A model generated the notes under the pieces. That model was not told the DNA's origin. It did not search any database and worked only from the letters and a program-made list of their open reading frames with translations. A stretch of 46,561 nt of DNA, taken from Gammaproteobacteria bacterium. Lineage in GTDB: Bacteria; Pseudomonadota; Gammaproteobacteria; S012-40. The stretch is from positions 1 to 46,561 of the forward strand of contig JAOUMY010000018.1 in assembly GCA_029881255.1 (NCBI GenBank), in the 5' to 3' direction. Each line of letters begins with the position of its first letter. Position 1 is the stretch's first letter. A program made the position numbers and the translations under genes. Below, one piece after another: positions 1 to 46,561 of the stretch.

Positions 1-974
1 ATGACCTGGGTGGTAACGGCCTGATCGAAGGCACGTATAATGTAACGCTGTGTATACCCGGCTCCGATTGTTCCGCGGGCTTTATGGTCAACCTCAGCGG
101 CAGCTTTAGCGTTACCCACGATGCTGACTTGCATTACGCTTCTGAAGGTGCTGCATACGTACCGATATCTTTGTCTGGCTTCCCATATGATTCCAGATTG
201 CAAACTCCACCAGTCCTTCATCAGGCGAACGCTGGCACGCCCAGTTACTATCACATACTGCATCAGCAAAACACGGAATATGTTATCGGTATAACCGACA
301 TTAACACCGCTGCCAAGCTGGATGTGCACTTTCAAGTAGACTTTCTCGATGCACCACTGTGTTCAACAGACGGAGTCGCGCCCACGCAATATTGCGCAAT
401 GACCTTAGACATTGCAGAGTGGGAGTTCTACTACAAAGTAAACTACTCTGGCGCGGGGGATGAAGGCGTTACATACAATATGACGGTGGAAACCGATTGG
501 ATAAGTCTGGACATCAATGCCGGTGGTGAAATCAAATCAAGTGAAAACCTGGTCGACAATACCCTGGCCTCACTCAATGGTGAAACGACCGTCAAGGCTT
601 TCTGGGATACCCTGGCCGCGCCTCAACGAACCGAGGTGCATCTGTTTGGCAACTACAATACAGCCGTCCCACAGTTTGACCAGGAACTCACTTTGTATTT
701 TGACGCGAACACAACGGGAAGCTATACGCTCGCCGGGCTAAATGCAGACGCCGTCTATTACGATGGTGTAAATACCTGGGATACGATTGCCAATCCAGGT
801 GCGAGTGTGACGATAAACGTAGACCAATACGGCGCATCAGTGGCCTATAGTCCAATAGTCGGAAACTACTCTGTACGTTTGTGTCTACAAGGTGCGCCGG
901 ATTGTACAACACCGGGATATTATATCGACATCGCAGGAAAGTTTGCGATAACGCGGGCGCCGGATGCACTGTGA
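1..974 (+). CDS. Secreted beta-rich repeat protein, 5' end outside window
   Basis: The reading frame is already open at the left edge (first full codon at position 3) and ends at a TGA at 972-974, so this is the C-terminal ~323 residues of a longer protein. I do not recognise a named family. The residues are rich in Gly, Thr, Asn, Tyr and Asp with regular alternation, as in extracellular beta-sandwich repeats. The first visible segment (GTYNVTLCIPGSDC) and the last (GNYSVRLCLQGAPDC) are clearly related, each with a spaced cysteine pair followed by a 'G.F.+T' strand, so the protein is built from repeated modules. Paired cysteines and lack of charged helices suggest export and disulfides. An internal ATG at 84 could be mistaken for the start, but the homologous repeat lies upstream of it. 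It converges on the porin-like gene across a hairpin. Confidence 0.75.
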   Translation, partial: DLGGNGLIEGTYNVTLCIPGSDCSAGFMVNLSGSFSVTHDADLHYASEGAAYVPISLSGFPYDSRLQTPPVLHQANAGTPSYYHILHQQNTEYVIGITDINTAAKLDVHFQVDFLDAPLCSTDGVAPTQYCAMTLDIAEWEFYYKVNYSGAGDEGVTYNMTVETDWISLDINAGGEIKSSENLVDNTLASLNGETTVKAFWDTLAAPQRTEVHLFGNYNTAVPQFDQELTLYFDANTTGSYTLAGLNADAVYYDGVNTWDTIANPGASVTINVDQYGASVAYSPIVGNYSVRLCLQGAPDCTTPGYYIDIAGKFAITRAPDAL

Positions 975-986
975 CAAATTGCTGTT

Positions 987-1019
987 TCGATATGCGACAG
1001 AATTCCTGTCGCATATCGA
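987..1019. terminator. Hairpin between convergent genes
   Basis: Perfect 14-bp inverted repeat: TCGATATGCGACAG at 987-1000, a 5-nt loop, and its complement at 1006-1019. It lies 13 bp after the stop of the repeat protein and 13 bp before the end of the porin-like gene on the other strand. No long T-tract follows on either side, so termination is inferred from position and stem strength. Confidence 0.6.
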
Positions 1020-1031
1020 TATGGCAAATAT

Positions 1032-2006
1032 TTAGTAACGTTTAATTAATCCGATATACAACAAATCTTCGCCCTTCCATTCCTCATCGGCAGCTTGATA
1101 GATGGCCTTATTGGTAAATACCGCATAGAGCTTAGCTTCCTTGCCCATACCTAATTCAAGACCAGCACCGTATTGGCGTTCGAAGTTTTCGCCATCCTGC
1201 CATTTGTGTCCATAGAAGCCACTTACAAACGCAAAATGGTTAATCTCAAGCGATCTCCCGGATACAAAAACGGCATCAATCTTGGCATTGTTTAAACGCT
1301 CATAGACGGCGCTTAAGGCGAGGCTGCCCTCGCCCAGATCCGGGCTAATCAAAGCCTGTATCGATGACTCATCATCCAGTCCATCACCAAGCTGACTAAA
1401 TTTTGCAACTGCTAGACCCGCAGAAATTGCCGAGATACTACTACGTACGCTGGCGCTGACTATTGAACCCTTGAAACCTAAGTCATAAACACCATTCTTG
1501 ACATTGCCAACTGTAGTGCCGAAATCAAGCTGGATGTTGGAAGCAACCGTCTTTTTCACACGCAGACTATTTCCCTGTCTTTGATTTGCAGCAGAGCTTA
1601 AGACATTTCGATAATCAACAAATGAATTTTCAAATATATTCGCTTTACCCGTCAGTGCTGAATGGGGCATCAACATTCTCCCTGCCAATACCTCCCAGCC
1701 TGACAATTTCAAACCGATATATTGATCTCTCTTGGCAATTTGTACATTAAAGACATCTTTTCCCAAATCAACATTGCCGTCCATTTGCCATTCGATACGC
1801 CAAAAATATCTATCCTTGCTGCCATCAACACCAATAAGCGATGAACGACTATACAACCCGGCGTTGTCCTTGCCGTCTTTTTCATCCAGATCCCAATTGT
1901 ATTCAAAATGGAATTTCGTATAGGCAACCGAATCCGCCATCGCTGTGCTAACGCTAAACAGGAAAACAATCAGTACCAGATACATTTTAGAATTCTTCAT
2001 CATCAT
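1032..2006 (-). CDS. Porin-like outer-membrane beta-barrel protein
   Basis: 324 residues. A signal peptide (MMMKNSKMYLVLIVFLFS.., cleavage after AMA) is followed by alternating amphipathic strands such as YTKFHFEYNWDL, RYFWRIEWQMDG and QYGAGLELGMG. The chain ends in '..LLYIGLIKRY', an aromatic C-terminal residue as expected of BAM-inserted barrels. Length and strand pattern fit general porin-type proteins, but substrate cannot be told. The start at 2006 is chosen because its ATG overlaps the TGA of the upstream gene (ATGA), indicating translational coupling; a longer frame would need a TTG at 2015. It is the last gene of a possible leftward run with the unknown exported protein and, more distantly, the TolC-like protein. 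Confidence is good for an outer-membrane barrel and low for any specific transport role. Confidence 0.65.
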   Translation of the reverse strand: MMMKNSKMYLVLIVFLFSVSTAMADSVAYTKFHFEYNWDLDEKDGKDNAGLYSRSSLIGVDGSKDRYFWRIEWQMDGNVDLGKDVFNVQIAKRDQYIGLKLSGWEVLAGRMLMPHSALTGKANIFENSFVDYRNVLSSAANQRQGNSLRVKKTVASNIQLDFGTTVGNVKNGVYDLGFKGSIVSASVRSSISAISAGLAVAKFSQLGDGLDDESSIQALISPDLGEGSLALSAVYERLNNAKIDAVFVSGRSLEINHFAFVSGFYGHKWQDGENFERQYGAGLELGMGKEAKLYAVFTNKAIYQAADEEWKGEDLLYIGLIKRY

Positions 2007-3250
2007 AGCGCCCAATTAATCATGCCGACCACCTTGAACAGACTATCCATATTGGCAAAGCCTGCAATCGAAATAGGACTGTCTTCCGTTGCTCCCGGCT
2101 CAGCGCCGAGAAACAACATGTATTTCCAGTTTGCACCTAACCAGAAGTCCAGACCCTTCACATTGATCGGATTGAATTTAACGAACAACTCGAGTTCGTG
2201 TGCGTAAAATATGGGAAAAAGCCCGAAGTCCAGTTCCTCGGCTGAGGTCAGCTCGATACGCCAGGTGCCTAAGCGTGGACGATAACCGAAATAGATATTC
2301 TCTTTCTCTATTGTGGTTTCCTGTATCACGCCATAGGTATAGACCCTGGCGTCGTAAATATTTCTCTCCTTCGCCGCGCGATCAGCGAGTTCCTCCAGAT
2401 AAACCTCATTCGCGGCCTGCTGACAGATATCATATTCTTCGTAGGTACCACCGTAGTTATAGACAAACGAACAATCCAGAGGCTCGGGATTCCCACCTAC
2501 CAGCTGGCTGTAGTTGTACGGCTTTTGATACTTCAGATAGTACAAGCCACAACGACTGTCCTTGCCTTTGAACTGATCGATTTTGATATTAAACAAAGCC
2601 GAAACCATGGAATCCACGCAGGGAAAACCGCCGCTATCAAAGGTGAACTTGATCTCTTCAAACTTGGTTTGCAAATGTAGCGTCTCGTTTGCCACCAAAT
2701 TGCTACTACCGCCGACAAAGGGAAAATAATTCATCGTGGAATTCTGTGGGGTCACCTGGATATTGAACAACTCCTTGGCATAACTGATCTTTAGCGGCGC
2801 CTTTTCCATATTGTCGGCGCCGAAGCCCAGCCAGAATTGCAATTTGTTATACGATTGTTCGAGATTCGATTCCTGATCGTCTGCGATCAATTGTTCCTTG
2901 TTCCAAACGTCTTTATCACTGACACGAAACGCAGAATCTGATTTGAACCCTTGAGAGGTAATTTTTACCTCGACCGGTACGCCATCGATACCGGTATTCA
3001 GATCGAGATAGTGACTCATGAAGCCTTTGGTCTTGTACTCGATATTAGGGATTTCTTCTGGCATCCAGAAGTTATATTCCGACCCATAGCTGAGATCCAC
3101 GTAATCGATAAACAGCAGCGATTTGCGTTGAATTTCCTCCGCAGAAACGACCGAAAGTGTGGATGAGAAAAGAAGAAGCGCCAGAATGGTTTTCAATATG
3201 CTCGATTGCGCTCGAGCGACAGACAAAATACTCGCCAGATAAAATGCCAT
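2003..3250 (-). CDS. Exported protein of unknown function
   Basis: About 415 residues; I do not recognise the family. A hydrophobic export signal (KTILALLLFSSTLSVVSA, then EE) begins the mature protein. The rest is rich in Tyr, Phe and Asn, with many alternating short strands and four to five cysteines in the middle (around CVDSMV, RCGLYY, LDCSFVY and YDICQQ), compatible with a periplasmic or outer-membrane protein with disulfides. The start is uncertain: ATG at 3250 gives a long n-region, while a TTG at 3196 would give a textbook signal peptide (MKTILALLLF..); TTG at 3277 is less likely. Its stop overlaps the start of the porin-like gene by 4 nt, so the two products probably act together at the outer membrane. 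A 266-bp gap separates it from the upstream TolC-like gene; whether they share a transcript is open. Confidence 0.6.
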   Translation of the reverse strand: MAFYLASILSVARAQSSILKTILALLLFSSTLSVVSAEEIQRKSLLFIDYVDLSYGSEYNFWMPEEIPNIEYKTKGFMSHYLDLNTGIDGVPVEVKITSQGFKSDSAFRVSDKDVWNKEQLIADDQESNLEQSYNKLQFWLGFGADNMEKAPLKISYAKELFNIQVTPQNSTMNYFPFVGGSSNLVANETLHLQTKFEEIKFTFDSGGFPCVDSMVSALFNIKIDQFKGKDSRCGLYYLKYQKPYNYSQLVGGNPEPLDCSFVYNYGGTYEEYDICQQAANEVYLEELADRAAKERNIYDARVYTYGVIQETTIEKENIYFGYRPRLGTWRIELTSAEELDFGLFPIFYAHELELFVKFNPINVKGLDFWLGANWKYMLFLGAEPGATEDSPISIAGFANMDSLFKVVGMINWAL

Positions 3251-3516
3251 CAAAACAGATACTCCAAAAATTGACAACTTTAAGAACCCAGGACACCTCC
3301 CTGTTTTTTATATATTTATAAACCCCGCCACAGGTCGCAAGACTACACCAAACCAGGCAAAAGAAAAAGAGCGGATTCCCATTCATTTACTCAGTGATTG
3401 ATGTTCTCTCGACTTAGTCGATGTGAAACGCTGCCGACTCCTGTCATCACAGGTCCATCAGAAGCATATTGCGGGCCGGTTACATTTTAGAAAAAAGTGC
3501 TATCGCCCCCACTCGT

Positions 3517-4944
3517 TTACATCTCGATCAAGATATTGCTTTGACCGTCGGCTTCGTCGTAGACTCGGTCGAATATATCCAGGTAGTCGAGATAGACGTG
3601 ACGACGATCGAACTCGATTTTTATGCGCTCTTTCTGCGCGTAGTACGCCGCGATAAAAGCCTCCACCAGCGTGTGGCTGCTAGATCCCGAAACCGTGGTA
3701 TTTTTCATTTCAATTTCCAATAATTCAGTGGCCTTGATGACACGATCATCGGCTTTCGCCAAAAGTTGTTGATAGTCGTCGAGTTTGCTTTTTGTTGTTT
3801 TGTATTGAATCGTCTTTTCTAACAAAAGCGATTCTGCCTCAGACTTCCCATACAACAGCGCGGCCTCGCTATGATCGAGCCTATTGTTAGCTGACGCATC
3901 CATTAGTGCATAGTCGAACCTAAGTCCAATAAAGCGTGAATCCTGATCGTATGATTCTGCTGGTGAAGACCTCGTATGTAGATTGGCCTGCACTTCTAAA
4001 AATACGCCAGGAAGTTTCTCATTCGCTGCTTTTCGGTTTACGAGTTCGGCACTGTCTATGGTCAACTCGGCCTCCTGCATTTCGCGTACATTCCGTAAAT
4101 CCTCTTCTGAATAGGAAAGTGTCGGTATGTCACCTGTTTTACGGTATTGAGGCGTGATCTCGGAAGTCTCCTCCAGGCCTGTTAAAACCTTTATATGCTT
4201 CGCTATAGAATTGTATTCTGTTTGATGTACTCTTTGTTCCTGGGTTAAAAAACTGCTTAGTTCCGCAATTCTCGCCATATCGAGAGGCGTCGTAAACGCA
4301 GACGACGTCGACTTCGCAATAGTCTCCAGCAAACTTTGAAATTCCTCAGTATTGTCTCGAAGTCGATAGCGTTGATTCCAGTCGAGGTAGATGCGTATAT
4401 GTTTCAGCAGGAATTGTTCTATATGTTCCATGCGATCTAAATCATACGTCTGAATACTATTGTTATAGATCCGCAGGTTTCTTCTATCGTTGCTGCCAAA
4501 CATGTTTCTTACCAGTGGCAATGTTGCGTTAACATCCACGGTATTGCGGTTCATCTGATAATTTTCATAACTTGTCAGTGAAGCATCATACATAGTAGAC
4601 GTCCCACTTCGCCTTATGTAATTCAATCTTGGCGTTAGAGAAAAACGTAACCCAGTATGAGCCTCAACGGCATTGAATTTCATACCTATGTCTCTGGAAA
4701 AAATTGTCTCACGGTCTTCACTGTGCAGAACACCCGTCGACGACGTTCCATATAACGATACCGTCACTCCATATTGCGTCGTGCGTTGGGCAGCATTCAA
4801 GACGTTAAGACGAAATCGTTGATTGCGCGATTCAAGATGAGGGTGCTCGTCAACAAGTGTTTCGAGGAATCCTCTTACCGTTAAAACATCCGCTTGGGAA
4901 ATGACAGGAATTAGACACAACAGAATGAATATGCTGATACGCAT
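3517..4944 (-). CDS. TolC-like outer-membrane protein
   Basis: 475 residues with a signal peptide (MRISIFILLCLIPVISQA). The mature part has the TolC/OEP layout: two repeats, each with amphipathic strands (HTGLRFSLTPRLNYI; RFIGLRFDYALMD) and long charged alpha-helical stretches (e.g. the segments around residues 200-270 and 345-420). That is typical of channel-tunnel proteins that connect inner-membrane pumps to the outside. Length matches the family (~450-490). The start at 4944 is preferred because GGGGCG lies 6 nt upstream and the export signal begins there; a TTG at 4959 adds five residues. No pump or adaptor gene is adjacent, so its partner is elsewhere or it works with the two exported proteins downstream. 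It is a divergent member; an exopolysaccharide or adhesin export role is equally possible. Confidence 0.65.
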   Translation of the reverse strand: MRISIFILLCLIPVISQADVLTVRGFLETLVDEHPHLESRNQRFRLNVLNAAQRTTQYGVTVSLYGTSSTGVLHSEDRETIFSRDIGMKFNAVEAHTGLRFSLTPRLNYIRRSGTSTMYDASLTSYENYQMNRNTVDVNATLPLVRNMFGSNDRRNLRIYNNSIQTYDLDRMEHIEQFLLKHIRIYLDWNQRYRLRDNTEEFQSLLETIAKSTSSAFTTPLDMARIAELSSFLTQEQRVHQTEYNSIAKHIKVLTGLEETSEITPQYRKTGDIPTLSYSEEDLRNVREMQEAELTIDSAELVNRKAANEKLPGVFLEVQANLHTRSSPAESYDQDSRFIGLRFDYALMDASANNRLDHSEAALLYGKSEAESLLLEKTIQYKTTKSKLDDYQQLLAKADDRVIKATELLEIEMKNTTVSGSSSHTLVEAFIAAYYAQKERIKIEFDRRHVYLDYLDIFDRVYDEADGQSNILIEM

Positions 4945-5027
4945 TTTTTCGCCCCACAAATTATTTGAATTATTGGGCGCGATTATAACGTGTGTAGCGC
5001 AGACGGGGTATACGTTTCTACTCGGAA

Positions 5028-5633
5028 TCAGCCTTTTGGCTCAGGATTCCCCAACAGACTCAACACAGTCTCAATTATTTGTCCGAGTTGTTGTTCCGGA
5101 GTACCTGCCTTGGCCATGACGCTGATACCTTGCAACATCATATTGATGGTGGCGGCGATGGCGGCAGTATTCGTATCCGGTGAGAGTTCGCCATTATTGA
5201 CGGCCTGATCGAGCGCTTCCTGAAAAATTTTCTCCATATCCGTCCAGCCCCCACGCACCGCCATTGCGATATCGGGCTGATGTGGGCCAAGTTCCACTGC
5301 GGTATTGTTGAGAAAACATCCGAAGTTGCCTTCATCGGATTTGTGCGCATCTTTCAATGAGTAGAAGTAATTGAGCAGACGTTCCCGCACCGATCCTGGT
5401 GCATCGAGCAGCAATGCGCGGGTTGTGGCTATTGCCTGATCTTTGTAGCGTTGCAGGGCGAGTTTGTATAACTGGTTCTTATTCCCGAAGGTGTCATACA
5501 GGCTGGCGCGGTTAATCCCCATGCCCTTGACCAGGTCCTGCATCGATGTCAGTTCATAGCCCTGCCGCCAGAAAACCGCAAGCGCGCGATCCAGTGCTGC
5601 ATCCTTATCAAATTGCTTTTGCGGGCCGACCAT
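5028..5633 (-). CDS. TetR/AcrR family transcriptional repressor
   Basis: 201 residues, the usual TetR length. An N-terminal helix-turn-helix spans about residues 10-55 (FDKDAALDRALAVFWRQGYE, then TSMQDLVKGMGINRASLYDTFGNK, the recognition helix being around INRASLYDTF). The rest is an all-helical ligand-binding and dimerisation domain ending in NMMLQGISVMAKAG. It is divergent from the exported metallo-beta-lactamase-fold gene, and the 223-bp gap holds a perfect operator-like palindrome overlapping both promoters. The inference is that it represses itself and that enzyme and is released by a small molecule, perhaps the enzyme's substrate. ATG at 5633 is clear. It may have no other target in this window. 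Confidence 0.9.
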   Translation of the reverse strand: MVGPQKQFDKDAALDRALAVFWRQGYELTSMQDLVKGMGINRASLYDTFGNKNQLYKLALQRYKDQAIATTRALLLDAPGSVRERLLNYFYSLKDAHKSDEGNFGCFLNNTAVELGPHQPDIAMAVRGGWTDMEKIFQEALDQAVNNGELSPDTNTAAIAATINMMLQGISVMAKAGTPEQQLGQIIETVLSLLGNPEPKG

Positions 5634-5715
5634 AGTGTCTTACCTTCACTATTCTCTACAAGATTTCTAATTTTCTACATAAAACCAGTGTGTTACATCT
5701 TGTAACAAGTTTTTC

Positions 5716-5744
5716 ATTATCTCACGCTTGACACAGTTTACCAA
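5716..5744 (-). promoter_or_regulatory. Predicted sigma-70 promoter for the TetR gene
   Basis: On the minus strand TTGGTA (5739-5744) and GATAAT (5716-5721) are separated by 17 nt. The -35 box ends 2 bp from the palindromic operator, so a bound repressor would block polymerase. Read by eye from the consensus. Confidence 0.5.
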
Positions 5745-5756
5745 AACTGGAATGAT
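5728..5756 (+). promoter_or_regulatory. Predicted sigma-70 promoter for the metallo-beta-lactamase-fold gene
   Basis: Perfect TTGACA at 5728-5733 and AATGAT at 5751-5756 with 17-nt spacing. The -10 box lies inside the left arm of the operator, a classic repressor arrangement. The predicted 5' leader is about 95 nt. Confidence 0.55.
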
Positions 5757-5783
5757 CGTTCCATGTTGGAACGATCATTCCAG
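5747..5783. promoter_or_regulatory. Perfect 16-bp inverted repeat, likely TetR operator
   Basis: CTGGAATGATCGTTCC (5747-5762), a 5-nt spacer ATGTT, and the exact complement at 5768-5783. Each arm is itself nearly palindromic (GGAATGATCGTTCC), so the site may hold two repressor dimers. From memory, GGAATGA-type palindromes are known for some TetR repressors such as Bm3R1. It lies between divergent genes over both predicted promoters. Confidence 0.75.
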
Positions 5784-5856
5784 CTATGTCAGGCATGTGC
5801 GCACATGGCCGTGGTTACGCTTTATCTCAAACATTTCCCCAGGAAGGAGAAGTACA

Positions 5857-7455
5857 ATGAAACACCTAGCAAAAACGCTGACGGTTTCCAGTCTGCTGCT
5901 AACAAGTATAGGCTGGACGGCCAACAGCCTCGCCGATTCCCCCGCCGAAATAACGCGCATCGCTGACGCCATGGGCGGGCTTGAACGGCTGCGCTCAGTG
6001 AGCAATCAAACGGTTTCGGCGGATATAACCGGTATCGCGCCGCTGCAGGCGCCCGTTCCCGGCGGCGAGCCTGAACGATTCGACAATATCACTTACACGA
6101 TAACACGCGCCCTGGATGGCGAACGCTTCAACACGCATTGGACGCTCGATATCGAGTTTCCGTTGAAGACACACTATGCCTTCACTGAGATTATCAACGG
6201 CGAACATGGCGCAGTACTCGGTGTGGATAGCATTCTGCAAACGCCACAAGCGCCGATGCAGGCGATACGTCTCGGCGCGCGCAAGATTAACCATTTCGTC
6301 ACCTCGCCGGTGGCCGTCGTCAAAGCCATGCTAGCCGCGCCGACTGAAGTCGTCTTACTTGGCTCTCTCGAACATAGAGAAAGAAATGAAACCGTTCTGG
6401 CGATAAAAAAATACGGCAAAGATATACAGCTGTGGATAGATAACAATACGCATTTGCCCATCAAGGCAAGCTACTGGGATTCGAATCCCTCATACGGTGA
6501 TACACAAATCGTTACACAGTATAGCGACTGGCAAGACGCTGCAGGTATCAAAGTGCCAATGTTGATTAAGCAATCAGATCAGGGAATGGAAATGGTACGC
6601 ATCCAACGCCGGTCTGTTGAATTTGACATCGCATTTATCGCAGACCCGTTTGAGGTTCCCGCGTCTCTGAACGTAGACTTGGATACAGGGCTGTACAATA
6701 TAGGCGTGAAATATGCGAACTGGTTTCACCGCTATCTTCTGGTTGGCATCCCCTTCGACCTTAACCAGTACTCACCCGAATCGGTATTCTTACACCCGGT
6801 CGGCGATGGCGTGTTTTACCTACAGGGATTTACTCATCATTCCTTGATTGTCGAGATGTCGGACTATCTGGTGTTATTCGATCCCGTATTACTCGAAGAA
6901 CGTACGCAACTGGTATTGCCTGTGATTAAACAACAGTGGCCGAATAAGAAAATCAAGTATGTCGTACCGACGCATTTCCATGTCGATCACAGCGGAGGCT
7001 TACGTGGCTATGTCGCCGACGGTGCGCAACTCGTCACCACCGAACGTAATGAAGACTTCTATGAAAACGTGCTCAAATCCAAACACATTGTTTATCCTGA
7101 CTTGCTCGCACTCATGCACAAAAAAGCTCGTATGCTCGAGATTAACGACGGTGAAACCTATGTCATTGATGACGGTGAGAGACGCATTCATTTGCTACAG
7201 ATTGCCAATCGACATGCCCCCGGACTTATCGCGCCCTATATAGAAGATCAAAAAATACTATTTATCTCTGATCTCTACAGCCCCGGCTTCTTTACGGCGC
7301 CAATACCGCCACAGTTTTCGTATTGGGGTCTGGATTTGTATAACGATCTCCTCCCCCGCAAGCTGGAAATAAAAACAATAATCGGCGCACACGGCGGCAT
7401 GGGAAGTTTTCAGGACTTTATTGACGCAATGAACCTTACGTTTCCGGAGCTATAA
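5857..7455 (+). CDS. Exported metallo-beta-lactamase-fold hydrolase
   Basis: 532 residues with a signal peptide (MKHLAKTLTVSSLLLTSIGW.., cleavage near SLA-DSP). Residues about 25-300 form a beta-rich N-terminal domain of the kind seen in outer-membrane-lipoprotein-like proteins. The C-terminal half is a metallo-beta-lactamase fold: HFHVDH at 373-378 (H373, H375, D377, H378), H453 (NRHAPG), D472 (FISDLYSP) and H512 (GAHGGMG), i.e. a complete two-metal site. The start at 5857 is fixed by AGGAAGGAGA at 5841-5850. The substrate is unknown; the fold covers thioesterases, lactonases and quinol-like hydrolases. Divergent TetR control suggests an inducible, substrate-responsive periplasmic enzyme. 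The gene ends just before a strong hairpin shared with the convergent beta-helix gene. Confidence 0.85.
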   Translation: MKHLAKTLTVSSLLLTSIGWTANSLADSPAEITRIADAMGGLERLRSVSNQTVSADITGIAPLQAPVPGGEPERFDNITYTITRALDGERFNTHWTLDIEFPLKTHYAFTEIINGEHGAVLGVDSILQTPQAPMQAIRLGARKINHFVTSPVAVVKAMLAAPTEVVLLGSLEHRERNETVLAIKKYGKDIQLWIDNNTHLPIKASYWDSNPSYGDTQIVTQYSDWQDAAGIKVPMLIKQSDQGMEMVRIQRRSVEFDIAFIADPFEVPASLNVDLDTGLYNIGVKYANWFHRYLLVGIPFDLNQYSPESVFLHPVGDGVFYLQGFTHHSLIVEMSDYLVLFDPVLLEERTQLVLPVIKQQWPNKKIKYVVPTHFHVDHSGGLRGYVADGAQLVTTERNEDFYENVLKSKHIVYPDLLALMHKKARMLEINDGETYVIDDGERRIHLLQIANRHAPGLIAPYIEDQKILFISDLYSPGFFTAPIPPQFSYWGLDLYNDLLPRKLEIKTIIGAHGGMGSFQDFIDAMNLTFPEL

Positions 7456-7463
7456 ATATTTAA

Positions 7464-7494
7464 GTGGGGTCAGATAAGCTGTATCTGACCCCAC
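7464..7494. terminator. Bidirectional hairpin between convergent genes
   Basis: Perfect 13-bp stem: GTGGGGTCAGATA at 7464-7476, a 5-nt loop, complement at 7482-7494. It sits 8 bp after the metallo-hydrolase stop and 16 bp before the end of the convergent beta-helix gene. The GGGGTCAGA/TCTGACCCC core also resembles dispersed REP-like palindromes found in some gammaproteobacteria (see findings). Confidence 0.65.
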
Positions 7495-7510
7495 ATATTG
7501 CCATTTAAAA

Positions 7511-8728
7511 TCAGTACCGACAACGCACATCACCTCGGGACAAGGATGTGCGGTCACAAAAAGCTTTGCCTATATCATTACCCGCGACGGTGCCTCCATT
7601 ATCCGGGTCGGTCCTGAAGGTAATTCTGGAACCAAATGTCACAATGACATCTGCGTTAAATACTTTTTCTGATGCCTCATCATGGCGATGCATGTTCATA
7701 GGGTCGACGGTACCTCGATTCCCGTTGATATCAGATCGTTGCAGTATAGCGCTGCTTCCATCATCAAGCATGACACCGGCCTTTACGTTATTGTTGGCAC
7801 GTATAGAGGCATTTTGCCCAATATCGAGTTTGCTGGTGGATTCCACCAAAACACCTGTACCTGCGTTATTTCTTGCAGTTATTCGTGGAAAACCGGACTC
7901 TCTCGCAAAAAAACCAAACAAGTTCATAGCCGCATTGTCGATACTAATTCCCTCGCGTCCATTATTCTCGCTAATAACTTCCGAATCACCATCAATTTCA
8001 AAATTACTATTGGAAACTACATCAAGTCCGTCACGGCCATTGTCGTGACTATGAATGCTGGCATTGAACAACATCCCAGTGGAACCGGTATTAACGGAAA
8101 GTCCGATGGTACGATTGGAGTGAACATTGACCTTAGCATTCTCAGTTACAAATAGACTGGAGTTTATCGATATCTGCCCCCCTAAGGTGTTATCCGAGAT
8201 TTCTACCATGCTATCTGCATCGCCGGAACGGGTGATGTGAAGCTTGGAACCGTTTAAAACCTGCAAACCAAACACAAAATTTCGCGCGATATGATTGTTG
8301 TTTTCGAATACTCCTGACGCACCATTATCGATCACAACACCATGGACATTTCCAATTAAGCTCACATCACTCATTTGAAAACTCGCATTATTGGTTGCAT
8401 GTATACCCATTACGCCTTTTTCGATACTCAGACCAGACAATATCACGCGGTGAGCACCATCGATAACGATCCGATCCTGGGGGAAAAATCCGCTTAGAAC
8501 GGCATTGTTTCCCGAAATAGTAATATCATTTTTATTGATATACAGAGCATCATTACACACACCACTGACAACCAGCGTAGTACCTTCACCGGCACTAGCA
8601 AGCGCAGTTGCTAATGCGCCGGGTGGTGAATTCGTGCAGTCGACACTGATCATAGCCGCGTGTGCGCTCAGGGGAATTACCGCAGACAATCCAGTGAAAA
8701 ACAAAATAGACGATAGGCGTTTTTTCAT
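7511..8728 (-). CDS. Secreted right-handed beta-helix protein
   Basis: 405 residues. The signal peptide (MKKRLSSILFFTGLSAVIPL.., cleavage after AHA) is followed by a long run of short repeats rich in Asn, Gly, Ser, Val and Ile (ITISGNNAVLSG, VILSGLSIEKG, GISIDNAAMNLFG, GVMLDDGSSAILQ), the signature of parallel beta-helices such as pectate-lyase-like or polymorphic-repeat proteins. No catalytic motif for a polysaccharide lyase was seen, so binding or structural surface function is as likely as enzymatic. Cysteines near the start (DCTNSP, GVCND) and end (FCDRTS, RCRY) could cap the helix with disulfides. ATG at 8728 has AAGGAGAG 5 nt upstream. It is a single-gene unit with its own AT-rich promoter region. 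Confidence 0.8.
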   Translation of the reverse strand: MKKRLSSILFFTGLSAVIPLSAHAAMISVDCTNSPPGALATALASAGEGTTLVVSGVCNDALYINKNDITISGNNAVLSGFFPQDRIVIDGAHRVILSGLSIEKGVMGIHATNNASFQMSDVSLIGNVHGVVIDNGASGVFENNNHIARNFVFGLQVLNGSKLHITRSGDADSMVEISDNTLGGQISINSSLFVTENAKVNVHSNRTIGLSVNTGSTGMLFNASIHSHDNGRDGLDVVSNSNFEIDGDSEVISENNGREGISIDNAAMNLFGFFARESGFPRITARNNAGTGVLVESTSKLDIGQNASIRANNNVKAGVMLDDGSSAILQRSDINGNRGTVDPMNMHRHDEASEKVFNADVIVTFGSRITFRTDPDNGGTVAGNDIGKAFCDRTSLSRGDVRCRY

Positions 8729-8780
8729 ATAACTCTCCTTGTTAGTAAAAAATCCCGGTTAGATGCAACTTTTCGCTAAT

Positions 8781-8797
8781 ATTATAGAAGAATTATA
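8781..8797 (-). promoter_or_regulatory. Possible -10 elements for the beta-helix gene
   Basis: On the minus strand two perfect TATAAT hexamers occur at 8792-8797 and 8781-8786, about 50-65 bp upstream of the beta-helix start, in an 80-bp gap. No good -35 was found at proper spacing, so this is tentative. Confidence 0.35.
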
Positions 8798-8808
8798 TCT
8801 AGTTTCAC

Positions 8809-9663
8809 TTATTTAAATATTCGATTCAACAATGCCGCGGCTCTAAGTCCGCCCTTGAACATTTGCGATTCGATCATCGGAACAAACCTGTAGACATAGT
8901 CGTAGGAGAAACTCCCTTTGAAGGAGTCCACATCATAGGCCTGAGTGCGTATTTGTATTGTCTCGTGGACCCAATCGATAGGCTTGCTCTTTTGTATTTC
9001 CTTGACTGCAGAAGCCTTCGCATTGTTAATCTTTCGAGTCAATTCGGTAAAACCCAAATGTTGTTCTTCGACAAGTTCTTCATCCCATACTTTGTGGAGA
9101 TTTGTGGTTTTACCAAACCACTTGACCTTAATCTTGTTGCCGCCCAGATCTGAAGGATAACCGGCATGGAGTGGTTGGTGCATATCGCCGACGATATGAA
9201 CGAGAAAGCGTAGCGCAAATTTTTTAATCTCTTTTTGCTTTTTTGGATTTGTGAGATCACCGAAATACTTTTGTAATGCGGAGGCGACTGGACCCTGGGG
9301 AATCGTCTTGTTTTCAAGTATGGCGACAAATGTATTCAAAGCAACATAGGAGTCACCCTTGGGATTCTTAGCCGAATTTTCGTAAGTCTCACCTGGGTTC
9401 ACATTTATGAAATGCCAATTGGCAGCCGCGTCGTATCCCCAGAATTCTTTGTTTTCGGGAGATGAGCGCATCTCATCAGGCCAGGTGGCGGCAAACGCCA
9501 AACCCTCACCGTCCAGTATCTCATCAATTGCCTTTTTTGCGCTCGCTGACAAATGATAACTCGCCACCTCGCCCACGGTACGATGGCCCGTCTGTCCAAA
9601 CCCAAAGCAATTTGACGAAACCACACCGGCTAAAACGCCGACAAGGTAAAATGATTTGCGCAT
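8809..9663 (-). CDS. S1/P1-type zinc nuclease, exported
   Basis: 284 residues with a signal peptide (MRKSFYLVGVLAGVVSSNCFG). The three-zinc ligand set of the S1/P1 family is all present: H27, D63 (ATWPDE), H84 (NWHFIN), H156/D160/H166 (LVHIVGDMHQPLH) and H190/D194 (LHKVWDEEL), with spacing like nuclease P1. In the family the mature N-terminal Trp also binds zinc; here the matching residue appears to be Phe (FGQTGH). Activity would be cleavage of single-stranded RNA/DNA and 3'-nucleotides in the periplasm or outside. The start at 9663 is chosen for the ATG with the export signal; a TTG 18 bp upstream is in frame. It lies 36 bp downstream of a DUF2235 gene on the same strand, probably co-transcribed. 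Confidence 0.92.
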   Translation of the reverse strand: MRKSFYLVGVLAGVVSSNCFGFGQTGHRTVGEVASYHLSASAKKAIDEILDGEGLAFAATWPDEMRSSPENKEFWGYDAAANWHFINVNPGETYENSAKNPKGDSYVALNTFVAILENKTIPQGPVASALQKYFGDLTNPKKQKEIKKFALRFLVHIVGDMHQPLHAGYPSDLGGNKIKVKWFGKTTNLHKVWDEELVEEQHLGFTELTRKINNAKASAVKEIQKSKPIDWVHETIQIRTQAYDVDSFKGSFSYDYVYRFVPMIESQMFKGGLRAAALLNRIFK

Positions 9664-9699
9664 ATCAAGCTTCCCTTTCAATATGTGGCAACATATTGC

Positions 9700-11187
9700 T
9701 TAACTGAGCTTGCTGACTACCAAGCTTCGGATATCTTCGGCGGCATCTTTCATCCGCGCGATTGCCGATTTCCTGATCAACCACATAAACAATAGCAGCA
9801 AAGTCACTAACAACACCGCATGCAAATGATACTCGATCAAATTCTTTCCCAGAGAAACATAGTCGCCTGTGGTAATGCTCTTCATGATCAGACTCCACAG
9901 ACTCACATTGTCGTCTTCATCATATATCGAGTAATACACCACATATGCCACGACAAAGGCCGTTAGATCGGCAAGCCCGCCATACAACCATTTGCGTATA
10001 TTAATTCCACGATTGATGATTTTCTGTTGCTTGTTGCGCTCATCGTCCTCACTTAAGTCTATCGTTTTTGCTTTTGCATCCAGGTCAGAACCGACAATAT
10101 CGCACTTGCTCGGCAACACAAACGGCGCATAATTGGCCGTGCGTTTTTTCAGACGTTCACAGGTACTTTCATGGACCTTGATATTTCCTAACAGCCTACC
10201 CTCGCACAGCCTGGTAATGATGCGTGGGTGATAGCGATAATAAATCGCAAACCCATCACGGGAATTGTATAGACGCCCGTGGATATTACTATCCTGATAA
10301 ACACCTTCCACGAATCCCGGTTTAAACTTTAAACCCTGTTGCTGCGCCCTAAGCATCATCCAGTGCATAGTGACATTGGCCATACCCTGACGTTCATAAC
10401 CCCCACCCACATTTGAATGCATCCCCGAGAACCATACCTGTTCAACATCCTGCGGAGTACGCCCTGCCTTTACCTCGTCCCAAACCTTGGGCCAGAAGGC
10501 CGTGCGTTCATCATCTATTGCCAGCGCTTGATAGGCATGTTTGATGTTCTTCGACAATTCGTAGTTATAAAAGAGATGAGGCCAGACCAGATTACTAAGT
10601 CGTTCCAGACACCAGAACACAACACTGAGTATATTTAATGTAATCCCCATTCTGTCGGTGCGCTTGGGAAAGCCAAGAGCCGATACCGTGTCCCATACAC
10701 CAACAAAATGAATATCGATAATCCCATGAGAATGTCGATGGGTGCGAAATCGTTCTGCCCGTTGCGGGTCTTTACGGTGAGACTCATAGGCTTCAAATGC
10801 GTCGCAGGTATAATCTTTTAACTGTTCGTCTGACAGAGGCTTGCCATTGACCAGGCCCACTGCATTGATGAAACCACAAAATCCACGTATCGTTGCCGCG
10901 CCTCGGCTAAAGCCAAATAAAAACACCTTGTCGCCAGGCACATAGTTCAGCGAAAGAAAGCGGTACAAATCCATGACATTGTGCTTGATACCGATTCCGA
11001 TCGCCCCGGTGAAGGCGCGCCAATATTTATTGGTCGAAGTGCCAACGCCGTTATCGTAAAAAGTATATTGAGAAACCGACTTGTCATGAATCTCGATGGC
11101 CTTATACATCTTATAGACATTGCTGTCCGGTGTATAACCACCCTTGTTGCCGGTTCCATCGGCGCACAAAATGATATTCTTTGCCAT
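9700..11187 (-). CDS. DUF2235 alpha/beta hydrolase with C-terminal membrane anchor
   Basis: 495 residues. The DUF2235 lipase domain fills residues 1-380, opening with IILCADGTGN. The nucleophile motif GFSRGAA has S94, the acid is probably D166 (FVGVWDTVSA) and the histidine H257 (GMHSNVGGGY), the order found in Tle1-type phospholipases. Two hydrophobic segments (~406-430 and ~455-475) end the chain, with a short charged tail, so the enzyme is likely anchored to the inner membrane with the catalytic part cytoplasmic (no signal peptide). RBS AAAGGA lies 8-9 nt before the ATG at 11187. It is upstream of and close to the exported S1/P1 nuclease. A type VI effector role is not supported because no VgrG, PAAR or immunity gene is adjacent. 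A second DUF2235 protein without anchor is encoded at 28887-29966. Confidence 0.88.
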   Translation of the reverse strand: MAKNIILCADGTGNKGGYTPDSNVYKMYKAIEIHDKSVSQYTFYDNGVGTSTNKYWRAFTGAIGIGIKHNVMDLYRFLSLNYVPGDKVFLFGFSRGAATIRGFCGFINAVGLVNGKPLSDEQLKDYTCDAFEAYESHRKDPQRAERFRTHRHSHGIIDIHFVGVWDTVSALGFPKRTDRMGITLNILSVVFWCLERLSNLVWPHLFYNYELSKNIKHAYQALAIDDERTAFWPKVWDEVKAGRTPQDVEQVWFSGMHSNVGGGYERQGMANVTMHWMMLRAQQQGLKFKPGFVEGVYQDSNIHGRLYNSRDGFAIYYRYHPRIITRLCEGRLLGNIKVHESTCERLKKRTANYAPFVLPSKCDIVGSDLDAKAKTIDLSEDDERNKQQKIINRGINIRKWLYGGLADLTAFVVAYVVYYSIYDEDDNVSLWSLIMKSITTGDYVSLGKNLIEYHLHAVLLVTLLLLFMWLIRKSAIARMKDAAEDIRSLVVSKLS

Positions 11188-11565
11188 TTTGATATTCCTT
11201 TGATTTGAGTTCGAGTCCCCTATCCGAAATACATGCCAGAACTCAGCTGGGCTGAGGAATTGGAGATTTCATACCATGAAATTTTGCAATGTACCACTGT
11301 ATTTTTTAATAGTCGTGAAGAGAAAGTGACAATGATATCTATCACCTAAAAGGGTTACTCCCCCTTCTGGCTACACTTGATATTAATGAAAGTAATTCGA
11401 ACTCTGCCACCTTATTCCACGCAGCATTTTCTGTCCCACGACCTTACCTGTTTTTCAGCGTTCATTTTGAACGGGGTATGACTTTCCTTACCCTATCTGA
11501 ACTGAAATGAATGTCGAGTTTTTACAGCCCCTGCATATGAGTTGGGAACACCTGAAATCAGCGAC
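11188..11565. other. Intergenic region with small inverted repeat
   Basis: 378 bp between the DUF2235 gene and the RNase H gene. The only structure seen is ATTTCAT-ACC-ATGAAAT at 11266-11282, about 80 bp upstream of the DUF2235 start, a possible regulator site. No credible gene. Confidence 0.5.
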
Positions 11566-12045
11566 CTACTGCACACGAACTTTACGCGCCCGCAATGCCT
11601 TTCTTGCCGCTTTATCGACCATAGCAAATAGTCTATCGTTGTCATTCCTCTGTGCGGCAGACTTATGCCCTTTTACTTTGGTAATTGTACATTCCAATTG
11701 ATCCATGTACTGATAGAACTGTTGGTAGAGGTCTGCGTTTGTTAGCTGGCGATTATTCTTTGCGATGTAATTACTCGCTTCAAGGCGATCACGTCGCCCT
11801 GGCAAGTTTAAGATATTCTGGCAATCGGTGAATACTTCGATTTTTCTTATAGAACAGTCAAGATCGCTCAATGCCCAAAGAAGCGTCTGTAACTCCAGTC
11901 GAGTTGAGCGAGTGTTATTGAATTCTTTCCGCTGAACTCGCGACTCATCCACGAGACCAACAGGTTCGTTTTCATAAACGATGAGATAAGCACCAACACC
12001 GCTTGCTGTCTTCGGACACATACTCGCATCTGTAAACACTCTCAA
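11566..12045 (-). CDS. RNase H family protein
   Basis: About 160 residues. The four carboxylate motifs of the RNase H fold are visible in order: FTDAS (first Asp), STRLELQTLLWAL (Glu), VFTDCQNI (Asp), and VKGHK ... MVDKAARKALR (His loop and final Asp). It would cleave RNA in RNA-DNA hybrids, in the cytoplasm. The family signature 'VD..AR.ALR' at the C-terminus resembles small stand-alone bacterial RNase H proteins. The start is unclear: the frame is open to a TTG at 12090, but that lies inside the terminator of the upstream cytochrome gene. I chose TTG at 12045, directly before RVFTDAS; the first ATG (12021) would cut off the first catalytic strand. It appears to be a single-gene unit. Confidence 0.75.
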   Translation of the reverse strand: MRVFTDASMCPKTASGVGAYLIVYENEPVGLVDESRVQRKEFNNTRSTRLELQTLLWALSDLDCSIRKIEVFTDCQNILNLPGRRDRLEASNYIAKNNRQLTNADLYQQFYQYMDQLECTITKVKGHKSAAQRNDNDRLFAMVDKAARKALRARKVRVQ

Positions 12046-12070
12046 ATAATATGTATACCTACTTGGTAAA

Positions 12071-12109
12071 AAATGTGGGGGCAGATACAACGTTAGCTTC
12101 TGGCCCCCA
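12071..12109 (-). terminator. Rho-independent terminator of the cytochrome c gene
   Basis: Read on the minus strand, TGGGGGCCAGA (12109-12099) pairs with TCTGCCCCCA (12085-12076), with one bulged base, followed by CATTTTTTA (12075-12069). It sits 12 bp after the cytochrome stop. Its GGGGxCAGATA core resembles the hairpin at 7464-7494. Confidence 0.75.
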
Positions 12110-12121
12110 AACGTTAATGCC

Positions 12122-12895
12122 TTATTTAGTTAAGGTCTGCAAATAGGCCAGTAAGTCAATCTGTTCTTGTTCGCTCAAGACACCCAACATCGGTGGCATA
12201 TGCTCCCACATCTTACGCATAGCGGGATGGTGTTGGCGACCTGACATATTGTGCATCTTTTTCATATTCATAAACGCGCCGGGATGGCCAAAGCGTATCT
12301 TGTGTAGCGTTTCCCAGGGATTCTTGTTGGCTATCGTGCCGACATATTCGGGTTTGTCTTTTCCAGGTGCCAGATTCATCGATTCACCCGTCTTACCGTG
12401 ACAGTCGACACAATGCTTTTCAAAGTGCTGCTTGCCCGGCGTCACATCACCTTTAACCTGCTTGGTATCGTAGGAAATGTACTTCGTCATGTCGATCTGC
12501 CCCTGGCTGACAAACTGGGCGACAGCTCTTAAATCCTCGACACTGAGATGTTTGTCATAACCGTGTTGTGAGTTTTTCAATACCTCAAGCAATTGGTCAA
12601 TAGATTTACCTTCCGACTCACGTATACCCTTGGTACCGGAGTAATGACTACCCTTCGCATAGGCGCCATCCTTTCCTCGGTAGTCCCAACCATGACATTC
12701 CTTGCAACGCCAGGTAGCGCTACCTTTTTGTTCGCCATCCTTGTAGGCTGGATGCGTACCCTCCGGTGGCGTCAGTTTGGTGTCTACCCACCACTTGTCA
12801 TACAAGCGTCCACCGACAATTGTTTGCTCCAGCTCACTTGCGACAGCAGGTGAAACCAGAAGTATAAACACTAGCGACATTCCTTTATGCTTCAT
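12122..12895 (-). CDS. Two-heme periplasmic cytochrome c
   Basis: 257 residues. A signal peptide (MKHKGMSLVFILLVSPAVAS) sends the protein to the periplasm, where heme c is attached at CKECH (64-68) and CVDCH (162-166). The second domain has a His/Met-rich stretch (MNMKKMHNMSGRQHH.., then MWEHMPPMLGVLS) that could supply the distal Met ligand and perhaps bind metal. The C-terminus LSEQEQIDLLAYLQTL is the usual last helix of class I cytochromes. It would be an electron carrier or the heme subunit of a dehydrogenase; no partner oxidoreductase gene is adjacent. The start at 12895 is chosen because GAGG lies 6 nt upstream and the export signal begins there; the frame extends to 12967 without a good start. 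It is terminated by the hairpin at 12071-12109. Confidence 0.85.
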   Translation of the reverse strand: MKHKGMSLVFILLVSPAVASELEQTIVGGRLYDKWWVDTKLTPPEGTHPAYKDGEQKGSATWRCKECHGWDYRGKDGAYAKGSHYSGTKGIRESEGKSIDQLLEVLKNSQHGYDKHLSVEDLRAVAQFVSQGQIDMTKYISYDTKQVKGDVTPGKQHFEKHCVDCHGKTGESMNLAPGKDKPEYVGTIANKNPWETLHKIRFGHPGAFMNMKKMHNMSGRQHHPAMRKMWEHMPPMLGVLSEQEQIDLLAYLQTLTK

Positions 12896-13206
12896 CGTCT
12901 TCCTCAGGTTTTGGCCTTCCATCACGCAAGTATAGATGATAAAACCCGAATTCTCTGCCACTTTCAAAAAATTCTATCGTGTTGTTGGAATGAGATGTAA
13001 GTGTGGCTGAATGGCTTCCAGGATGATCGTGTTGGCAACACTATTTGGTGCTTTCTTGAAATTGGTTTTGTTGGTTTCAGCCAAGTCTCGACTACAAATA
13101 TTGAACGTTAGGTCCTAAACCATTCCCGGTACAGAGACTTTGTAATAATATTTACAGACAAAGGAGACAAATACAAAAAGCCGCGAGCGAACTCTAGCTG
13201 TCGTGG
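12896..13206. other. Intergenic region, nothing recognised
   Basis: 311 bp between the cytochrome start and the end of the small hypothetical gene. It should contain the cytochrome promoter, but I could not pick a convincing one. No RNA gene or repeat seen. Confidence 0.5.
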
Positions 13207-13548
13207 TCAATTCAGACCAGAGCCATTTAATAGTTCCGCCAAGGAAGAACCCTCGGCATTATCACCCATCTCAACAATGAGTGTCTCATCGAGTGGTATT
13301 TCGTTGGCCTGTAAATGTGGATATAGCTGTTGCGAGATTTGGATGATAGTGATGATACCTTCCCTGTTGGCCAAATCGTCTGTGCTTTTTGCATCGTCCA
13401 CGAGTTGATTGATATAGGCCTCAAAGGTCGCGACACGCTGCTCCAGACCCATCGCCTTAAATAGACCGGTAAAGGTAAAGTGCAATTCACGAACACCCGC
13501 CTTCGGGTCGTCTAAATATTCAATTTTGAAAGGGTTCTGTACAAGCAC
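13207..13548 (-). CDS. Small cytoplasmic protein of unknown function
   Basis: 113 residues, acidic, without export signal or membrane segment; I do not recognise a family. It reads as an alpha/beta N-terminal part (FKIEYLDDPKAGVRELHFTFTG) followed by helices (GLEQRVATFEAYINQLVDDA, then REGIITIIQISQQLYPHL) and an acidic tail. The start is a GTG at 13548 with AAGGA about 9 nt upstream; there is no in-frame ATG near. Codon use looks like its neighbours and the helical pattern is convincing, so I think it is real. It stands alone between two non-coding stretches; nothing in the context suggests a role. Confidence 0.6.
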   Translation of the reverse strand: MLVQNPFKIEYLDDPKAGVRELHFTFTGLFKAMGLEQRVATFEAYINQLVDDAKSTDDLANREGIITIIQISQQLYPHLQANEIPLDETLIVEMGDNAEGSSLAELLNGSGLN

Positions 13549-14049
13549 TGTTATGTCCTTCAGGTAAAGTGCGTCACTTTAACATAGATAGACGTCGATA
13601 TATAAATACCTGGCAGTCTTAGGACCGACCCAGCAGATACCAGAACGCATCTGACTTTTCTCTCGATTCTACTTTTTCTATTGCTTCGACATTTTCAGGC
13701 AAAATTTGAAGAAAACAAGTTACGATCAACGAGTATTTTATTATGCAATTTTTCATATAGTTTTCTGAGCTTATGATTTAATAGGTTGATGTATACAAAT
13801 TACAAAAGGAGATACAAAACCCGCTATTATTTACGTATGATTTTCTGAAACGCTAACGAATCCACCCGTCCTACTCTACATTTCTCGCCCATAGTCCTTC
13901 TTTATAAAGACATTAAAACAAATAGACCAGAACCAATTAGGGCTAACACCTATCGACTATACTAACAGGCTGGGCAGCGATACAAAATAATAGTCAAATT
14001 GTGTGAGTTAGGCTAATATATCTGCCTATTTAATAGAATAATTTGAATA
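13549..14049. other. Intergenic region between divergent genes
   Basis: 501 bp, AT-rich, between the GTG of the small hypothetical gene and the ATG of the lipoprotein-like gene. It should hold both promoters. A purine-rich AAAAGGAGATA at 13804-13814 looks like a ribosome site but no open frame follows. No repeat or RNA gene recognised. Confidence 0.5.
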
Positions 14050-15705
14050 ATGGCTATAAAGACCAATACCAAAAGACTAGCGTCTCTACTTTTCTGCATT
14101 TTAACGATTTCTTTCGGCTCCGCGTGTAAGCATGACGACAAAGTGAGTACCCCGACACTGGTCGTTGGCGAATTTACTGACGATAAGGGCGTTTCATTAT
14201 CATGGGAGTCGGTGAGCGGAGCGGACAAGTATTCGATTCTCTGGCATAGCAGCGAAATCACAGAGAATTCTCGTATTGAGGGGATCAGTTCGCCTTTCGT
14301 GTTTGAGCCTCAATTCGGAAAGGAAGTCACTTTTTCTCTCGAGGCTGCAAACAAAAAGCATAGCCGTGTTTCTGACGAAAAATCCGTTTTGTTTGTCCCG
14401 GCCAAGCCCGGATTCAAAAGCATCAATATTGCTAGTAACAGGCACTCACTATCCTGGGATGCGATTGAGTCGTCTACCTCATATAAAATCTACTCATCGT
14501 CTTTTGATCAAACATTTGAGAACGCCAGGCTATTGGGCGAAACGGAAGAACTTAGCTTTGATCATGACGATGTCGCATCAGAATCCACAATACACTACTA
14601 CCTTGTAGCCCGAAATCCATCCGGTGACAGTTTTCCTTCAGATGCACTCGAAGTAAATACTGCTGATATCCCGCAGAAACCTGAGATACCAGAGGTTATG
14701 ACACAAAAAGGTGAAAACATTCTCACCTGGTCAGCAGTCGGTTTGGCAAATTCGTATAAGATATATTTTTCTTTTGAACCCGATTCTTATGACATAGCAG
14801 AGAAGCTCGGCGAGACCACCGAGAAAACGCTCACGCATCAAGGCGTGAAACCATTGTCGAGTATTTATTACTACCTCGTTGCGAGCAATGCAAAGGGAGA
14901 CAGCTTTCCCTCAGATGCCGCTCATGTTGAGTCCGCCTATTATCAAGCTGTGATGGAGGTACCGCTAAACAAGACCGGTGTTTCCTTTTTCATCACAGAG
15001 GCACAAGAAACGAAAACGGACGGAAAAATATATCCACAAATATTTCTACAGGAACCAGAGACATTTAAAGGCCAGGACGGAGTCAATCATACCAATACGA
15101 TAGGCACGAGTTTAAGCTTTACTAAATTGGATAACTCGGGTGCCACTTTATCCAACGATCACACGGACACCAGCACATGGAATTGTACACGAGACAACAA
15201 CACAGGCTTGCATTGGGAAGTGAAATCCCTTGCCGGTGAGCGTGCATACCAGAAACTTTTCACATGGTTTGACCCGAATGAAAATACCAATGGCGGCAAT
15301 TCTGGAATGGAAGATCCATCTGCGTGTGCCAAACCGTATCTGGAAAGCAATACGCTACAACACATACAAATTGCCAATAGCGAACAGTGGTGTGGCTTTT
15401 CCGACTGGCGATTACCCACAATTGAAGAGATTCGTTCTATAGTCGATTACGGAGTTGATACCCAAAATAAAGGCTCATGGAATTTACTGGATTCCAATTA
15501 TTTTCCAAACATAATTCGCCGCCACCAATGGACATCGATTAGCAGCGGTATAGATTCGGAAAGAGCGTACGGGTTCCATCTTAGCGATGGTAGCGCAGAA
15601 GATCATACAAAACATTGTACCCCGACCGGGGTATTTACCAACAGCGCCATGCTTGTTCGTAGTCCCGACAAACCGTCACTCTCCTTTTCAACAAACAATG
15701 AATAA
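14050..15705 (+). CDS. Exported FN3 / DUF1566 domain protein, possible lipoprotein
   Basis: 551 residues. The N-terminus has a hydrophobic signal ending in FGSAC (Cys26), a weak lipobox, so lipid anchoring is possible. Three fibronectin-III-like domains follow (~35-115, 115-205, 210-295), each with the 'LSW..V..A..Y.I' strand pair; the last two are recent duplicates (YYLVARNPSGDSFPSDA against YYLVASNAKGDSFPSDA). The C-terminal part (~315-545) is a DUF1566 (Lcl C-terminal) domain with the hallmark WRLPTIEEIRSIVDY and a QWTSIS strand before the end. Such domains occur in surface or secreted proteins of unclear function. The start is the first ATG after an AT-rich leader, without a strong ribosome site. 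The next gene, also DUF1566, overlaps its stop by 8 bp, so both are translated together. Confidence 0.8.
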   Translation: MAIKTNTKRLASLLFCILTISFGSACKHDDKVSTPTLVVGEFTDDKGVSLSWESVSGADKYSILWHSSEITENSRIEGISSPFVFEPQFGKEVTFSLEAANKKHSRVSDEKSVLFVPAKPGFKSINIASNRHSLSWDAIESSTSYKIYSSSFDQTFENARLLGETEELSFDHDDVASESTIHYYLVARNPSGDSFPSDALEVNTADIPQKPEIPEVMTQKGENILTWSAVGLANSYKIYFSFEPDSYDIAEKLGETTEKTLTHQGVKPLSSIYYYLVASNAKGDSFPSDAAHVESAYYQAVMEVPLNKTGVSFFITEAQETKTDGKIYPQIFLQEPETFKGQDGVNHTNTIGTSLSFTKLDNSGATLSNDHTDTSTWNCTRDNNTGLHWEVKSLAGERAYQKLFTWFDPNENTNGGNSGMEDPSACAKPYLESNTLQHIQIANSEQWCGFSDWRLPTIEEIRSIVDYGVDTQNKGSWNLLDSNYFPNIIRRHQWTSISSGIDSERAYGFHLSDGSAEDHTKHCTPTGVFTNSAMLVRSPDKPSLSFSTNNE

Positions 15706-16360
15706 AGCCATCGAAAAAGTACGATTTATGAAGAATACTACGTTGAAACACATCAATTTTCCGCAAACAAAGACAACTTTTTCCTTCGTTGGCTACTGCT
15801 TTCTCGTTGCTATCACTAGCATCCCGGCTACGGTCTTTGCTTGTAAAGACAACATTCCCGGCCATTATCTAAATCGGTATATCGACAATAAGGATGGCAC
15901 AATTTCCGACAAAATGACCAACTTGATGTGGCAAAAATGTACGCTTGGTGCAGTCTGGAACGAACAGACCGGAATCTGTGAAACAGAAAAAAATGAGTCT
16001 GGTTTTCCGATTATAGATAGCCAGAATTGGAAAAATGCTTTGGAGCGTGCGCAACAAAACGCATTTGCATCACATAACGATTGGCGCTTGCCAAATATAA
16101 AGGAGCTGGCTTCGATATATGACCCCGCTTGTATAACACCAAGTTCATACTATGCAATTGACCTTGCCGTATTCGATTTGCCTTTCAATTCTTACTGGAG
16201 CTCGACGCCGAGCCGAAAATCAACCCGATTTCGTGATGAGAATGAAAATTATGTTGATACAAATACAGCGTATAGCCTGACTTTCAGCTACCCCAGCAAC
16301 CGCACTAAAATCACGCCGATTACCGAGGCACAAGCTGTCCGTTTGGTTCGAAGCCAATAA
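15698..16360 (+). CDS. Exported DUF1566 domain protein
   Basis: 220 residues. After a long basic n-region comes a hydrophobic stretch (FSFVGYCFLVAITSIPATVF, then AC), read as an export signal. The mature protein is essentially one DUF1566 domain: RYIDNKDGTISDKMTNLMW near the start, HNDWRLPNIKELASIYD in the middle, SYWSSTPS, and AVRLVRSQ at the end. Cysteines (WQKCTLG, GICETE, DPACIT) may form disulfides. Two starts are possible: ATG 15698, overlapping the previous stop (ATGAATAA), and ATG 15728; the first is chosen for coupling. It is the partner of the larger FN3/DUF1566 protein and likely acts at the same site. It ends 34 bp from the convergent caspase gene. Confidence 0.75.
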   Translation: MNKAIEKVRFMKNTTLKHINFPQTKTTFSFVGYCFLVAITSIPATVFACKDNIPGHYLNRYIDNKDGTISDKMTNLMWQKCTLGAVWNEQTGICETEKNESGFPIIDSQNWKNALERAQQNAFASHNDWRLPNIKELASIYDPACITPSSYYAIDLAVFDLPFNSYWSSTPSRKSTRFRDENENYVDTNTAYSLTFSYPSNRTKITPITEAQAVRLVRSQ

Positions 16361-16394
16361 AGTTGCGGTACCCCATCCACATCAGCAAACACAA

Positions 16395-18857
16395 TTAAAA
16401 CTCTACACCCGCATACACCGCTGGCCAAAAACTGAAGCTGCTCCGCCCGATGCTGAAGTTCACAGGTTGAATGGAAGCCTTAAGTTCCTTTCCGTCACTA
16501 CGTGGATCGACCAGAAAGTTCAGACTCGCGCCAGCATGTACACTCAGAAAACGCGCCAGTCGCAGGTGCGCGGCCGAGCGTATGGAAACCGTATTGTTAC
16601 TTTGTGAACAAAAGACACACAGCGGATCAATACCTAACTGACTGGCGATATCCAATACCTGGGTTTCGGTATCACCGCTCTGGCTGCCGTAATAGCGTAT
16701 ATCGCTAGCAAACATAATATCGCTATCAATATAGCTACGAGGCGATACGTTATAAGTGAAACCGATCGCCCACTTTGAACGCCAGTGCGATTGTGTACTA
16801 TCAGTACTCAGACCTAAAAGATTGTAAATCCGCTTTGTACCAGTCTTATACGACAACATCATGTCTGACAATTCATCAAGACTAATACCGATATCGTGTC
16901 TACCATTACCATAGATGGACAGCAAGCCGACGGGGACACCGGAAAACTCCCGCGCGAAATTAAAAAGACCGACGTGTACACCGGTCGCCTTTCCTGCGAC
17001 GTTAATCGAAGAAACCTGTACGCCCTTCAATTCCTTTGCGACATTGAAACCCGCCGATACCTGAACGCCTTTGAGATTTTTCGCGACATTAAATCCCGCC
17101 GTACCCTGCACGCCGTTCATGTCGCCAGCTGAAATATTAAACCCGGCGCTTCCCTGAGTACCGCGCATGTTTCCGTAGGCGATATTGAAACCCGCCGCCC
17201 CTTGTCCGCCATCGAAATCACCTTTGACGATATTAAAACCGGCGGCGCCCATGCCACCTTTTCCGCCACCAAGCGCGATGTTGAACCCGGCGGCACCCAT
17301 GCCGCTATTGTTCAACCTTCCACCAACGATGTTGAATCCGGCAGCGCCCATGCCGCCTTTCATATCGCCTCGAATGACATTAAAGCCGGCGGCACCGACA
17401 CCGCCGTCGATCAGGTCACCACTAATAATATTGAACACGCCACTTCCCATGGCGCCTTCCAGATTGCCACCGACAAAGTTGAAAACACCAGCCCCTTGCC
17501 CACCTTTCAAATTACCGTTAACAATATTCGCGATACCGGTTCCCTGCCCACCTTCAAAATCACCTCCAACAAAGTTAACCATCGAACTCGCATTAAACCA
17601 CTTCGCATCTTCACGATAAAAGGTAATCAAACTGCCTAAGCCGACACCTTCCAATCTGTCGGTTTGACCCGCAAGCAGATTAACATCGAATTTTACGATT
17701 TCCTTTTTTCCCATTGATGGTGGATTCTCATACTCCATATCGGGAAACAAAGAAATCTTCACTTCCACTTCTGCGTATTCACTGCGATCTATCGGCGGTT
17801 TGTCACCGCGTGCGAGCGCGACCTTGCGATCTACCGCCGTCGCATATTGTTCGTCGTATACAAAGCTTTTGTTATTCACCAATGTAAAGCCGACCTTGAG
17901 CAACTTCTCACCGTTGTCGACCAATATGGTATAGTCGCCGGGTTCCATGCCGAGGACGATTTCTCGTTCTGTATTCTTCTTCAATTCGACAATGAGTTGT
18001 TCCTTGCTATTACGTATATACACGCGACCACTAACTTCTTTTGGTATCACCAAGGTCGAACTCGCCTGATGCAAGTCAGTAAGCACGAGATCACCCGCCC
18101 CTGCTAATTGGATATCATAGGCGGCATGTTGCGCGCCAAAGAGACTGCTTTCAGTGCGTGCCAGCGTTTCATGAAAGGCAAACTGGTAGGCTTCGTTAAG
18201 TGTTACCCGCTTATCATTGGACAGATCACCCGCGCCTCGCAGACCAGAGACAAAATAGTGCGTAAAATAGGAACCCCCTATCGCATCGGACTCCTGCGCC
18301 GATTCATCCGCAGAACTGGACGCGAGATAGGCATGGCCAGATACTTTCGAAGACTCGTCTATCAAAAACGTCGGACGACGTTTTCCGCCTTTGATACGGG
18401 TAAATGCACCTGAGGCACACGAGTCGAGTATCGCAACCTTCACGTCGGAGCTGATTTCACCTATGGCCTTATGCAAACGTTTGTATTCCAGCAATTCCTC
18501 GCCAAGTAAAATTCCCGATTCGTTGGAGTGACCGGAATAATAAAAAATGAATTCATTGCGTGCGTCGGAGCGGCTGTGAGACCGGATATTTTCGCCCATG
18601 GCCGTGAGGCGCTGTATCAAATTCTCGGCTGTAGGCTCAAACAACACTTCGCTACGGGTAGCGTCTATGCCACCAAGATCGTCAAACACCTTCGCCACCA
18701 GGCGTGCGTCCGATTGCGCATAACGTAATGACACGCGATCTTTGCCGCCGTTATTTGCGCCGATAATCAGCGCGTAGCGATTGACCGCCGTCTGCTCAAG
18801 CGCAAAAACCGGCGAAACAACAAGCATGGAAACCAAAATCAAATGATGTATTTTCAT
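16395..18857 (-). CDS. Exported caspase-family (C14) protein with Gly-rich repeats and C-terminal barrel-like domain
   Basis: 820 residues. Signal peptide at 1-19 (MKIHHLILVSMLVVSPVFA). A caspase-fold domain spans ~25-260 with the catalytic dyad H110 (FIFYYSGHSNESG) and C147 (VAILDSCASGAF). A short beta domain (~268-395) follows. Then come about twelve repeats of ~17-20 residues (~425-650) with the core 'GxxGAAGFNIxxGDxxGG', resembling the surface repeats named LA_2272-type in Leptospira (from memory). Residues ~655-820 alternate aromatic and small residues and end in AVYAGVEF, a possible outer-membrane barrel with a C-terminal Phe. So the protease domain probably faces the periplasm or surface. 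RBS AGGAAG; the start is 2 nt after the stop of the anti-sigma gene, in an operon with the ECF sigma factor. Cleavage target unknown. Confidence 0.85.
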   Translation of the reverse strand: MKIHHLILVSMLVVSPVFALEQTAVNRYALIIGANNGGKDRVSLRYAQSDARLVAKVFDDLGGIDATRSEVLFEPTAENLIQRLTAMGENIRSHSRSDARNEFIFYYSGHSNESGILLGEELLEYKRLHKAIGEISSDVKVAILDSCASGAFTRIKGGKRRPTFLIDESSKVSGHAYLASSSADESAQESDAIGGSYFTHYFVSGLRGAGDLSNDKRVTLNEAYQFAFHETLARTESSLFGAQHAAYDIQLAGAGDLVLTDLHQASSTLVIPKEVSGRVYIRNSKEQLIVELKKNTEREIVLGMEPGDYTILVDNGEKLLKVGFTLVNNKSFVYDEQYATAVDRKVALARGDKPPIDRSEYAEVEVKISLFPDMEYENPPSMGKKEIVKFDVNLLAGQTDRLEGVGLGSLITFYREDAKWFNASSMVNFVGGDFEGGQGTGIANIVNGNLKGGQGAGVFNFVGGNLEGAMGSGVFNIISGDLIDGGVGAAGFNVIRGDMKGGMGAAGFNIVGGRLNNSGMGAAGFNIALGGGKGGMGAAGFNIVKGDFDGGQGAAGFNIAYGNMRGTQGSAGFNISAGDMNGVQGTAGFNVAKNLKGVQVSAGFNVAKELKGVQVSSINVAGKATGVHVGLFNFAREFSGVPVGLLSIYGNGRHDIGISLDELSDMMLSYKTGTKRIYNLLGLSTDSTQSHWRSKWAIGFTYNVSPRSYIDSDIMFASDIRYYGSQSGDTETQVLDIASQLGIDPLCVFCSQSNNTVSIRSAAHLRLARFLSVHAGASLNFLVDPRSDGKELKASIQPVNFSIGRSSFSFWPAVYAGVEF
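16908..17585 (-). repeat. Degenerate tandem coding repeats in the caspase gene
   Basis: About twelve units of 50-60 bp coding for 'GAAGFNI..GD..GG' within residues ~425-650. Units in the middle are the most alike, those at the edges diverged. They lie in frame and are protein repeats, not CRISPR. Confidence 0.8.
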
Positions 18858-18859
18858 AA

Positions 18860-19711
18860 TTACTTCCTCAACAGCAGGGAAGTTGAACGACTGTCTTTAC
18901 CAAAATCGACGTCCTGGGAAAAATCGTCTCTCAATTTACGTGTCAGTTCTTCAATGTGAAGCGACTCAAGATCGAACACCTCAGACCTGAAGACCAAAAA
19001 GAAGCGCTCAAAGGTCGGGGCATTATCCAGCTCATAGGCATGATTCAGCGCCACCGACTCTCCCACCTCAATAAATAGCGCACGGCCATTATGGGAAAGA
19101 TGCTCCGTAAGCACCCCGTTACCATCGATGGAAAAGACCAGGCCATAACCACTCTGTGCCACCGAATAGCGCAACTGTACAACATCGCCCTGAGACACCT
19201 TCGCACCATTCTCCAATATTTCCTGGCCCGCCTCGGTCTTGCGATACAAACTGAGTGTCAGTTCATCTCCCTTCATGCGTTCTATTGGGATACCATCAAT
19301 CAGCTGACCATTTTGTACATGCTGTTGCACTGCGTCGGGCTGCATCAGAAGAAAGGCAAAAGTGGCGACCATTAATACCGGTAAAGCGTACGCGAGCCGC
19401 GACCACGCCAGCACCGGTCGAACACTATCAGGATTTTTCGGCTTACGCTTGAGTCGTATTTCAATTCGGCTTCCCGAATTTTGCTTTTGTCGCTCCGCCT
19501 GCTTCCTCTGAATCTGCTGCGCCATGTACTCCGGCGTATATTGGTCAAGTATTTCATCACTCGACTCTTGCAACTGTTCTACGCGCTCGCGCAATTCTGC
19601 ATCGGACGTGATTTGAATCCGAATTTCCGTGGTACGTTTTTCGTCGAGTTCACCGAGCATGTATTGCTCGAGATCGAGATCGGTCCAGGATTTTCCTGTC
19701 TTGGCGTTCAC
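18860..19711 (-). CDS. Membrane-spanning anti-sigma factor
   Basis: 283 residues. The cytoplasmic N-terminus (LEQYMLGELDEKRTTEIRIQ.., ~12-50) has the usual anti-sigma helix pattern 'L..Y..GEL....'; no zinc-binding His-Cys motif is visible. A basic linker precedes one transmembrane helix (~105-123, RLAYALPVLMVATFAFLLM). The periplasmic C-terminal domain (~130-283) resembles DUF4384-type sensor domains with 'GDVVQLRYSVAQSGYGLVFS'. It would hold the ECF sigma factor at the membrane and release it on an envelope signal. The start is a GTG at 19711 with GGAGGG 6-7 nt upstream; it overlaps the sigma stop by 4 nt (GTGA). The neighbouring exported caspase could be its effector or its regulator; cleavage of this protein by the caspase is an untested possibility. 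Confidence 0.75.
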   Translation of the reverse strand: MNAKTGKSWTDLDLEQYMLGELDEKRTTEIRIQITSDAELRERVEQLQESSDEILDQYTPEYMAQQIQRKQAERQKQNSGSRIEIRLKRKPKNPDSVRPVLAWSRLAYALPVLMVATFAFLLMQPDAVQQHVQNGQLIDGIPIERMKGDELTLSLYRKTEAGQEILENGAKVSQGDVVQLRYSVAQSGYGLVFSIDGNGVLTEHLSHNGRALFIEVGESVALNHAYELDNAPTFERFFLVFRSEVFDLESLHIEELTRKLRDDFSQDVDFGKDSRSTSLLLRK

Positions 19712-20199
19712 ACTCTGCCCTCCAGTTCATTGACCTGAGCCTTGAGTTGGCGTAGTCGTTTTCTCACTCCGGAAACTGACATACCGACTGCTCTGGCAGT
19801 GTCTTCGAGGGTATAGCCGTCATGCAGATGCAAGGTCGCAATCGTGCGCGTGGACTCGGGATGACGATCAAAAATTCGGTTCAGCATCATGTTGGCTATT
19901 ATCCCCTGTTCCGGTTCTTCCAGTACGGCTATCCTTTCCAACACTCCTTCCTGTTCGTCGAGGGAATCGGCACTCTTGCGCCGATGACTGCGGATGATGT
20001 TGAGACATATATTGGTGGCCATGGTGTATAACAGCGAAGAAAGTCCCTGGTCTTCCAGGCTGTCCCGCTTTTCCAGCAGATTGACGAACACATCCTGCAT
20101 GGCCTCGACCGCGTGCGCCTCGTTTTCCAATAGCTGGCGGCAACGGCGCAATACCATAGGGCCGTATTTCCGATATAAGGACTCTACATCCAGCGCCAA
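19708..20199 (-). CDS. ECF-type RNA polymerase sigma factor
   Basis: About 163 residues with sigma region 2 (~5-75: LYRKYGPMVLRRCRQLLENE, then EAMQDVFVNLL and LLYTMATNICLNIIRSHRRK) and region 4 (~105-155: STRTIATLHLHDGYTLEDTA, then VGMSVSGVRKRLRQLKAQV). Region 3 is absent, as in ECF factors. The frame is open to a GTG at 20232, but that codon lies inside the predicted -10 element. A TTG at 20199 with a perfect GAGGAG 6 nt upstream fits the promoter, the leader and the protein family better, so I chose it. It is first in an operon with the anti-sigma factor and the exported caspase. The shared promoter motif on both sides of the intergenic region indicates autoregulation and control of the TonB operon. 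Confidence 0.85.
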   Translation of the reverse strand: MALDVESLYRKYGPMVLRRCRQLLENEAHAVEAMQDVFVNLLEKRDSLEDQGLSSLLYTMATNICLNIIRSHRRKSADSLDEQEGVLERIAVLEEPEQGIIANMMLNRIFDRHPESTRTIATLHLHDGYTLEDTARAVGMSVSGVRKRLRQLKAQVNELEGRV

Positions 20200-20223
20200 T
20201 TCATTCTCCTCGTCGGTTTCAAT

Positions 20224-20255
20224 ATGAAACACCGCGACAAAGCCAAAGTGTCACT
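20224..20255 (-). promoter_or_regulatory. Predicted ECF sigma promoter, sigma/anti-sigma/caspase operon
   Basis: On the minus strand AGTGACACTTTG, then 10 nt, then GGTGTTTCAT. The same two blocks with the same spacing occur upstream of the TonB receptor. A start of transcription near 20217 would leave a short leader carrying GAGGAG and the TTG start. Confidence 0.7.
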
Positions 20256-20382
20256 CTTTTTTAGCATTTAAAAAACATAAGCTTACGCTTGATTGATAGG
20301 CAGTGTAAACGCAGCTTCAACTCATATCCAGTACCAGCAGCCGCGTAAAAACCCACCACTACATAGTCCACCGAAAAACAAA

Positions 20383-20414
20383 AGTAACACTTTGTGACAC
20401 CCGAGGTGTTTCAT
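20383..20414 (+). promoter_or_regulatory. Predicted ECF sigma promoter, TonB receptor operon
   Basis: AGTAACACTTTG at 20383-20394, 10 nt, GGTGTTTCAT at 20405-20414; 36 bp upstream of the receptor ATG. It differs from the opposite-strand copy by a single base in the two blocks. Confidence 0.7.
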
Positions 20415-20449
20415 CCGGTAAATCCACCGAGAAAACGGGGTGTAATACC

Positions 20450-22798
20450 ATGTATCAACGAGTAATCGCGCTAATTGTACTCATTCTTTTTCCTGTTGCC
20501 GGACTGCCTGCAGCCTTGCAAATTCAAGTATTGCAAAAAGGCAGCGGCGATCCGGTTGCCAATGCGACAGTGGTGGACGCCACCAGCGGAGAGTTTGCCG
20601 AAACCGATGAACAGGGACTCGCGAGTCTCGACGACATCCAGTTGCCAGGGGAATTCAAGATTCTCAACCCCGGCTACCAAACCCTGTTGACGCGACTGGA
20701 AACAAAAAACATCGACCAAAAAACCGGTCGTGTACGCATCTATCTTGAACCGCTGGCCTTCGAAGGCGAGGCCCTGGTGATTACCGCTGATCGCGTGCGC
20801 GAAAAAACATCCAAGGTAGTACTTGATGTCGAAGAGCTGCGTCGCGCACCGGGCACTCAGGGCGATCCACTCAAGGCCATCCAGTCGCTTCCCGGTGTTG
20901 TTACAGCGCAGGAAGGGACGGGGCTGATGTATGTTCGCGGCAGTGAACCCAACCAGAGTATTGTGTGGGCCAACCGCGGCCGACTCGGCTATCTCTATCA
21001 CTTCGGCGGACTGCATTCGACAATCAGTCCGCAACTGGTGCAAGACTTCAATATGTTTCTCGGTGGTTTCCCGGTGGAGTACGGTGATGCCATGGGTGGC
21101 GCGCTCGACATTACCTTGCGCAAACCGCGTAACGACAGACTGCACCAGAGTTATTCCTTCGGCACGTATGAATCGTCACTGGTATGGGAAGGGCCTTTGC
21201 TGAAAAAAAACGGTGCCGACAGCGGTTATTTTTCGGCGCGACGCAGCTATGTAGATGCGCTACTGAACCCGCAACAGTTTACCGACTTTGCGGGCATGGG
21301 TGATGAAGGCGACGCAATAACAACAGTGCCCGTGTTTCACGATATTAATGCGGTCTGGCATCACCAGCTCGAAAAGGGTGACGTGCGTTTGCAATATTTT
21401 CGTGCTGCAGACTCTATAACGATCAACTTAAACTCGGTTGCTGATACTGACCCCGAGCTAGTGGGTAGTTTGTCCAGCGCCATGGACTACGACAGCCTGA
21501 GTCTGGTGTGGATGCAAAACTGGACGCCGCGTCTCAAGACTGCCTCGTCACTCTACGCGCTCAAGATGCATCAAGAGATTAGTATGGGCAGCGATCCGGT
21601 TTCGGGTACGCCGTACCGCATGAATATCGATGAACTGGATTATGTGTGGCAGCCGGAAATTAGCTATACGTTTGCCGAAAATCAGGAACTGGTACTCGGT
21701 GCCGAAGGTGTTCTGGCTAACACACCCGTCGATGCCTATATCGCGCGTCCACCGCAACTCAGTGAGCAAGATTACAATCTGACCTCGATGGAAAAGTTTC
21801 GCATCGACCGCACCTATAAAACCGGCATCGGCGCCTTGTATGCGAAATGGTATGGCACGTTCTTCGATCGCCTCAAACTGCAATTAGGCGGACGAGTCAC
21901 GCACCTGCGATCGAACGCACGAGAACCTGAATCGATATTTTCGCCGCGCTCTTCATTCGAACTTGATCTATCGAAAGCCACTACGTTGACCGGTGCTTGG
22001 GGAAGGTATGGCCAGTTCCCGGATGGCGTGCAATGGGTGGAAGATGCCGGTAATCCGCGCTTACACGAGACACGTTCCGAACATCGCATACTCGGATTGC
22101 GTCACCGTGTGAATGAGTTGTGGAATATGCAGATCGAAGGCTATCACATCCCGATGTGGGATTTGATCAAGATCAATAACAATCAATCACCGCCAGACAA
22201 TTACAGTAATGACGGCATCGGTCAATCCTACGGCTTCGATGTCCTGGTCAAACGTGAAAGCAGTGGCGGCACTATGGGCTGGCTGAGTTATTCATATCTC
22301 AGAACAGAACGCACCTTCGACGGTGTGACACTGCCCTATGATGGCGATCAACGTCATAGTCTTACCGCGGTGTGGAGTCAAAAACTGCCGGGCTTTATGA
22401 ACAAGTGGAGTCTTGGTCTGCGTTCACGTCTCTATTCCGGAAAACCGTATACACCTGTGCTTACACGCACCGCGCTGTGCAGTGGCGGAAGCGGCGTGGC
22501 CGATTGTGCCGATCAGAGTCTCGGCTCGGACAACCCAGACTTCGCCTACTGGCGCGCCGACTATGCGCAGAAAAACAGCTCACGTCTGCCTCTGTTTTAT
22601 CAACTCGACCTGAGACTGGATCGTCATTTCCTGTTCAACAACTGGAAGATGAATATGTATATCGACATTTTGAATGTGCTCAACACGAAAAACGTCACCG
22701 GCTATGACTACGGCAGTCGTTTTGAAAACATCGACACGCCGAAAAAGATTACCTCCGCGCCGATACTTCCGTCCTTCGGACTGGAAATCGAAATCTAG
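20450..22798 (+). CDS. TonB-dependent outer-membrane receptor with N-terminal carboxypeptidase-regulatory-like domain
   Basis: 782 residues. Signal peptide (MYQRVIALIVLILFPVAGLP, then AA). A CarboxypepD_reg-like beta domain (~22-105: VLQKGSGDPVANATVVDATS) precedes the plug (~115-225: DPLKAIQSLPGVVTAQEGTG, YVRGSEPNQSIVWANR, GDAMGGALDITLR). The barrel fills the rest with clear strands to RFENIDTPK..LPSFGLEIEI. It lacks an N-terminal STN signalling domain, so it is not a FecA-type transducer although an ECF sigma gene is divergent. It imports an unknown large substrate using proton-motive force delivered by the ExbB/ExbD/TonB encoded immediately downstream. The ATG at 20450 follows CGGGGTG. The promoter shares its motif with the sigma operon, so expression is probably sigma-dependent. 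Confidence 0.9.
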   Translation: MYQRVIALIVLILFPVAGLPAALQIQVLQKGSGDPVANATVVDATSGEFAETDEQGLASLDDIQLPGEFKILNPGYQTLLTRLETKNIDQKTGRVRIYLEPLAFEGEALVITADRVREKTSKVVLDVEELRRAPGTQGDPLKAIQSLPGVVTAQEGTGLMYVRGSEPNQSIVWANRGRLGYLYHFGGLHSTISPQLVQDFNMFLGGFPVEYGDAMGGALDITLRKPRNDRLHQSYSFGTYESSLVWEGPLLKKNGADSGYFSARRSYVDALLNPQQFTDFAGMGDEGDAITTVPVFHDINAVWHHQLEKGDVRLQYFRAADSITINLNSVADTDPELVGSLSSAMDYDSLSLVWMQNWTPRLKTASSLYALKMHQEISMGSDPVSGTPYRMNIDELDYVWQPEISYTFAENQELVLGAEGVLANTPVDAYIARPPQLSEQDYNLTSMEKFRIDRTYKTGIGALYAKWYGTFFDRLKLQLGGRVTHLRSNAREPESIFSPRSSFELDLSKATTLTGAWGRYGQFPDGVQWVEDAGNPRLHETRSEHRILGLRHRVNELWNMQIEGYHIPMWDLIKINNNQSPPDNYSNDGIGQSYGFDVLVKRESSGGTMGWLSYSYLRTERTFDGVTLPYDGDQRHSLTAVWSQKLPGFMNKWSLGLRSRLYSGKPYTPVLTRTALCSGGSGVADCADQSLGSDNPDFAYWRADYAQKNSSRLPLFYQLDLRLDRHFLFNNWKMNMYIDILNVLNTKNVTGYDYGSRFENIDTPKKITSAPILPSFGLEIEI

Positions 22799-22835
22799 TA
22801 TTGAATCTTCGCGCAGCATACAAAGGAGTATTGCA

Positions 22836-23456
22836 ATGAATTTCTATTACAGTTTTATGGCATTCATGGACAAAGGCGGACCGGTGATGTGGGTGATATT
22901 CGTCACCGCCTGGGTCGCACTGGTGATGCTGGTGGAACGTTCGCTACGCATACACAGGTGGTATCAGAGCGCGCAACGGGATCAATTGGCGATGGACAAA
23001 AACAAAGATTATCGCCCCGTGTTGAACGGCTCACGGCAGCACAGTCCGATCGCTGTATTGGTAGATCGCGTTGACTGGAAAGACGTCAGAGACCAGGACG
23101 ACATCGCCAAACAACTAAGCGTGCAACTGTCAGAAATTCTGCCGCGCCTGGAAGGCTCGTTACCGACGATTGCAATTATTGGTGGACTGTTACCGATGCT
23201 CGGACTACTCGGCACGGTGACGGGAATGATTAGCGTCTTCGAAGTCATCGCCTTACACGGCACCGGAGATCCACAAGAAATGGCACACGGAATTTCGCAG
23301 GCGCTGCTCACCACCGCAAGCGGACTGGTGATCGCCATACCCGTAATCTTCGCGCACCATCTCATTGTAAGAAAGCTGCGCGTCGTGCTTTCCATAACTG
23401 AACAGAGCATGCACGTCATCTATGCACAGGGTATCAAAGAGAGAGCAACGGCATGA
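22836..23456 (+). CDS. exbB: ExbB/TolQ-family proton channel subunit
   Basis: 206 residues with three predicted membrane helices (~15-35 PVMWVIFVTAWVALVMLVE, ~110-135 and ~160-180). The conserved ExbB core is present: PTIAIIGGLLPMLGLLGTVT then GMISVFEVI, and GISQALLTTASGLVIAIPVI. It forms the inner-membrane motor with ExbD that energises TonB. The start at 22836 is set by AAAGGAG 9 nt upstream; the frame is open further left into the receptor gene. It overlaps exbD by 4 nt. Dedicated placement behind one receptor suggests a private energising complex rather than the general one. Confidence 0.92.
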   Translation: MNFYYSFMAFMDKGGPVMWVIFVTAWVALVMLVERSLRIHRWYQSAQRDQLAMDKNKDYRPVLNGSRQHSPIAVLVDRVDWKDVRDQDDIAKQLSVQLSEILPRLEGSLPTIAIIGGLLPMLGLLGTVTGMISVFEVIALHGTGDPQEMAHGISQALLTTASGLVIAIPVIFAHHLIVRKLRVVLSITEQSMHVIYAQGIKERATA

Positions 23457-23893
23457 GTGCAGCGAAAAACAATCCGTTCACGATGCCAGAGATAAACACC
23501 GGCAACCCGGAAATCTCCATGGCGCCGCTCATCGATGTGGTATTTCTGTTATTGATTTTCTTCATGGTGACCACGGTCTTTCCGGAAAACCGTGGCCTGC
23601 TCATAGACAAACCCGCATCCGCGCATAGCGAACCATTGGCGATGAAGAAAATCGTTTTTCAGATCGACAAAAACGGACAGGTGTTTTTTCAGGATCGCCA
23701 CGTGGAAACTGCTGACGTCGAAAGACTGGTAAGAGAACAACTAAACGCGGCGCCAGACACGGCCGTATTGATGAATGTAGACAAACAGGCTACAACCGAA
23801 ATCTTTATCCAGGTAATGGACGCCTGCAAACTCGGTGGTGCTAAACAGGTCGGAATTGCAACCAATGACGCTGATCGAACAAAACAATCATAG
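23453..23893 (+). CDS. exbD: ExbD/TolR-family subunit
   Basis: 146 residues. The single N-terminal membrane helix (~25-43) carries the essential aspartate, D28, in APLIDVVFLLLIFFM. The periplasmic domain follows (IVFQIDKNGQVFFQDRHVET, VLMNVDKQATTEIFIQVMDA, then GGAKQVGIAT), the standard ExbD fold. It is coupled to exbB by ATGA overlap and its 3' end overlaps the tonB start by 29 nt. It forms the proton path together with ExbB. Confidence 0.93.
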   Translation: MSAAKNNPFTMPEINTGNPEISMAPLIDVVFLLLIFFMVTTVFPENRGLLIDKPASAHSEPLAMKKIVFQIDKNGQVFFQDRHVETADVERLVREQLNAAPDTAVLMNVDKQATTEIFIQVMDACKLGGAKQVGIATNDADRTKQS

Positions 23894-24536
23894 CTATTGG
23901 CTAACCGCGCTTTTTGTAGGCAGCATCCTAAACCTCTTTTTGTTCGCTGTACTGCCTGCGCTAGGTAGCAATGAAAAAATGCCCGAGCCCAAAGTAATCA
24001 CACTGGACTTTATTACCTGGCAGGAACCGGTTAAACAGATGCCGGCTGAAATCCCCAAGCCAAAAAAGACGCCGCCAAACCCGCGGCCTAAACCTAAGCC
24101 GGAAAAACCGAAACCGATTGCGCCACCTAAGCCAGCACCTATACAAAAACCGGTGCTCACCGACGCGATTGAGCCTGCCCAGGAACAGGTACAAGCGGAA
24201 CCAATAGAGGAAGTCGTCGAGAACGACACACAAGACAGCGTGCCCGTGCCCGTACCACTTTTTCAGGTAACAACACTGCCGCGTGTCGTTCACTGGCAGG
24301 CGCCGGTTTATCCCACGCAAATGAAAGCCCTGGGACGTGAGGCGACCGTGAAGATAGAAATACTGATCGACAAACAAGGCAAGATCCGTCAGGCAGAGGT
24401 CATCAACTCCGGCGGTGCAGATTTCGACATTGCCGCACTCGACAGTGTTCGTCATTCGACTTTCATGCCAGCCAATGTTGATGGTGTGGCGGTGGCCGTC
24501 CGTTATCGAATTCCGATACGGTTTCGCTTGAATTAG
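23865..24536 (+). CDS. tonB: TonB energy-transducing protein
   Basis: 223 residues. One N-terminal membrane helix (~10-32, YWLTALFVGSILNLFLFAV), a proline/lysine-rich spacer (~55-100: PKPKKTPPNPRPKPKPEKPK) that spans the periplasm, an acidic linker, and the C-terminal TonB domain (~145-223: VHWQAPVYPTQMKALGREAT, VKIEILIDKQGKIRQAEVIN, AALDSVRHSTFMPANVDG). The AP.YP motif is intact. It contacts the TonB box of the receptor encoded upstream. ATG at 23865 is preferred over a GTG at 23835 because the membrane helix then starts at the usual place. It is the last gene of the receptor operon. Confidence 0.93.
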   Translation: MTLIEQNNHSYWLTALFVGSILNLFLFAVLPALGSNEKMPEPKVITLDFITWQEPVKQMPAEIPKPKKTPPNPRPKPKPEKPKPIAPPKPAPIQKPVLTDAIEPAQEQVQAEPIEEVVENDTQDSVPVPVPLFQVTTLPRVVHWQAPVYPTQMKALGREATVKIEILIDKQGKIRQAEVINSGGADFDIAALDSVRHSTFMPANVDGVAVAVRYRIPIRFRLN

Positions 24537-24946
24537 ACACAAGGTACATAAGCGGCATATCGACAACCGACTAAAGCATCATTTCATCTATATATTTATT
24601 GCTGGACGATCGTAGCTCACAGTCTCTAAATATCTTCTTCACAGAAAATATATGCCAAGGCAAATCTTTTATCCATGTACTAAACTGCGAATTGACCAGC
24701 CATGACGAAGTATGTCAACTTGGATTATTGGTTGAATTTCCATTCTCATTTTAAAATTCAGAAATAATCACGGTGAAGACCCTTCTTAATCGAATTGTTT
24801 GTCTATATTTTTAAAGGTTTCTTCTACTCATTTAGTTTTTTATTCGAGTTAATATTTTCGCTTTTTGTACACCTTATAAAAATTTAAAACTACAGAAATT
24901 CGAAAATGAAAACCACGAAAATACAAAATTGATATATACGAAAACT
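24537..24946. other. AT-rich region between convergent operons
   Basis: 410 bp after tonB and before the end of the leftward MBL gene. It is markedly AT-rich and appears to mark a change in base composition. No gene, clear hairpin or RNA was recognised. Confidence 0.5.
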
Positions 24947-26026
24947 TTATATTGGCACTACCAATCCCGGATTATCTTCTGACGGGTAATACGCTTCATA
25001 CTTATATTTGTTTATATACTTTGGTTTTTTCCATATTTTGTTTGTTGTTGAAAGGTAATTAAAATAGAGTTTAACAGGCTTTCTGTTTGATTTTATAACT
25101 CTCGCAATAGTTTCAACATCCGGATGAGAGTGCCTACTACCGTTTGTCGAAAATAAGTATTTTTGGCAATTTATTAGCTTAAGTAGTTCCATACTCGTAT
25201 TCGACTTACTTCCATGATGTGACACCTTCAGTGCATCAATATTGAGTGTCTCTGCCCCCGTTTGTTCAAGCACCTTTTTTATTGAGCTTTCCAAAACATG
25301 AGAATGGGCATCACCACTAAAAATAATTCGCTTTACTCGGTTGTCATCGTATATATCCGTATATTCTGCGAGAAAGGCAATACTGCTGCCATTAGGGGCA
25401 GTGCTGTCCGGTTCGAAAGTCCCTCTGGCCAGTTGTTCAATATCTGGCTCCCCGAGCACATCGGGCTGAAGTGCAGTTGGAGTTTCCTCCAGCATCTCAT
25501 CTAAAGTCTGCTCCTTTAGTAGAGAGTCGAGATCTTTATTCCATTTGTTTAGTAGATCATCCAGTTGTTCGCCTCCGGGAGAAAGTAAGGTAATAATCAA
25601 TCCACCGGGAAGCTTTACTGGATCTACATGCTCAACATCTTGTAAATATATTGCCCGATTTCCATACTGAGAATTCCAACTAAATCCCTTATCCTCAATA
25701 TATTTTGTAAAATATTCCGCTTGGCGAGCACCCAACGTATCGTCGATCATTTCACGTCCATTGAACCAGATTTCACTTATATGGTCCGTCGTAACGCGTT
25801 TGTCTGCAATAAACGGCACTGCACCCGCAATATGATCTCCATCAATATGCGTAAGAACCAGAAGCTCAAACGTGATATCTGGATTCTTATCAATTCGATC
25901 CATAATGAGCCTGTATGTTGATTTATATCCACAGTCAATTAGAATTCTGTTAGGATTTTTTGGATTTCCATACTCTATCCAAAGTGCATCACCTTCTCTT
26001 GCGGGTAACATTTCAATAGTAAACAT
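24947..26026 (-). CDS. ComEC-type metallo-beta-lactamase-fold hydrolase, stand-alone
   Basis: 359 residues, no signal or membrane segment. The MBL motif is HIDGDH at 60-65 (H60, D62, D64, H65), with D239 (IIFSGDAH) and H270/H271 (LKVSHHGSKSN), the pattern of the soluble domain of ComEC/Rec2. The opening 'MLPAREGDALWIEYG..ILIDCG' is typical of short stand-alone relatives. These are presumed nucleases or phosphodiesterases and often sit next to effector or protease genes. An acidic insert lies at ~150-210. It starts 3 nt after the CHAT gene stop, so both are tightly co-translated. In this context it could be a nuclease effector or an activity that controls the protease. Substrate unproven. Confidence 0.85.
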   Translation of the reverse strand: MFTIEMLPAREGDALWIEYGNPKNPNRILIDCGYKSTYRLIMDRIDKNPDITFELLVLTHIDGDHIAGAVPFIADKRVTTDHISEIWFNGREMIDDTLGARQAEYFTKYIEDKGFSWNSQYGNRAIYLQDVEHVDPVKLPGGLIITLLSPGGEQLDDLLNKWNKDLDSLLKEQTLDEMLEETPTALQPDVLGEPDIEQLARGTFEPDSTAPNGSSIAFLAEYTDIYDDNRVKRIIFSGDAHSHVLESSIKKVLEQTGAETLNIDALKVSHHGSKSNTSMELLKLINCQKYLFSTNGSRHSHPDVETIARVIKSNRKPVKLYFNYLSTTNKIWKKPKYINKYKYEAYYPSEDNPGLVVPI

Positions 26027-26029
26027 GAA

Positions 26030-28825
26030 TTATACTCCCGATTGCCCAACAACTTCCCAGTCCGCGTCGCCCAATGCCGTTAATGCCATAACCATTGGCG
26101 TACCTTTTTCAAGCATACGACATCGTACATTTCTCAAAACACTTCCAAAGGGAGTTGAACTAGGTAGATTTGCTAATTCTTCGATTATCTCCGCTGCGAG
26201 AGGAGCAGCCTGGCGCCCCAGTATTCGCGCAATTGTGCTGACAACGATTACCGCGCCCTCCGTATGAAAACGAAACGCGATATTTTCATAACTAATATCA
26301 GCCAGAGACGTCTCACAGCCGATTAAAAGAAATACTGGATGCGTTAGTTGCGGTACATGAGCAGTTTTGATCAGATCGCTGTTGAGATTCGGTGGCTGAC
26401 CAATATCGAGCTCGGGTGTACCGTAGTCATCTTCCTCCTGATGCACAATTAAAGTCAGCAAAGACGGATTAATATCTGCAACCGCACCTTTCCACTCATC
26501 CCAGTTGTGAACTTCCCGAAACTTGCCAACTACAGCCTTAATCCGTTCAATCATCTTCTTGGTTGCATCTGGGTCCGACGGAGGATTCGCTTTGTCTGTT
26601 GCACCGACAACAGCTGAGACAGTCGGATTAAGAATTCTATCGCCTAAAAGAACTGGCTCAGAGATCACTCTTGCGTCTCCATTAATATCTTCCTCATCAG
26701 GTCTGTGCGCACGACGTTCAATAATGCATCGAATCCCCCAAAAAGCTACTGGACAAATAATTTGATCTTCCGGTTGATCAGGACAACCTCCTGGACATCG
26801 ACCGCTGTCTAGTGAATCATTTCTCGCAAATTCCAAGGCCCTTGCAGCATTGACACATAATGCAGCGGTTGGCTCGGGAGCTGGAAAGTCGTAAAAGAAT
26901 TCGATAGGGAGGACTTTTGTCGGATCAGCAATAATGAGTTGTATATGCGAAACATTTGATAGATTGAAGCCCTGAACCGTCTGGAGGTACTTACGAAACG
27001 AGGCACCTTTTTGAGCAAGACGGCGCAACAATTTGGTACTTCCGGACGCGAACAGGCCACTAAAATCATCTGGATTTTCCGTTATTTGTCCTATAGATGC
27101 ACCAATGATTTTTATAAGACCTTGTATATCCTGATGGTCCCATTTCAGTACCGCGGCCTGGCTTCCCCCTGAGAGATGTACTTGAGACAGACCAGCGATA
27201 TCATTGACAACCATTGCTAAATCAAAATTTAAACGTTCATCAAGTCCGTTTAATACTCTTCTTGGCACAGCATCGAGAACAAAAGAGTACTCACACGATT
27301 TACGTCCTACTGGGGCAATTAATATCCCGGTCTGCAATACTCGATTCTTATGTAGTAGAGTTATACGCGCGTGAAGTTCAACAATTCTGGCAGGCGTGTG
27401 GATAGAAAATCGACATACCTCACTATCGCCAACTGATGGCAAGTCTATGTGTTGAACCTGAGGAGCTTCGCTTACATTCTGCTCCCAGAATACGACTGTC
27501 AGTTGATGAGACCGACCATCGTCAAGTGGTTGTAATTTTGGAAATGCTTCAACACTCGCCAAATATTCTGAATTTCGAGCTCCCACAAAAACAAGTACTT
27601 CATACGGTTTATTTCGAACCAGAGGCTTATCGGTAACCGGGCTGTCTTTCCCCGGCATGGATATACCTGCTTGAAGGTAACGAGGGACGTTACTCTTGTC
27701 GTCATCCTGCTGAAGTTGCATTACTGTATGCCCAATAGCACTCGCCTCATCCGACTCGCGCAAAAAGCCATAATCCAGATGAACTTTTTCGATTTCCCGC
27801 CCCGCTTCTTCCCGAAGAAGAGTAGACTTCGGCAGACGCAAGAGCATAGCCGAAGAATTATCGATGGTAATCGACCTTGAGGCATTCTCCGGACGTTGCA
27901 AAATTTTTCCCAAGGTATGAACTCGATCTGAGATCCGTGACTTCGCAATAAGCCTCTCATCGATCACCAGCAAACCATTGCCTCCCGATACCTCAGTAAA
28001 CGCACAATCTATTGGAAGATTGTGCGACAGCACCTCTATCGCCTTGATCAGATTTTCTGCACCAGATGCAGGATTCGTCGCATTAATTAGGTATGCACCA
28101 TTGGCTTCTACCCCTCGGAAAAGAGGCGACAGATCTTCATAACGCATACCAGGATCTATTGGTTGACTAATGCACAAATATAAAAGGTCGGCGGATACGC
28201 CTCCCAGTCTTAAAGATTCCCTTGATAATTCTTCAACTACGTGACTGAGACTTAATCCTTCGCAAACAAGAATATCGCACTCTGTATGGCGCCTGTTCAA
28301 TTCTAAGACTTTATAAACGCAACCATTCCATCTATCCATTCCCTGGAGTGAATGACCAATGCCCCATCCAACAGGATGAGAAAAGTAGCCAATTCTAATT
28401 GGCCAGCGAAATCTTGGAATAGTCTTGGGTGCCGGCATAGAAACGAAATACGACCAGTGATCAATACCTGGTGTAACTTGGCTTGTGTGCTGTTTTAAAT
28501 AAATCCAGAACGCAATAGGGTCTATCTGTCCTGAACATTTCAGAGATATTCGCCTCTCATAAATTTGTGCTTTTCTTACTATAGCTACTAAAGTTTCGGA
28601 TCGAAGTTTTGATGACCAACTACCCGCCTCTATTGGCAACGAATCCACAAACCAGCTAAGTACATTTTCCCTATTATTTTCTAGGAGAGACAATAGGCCG
28701 TTCTCTTGCTCAGACGTGGAAAGTCCAATTCTTAACTCTTCCGGCACCAATCCCAAAGCAAGAATTGCTATCGCTAGATCTGACTCAGAAAGTTGCGCAC
28801 CCCAAGTTCCCAATATTCCTCGCAT
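26030..28825 (-). CDS. Large CHAT-domain (caspase-like) protease
   Basis: 931 residues. The C-terminal CHAT domain is recognised by: LIIADPTKVLPIEFFYDFP at ~623-641, equivalent to the 'PWELL' strand; a CP.AFWGIR..IER segment near 691-705; the proposed catalytic H795 (LTLIVHQEEDD) and C837 (PVFLLIGCETS); and the ending GDADWEV. An N-terminal helical segment (~1-95) could be an adaptor domain. Residues ~140-310 look like a further alpha/beta domain (IRIGYFSHPVGWG, SADLLYLCISQP), and a beta-rich part follows (~410-560). CHAT proteins are cysteine proteases activated by a partner or ligand. ATG 28825 is preferred over 28831 since GGGAGG then lies 7 nt upstream. It is the second gene of a three-gene operon with a DUF2235 hydrolase and an MBL hydrolase. 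Confidence 0.8.
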   Translation of the reverse strand: MRGILGTWGAQLSESDLAIAILALGLVPEELRIGLSTSEQENGLLSLLENNRENVLSWFVDSLPIEAGSWSSKLRSETLVAIVRKAQIYERRISLKCSGQIDPIAFWIYLKQHTSQVTPGIDHWSYFVSMPAPKTIPRFRWPIRIGYFSHPVGWGIGHSLQGMDRWNGCVYKVLELNRRHTECDILVCEGLSLSHVVEELSRESLRLGGVSADLLYLCISQPIDPGMRYEDLSPLFRGVEANGAYLINATNPASGAENLIKAIEVLSHNLPIDCAFTEVSGGNGLLVIDERLIAKSRISDRVHTLGKILQRPENASRSITIDNSSAMLLRLPKSTLLREEAGREIEKVHLDYGFLRESDEASAIGHTVMQLQQDDDKSNVPRYLQAGISMPGKDSPVTDKPLVRNKPYEVLVFVGARNSEYLASVEAFPKLQPLDDGRSHQLTVVFWEQNVSEAPQVQHIDLPSVGDSEVCRFSIHTPARIVELHARITLLHKNRVLQTGILIAPVGRKSCEYSFVLDAVPRRVLNGLDERLNFDLAMVVNDIAGLSQVHLSGGSQAAVLKWDHQDIQGLIKIIGASIGQITENPDDFSGLFASGSTKLLRRLAQKGASFRKYLQTVQGFNLSNVSHIQLIIADPTKVLPIEFFYDFPAPEPTAALCVNAARALEFARNDSLDSGRCPGGCPDQPEDQIICPVAFWGIRCIIERRAHRPDEEDINGDARVISEPVLLGDRILNPTVSAVVGATDKANPPSDPDATKKMIERIKAVVGKFREVHNWDEWKGAVADINPSLLTLIVHQEEDDYGTPELDIGQPPNLNSDLIKTAHVPQLTHPVFLLIGCETSLADISYENIAFRFHTEGAVIVVSTIARILGRQAAPLAAEIIEELANLPSSTPFGSVLRNVRCRMLEKGTPMVMALTALGDADWEVVGQSGV

Positions 28826-28886
28826 GGACATACCTCCCTACATTTTTCTCGAGCAAATCGATTTACCCCAATTAACCACGAGAAAG

Positions 28887-29966
28887 CTATACACACGGTT
28901 TTCCTCTTACTATTCGTGTGGTATTGACAGTTTTGGCATTGGGACTTTTCTCGAGATAGACTCCAAGATTCTCCGGCGAATAATGGCTAGCACTGTGATG
29001 CATACGATCAATACAGGTTTGGTGTAGTACCTCGCAACTGTCAGTATATTGACCGATCTTCCTCGTGATTGGCCCCATTACTCTATACATAGTCGTCATC
29101 GAATCGTTTAAGACTGAATTGAAGCACGGACGAAAATATTGAATATAATTATTATCCACTTCAAGACCAAGTACCTCTGCATGTTCTACTATCCAATGTA
29201 AAGATTCATTAGCCAAGCCATCCGGGTCATAGCTTCCACCCACATTGCTATGAACACCAGGAAACCAGGCTTGGACTAGCTGCCCACTCCAGTCAGCGGG
29301 GCGCCTCCAGATATCTGGAACGAACGGCTTTCTTTTTTCATCTACTGCGATGGCGTGTATTGCATTTTCAATTTTCGAATGTAAACCTACGGCATGGTAT
29401 TGGTATTTTTTCTTGTTGAATATTTGTCCAAGCAAACCAGGAGCACCTAACGCGCCAACTGTATCCCAAACACCGATCATGCGGATTAACGGACAAGGGC
29501 GTGTTCCCTTGACTTTTCGAAATGCCTTCTTCCACTGAGGTGAATCGGGTCCATCATTTCTTTCATAGCAGGCATATATTTCCGGAACATAATAGTCGTC
29601 ATCCTTTTCGATAAGACCGATTTTATACATGAATCCAGCAAGGCTACGTACAGTAAAGGCGCCACGACTAAACCCAAAGAAATAAAGTTCATCATCTTGC
29701 TCATAGTTATAAACGATGAAGCGGTATAGATTGCGAATATTCTCCTCGATTCCATGACCAAAGGCTCCGCCCGTAAATCGATCAGTAAATCCCCCCGTAC
29801 CTATACCGTCATGATAGTAAACTATCTGGTCTACACCTTGACTTGACCGAGGCTTGATAGCACGCGCTAGTTTAGTTACGTTTGTTGGGCGTCTTTTTCC
29901 AGTCTTCTTGTCGATCTGATCGCGAATATTCCAAGTACCATCAGCACAGATAACTATTCTTTTCAT
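28887..29966 (-). CDS. DUF2235 alpha/beta hydrolase (lipase-like)
   Basis: 359 residues, opening with RIVICADGTWN. The nucleophile is S100 in FFGFSRGAFTVR, the acid probably D168 (MIGVWDTVGALG) and the base H239 (FPGVHSNVGGSYD). This is a complete Ser-Asp-His set of the DUF2235 family, which includes Tle1 phospholipases. There is no signal peptide or membrane anchor, unlike the homologue at 9700-11187, and the chain ends soon after the domain. AGGAGT lies 8 nt before the chosen ATG at 29966; a GTG 18 bp upstream is in frame. It is the first gene of the operon with the CHAT protease and the MBL hydrolase. Acting on membranes when released is plausible but inferred. Confidence 0.87.
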   Translation of the reverse strand: MKRIVICADGTWNIRDQIDKKTGKRRPTNVTKLARAIKPRSSQGVDQIVYYHDGIGTGGFTDRFTGGAFGHGIEENIRNLYRFIVYNYEQDDELYFFGFSRGAFTVRSLAGFMYKIGLIEKDDDYYVPEIYACYERNDGPDSPQWKKAFRKVKGTRPCPLIRMIGVWDTVGALGAPGLLGQIFNKKKYQYHAVGLHSKIENAIHAIAVDEKRKPFVPDIWRRPADWSGQLVQAWFPGVHSNVGGSYDPDGLANESLHWIVEHAEVLGLEVDNNYIQYFRPCFNSVLNDSMTTMYRVMGPITRKIGQYTDSCEVLHQTCIDRMHHSASHYSPENLGVYLEKSPNAKTVNTTRIVRGKPCV

Positions 29967-29995
29967 ATCAAGCACTCCTTGCACAGCATCTATTC

Positions 29996-30024
29996 AATAT
30001 ATAATGCTGAACAAACGAAAACAA
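29996..30024 (-). promoter_or_regulatory. Possible promoter of the DUF2235-CHAT-MBL operon
   Basis: On the minus strand TTGTTT (30019-30024), 17 nt, TATATT (29996-30001), 30 bp upstream of the chosen start. The -35 match is weak. Confidence 0.35.
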
Positions 30025-30717
30025 TTCATATTGTTATGCCATCGTTTCATTCCCTATCGCTACAATCGGATATTAATTTGAGACATCGCAGATCAACTGC
30101 AATAGCCTGATGACATCTGCAATTTAGTGTATGTAGATTGTAGTAACGCGAATATGTAACTGGTAACTAACTTCAGCATTGAAATGTGTACAAATTGAAT
30201 TGTTAAGCACCAACCGACAACACACGAAAATAATATAGCCGAAAGTTTTACTGTCACTCCCATCTGCCAAAATCAAACACGCTGCAATATGCGAGTGAAA
30301 ACGGTAATGCAATGGTTGATATCTGGTCTTGTTCGCTCTATGGAAACTGTGCTGATATAAAAATGGATACCTTGTTTACATGCTTTTGCATCTAGTTATC
30401 CTCTGAAGGATGCCATTGAGGTGTCAATACAAGCTGACTCTCTACGAGTTGTCATGTGTCAACCTCTGCGCAGCATTTTGCTTATTGATTGACCCAGTAT
30501 TTAGATCCTGGGGTTTCGCAATCCCACCACAGTAGGGCTTACTTATCTACAAAAAGGATCTTGGGCTTGCCCTTGTCCCACTTTGTTTCAAAATATAAAT
30601 CTGAGAAACTGGTCAACATATTTCATGTATCTTTTTCATTTATAAAGACCTATTTCCCTATATTTCCGGCATTTTTTGACGATAAATATTCTAGCAAATA
30701 CTGCTAGGAGATTTAGA
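30025..30717. other. Long intergenic region between divergent genes
   Basis: About 690 bp without a convincing gene; frames present are short, lack ribosome sites and have no protein-like pattern. It must hold the promoter of the small gene at 30718. No tRNA-like or repeat structure was recognised. Confidence 0.5.
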
Positions 30718-30930
30718 ATGAGTATGAAAATTAGAGGCAAAGTAGTTGCCGAGATGTCGCTTATCCAATTAGAAGGTTGGGCTGGTCACCCTGGTAAGGC
30801 CGGTGAACACGCCAGAGCAGAAATCAAGAGACGGACAGGCAAAGAGATCGCACGTCCGCCAAAAGGAACAAAGGCTCCTAAGTTCGAAACCCCAGTTGCG
30901 AACGACGACGCGAAAGAAGAAGCCGCCTAA
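30718..30930 (+). CDS. Small basic protein of unknown function
   Basis: 70 residues beginning MSMKIRGKVVAEMSL. I do not recognise the family. The N-terminal half could form a strand and helix (KVVAEMSLIQLEGWAG). The middle is rich in Lys, Arg and Gly (HPGKAGEHARAEIKRRTGK, then PPKGTKAPK) and the tail is acidic (NDDAKEEAA), a layout often seen in nucleic-acid-binding small proteins, though this is only a resemblance. The ribosome site is good (AGGAG, 8 nt upstream) and a textbook terminator follows within 12 bp. So this is an independent, probably well expressed gene and not a chance frame. It faces away from the defence-like operon and toward the biosynthetic cluster's end; no link is evident. 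Confidence 0.7.
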   Translation: MSMKIRGKVVAEMSLIQLEGWAGHPGKAGEHARAEIKRRTGKEIARPPKGTKAPKFETPVANDDAKEEAA

Positions 30931-30941
30931 TTATTGTTCCA

Positions 30942-30978
30942 AAAAAAATCCCTCTTCCTTTGGAAGAGGGATTTTTTT
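30942..30978 (+). terminator. Strong Rho-independent terminator
   Basis: 17-bp perfect stem including A/T flanks: AAAAAAATCCCTCTTCC (30942-30958), loop TTT, complement at 30962-30978 ending in a run of seven Ts. It lies 11 bp after the small gene. Because of the flanking A-tract it can also work on the other strand and stop leftward transcripts. Confidence 0.9.
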
Positions 30979-31346
30979 ATTAGAGCTTTCAATCCTCACC
31001 CGGCCTGTTGTATCGGGGAGCTTTCCACAGGCAAGTTTGCATCCATCCAATCCTGCTTGCCTTCCGTAATTTCGCCTTTCGTTAGTAGTTGAAACATTAT
31101 CATTTGCATCCACGTCGTTCCTGATATTTCTTAGGAACATTTAAATATATCAGTTGGCCGATCAGACAATTCCTCAAGCATATTCGTTTTCCTATTGATT
31201 GACGAAAACTGGTATAATTTTCTCACGATCTGATTCTTTACAACTGCTAACATCGTATAATTCCTCGTTCTACTATCGGTGTTTAGCCCACTATACGCAA
31301 GCATAGGATAGCAATCTTTGCTTACCTTACGAACACACAATTGGCA
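30979..31346. other. Intergenic region at the end of the biosynthetic operon
   Basis: 368 bp between the terminator and the end of the lipase-like lipoprotein gene. A leftward 69-codon frame (31131-31340) has only a GTG start and no ribosome site. Nothing else seen. Confidence 0.5.
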
Positions 31347-32633
31347 TTAATGTATTTTCTCTACACTAATCTCTGGAGGGCTCTTCGCTGTCTCATCGAT
31401 CCAAGTCGCAGTGTCGAGTTTAAGGTATTTATCAAAGAACTGTCTTATGCTCTCTGAAAGTAACTCATGCACACGGTAGGCATTTAAATCACTATTGCCA
31501 ATCCGAGAATCCGGAAAATCCCACTGATCTTGCAGACGTGCCCCATCTCCGAACGACGAATGGGTAAAATCTTTAAAGCGTAAAAGATAGGTATCATCAT
31601 GCATCGTTGCGAATAATTGTTCACCATCGAACATATGTTCTATCAACGTATCGTCTCTAACGAACAATGCAAACGGTTTTGAAAGATTTGTATCATCACT
31701 ATGGAAAATCGTTCCATCCATATCGACTCCCGCTTTCACTCGATCATCCTGTACCGCAGTATGATACGAAGTCGCACCACCATAAGAATGACCGAATACT
31801 CCTATCTGATTCATTGAAACACGAGAAAACAAAAAACTGCTTGGATCCCGGTTCATCGATTCAATTTCATCCAATACAAAGCGTTGATCTTTAATCCAAA
31901 TAGGCCCATGTGCCCCAAAGTCATTCTTTGGTAGACTAACAGCTGGCCGAAACTTACCGTCAGAATGCACGTGCGCTATGCCGTAGGGGTGTATAATCGA
32001 GACAACTATATAGCCGTGACTTGCAATGTCAGCTATCCATGCGGGATTCAAGCCCTGAATAAATTCCAATTCGTACCCATCTGCGCTTACGATCTCCTGC
32101 CATAAGGCATGTGCCCCGTGCCCATGGGAATAGACTAACAGGGGGTAAGCGTCTAACCGGTTATCGATTTCAGCATTTAAATAAACATTCCAAAAGGCAT
32201 TATCGAAATTTCTGTACGCTATGTCAGGAGAGACACCACCAAGTCTGAAAGCAAATTGTTCCTTCTCAAAGTCGTTTACAACTTTGAATTTAGGAAGAGA
32301 CTCATCAAGAACCGCTGGAAAATGGACACGTATAAAAATAGAGCGCTTGCCACCCACTTCCTTTGCCAAGGTCTCATCCCTGGATTCGTCCTCAAGCCAA
32401 AAGTCTCTTACACCGACAGCATGTTTCCCACTCCAGATGGGGCTTTCAAACGGGCTATCAATTCGAGATGAGGTACGAGCTAGCTCTCCCTCTACCTCTA
32501 CCTCCACACTATCGCAGGAAAATATAATTATCGAAAATGACAATAGAACAATATTACTTAACTGAAACCTGACAAATAGACTGTTCCACAACAAAATCCG
32601 CGCATATGCCAGGCAACCAGCTTTGTAACACAT
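31347..32633 (-). CDS. PAF-acetylhydrolase-like alpha/beta hydrolase, probable lipoprotein
   Basis: 428 residues from ATG 32633 (GGGAGA 9-10 nt upstream; the frame runs on to 32903 into the PPTase gene). A hydrophobic stretch ends in IIIFSC followed by DS, a plausible lipobox, so the enzyme is probably a lipid-anchored periplasmic protein. Motifs of the platelet-activating-factor acetylhydrolase family are visible: YPLLVYSHGHGAH (oxyanion strand), GVFGHSYGGAT (nucleophile Ser), GVDMDGTIF (acid) and FKDFTHSSFGD (His). Such enzymes cleave acyl groups from lipids. It is the last gene of the biosynthetic operon, and a role in removing an acyl chain from the product or in self-protection is inferred. 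The long n-region makes the start uncertain. Confidence 0.75.
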   Translation of the reverse strand: MCYKAGCLAYARILLWNSLFVRFQLSNIVLLSFSIIIFSCDSVEVEVEGELARTSSRIDSPFESPIWSGKHAVGVRDFWLEDESRDETLAKEVGGKRSIFIRVHFPAVLDESLPKFKVVNDFEKEQFAFRLGGVSPDIAYRNFDNAFWNVYLNAEIDNRLDAYPLLVYSHGHGAHALWQEIVSADGYELEFIQGLNPAWIADIASHGYIVVSIIHPYGIAHVHSDGKFRPAVSLPKNDFGAHGPIWIKDQRFVLDEIESMNRDPSSFLFSRVSMNQIGVFGHSYGGATSYHTAVQDDRVKAGVDMDGTIFHSDDTNLSKPFALFVRDDTLIEHMFDGEQLFATMHDDTYLLRFKDFTHSSFGDGARLQDQWDFPDSRIGNSDLNAYRVHELLSESIRQFFDKYLKLDTATWIDETAKSPPEISVEKIH

Positions 32634-32731
32634 AAAACATGTTCTCCCACTTTTACTGCTTGTTATCGTTAGTTCCTTTACCCCTGAAAAATACAAATAG
32701 ACTGAAACAATTCCTCGAAAAACAAACCAGT

Positions 32732-33520
32732 TCAATGCGTAATCAACTTCTTGTATGAAATAGGCAAATCTACTTCTCTTATATTCTTGCCTGGAACAAT
32801 ATTTCTTATTCGTACTGAATATTTCTGTTCTTTTTCCCCGCAATCCATTTTTGCGAGAGACATTTTGTGTATATTGCTGTACTGAATCTGCCAAAAATGC
32901 CAACGCTCCGCCTTATCATAAATTTTTGGAGAGAACTCTATGCTTATACTTCCATGTCGACAAATGGAAAAACTAAACAAATCCAGTGGCATTGACAACC
33001 CCTTTCCACAGGCCTTAATATAGGACTCCTTTAACGTCCAGAGGTCAAAAAACCTTTCGGTTTGTTTATCAAATGGTAATGCGGTAAGTTGTTCGCGTTC
33101 TATAGGCGAAAAATAACTGTTTACAATATTTGGAATATCCTCTACTTCTTTTATCTTCTCAACATCCACGCCTACTTCGCCTCCAAGCGTAATTGCTGCC
33201 ACAGTTAGCTCATCCGTATGGGAAAGATTAAATTTAAGAGGTATTTTCAGATTACTATTGCTAGCGTACGGCTTTCCATATTCATTTTTTTCGAATTCCC
33301 ATTGTTCTGGTGCAATATCGCGCGCATACTGAGACAATACTGTTCGAATCATCGCACGAGTAACTAAGTATTGATTCCTGTGTTTTTCAAAGAAAAATCT
33401 ATCATGTTGCTCACGTTCATCAGCGCTCAACATATCATAGTAACCCGATAGCAGGTTAAATTCTTTTACCTGTTCACTGCGGCAAATCCAAAGATGAATT
33501 TCACTACTCGCAACCCTCAT
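32732..33520 (-). CDS. Sfp-type 4'-phosphopantetheinyl transferase
   Basis: 262 residues. Family motifs are complete: FNLSHTDELTVAAI (~98-110), the Mg-binding GVDVEKI (D119, E121), and FFDLWTLKESYIKACGKGL with W161, K164, E165 and K169. It transfers phosphopantetheine from CoA to the serine of carrier proteins, here the acyl carrier domain of the FAAL protein and the PKS/NRPS carriers. Its place in the operon indicates a cluster-specific enzyme. ATG at 33520 is chosen because AGGAAG lies 5-6 nt upstream; an ATG at 33568 is in frame but poorly preceded. It lies between the racemase and the lipase-like gene. Confidence 0.93.
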   Translation of the reverse strand: MRVASSEIHLWICRSEQVKEFNLLSGYYDMLSADEREQHDRFFFEKHRNQYLVTRAMIRTVLSQYARDIAPEQWEFEKNEYGKPYASNSNLKIPLKFNLSHTDELTVAAITLGGEVGVDVEKIKEVEDIPNIVNSYFSPIEREQLTALPFDKQTERFFDLWTLKESYIKACGKGLSMPLDLFSFSICRHGSISIEFSPKIYDKAERWHFWQIQYSNIHKMSLAKMDCGEKEQKYSVRIRNIVPGKNIREVDLPISYKKLITH

Positions 33521-33637
33521 TTCTACTTCCTGCACTTCTGAGCAACCTATTTTATCCCGGTCACCCATTTAGTCTCGATCACAGGATCGCTCTCAAGTGG
33601 TTTGAGATGAAGCATATATGATGAATTCACATACTAA

Positions 33638-34432
33638 CTAGGAATGACACACTTCTCTATTCGTGACGTGGGGTGCCGACGCAACCTTAACACGTCCATT
33701 CGCCGATCTAATTCTTTCCAGACAAACGCTTGCAAGTATTTCTAATGGATCAATAATATCTTTTTCGCGATCTTTCATCTTGCCAAATGCAAGTGACAAC
33801 TCAGTACAACCTGCCAAAAACCTGATCCTATCATCTCTCGCCCTCATTTCAGAAATCACGTAACCAATATTACGCATAGCCTCGTTTGAGATATCAGGAA
33901 CAGTTGCCTTAACGCCAAAGCGTTTATCGAAAATAGCCTCAGATATGAGCTTTTGTTCGCTTTCATTCGGATAGGATACCAAAATTCCCCGACGTCGAAA
34001 GCTTCTTCCATATAAATCATAATTCACTGTAGCATCGGTTGCCAAGATACCTATACTTGATATATCCCTACGACTTTGTTCTGATATAGTTCTTGTCGTT
34101 TGCTCTACGATACTTAAAATTGGCATATCGATCTGAGCTGCAATTTCATCATAGAAAATATGCGCAGTATTACATGTCATAACTCCAATAGTTGCCCCGG
34201 CCTCCCGTAGCTTCTTAAATCCATCTACGATCTCCACAATCACCGCATCTTTTGCTTTTGGAAATGAGGCAACTCTACATGGTACCTTTGTATTTGAGTA
34301 TAGCAATGTTCTGGGATAGTCCTGATCACATTGGGCGGATTTATTCAACGCGATTAACCTATCTAGAAAATATACATCCGTATAGGGCCCCATTCCTCCT
34401 ACTATTCCGAGCAATTCCTCATCCATTTTCAT
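33638..34432 (-). CDS. Aspartate/glutamate racemase family protein
   Basis: 264 residues. LLGIVGGMGPYTDVYFLDRL at the start and the two catalytic cysteines C87 (GVMTCNTAH) and C209 (FLAGCTELSLA) identify the PLP-independent Asp/Glu racemase superfamily. It would convert L-Asp or L-Glu (or a related amino acid) to the D form. It is placed between the ABC exporter and the PPTase in the biosynthetic operon, so it most likely supplies a D-amino acid building block to a nonribosomal peptide synthetase located to the right of the window. Substrate cannot be decided from motifs alone. Confidence 0.85.
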   Translation of the reverse strand: MKMDEELLGIVGGMGPYTDVYFLDRLIALNKSAQCDQDYPRTLLYSNTKVPCRVASFPKAKDAVIVEIVDGFKKLREAGATIGVMTCNTAHIFYDEIAAQIDMPILSIVEQTTRTISEQSRRDISSIGILATDATVNYDLYGRSFRRRGILVSYPNESEQKLISEAIFDKRFGVKATVPDISNEAMRNIGYVISEMRARDDRIRFLAGCTELSLAFGKMKDREKDIIDPLEILASVCLERIRSANGRVKVASAPHVTNREVCHS

Positions 34433-34494
34433 TTTCTCGCTCTAGCGCCTAACAATAAATTTTCAACTTACTCATAATAATCTCATTTCCGACA

Positions 34495-36168
34495 CTAGGC
34501 CCCAACTAACTCTTCAGTAGAAAATACGCTATCACAAACCCGATCGGATTTAACTTTCCCGTTTGCCATCTCAATCACCCGATCCGCAATATTAAAGTAA
34601 TGACTATCGTGCGAAACAATAATGATGGTTTTCCCTTGTGATCTGAGCTTCCTTACAATTCGGTAATAAAATACATCCTTAAAATCAGGATCCAAATCCG
34701 CTCCAGGCTCATCGAAAATATATACAGGTCTGTTTTCTAGCAGCATGACAAATATTGCCAACCTGCGCTTTTGTCCCTGAGACATCTCACTTGACCTGAT
34801 TCTATTTTCCAGCAGTTCAAGCACGATGCTCTTTATCTCCAGCACATCCAGCCACTCACTATCTTTATGCTTCTCCAAATCGTATACGTTAAAGGTTTCC
34901 TCGAACAAATGATAGTCACTAAAAACCGTTGCGTAGTGAGATCGATACGTCAATATATCTTCAGAAACTAACTTATGTTCGTTCCAATATACATCACCCC
35001 TACTAGCTGAATATAAACCATTTATTATCTTACTCAATGTAGATTTACCACTACCGTTCTTTCCGGCAATTAGCAACACTTCTCCTTTCCTGATTGTTAT
35101 ATTGATTGGCCCAATAGAAAATCTCTTACCACTGGAATTTGTATTGTACTGATACGCAACATTTACCAGATTCAGCTCTTTTAAGTCATCAAAAACACCT
35201 TGTCCGCTTTCTTTTTTCCCACTGAACTCGTTATGCTCCACCAATTCCTGCTCAAGCTGACTGATACGTTTTGCAGATACACCCGCGTGTTTAAATTGTG
35301 GAAATATCCCGAGTATGGTTTCGAATGGAGCTGCCGCGAAAAGCACAACAACGACGTAAGTAACCATTGTGCTCGTATCGAATGCCGTATCAGCTAGATT
35401 TGGATAAACGAACAAAATGTATCCAATTAAAAAATAAATTAGAAACTGAGTGATGTTCATAGAGTGAGAATGTTTTGATGCCGCCTTTACCTGTAAATCC
35501 GCCATCTCAATCGTCGCGCACTTTATATGCCTATCTCGAATCAATTCACCGTATCTAGGTTTTGTTTTTAATTCTTTGTACCCATTAATTAAATCGTCGA
35601 AATACCCCAGAAACTTCCTCTGTTGTGCTCTAATCTTTCTGAACAGAGGCGTTGTACGTGACATAATTCTAAAATAGACTATACCTCCTGCCGCTATTGA
35701 AGCAATCATAGCCATATATAAACTTGCTTCTGAAATATAGATGATATAGAAGGCAGCGCCCAAAACAAGCGCAAGATTTGAAAGCAATGTCGGAATTGCC
35801 AAAATAAATTGAGAAATGGTCTGAACATCTTGAGTAACTATAACCAAAAGATCCGCTTTACTACCCTTATTACGATACTCAGCAGAGCACGATTTGATTA
35901 AGTCGGCCATTCTTATACGCAACGCATTGCTAATTCTCATAGCGACTTTCACCGCGAACGTTCTATGGTAATGCCTCACGTATAGTGTAAAGCCGCATAT
36001 AAGAACAAAAGCAAGCCAGCCATACTTTTCTACCCCGCCTTCCAACGATAGGACTTTCGTAATTAAAACCAAAAATGATGCATTAAGCCCGCCTCCAATA
36101 AGGCTAACAATAGCTAAAGTCACGAGCTGCTTTCTATTTTCCTTTGCAATCCTTTTTAATATACCCAT
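34495..36168 (-). CDS. SyrD/PvdE-type ABC exporter (membrane + ATPase)
   Basis: 557 residues, one fused half-transporter. Six membrane helices lie in 1-300. The nucleotide-binding domain has Walker A GKNGSGKST (369-377), signature MSQGQ (462-466), Walker B VYIFDEP (482-488) and the H-loop VSHD. The MSQGQ/LSQGQ signature and length are those of the cyclic peptide exporter group (SyrD, PvdE). It would move the peptide product or precursor from cytoplasm to periplasm as a homodimer. It is located with the MacAB-TolC-like set in the same operon, so two transport steps are available. The ATG at 36168 has only a weak ribosome site. Confidence 0.9.
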   Translation of the reverse strand: MGILKRIAKENRKQLVTLAIVSLIGGGLNASFLVLITKVLSLEGGVEKYGWLAFVLICGFTLYVRHYHRTFAVKVAMRISNALRIRMADLIKSCSAEYRNKGSKADLLVIVTQDVQTISQFILAIPTLLSNLALVLGAAFYIIYISEASLYMAMIASIAAGGIVYFRIMSRTTPLFRKIRAQQRKFLGYFDDLINGYKELKTKPRYGELIRDRHIKCATIEMADLQVKAASKHSHSMNITQFLIYFLIGYILFVYPNLADTAFDTSTMVTYVVVVLFAAAPFETILGIFPQFKHAGVSAKRISQLEQELVEHNEFSGKKESGQGVFDDLKELNLVNVAYQYNTNSSGKRFSIGPINITIRKGEVLLIAGKNGSGKSTLSKIINGLYSASRGDVYWNEHKLVSEDILTYRSHYATVFSDYHLFEETFNVYDLEKHKDSEWLDVLEIKSIVLELLENRIRSSEMSQGQKRRLAIFVMLLENRPVYIFDEPGADLDPDFKDVFYYRIVRKLRSQGKTIIIVSHDSHYFNIADRVIEMANGKVKSDRVCDSVFSTEELVGA

Positions 36169-36282
36169 AACATCTCTAATGCAGCATTATTTTACCGCCA
36201 ATGAGTTAACAACTAATTGCTCATTCAGCTAGATAACCCTTTTTACGAGAACAAAGAGTATTTTTTTGCTCACCAATCGAAA

Positions 36283-36657
36283 CTAAGCACTCTCTGCAAT
36301 TGGCTCAATTTCCTCAGCATCGGCTTCTACTTCAATAGACTCCGATTCGGCGTCGCCTTCTGCCATCTGAAGCACATATTCTGGAACAGCAAACTCCAGT
36401 TCATTTTTGCAAAAGTTTTTCCAGTCGTCGTTGACGTCGTCGAATATCACATGTTCGTCGACAAAAATACCGTCTGTTACCGTATAATTTTCCTGTAAGT
36501 ATAAAATTGAGTCGTCACTCAACTTTCTAGGCTCGTTTACTCCATTTCCCTCTTCATTGCCTTCAGAAGATGCATTCTCTGCCATTTCCCTCCAATTTTC
36601 ATACCCTCTGAATTTTGCAGCCAGATATGCCTTACAATACTTACCCATTTGTGCCAT
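36283..36657 (-). CDS. Small acidic protein of unknown function in biosynthetic operon
   Basis: 124 residues from ATG 36657 with AGGAG and a poly-A spacer. The first ~90 residues look folded (MGKYCKAYLAAKFRGYENW, then YLQENYTVTDGIFVDEHVIF and WKNFCKNELEFAVPEYVLQM). The rest is an acidic tail (EGDAESESIEVEADAEE). I have a vague memory of similar small proteins in other peptide-polyketide clusters but cannot name a family. No catalytic motif or membrane segment. It sits between the TolC-like and SyrD-like genes with short gaps on both sides (41 and 114 bp), so it is part of the operon and may be an accessory factor of synthesis. Confidence 0.8.
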   Translation of the reverse strand: MAQMGKYCKAYLAAKFRGYENWREMAENASSEGNEEGNGVNEPRKLSDDSILYLQENYTVTDGIFVDEHVIFDDVNDDWKNFCKNELEFAVPEYVLQMAEGDAESESIEVEADAEEIEPIAESA

Positions 36658-36698
36658 TTTTTTCTCCTGCTAATTTAATGTAAGTTACAACGCTATTT

Positions 36699-38078
36699 TC
36701 AATATGACTGAGGGTTTCCCCCAACAGACGCAAGCTCTATCACTGAAATATAGTAATCTAGCTTCAACACCTTTAGCTCGGTCTCAGCTTCCATCAACTT
36801 CAACTTCGCTTCTCGATACTTCAACTCTGTAATTTCATGTAAACTCTTCCACTTTGTATATGCGAGTCGCTCCTCCGAATACAACATATCGAGTTTTTGT
36901 TCCGCCAATTGAATTTTTTTGTTTACTAGACTAACTGTTATCTCTTTTTCTCGCTTAGAGACCTCATTTTCTAGTCTTTTTTGAATTCGTTCTAAGGAAA
37001 TGCGCTCCTTCTCTGCAATTGCCCTGTGCATTCTTGCGCTGGTCTTGAGACCGTTAAAAATATTCCACCTTAGTCTCACACCATACTGGGTGTCATTACT
37101 TCCTCTATCAACAATAGCATCAAAAACATTTTCTCGACTACGACCATAGTGGCCATACGAAGCATATAAATCTATTTCAGGCAAATAATCTGATCGTTGT
37201 TGCTTTACAACCTCGTCTGCTGATCCAATCCTGGTAGCCAATTCGTCTAACCTTAAAGTAGATATATCCAACTGATAACTCAACATTCGCTTTAAAGTCG
37301 GTAATTCATCAAAGTTGGCAGAAACGATCCTATTAAACGGTTCAGAATCACTGACGCCAATGACGCTTAAAAACAGTGTCGAGCGTCTCCTTAAGTCCTG
37401 CTCAATTTTCAATTTCTCGATTTTGACTTCTTCATAATTCAATTGAATTCGTTGATAATCGATATTTGATATCCCACCCGACACTAACATCTGTTTACTC
37501 ATATCCAGATTATCCTGCCAATATCGAAGCTCATTTTTTTTATTATCTTCGAGTAATTGTACTTTCAGTAATTCCGTGAAGGCAACAATTGTCTCTCTTA
37601 TAATATCTTTTTCGACAATTGCTTCAGCGAGATTTTGGCCTTCAATTTTCTGTCTCGTTTCCCTAACCTTAGCCAAATCATGCCCACCCTTATAGACATT
37701 CCACGCGAGTTCTATTGAGGATCGTGACGAAAACTCGGGAGGATTATTCGTAACTAATACGGATACCGGTTCCTCATTTATCAATATTGGTTGCCCATTA
37801 ACGACAGCATCGATTTCGATTGGCACATAGGGATCTGATTCTGGTCGGTGCTTCAAATCAGTTTCGAAATCTAGTCGTGGATAGAACTCCGACAGTTTCT
37901 CATCCTTCGCCTTTTGCAACTCTCGACCCTGCAATTTTTCTATTCTTAGCTCAACTCGGTTATTCAATGCATGCTCAATTGCTCTTTCCATATCCCAATA
38001 AATGCTATCCTCTGAATTGGCGGCATAAGGCAGAAATTGCAGCCACGGAAATATCAACACACACATGAGTCTATTCAT
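36699..38078 (-). CDS. TolC-family outer-membrane channel
   Basis: 459 residues with a signal peptide (MNRLMCVLIFPWLQFLPYAA). Typical OEP composition: a short N-terminal helix (WDMERAIEHALNNRVELRIE), amphipathic strands (SSRSSIELAWNVYKGGHDLA; TQYGVRLRWNIFNGLKTSAR) before long coiled-coil helices, repeated twice. The start ATG at 38078 overlaps the stop of the permease gene by 8 nt. With the MacA-like adaptor and MacB-like ATPase/permease encoded just upstream it forms a complete tripartite exporter through the outer membrane. It is unrelated in detail to the TolC-like protein at 3517-4944. Confidence 0.88.
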   Translation of the reverse strand: MNRLMCVLIFPWLQFLPYAANSEDSIYWDMERAIEHALNNRVELRIEKLQGRELQKAKDEKLSEFYPRLDFETDLKHRPESDPYVPIEIDAVVNGQPILINEEPVSVLVTNNPPEFSSRSSIELAWNVYKGGHDLAKVRETRQKIEGQNLAEAIVEKDIIRETIVAFTELLKVQLLEDNKKNELRYWQDNLDMSKQMLVSGGISNIDYQRIQLNYEEVKIEKLKIEQDLRRRSTLFLSVIGVSDSEPFNRIVSANFDELPTLKRMLSYQLDISTLRLDELATRIGSADEVVKQQRSDYLPEIDLYASYGHYGRSRENVFDAIVDRGSNDTQYGVRLRWNIFNGLKTSARMHRAIAEKERISLERIQKRLENEVSKREKEITVSLVNKKIQLAEQKLDMLYSEERLAYTKWKSLHEITELKYREAKLKLMEAETELKVLKLDYYISVIELASVGGNPQSY

Positions 38079-39318
38079 AGCGAAGAGCCTCAACCGGTGG
38101 AATCTTTGAGGCTCTTAATGCTGGATATAAACCGGCTAAAACACCCAAACCAATAGATACCGCGATCGCAAGCGCAATAACAGAGGATGATGGCACCAGA
38201 GGCAACCCGGTAATCTTGGATAAAATAACGCTTATGATTAGGCCGAAAAACAATCCAAGAACCCCACCGATAAAACTCATAAGCATTGCTTCAAAAATGA
38301 ATTGTACTAAAATATCCTTCTTGCGAGCGCCTACCGCCTGTCTCAAACCTATCTCTCGAGTTCTTTCCAACACCGAGGTTATCATGACATTAATAATACC
38401 CATAATACTGACAATTAGAGACATCGCCGCACCGACGATCCCTATAATTGAAACAGTACCGACGATATTGTCCGTGGTGTGAATATACTTTTGCATCGTT
38501 CTTGATACGTACGGGTATTTGTAACTATGTCGAGCCCCCAAAAATGCGGTAATTTCATCTGCGGCTTTTTGCGCTAGCTCTAGTTGCTTACTCTCCACAT
38601 GTAGCATGTTTATTTCATAGATTGAAAACTGTTTCTGTAAAGCAGTATAGGGAACGAGAATCCTATTATTCACGCCAGTCTTACTAACAGACCCAATACT
38701 TTCAAGAAAACTACGACTTTTCTCCTCGACGACACCGACTATGGTGTAACGATATTCTCCGACTCGTATATGCGCACCGATGGGCTCGACACCGGCTGAT
38801 AGAAGTTCTTGCTTTATTTGTGGTCCAATTATCGCTATCTGCTTTGCGCTGATAATATCGTGTTCTATGAAACCTCTTCCCTGCGCAATGTGATCATTGC
38901 TAACACCAAGATAGTCCACGCCAACACCTTGCAGACTAGGCTTCAAGTAGGTTTGTCCAAACCTAATTGTAGAATCACGAGGAGGATGAACGACTGGCGA
39001 AATCCTACTAATCGAAGGGCAACAATGCTCATTTATAGCGAGATAATCCGAGTTTTCAATCCCTGTCCCCGCCGGATCACCCTTGCCTGGATCAAATTTT
39101 GAAAAATCTCTATGCACCCAAATAGAATTAAGGCCGAAGGTTTTTAACTCTCCAAGAATATGATAATACCCACCCTTACTTATCGCACTCACGGCCATAA
39201 CGGCACAAATTCCGATGGCGACACCAACTATACTGGCAAAAGTTCGTGCCTTATTACGCATAGCACTCGCAAGTGCCTGCTCCAAAAGCGATACTGTCCC
39301 AACGACTTTGCTATACAT
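38071..39318 (-). CDS. MacB/FtsX-type permease subunit
   Basis: 415 residues. One N-terminal membrane helix (~25-47), a large periplasmic domain (~48-285, MacB_PCD type) and three C-terminal helices (~290-315, 345-370, 375-400) with the family motif 'RTREIGLRQAVGARKKDI' and the ending YPALRASKIPPVEALRYE. It is a mechanotransmission permease that works with the ATPase encoded upstream. In Escherichia coli MacB these are fused in one chain; here ATPase and permease are separate, as in LolCDE-type and many antibiotic exporters. It is 51 bp downstream of the ATPase gene and overlaps the TolC-like gene by 8 nt. Confidence 0.92.
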   Translation of the reverse strand: MYSKVVGTVSLLEQALASAMRNKARTFASIVGVAIGICAVMAVSAISKGGYYHILGELKTFGLNSIWVHRDFSKFDPGKGDPAGTGIENSDYLAINEHCCPSISRISPVVHPPRDSTIRFGQTYLKPSLQGVGVDYLGVSNDHIAQGRGFIEHDIISAKQIAIIGPQIKQELLSAGVEPIGAHIRVGEYRYTIVGVVEEKSRSFLESIGSVSKTGVNNRILVPYTALQKQFSIYEINMLHVESKQLELAQKAADEITAFLGARHSYKYPYVSRTMQKYIHTTDNIVGTVSIIGIVGAAMSLIVSIMGIINVMITSVLERTREIGLRQAVGARKKDILVQFIFEAMLMSFIGGVLGLFFGLIISVILSKITGLPLVPSSSVIALAIAVSIGLGVLAGLYPALRASKIPPVEALRYE

Positions 39319-39369
39319 TCGGCAATTTCATCAACAGTAAGGTCATGATTTACTTACACAACATGTTAT

Positions 39370-40068
39370 TCATGCAGTTAGAGCCGTATTGTCTTCAGTG
39401 TATCTATCGTATTCTATTTCGCCGTCCCTTATTCCGATGACGCGATCCGCATGTTGCGCTACTTTTTCGTCATGCGTGATGACTACAATAGTTTTGTCCA
39501 TTGAGTGCAGCCTCTTAAATATTTCCAATACATCTTGCCCTGATTTCGAATCGAGACTCCCAGTGGGTTCGTCCGCAAACACGACATCTGGATTGCTGAC
39601 CAACGCTCTTGCAATGGCAACTCGTTGCTGCATACCTCCTGACATTTGCGACGGCTTGTAGTTCGCATAATCAGCTAGCCCAACATTTTCTAAGGCCTCC
39701 ATAGCCATCGCCTTTCTACGCTTTTTTGTCAATCCCTGATAGATTAGAGAGAGTTCCGCATTTTCCCATGCCGAGACTCTTGGCATAAGATTAAACATTT
39801 GAAAAACAAAACCAATGCTATAACGTCTCATCTCGGCCAATTCATCATCACTGCAAGCTCTAATGTCTTTACCAAAGAAATGATATTGGCCAGAGCTAGC
39901 CCGATCTAACATCCCCAATATATGTAGTAAAGTTGATTTACCAGATCCCGATGGACCGACGATCGCTACGTATTCCCCGGCTTTTATATCGAGTGAAATA
40001 TTTTTTAAAATTGGTACCACATCACTATTTAATGCGTACGATTTACAAACGTCTTGCAAGGAAATCAT
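39370..40068 (-). CDS. MacB/LolD-type ABC ATPase
   Basis: 232 residues. Walker A GPSGSGKST (38-46), Q-loop FVFQMFNLMPRVSAWEN, signature MSGGMQQR, Walker B VVFADEPTGSLD, and H-loop VVITHDE. The length and the 'FQ.FNLMP..S..EN' motif put it in the MacB/LolD subgroup. It powers the permease encoded downstream. Its ATG overlaps the adaptor stop by 4 nt (ATGA). Confidence 0.95.
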   Translation of the reverse strand: MISLQDVCKSYALNSDVVPILKNISLDIKAGEYVAIVGPSGSGKSTLLHILGMLDRASSGQYHFFGKDIRACSDDELAEMRRYSIGFVFQMFNLMPRVSAWENAELSLIYQGLTKKRRKAMAMEALENVGLADYANYKPSQMSGGMQQRVAIARALVSNPDVVFADEPTGSLDSKSGQDVLEIFKRLHSMDKTIVVITHDEKVAQHADRVIGIRDGEIEYDRYTEDNTALTA

Positions 40069-41153
40069 TCAGCTGCACTCAGATGCAGCAACTCAACCTC
40101 GTCGCCGTCTGCGATCGATGAATAGGGGTCATAAATGATACTTTCGCCCAATTCAAGCCCTTTAACTATTTCCACATGGTAAAAATCCGCAATTCCGGTT
40201 TCTACCTTTACCAATTTGACTTTCCGCTCATAAACCAAAGCAACGTACGCCCCACCGCGCCTTTGTATTAGTGAAGCAGCAGGTACAGCGACGACATCCT
40301 TTCTCAACCGTGTTACCACCTCAACATCGACTAGTTGCCCAATTCTCAAATCTGAGCGCTCATTTGTTAGCTGGATAAACACCTTTACTACGTTGCTTCT
40401 TTTTTCGCTTTTTGCCTCAACGCCAATTCGAGAAATTTTACCGCTATATTCACTCTTGTTTTCGTTGGTGGTGGTTAAAACAATAGAAACTGGTTGACTA
40501 AGCGCCAATTTCTGAAGATCTGCGGGATCTGTTTCCGCAATTACTTCGACTGATGTATTGTCTAATATCCCGCCAATCACAGATGACGACGTCAGCCATT
40601 GCCCTTCCTCGACGAGCAATTCAGATATTACGCCGGTAAACGGGGCGACAAGCGCTAGTTTTTTTGACTCCAACGCAACGAGCTCTAGATTTTTCTTCTG
40701 TACCTCGACTAACTTCTTGGCACTTTCCCATTTGATCTCCGCATCCATGACTTCTTGTTGCGCAACCCCCCCTAAGCGCAACAGTTCACTTAACCTGTCA
40801 TAGCTTCGTTTCGCCGCTTTTTCATCTTGTCTTGTTTTTTCCAGATTCGCTTTTTCTTTTTCTTCAGTCACTTTCATCTCATCGTCAGTCATAGAAACTA
40901 ATAATTGTCCCTTAACGACTGAATCACCTTCACGCACATGTACTTTAGCAACTTTCCCGCTAATTTGACTGGATATATCCAATCGCTTTAACGGTGATAC
41001 GTACCCAGGTATGACTAGCGTTTCTTTTATAGACTCCTGTGATACATTGACCGATTCAACTTTTGCTGTTTCATTCCCCCCGAACTGCAAAAAATGGTTC
41101 GTCGCTAGCGCCACGGAAATCACTAGAAGTACAGCAATTGCTAAAGTTTTCAT
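40065..41153 (-). CDS. MacA-like periplasmic adaptor (HlyD/RND family)
   Basis: 362 residues. An N-terminal membrane anchor (MKTLAIAVLLVISVALAT), lipoyl-like halves (GKVAKVHVREGDSVVKGQLL and LVAPFTGVISELLVEEGQWL) flanking a long coiled coil (~95-165), then beta-barrel and membrane-proximal domains. It bridges the inner-membrane ATPase/permease and the TolC-like channel. The start at 41153 is chosen because GGAAG lies 9 nt upstream and the anchor then begins at residue 2; a GTG at 41189 is in frame. It lies 41 bp after the thioesterase gene and overlaps the ATPase gene. Confidence 0.92.
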   Translation of the reverse strand: MKTLAIAVLLVISVALATNHFLQFGGNETAKVESVNVSQESIKETLVIPGYVSPLKRLDISSQISGKVAKVHVREGDSVVKGQLLVSMTDDEMKVTEEKEKANLEKTRQDEKAAKRSYDRLSELLRLGGVAQQEVMDAEIKWESAKKLVEVQKKNLELVALESKKLALVAPFTGVISELLVEEGQWLTSSSVIGGILDNTSVEVIAETDPADLQKLALSQPVSIVLTTTNENKSEYSGKISRIGVEAKSEKRSNVVKVFIQLTNERSDLRIGQLVDVEVVTRLRKDVVAVPAASLIQRRGGAYVALVYERKVKLVKVETGIADFYHVEIVKGLELGESIIYDPYSSIADGDEVELLHLSAAE

Positions 41154-41194
41154 ATCAAATATCTTCCAGCTAAAGAATTTCGATGCCACATCGT

Positions 41195-42007
41195 TTATAT
41201 ACTATAAACAGAGGAAGCTCGATACAGCGTACCGGCTCCTCGACTAAACGCATTCCTACATTTATGAGCGATTGTCTCCAAAATTCTCCGTTCCGCACTT
41301 TTTATGAAAAAGTGCCCTCCTTCAAACAGAAATTTGTCGAACTGTACACAAGTACGGTCGGACCACCCGCGCAAATTTTCAATTGAAACCTCATCCAACT
41401 CTCCGCGACCACCAAAAGCCGTTATTGGACAATTGAGAGGCTCCTTCTGCTGATATTCATATCTGTCTGCCAATTCAAAATCCGATCGAAGAATGGGAAG
41501 GAATAGATTCAAAAGCTCTTTGTCACTAAAAATTTGTTCGGGAGTGCCTTCAAATTTTTTTAACTCTTTAATAAATTCACTATCGGACAAAGCAGCCATC
41601 GATTTGGGCCTGCGACTTGTTGGCGGACGCTCACACTGGGGAGCACCCCGACCTGACACAAAAAGATGTTCCGGCACCAATCCATGATCTTCACGAATTC
41701 GCACGGACAATTCATAGGAAAGCATGGCCCCCATACTATGACCGAAAAACGCAAATGGAAGATCCGAATATTCTTTTATGGCTATGGATAGTTCAGACAG
41801 AAGAAAAGATAGCTTTACGCCAGGTTTCTCTCGAATTCGAGCCCCTCTACCTGGCAACAGCAAAGGACAAACCGCAATTTCTTTGGGTAATTGTTTTGAC
41901 CAGCTGGCAAATACATGCTCACTGCCGCCAGCATAGGGGAAACAAAACAGCCTAATTGACGCACCATTTTCGGGCGCATTGACACGAAACCACTTTCTTC
42001 CATTCAT
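41195..42007 (-). CDS. Type II thioesterase
   Basis: 270 residues. The type II family pattern is clear: IRLFCFPYAGGSEHVFASW, LLLPGRGARIREKP, the nucleophile S91 in FAFFGHSMGAMLSYEL, the acid probably D205 (FGGRGELDEVS), and H232 in LFEGGHFFI. These free-standing enzymes remove wrong or stalled acyl groups from carrier domains of NRPS/PKS assembly lines. It is second in the operon, between MbtH and the exporter genes, and supports a nonribosomal or polyketide product. The last ~25 residues are a divergent tail. Confidence 0.92.
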   Translation of the reverse strand: MNGRKWFRVNAPENGASIRLFCFPYAGGSEHVFASWSKQLPKEIAVCPLLLPGRGARIREKPGVKLSFLLSELSIAIKEYSDLPFAFFGHSMGAMLSYELSVRIREDHGLVPEHLFVSGRGAPQCERPPTSRRPKSMAALSDSEFIKELKKFEGTPEQIFSDKELLNLFLPILRSDFELADRYEYQQKEPLNCPITAFGGRGELDEVSIENLRGWSDRTCVQFDKFLFEGGHFFIKSAERRILETIAHKCRNAFSRGAGTLYRASSVYSI

Positions 42008-42163
42008 AATAAATGAGAGGGCGTCCTAGCAATTCCGCAACTTTGTGCAAAGTTACGGCGATCGATCCTCACGCCGGACGTTGTCAAGTGCAGCCCAACA
42101 TCGTCCGTCGCAACGCATATATAACCTTATTATGGATTCTTATTTTTGTTGCAGCCGACTGTC

Positions 42164-42472
42164 TCAAGCCGCACTGACTGGCTCGCCCTTTGGCACCGTC
42201 GTTCCTGGATCATCAGCGGAGATTTCCGCTTTATCATTAGCTGCAAGTGCTTCCTGCCCTTTGCTCTCCCACTCTTCCATCTGCTTACGTAAACTTAGTG
42301 GTCTCATATCGGTCCATACTGTTTCTATATACTGCAAACATTTGTCTTTGGGACCGCTTTCCCCGACCTGTGTCCACCCTACAGGGATCTCTTTAAAGTC
42401 GGGCCAGATGGAATACTGCTCTTCATGATTTACAACGACTAGGTAATTAGTTAAATCTTCTTCTTGCGACAT
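42164..42472 (-). CDS. mbtH: MbtH-like NRPS chaperone with extended C-terminus
   Basis: 102 residues. The MbtH signature is intact: [17 protein letters not shown] (N15, E17, S21, W23, P24), PVGW, and [18 protein letters not shown]. MbtH proteins bind adenylation domains of nonribosomal peptide synthetases and are needed for their folding or activity. Usual length is ~65-75 residues; here an extra ~35-residue tail, rich in Ala, Glu and Asp, follows the domain. It is the first gene of the leftward operon, so an NRPS is almost certainly present further right. GGAG lies 11 nt before the ATG. Confidence 0.95.
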
Positions 42473-42849
42473 TATTCTTGAACTCCATTTTAAATTTAAA
42501 TCTTATAGCGCACGCTGGATTATGCAGAATATATTTTTTTCTTACAAGCCAATTTGTTGGATCAATACGACAATAAGACATAAATATTTCATATCATCCT
42601 TTCCGACCAAGGTCGATCACTTAGTAACTGCCTCATCAAATGACAAGCTCTAGTTTTACACTCAAACTAAAATCAACGAATAGACTTGAGCGTGATTAAC
42701 CAATAGTTTATGCTTGGTCGCGTTGTAGTTTAATGCTTTGAAGTTAAACGCAAGAATAGGATAGAGACCGCCAACCGAAATAGGCTGCTGTATATAAATA
42801 ATTAGAAAAACTCGTTCAAAAAAATGAATGCTGTTTTACCCTTTGGTGT
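42473..42849. other. Divergent promoter region of the biosynthetic cluster
   Basis: 377 bp AT-rich, between mbtH and the FAAL gene. It includes the predicted leftward promoter and a short palindrome CGACCAAGGTCG at 42603-42614, a possible regulator site. No rightward promoter could be chosen with confidence; a TATAAA around 42793-42798 is a candidate -10. Confidence 0.5.
42519..42547 (-). promoter_or_regulatory. Predicted sigma-70 promoter of the mbtH operon
   Basis: On the minus strand TTGTAA (42542-42547), 17 nt, CATAAT (42519-42524). Transcription would start about 40 nt before the mbtH ATG. Confidence 0.5.
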
Positions 42850-45099
42850 ATGGATGTAGCGCCAAGTAAATATGTCCATGGGCATGCTGAATACTACAAG
42901 TACAATATTGAACATATGGATATACACAATTATTTTAGCTTCGTAGACATAATTTATAACCGGTTTTCAAAAACACCGCAGAAATTAGTATTCAAGTTTC
43001 TCAACACCAGCGATCAAATTGCGACGGATATTACCTACGAACGTCTCTTTCTTCGCAGCCAAATCATAGCAGCAATGTTACTAGAGCATGTATCTAAATA
43101 TGATCGCTGCCTTCTTCTGTTTCCCCCCGGCCTGGCTTACATTGAGGCGTTGATTGGTTGTATTTCTGCTGAAGTCATTGCCATACCCGCCTATCCACCA
43201 ATGAACAATCGACTGATGCACAATATCCGCAATATTATTAAGGACTCCGATTGCAATATCATATTGACGACTGAAAAATTGCGTGGAAGATTCGCTGACA
43301 GTTTCGAAAATGTCGAGCTGCTTGCCACGGACACCCTAGAAGAAAGCATTCATAGTACACCCATAGTATCTCCTAAGGACATTGATTTAGACGCAACTGC
43401 AATCATCCAATACACCTCAGGTTCAACGGGCTTCCCGAAAGGCGTCATGATTTCCCATCGGAACCTAAGTCACAATTCGATGCAAAGTGCGCTAGCATTT
43501 CAAGTTGAACCGACAAGCATAAACGTCAGTTGGTTACCCCCTTATCACGACATGGGCTTAATTGGGGCGATTCTCAATCCTTTATATGATGACGTATTGT
43601 CGATTTTGATGCCGCCCACCCAATTTTTACAGAGCCCCTTTCGCTGGCTACGTGCAATCTCCGAATTCGGTGCAACCCATAGCGGCGCCCCAAACTTCGC
43701 ATATGAATTGTGTTGTCAGAAAATAACATCTGAACAGAAGTCAACTCTAAATTTATCTAGTTGGAAAGTTGCCTTTAATGGCGCAGAGCCCATCAGAAAA
43801 GAAACGTTGCATCGATTTTATGAAACTTTTAAAGAATGTGGCTTAAGCCCAACGACTTTGAGGCCCTGTTATGGCCTTGCCGAAGCAACGCTAATAGCCT
43901 CTAGCTCCCCTACTCCACACGAACCGTTTTCTGTTTCGGTCAGCCGATCTTCTCTGGAGACCGGAAAGATCGAGATAAGTACCACGGCGGAACTGAAAAC
44001 ACACGTCGAACTCGTCAGTTGCGGAAGCGCGCTAGTAGGACAAAATATCGTTATTGTAGACCCTGCTTCGCTTGAAAAATGCGCCGACAACGTTGTCGGC
44101 GAAATTTGGATTCAGGGTCCAAGTATTGCAAAGGGCTACTGGAATAATAAAATAGAGTCTGAATATACCTTCAACGCTTATATAAAGAATACCTCGCAGG
44201 GCCCCTTTTTACGAACTGGTGATCTGGGCTTTATTTCTCAAGAACGGATATTCGTCACAGGGCGACTAAAGGACTTAATCATCATTAATGGGAGGAACTT
44301 ATACCCACAGGATTTGGAGTTTAGCGCAAAAAATAGCCACAACGCGTTTATGAGAGGTAGTACAGCAGCATTCTCGGTTAGTGATCAAAACCGCGCTGAA
44401 CAACTAATTATAGTACAGGAAATCGACAAACGTTATAAAGGTTCGACCCTGAAACTGCTGGACGCCATTCGCCAAGCCACTAGTGGCGATTTTAATATCA
44501 CGCCAAGTGAGCTCATTCTTGTTTCATTAGGGACTCTACCTAGAACAACGAGCGGAAAAATACAGCGCAAACAAACTAAATCGCTCTATAAATCCGAGGG
44601 ACTAGTGGCAATTGATGAATGGAAATTGCCTATTCGTAATGACCACGCCTTCCAAACATTTGTCGAAAAAAAATCATCTTTCCAATCATCTCAACCGTGG
44701 AACCAAGAAAATATCACGGCGTGGATAACACAATATATCGCAAAATCACAGAATCTTAGTGAAAACAATATTTATCCAGAACAAACATTTTCGTCGCTAG
44801 GACTTGGTTCGGTAGAGGCTGTAGAGCTTACCGCAACGATGGAGAAATTCCTTGGATTCCCGGTTTCGCCGATGTTAGCGTGGAACTATCCCACGATTAA
44901 GGAAGCAGCTTCTTTTTTAGCCGAGGAATATTTGATTCAGAACAAAGTTGGTTGCGATGAGACAGATCAAGAGGCTCAAATTTTTTTCACCCCCGGTACA
45001 ACGTACCAGGAAGCCGAAGATGGTATTGATATCTCCAAATTGTCCAATAAAGAACTAGCAAAGTTACTCTCGGATGAAATTTCTGAGCCCAGCAAATAA
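42850..45099 (+). CDS. Fatty-acyl-AMP ligase (FAAL) with C-terminal acyl carrier domain
   Basis: 749 residues. The adenylation part (~25-590) has the motif IIQYTSGSTGFPKGVMISHR (~186-205), WLPPYHDMGLIG, LRPCYGLAEAT, FLRTGDLGF and GRLKDLIIINGRNLYPQDLE. The last is the FAAL-type variant with its specific ending. The carrier domain follows (~620-705) with the phosphopantetheine Ser654 in LGLGSVEAVEL. After it comes a short helical tail (DISKLSNKELAKLLSDE) that looks like a docking segment. It activates a free fatty acid as acyl-AMP and loads it on its own carrier, starting the assembly line. The start ATG at 42850 lacks a good ribosome site, and ATG at 42916 is an alternative. The PKS gene follows after 33 bp, co-transcribed. 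Confidence 0.93.
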   Translation: MDVAPSKYVHGHAEYYKYNIEHMDIHNYFSFVDIIYNRFSKTPQKLVFKFLNTSDQIATDITYERLFLRSQIIAAMLLEHVSKYDRCLLLFPPGLAYIEALIGCISAEVIAIPAYPPMNNRLMHNIRNIIKDSDCNIILTTEKLRGRFADSFENVELLATDTLEESIHSTPIVSPKDIDLDATAIIQYTSGSTGFPKGVMISHRNLSHNSMQSALAFQVEPTSINVSWLPPYHDMGLIGAILNPLYDDVLSILMPPTQFLQSPFRWLRAISEFGATHSGAPNFAYELCCQKITSEQKSTLNLSSWKVAFNGAEPIRKETLHRFYETFKECGLSPTTLRPCYGLAEATLIASSSPTPHEPFSVSVSRSSLETGKIEISTTAELKTHVELVSCGSALVGQNIVIVDPASLEKCADNVVGEIWIQGPSIAKGYWNNKIESEYTFNAYIKNTSQGPFLRTGDLGFISQERIFVTGRLKDLIIINGRNLYPQDLEFSAKNSHNAFMRGSTAAFSVSDQNRAEQLIIVQEIDKRYKGSTLKLLDAIRQATSGDFNITPSELILVSLGTLPRTTSGKIQRKQTKSLYKSEGLVAIDEWKLPIRNDHAFQTFVEKKSSFQSSQPWNQENITAWITQYIAKSQNLSENNIYPEQTFSSLGLGSVEAVELTATMEKFLGFPVSPMLAWNYPTIKEAASFLAEEYLIQNKVGCDETDQEAQIFFTPGTTYQEAEDGIDISKLSNKELAKLLSDEISEPSK

Positions 45100-45132
45100 C
45101 AACAGATCGTTCAACTGGAAGATATTATAGCC

Positions 45133-46561
45133 ATGAGTACCGATGACGAGATAGACTTTAGAAAATTACTAGAGAAATCATATTTCGAAATCTCTCGATT
45201 AAAGTCAGACCTTAAAAAATATAGTTCAAAAAACGCCGAACCCATTGCAATCACGGGAGTTGCTTGCCGTTTTCCCGGGAATGTAACAGACACGGAATCC
45301 TATTGGCAGCTTTTGGTCGACGGCGTCGATGCCGTCAGTGAAATTCCGGACAATCGTTGGCCCGCAGATGAGTTGTTCGATACTGATAAAAGTGCCGATG
45401 GGAAAATTTACACCAAGTATGGTGCGTTTCTCGACAATATCGAGAATTTTGATCCTCTAGTCTTTGGTATTTCTCCCAGAGAAGCTGAGGGGTTGGACCC
45501 ACAACAACGATTGCTATTGGAAACTGCTTGGGAAAGCCTTGAGTCCAGTTGCGCTCCAATAGATAGTTATAAAAATTCGAAAACCGGCGTGTTTGTTGGC
45601 ATGAGTACCGATGACTATTTACGTTTGTCGGTCAAATCGCCTGACGCGGCAATTTTTAACTCTCATGTCGCGCTTGGAACGACACGAAGTATTGCCGCCG
45701 GAAGAATATCTCACACTTTTGGATTTCATGGGCCCGCCATACAAGTTGATACATCATGCTCCTCTTCTATGGTCGCACTTCACCTCGGCATCCAAAGTCT
45801 TCGTCAAGGTGAGACCAACACTGCCCTTGTCGGTGCTGTAAATTTGATGCTAACGCCTGACGCCACCATAGGCTTATGCCGACTAAACGCACTATCACCC
45901 AGCGGACGTTGCCAAACCTTCGATTCAGATGCCGATGGATACGTGCGTGGGGAAGGTTGTGCAATGGTTGTCCTAAAGCGAATGAGCGATGCTGTCGACG
46001 CAGGAGACAATATACTTGCTGTCATAGTCGATTCTGCGATTAATCACGATGGCCAGTCTAATGGATTAACCGCTCCTAACGGCCCGATGCAGGAAGCGTT
46101 GATTTCTGAGACCCTCTCAAAATCTAGAGTTGACTCGAGCGATATTCAGTACGTTGAAACACACGGTACTGGAACACCATTGGGTGACCCTATCGAAGTT
46201 CAGGCTCTCTCAAATGTTTTGGGTAGGAACAGAACGAAAGACAACCCATTGCTTTTAGGTGCTGTCAAAACGAATATTGGCCACTTAGAATCGGCGGCAG
46301 GTATGGCGTCACTCATTAAGACGTTACTTTGTTTACAAAACCAGGCAATTCCGCCGAATCTCCACTTCAATAAACCGAATCCCTATATAGCCTGGGACCA
46401 GTCATTTCTCAAAGTTCCGACTAAGACGACTCCTTGGCCCCGCGACAAAAACCGCCGACGCCTGGCAGGTGTGAGCTCCTTTGGGTTCAGTGGAACTAAT
46501 GCCCACGTGATACTCGAAGAAGCACCCCAAACCGCTGCCCTCACTTCGGAAGTTGAACGCC
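45133..46561 (+). CDS. Type I modular polyketide synthase, 3' end outside window
   Basis: 476 codons are visible and the frame is open at the right edge. The N-terminal ~33 residues (MSTDDEIDFRKLLEKSYFEI then SRLKSDLKKY) form a charged helix of docking type. Then comes a complete ketosynthase domain beginning EPIAITGVACRFPG: active-site C209 in VDTSCSSSM, H344 in ETHGTGTPLGDP and H384 in KTNIGHLESAAG, ending with GVSSFGFSGTNAHVILEEAP. It takes the acyl chain from the upstream FAAL-ACP and extends it with a malonyl unit. Domains beyond KS (AT, KR, ACP, NRPS modules) are not visible. ATG 45133 with GGAAG 11 nt upstream. Confidence 0.95.
   Translation, partial: MSTDDEIDFRKLLEKSYFEISRLKSDLKKYSSKNAEPIAITGVACRFPGNVTDTESYWQLLVDGVDAVSEIPDNRWPADELFDTDKSADGKIYTKYGAFLDNIENFDPLVFGISPREAEGLDPQQRLLLETAWESLESSCAPIDSYKNSKTGVFVGMSTDDYLRLSVKSPDAAIFNSHVALGTTRSIAAGRISHTFGFHGPAIQVDTSCSSSMVALHLGIQSLRQGETNTALVGAVNLMLTPDATIGLCRLNALSPSGRCQTFDSDADGYVRGEGCAMVVLKRMSDAVDAGDNILAVIVDSAINHDGQSNGLTAPNGPMQEALISETLSKSRVDSSDIQYVETHGTGTPLGDPIEVQALSNVLGRNRTKDNPLLLGAVKTNIGHLESAAGMASLIKTLLCLQNQAIPPNLHFNKPNPYIAWDQSFLKVPTKTTPWPRDKNRRRLAGVSSFGFSGTNAHVILEEAPQTAALTSEVER

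What the first reader, a model, noticed from the sequence alone, without database searches (positions are those of the whole stretch)
26030..28825. Divergent CHAT protein with cysteine-rich insert and extra N-terminal domains
Between the 'PWELL'-like strand and the catalytic His lies C-x3-C-x9-C-x8-C (677, 681, 691, 700), which could bind a metal. The third cysteine lies in the CPxxFWG motif that I recall from CHAT relatives. The N-terminal ~600 residues hold a helical segment and an alpha/beta domain I cannot assign; these may sense the activator.
Basis: partly seen in the sequence, partly recalled or inferred. Interest (0 to 1): 0.5.

Follow-up and report, generated by a model that had tools for sequence, protein, structure and literature searches.

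The report
CHAT protease paired with gated nuclease
This bacterial gene most likely makes a caspase-like protease that switches on the DNA-cutting enzyme encoded right behind it when infection is sensed; a conserved cysteine cluster and a lipase-like gene in front make it an unusual variant of a recently described immune mechanism.

Summary
The 933-aa protein is a divergent CHAT (caspase-like) protease: its predicted fold matches Csx29/TPR-CHAT and separase, and His797/Cys839 are invariant in 18 of 18 aligned sequences. It is half of a conserved module: a metallo-beta-lactamase (MBL) gene follows at -14 to +17 nt in 17 of 17 aligned loci whose contig continues. These MBLs fall on the caspase-linked side of the 'gated pro-nucleases' that Tuck et al. 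(PMC12799240) showed to be activated by a partner protease (canu). In 15 of 17, D-x-[LM]-G occurs once in each gate loop; the two exceptions lost the Asp in both loops. I propose that the CHAT protease cuts there. The N-terminal part shows low-confidence helices, an alpha/beta domain faintly like a dead caspase, and an Ig-like sandwich; no metabolic enzyme was found. A Tle1-like lipase gene (DUF2235) precedes the pair and recurs in a minority of related loci. New variant of a known kind; cleavage, metal binding and phage defence are untested.

The parts
26030..28831 (-). CHAT protease gene, 933 aa (start possibly 28825)
28487..28831 (-). N-terminal helical segment, residues 1-115
   Evidence: predicted helices, pLDDT mostly under 60
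27896..28411 (-). alpha/beta domain, residues 141-312; faint resemblance to a caspase/CHAT fold without the dyad
   Evidence: pLDDT 80-93 for residues 171-290; SAVED-CHAT Z 7.9, caspases Z 6.1-6.5; not confirmed by Foldseek or hhalign
27272..27679 (-). Ig-like beta-sandwich, residues 385-520
   Evidence: strands; transglutaminase 2, residues 384-511, Z 9.5
26033..27214 (-). CHAT domain with its N-terminal extension, residues 540-933
26753..26857 (-). cysteine cluster C659, C679, C683, C693
   Evidence: C659, C683, C693 in 18 of 18, C679 in 5 of 18
26726..26728 (-).
   Evidence: 1 of 18
26441..26443 (-). catalytic His797
   Evidence: 18 of 18
26315..26317 (-). catalytic Cys839
   Evidence: 18 of 18
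24947..26026 (-). gated MBL pro-nuclease gene, 359 aa, 3 nt after the CHAT stop
   Evidence: LmuA model 9e-78, Avs1a 1.2e-50; tree
25832..25849 (-). MBL metal motif HIDGDH, residues 60-65
   Evidence: H60, D62, D64, H65 invariant in 17
25730..25741 (-). predicted cut site in gate 1, DTLG, residues 96-99
25451..25462 (-). predicted cut site in gate 2, DVLG, residues 189-192
28887..29984 (-). DUF2235 (Tle1-like lipase domain) gene, 55-61 nt before the CHAT gene; accessory role inferred
   Evidence: PF09994 5e-79; GFSRG at residue 104

Best explanation
The protein is the CHAT protease of a protease/pro-nuclease pair that works like the caspase-nuclease (canu) systems. Shown here by sequence and prediction: a CHAT-type fold with an invariant His-Cys dyad; an MBL gene directly behind it in every aligned locus that can be judged; an MBL on the caspase-linked side of the gated MBLs; D-x-[LM]-G in each of the two gate loops; a conserved cysteine cluster just before the caspase core. 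Inferred: an infection signal acts through the N-terminal and Ig-like region (oligomerisation is the mode reported for related systems), the CHAT protease becomes active and cuts both gate loops at D-x-[LM]-G, the nuclease site opens, and DNA is degraded, which stops the phage together with the cell. The cysteine cluster most likely holds one zinc ion that braces the segment before the protease core. The DUF2235 protein is probably an accessory second effector or modulator; this last step is the least certain.
For: Fold: Csx29/TPR-CHAT Foldseek E 2.6e-8, Z about 18, separase Z 18.6. H797 and C839 in 18 of 18. An MBL homologue directly follows in 20 of 22 loci; the other two end at the contig edge; distances -14 to +17 nt in the window and 16 genome loci. 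MBL tree: a 96/89 branch parts 4 trypsin- and 3 ABC-3C-linked MBLs from 26 rows that hold all 17 CHAT-linked and all 7 caspase-linked ones. D-x-[LM]-G exactly twice, once in each gate, in 15 of 17; shuffled gates reach two or more in 0.05-0.95% for those 15. The 2 exceptions (L008, L011) lost the Asp in both loops. Gate 1 Gly99 invariant in 17 of 17. Proteolytic activation of such MBLs, conserved Gly in both gates of canu nucleases and their need for defence: PMC12799240 (text parts 1-3 of 6).
Against: No cleavage, DNase, zinc or phage test exists for this family in what I read. The window CHAT domain scores no Pfam family. CHAT-linked MBLs do not form one supported clade (3 changes on the tree). 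D-x-[LM]-G is a short motif; it also occurs outside the gates in 2 of 17 MBLs (L015, L023) and within 11 of 18 CHAT proteins. Caspase-linked MBLs do not always keep a second-gate motif: 2 of 6 lack the E/D-x-[FYL]-G form, and a seventh, L067, has ESMG in gate 1 but none that I can see in gate 2. The two Asp losses may be one shared event, and rows are related, so the Fisher p of 0.007 overstates.
Confidence: 0.7

Rival explanations
1. The CHAT protein does not activate the MBL by cutting; the two act side by side or the CHAT protein only binds and holds the MBL, and the gate glycines are structural.
For: Glycines in loops are often structural; no cutting is shown here. Each gate motif is four residues only.
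Against: The same motif stands in both loops, and in both exceptions the Asp is missing from both; the dyad is invariant; in canu, HamM and Avs1a gate-site mutants lose defence (PMC12799240).
Confidence: 0.15
2. The cysteines are a redox switch (disulphides or persulfides) or a fortuitous buried set rather than a metal site.
For: Spacing differs between branches, the fourth cysteine moves, and L011 has only three cysteines (with three histidines in the segment). No coordinates of the model were at hand to measure distances.
Against: Cys-rich segments with three fixed and one movable ligand in a short loop are typical of structural zinc sites (recalled); 17 of 18 keep at least four.
Confidence: 0.3
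3. The DUF2235 gene is an ordinary neighbour with no part in the system.
For: DUF2235 is common (60 of 398 genomes at E 1e-30); blastp found it in only 1 of 22 other CHAT loci, L011. The window has a second DUF2235 gene at 9700-11187.
Against: It adjoins the module in the window, in L011 (59% identical, overlapping the MBL by 4 nt) and in the caspase-MBL locus L025 (8 nt before the caspase); patatin-like genes adjoin L008 and, divergently, L026. None of 29 other DUF2235 loci with about 1.5-kb flanks has a CHAT, caspase or MBL neighbour of these families.
Confidence: 0.35
4. The MBL is not a DNase but a hydrolase of another substrate, for example a nucleotide signal or RNA.
For: MBL-fold enzymes are diverse; catalysis is untested here.
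Against: Best matches are defence MBLs (LmuA, Avs1a); HamM of that kind cuts DNA and not RNA (PMC12799240).
Confidence: 0.1

Closest known systems
Canu (caspase-nuclease) systems, KaeCanABC, Tuck et al. 2025, PMC12799240
   Same: Clan CD-type protease gene with the MBL gene downstream; Ig-like fold in the protease; a Gly in both gates; MBL of the same side of the tree
   Different: One CHAT polypeptide in place of C14 caspase plus CanB; D-x-[LM]-G rather than E/D-x-[FYL]-G; cysteine cluster; P0001 has no similarity to six CanB-position proteins (E 3.6 or worse). The canu loci compared are my assignment by gene order, not named in the paper. Its main text does not contain the words CHAT, phospholipase or patatin
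Trypsin-MBL pairs of AVAST type 1, Hachiman (HamMAB), Lamassu, DRT
   Same: Gated MBL homologue paired with a protease
   Different: Trypsin-like protease fused to a sensor, MBL usually upstream, Ile at the cut sites (PMC12799240); their MBLs lie on the other side of a 96/89 branch
TPR-CHAT / Csx29 (Craspase) and separase
   Same: Fold of residues 426-933
   Different: No gRAMP/Cas7-11 or Csx30 seen beside it; different N-terminal domains; partner is an MBL
Borvo BovA (PADLOC model)
   Same: Weak match in the CHAT core, E 1.6e-5, residues 770-893; 3 of 18 family members match
   Different: Local match only; Borvo is, as I recall, a single-gene system

Membership tests
CHAT proteases | CHAT/caspase fold of the catalytic part | tested here: met
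   Predicted model matches Csx29, separase and gingipain with Z 17-18.6
CHAT proteases | His-Cys dyad | tested here: met
   H797 and C839 in 18 of 18
CHAT proteases | Match to the Pfam CHAT model PF12770 | tested here: inconclusive
   None for the window protein; 3 of 17 members of the family match with the C-terminal domain, best 2.8e-4; 6 of 17 match Peptidase_C25, best 0.0062
CHAT proteases | Protease activity | not testable with these tools
   needs the bench
Canu | Gated MBL gene downstream of the protease gene | tested here: met
Canu | MBL of the caspase-linked branch | tested here: met
   96/89 branch; place inside it unresolved
Canu | Conserved Gly in both gate insertions | tested here: met
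   Gate 1 Gly 17 of 17; gate 2 D-x-[LM]-G in 15 of 17, LLG or WLG in the other 2
Canu | C14 (MALT1-like) caspase CanA as the protease | tested here: not met
   CHAT instead; no Pfam C14 match; no blastp similarity of value to six canu-like caspases
Canu | CanB-like protein | tested here: not met
   P0001 against six proteins at the CanB position: E 3.6 or worse; no such gene between P0001 and P0002 (3-nt gap)
AVAST type 1 / HamMAB | Trypsin-like protease partner | tested here: not met
   Neighbours are CHAT and DUF2235
AVAST type 1 Avs1a (NCBIfam NF041809) | Score at or above the curated cut-off (420 bits) | tested here: not met
   P0002 scores 223.5 bits
Tle1-like lipase (DUF2235) | PF09994 match and GxSxG motif | tested here: met
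   P0003 5e-79; GFSRG
Structural zinc site with four cysteines | Four ligands conserved together | tested here: inconclusive
   Three invariant; a fourth cysteine in the segment in 17 of 18, at one of two places

The most novel reading that the evidence does not exclude
A two-armed abortive immune operon: one CHAT protease, braced or gated by a zinc-binding cysteine cluster and carrying its own dead caspase-like domain as sensor, activates a DNase by cutting D-x-L-G in both gates and acts together with a co-encoded phospholipase, so that DNA and membrane are attacked at once.
Probability: 0.15. Interest if true: 0.78.

Novelty: new variant of a known kind. Interest (0 to 1): 0.55.

Why it matters
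It would widen the protease/pro-nuclease principle from trypsins and C14 caspases to CHAT/separase-type proteases in one polypeptide, and it names exact cut sites to test (G99 and G192 of the window MBL). The motif differs from that of the caspase-linked MBLs looked at (D-x-[LM]-G against E/D-x-[FYL]-G), a natural case of protease and substrate changing together. The conserved cysteine cluster and the recurring lipase-type genes would be new regulatory or effector elements in this kind of system.

Tried and rejected
Relatives not found: in 56 genomes called relatives and in 398 of the phylum by protein and by profile only the own genome matched; none in phages, none in viral contigs, none in a single-sequence scan of genome contigs. 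The profile scan with A1 gave 18 loci; it depends on two short peptide patterns, so it is not a census.

N-terminal alpha/beta domain as a metabolic enzyme: Foldseek gave nothing at E 1e-3 or better (best an imine reductase, 3.7e-3); Pfam gave only single weak hits among 15 members. As a dead caspase: the second aligner puts SAVED-CHAT (Z 7.9) and caspases (Z 6.1-6.5) in its first ten rows, but its notes say Z under 8 may mean only a common arrangement, and profile comparison with the family's own catalytic domain shows nothing. Kept as a hint only. Residues 1-140 have too little confidence to say anything.

P0001 as a CanB: no similarity. Lipase as a substrate of the protease: P0003 and its homologues in L011 and L025 have no strict D-x-[LM]-G; P0003 has EVLG and ENLG, L011's EALG, L025's none. 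Promoters around the operon: 16 found, 17.1 expected. Solved structures by sequence: one chance-level hit, none by profile. Whether the supplement of the canu paper lists CHAT loci could not be seen (no supplement look-ups allowed). Papers on a CHAT-MBL pair: none noticed in the listings, which are capped lists.

Rows set aside: L024 (short contig) is in no alignment; L018 ends behind its CHAT gene and is in A4 only; the fused N-terminal caspase of L009 was left out of A4 by choosing a sub-range, and L009 was left out of A6, A7, A8 and A10; L011 begins near its contig edge and may be truncated; L011 and L021 were left out of A8, and L021 out of A9; plasmid loci L002-L005 are not in A4 or A5 (L002 and L005 have the same positions and scores as L013 and L019). 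Neighbour genes were scanned with Pfam for selected ORFs only (10 and 8 proteins), so the count of lipase neighbours is a lower bound.

Full report
What was checked. The ORF at window 26030-28831 (minus strand) encodes 933 aa. Three nt behind the gene starts a 359-aa MBL gene (24947-26026); 55-61 nt before it ends a DUF2235 gene (28887-29984). All are on one strand.

Families. P0001 (CHAT) has no Pfam or NCBIfam match and a weak PADLOC match to BovA, E 1.6e-5. P0002 (MBL) matches defence MBL models: LmuA 9e-78, Avs1a 1.2e-50, RTasMBL 5.1e-46; it is below NCBI's cut-off for Avs1a. P0003 is a Tle1-like lipase domain, 5e-79.

Relatives. tblastn against plasmids gave 5 records at 25-27% identity. 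A profile scan of genome contigs gave 18 loci, from an acidobacterium, an actinomycete, a Methanoperedenaceae archaeon and proteobacteria. In the 398 genomes of the phylum that were searched only the own genome has it. Among 22 loci an MBL homologue directly follows the CHAT gene in 20; L018 and L024 end at the contig edge. In the window and 16 genome loci the distance is -14 to +17 nt, with MBL starts chosen by homology.

Cysteines. In 18 aligned sequences C659, C683, C693 and C839 are the only cysteines of the window protein that are invariant. C679 is shared by the window and L007-L010; the 12 rows L012-L023 have a cysteine 6 residues after C659 instead. Seventeen of 18 rows have at least four cysteines in the segment; L011 has three, with three histidines. 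A metal site is plausible with C659/C679/C683/C693 but not shown.

Structure. The 18-row model has mean pLDDT 72.2. Residues 426-933 match Csx29/TPR-CHAT (Foldseek E 2.6e-8; Z about 18), separase (Z 18.6) and gingipain RgpB (Z 17.0). Residues 384-511 match an Ig-like domain of transglutaminase 2 (Z 9.5). A separate model of residues 1-385 (mean pLDDT 62.0; 80-93 in residues 171-290) has no Foldseek match at 1e-3. The second aligner ranks SAVED-CHAT and caspases first (Z 7.9 to 6.1); by its own notes this may be only a common arrangement, and hhalign against the family's catalytic domain finds nothing.

The nuclease partner. Tuck et al. (PMC12799240; I read parts 1-3 of 6 of the text, and passages) show that such MBLs are pro-nucleases with two gate insertions, cut after Ile by trypsin-like partners, and that caspase-linked ones (canu) have a conserved Gly in both gates whose mutation ends defence. 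In a tree of 33 MBLs, 4 trypsin- and 3 ABC-3C-linked ones are parted from the 26 others, which hold all 17 CHAT-linked and all 7 caspase-linked ones, by a branch of support 96/89. Inside that side the window's place is unresolved, and the CHAT label needs 3 changes. In the gate regions of the 17 CHAT-linked MBLs, D-x-[LM]-G occurs exactly twice in 15, once in each loop, and not at all in 2. Two thousand shuffles of each gate region give two or more in 0.05-0.95% for those 15. The two without it, L008 and L011, keep LG in both loops but lack the Asp in both; for L011's second loop this takes WLG, three residues or so from the aligned column. Caspase-linked MBLs (6 scanned) have E/D-x-[FYL]-G in gate 1 in 6 of 6 and in gate 2 in 4 of 6; a seventh, L067, has ESMG in gate 1 and no clear site in gate 2. 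L009, whose CHAT protein is fused to a C14 caspase, has DELG in both gates, the CHAT-type motif. This suggests, weakly, that CHAT does the cutting there.

Accessory genes. DUF2235 adjoins the pair in the window and in L011 (59% identical, overlapping the MBL by 4 nt), but in none of the other 21 CHAT loci by blastp; it also precedes a caspase-MBL locus, L025. A patatin adjoins L008's pair and, divergently, the caspase locus L026. L007 and L010 have a CHAT-NACHT/STAND protein behind the MBL. DUF2235 is common by itself (60 of 398 genomes), but 0 of 29 other DUF2235 loci with about 1.5-kb flanks has such neighbours. The association is suggestive, not proven.

Mechanism and standing. Protease activity, cutting, DNase activity, zinc and phage defence are inferred. 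Some loci lie near defence-like genes (a NERD-AAA/NACHT protein by L014, an FRG protein by L015), which is modest support. The module works like canu but is not a strict member: a C14 caspase and a CanB-like protein were looked for and not found. I call it a CHAT-type protease/pro-nuclease pair, a new variant of a known kind. No paper on it was noticed in the searches run; the supplement of the canu paper was out of reach.

Noticed in passing
window 9700-11187 (-): A second DUF2235 gene, 495 aa, with hydrophobic stretches near its C-terminus. By P0003 search both DUF2235 genes of this genome lie in the window.
   Followed up: partly
window 16395-20232 (-): Sigma-factor-like protein (174 aa, by eye), a 283-aa protein with one hydrophobic stretch, and an 820-aa C14 caspase with a signal-peptide-like start (PF00656 2.1e-11): a possible second, unrelated caspase system.
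   Followed up: no
L012-L023, CHAT proteins, at the position of window residues 543-547: D-x-L-G (NDSLG) stands just before the CHAT part in 8 of these 12 proteins; it could be a pseudosubstrate or self-cutting site. The window has NDIAG there.
   Followed up: no
L009:4901-8695 (+): C14 caspase fused to the N-terminus of a CHAT relative, followed by the MBL and another caspase gene, in a Methanoperedenaceae archaeon.
   Followed up: partly
L007:10314-13721, L010:8307-12158 (+): A second CHAT protein with NACHT/STAND-type ATPase matches directly behind the MBL gene, a possible sensor subunit.
   Followed up: no
L071:2844-6095, L031-L033, L068: Other gene settings of related MBLs: after a MoxR ATPase, before ABC-three-component genes, and three MBL genes in a row on a Runella plasmid.
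   Followed up: no
window 30676-30978 (+): An 84-aa ORF followed by a perfect 17-nt inverted repeat with a 3-nt loop and a T-run, a likely terminator.
   Followed up: no
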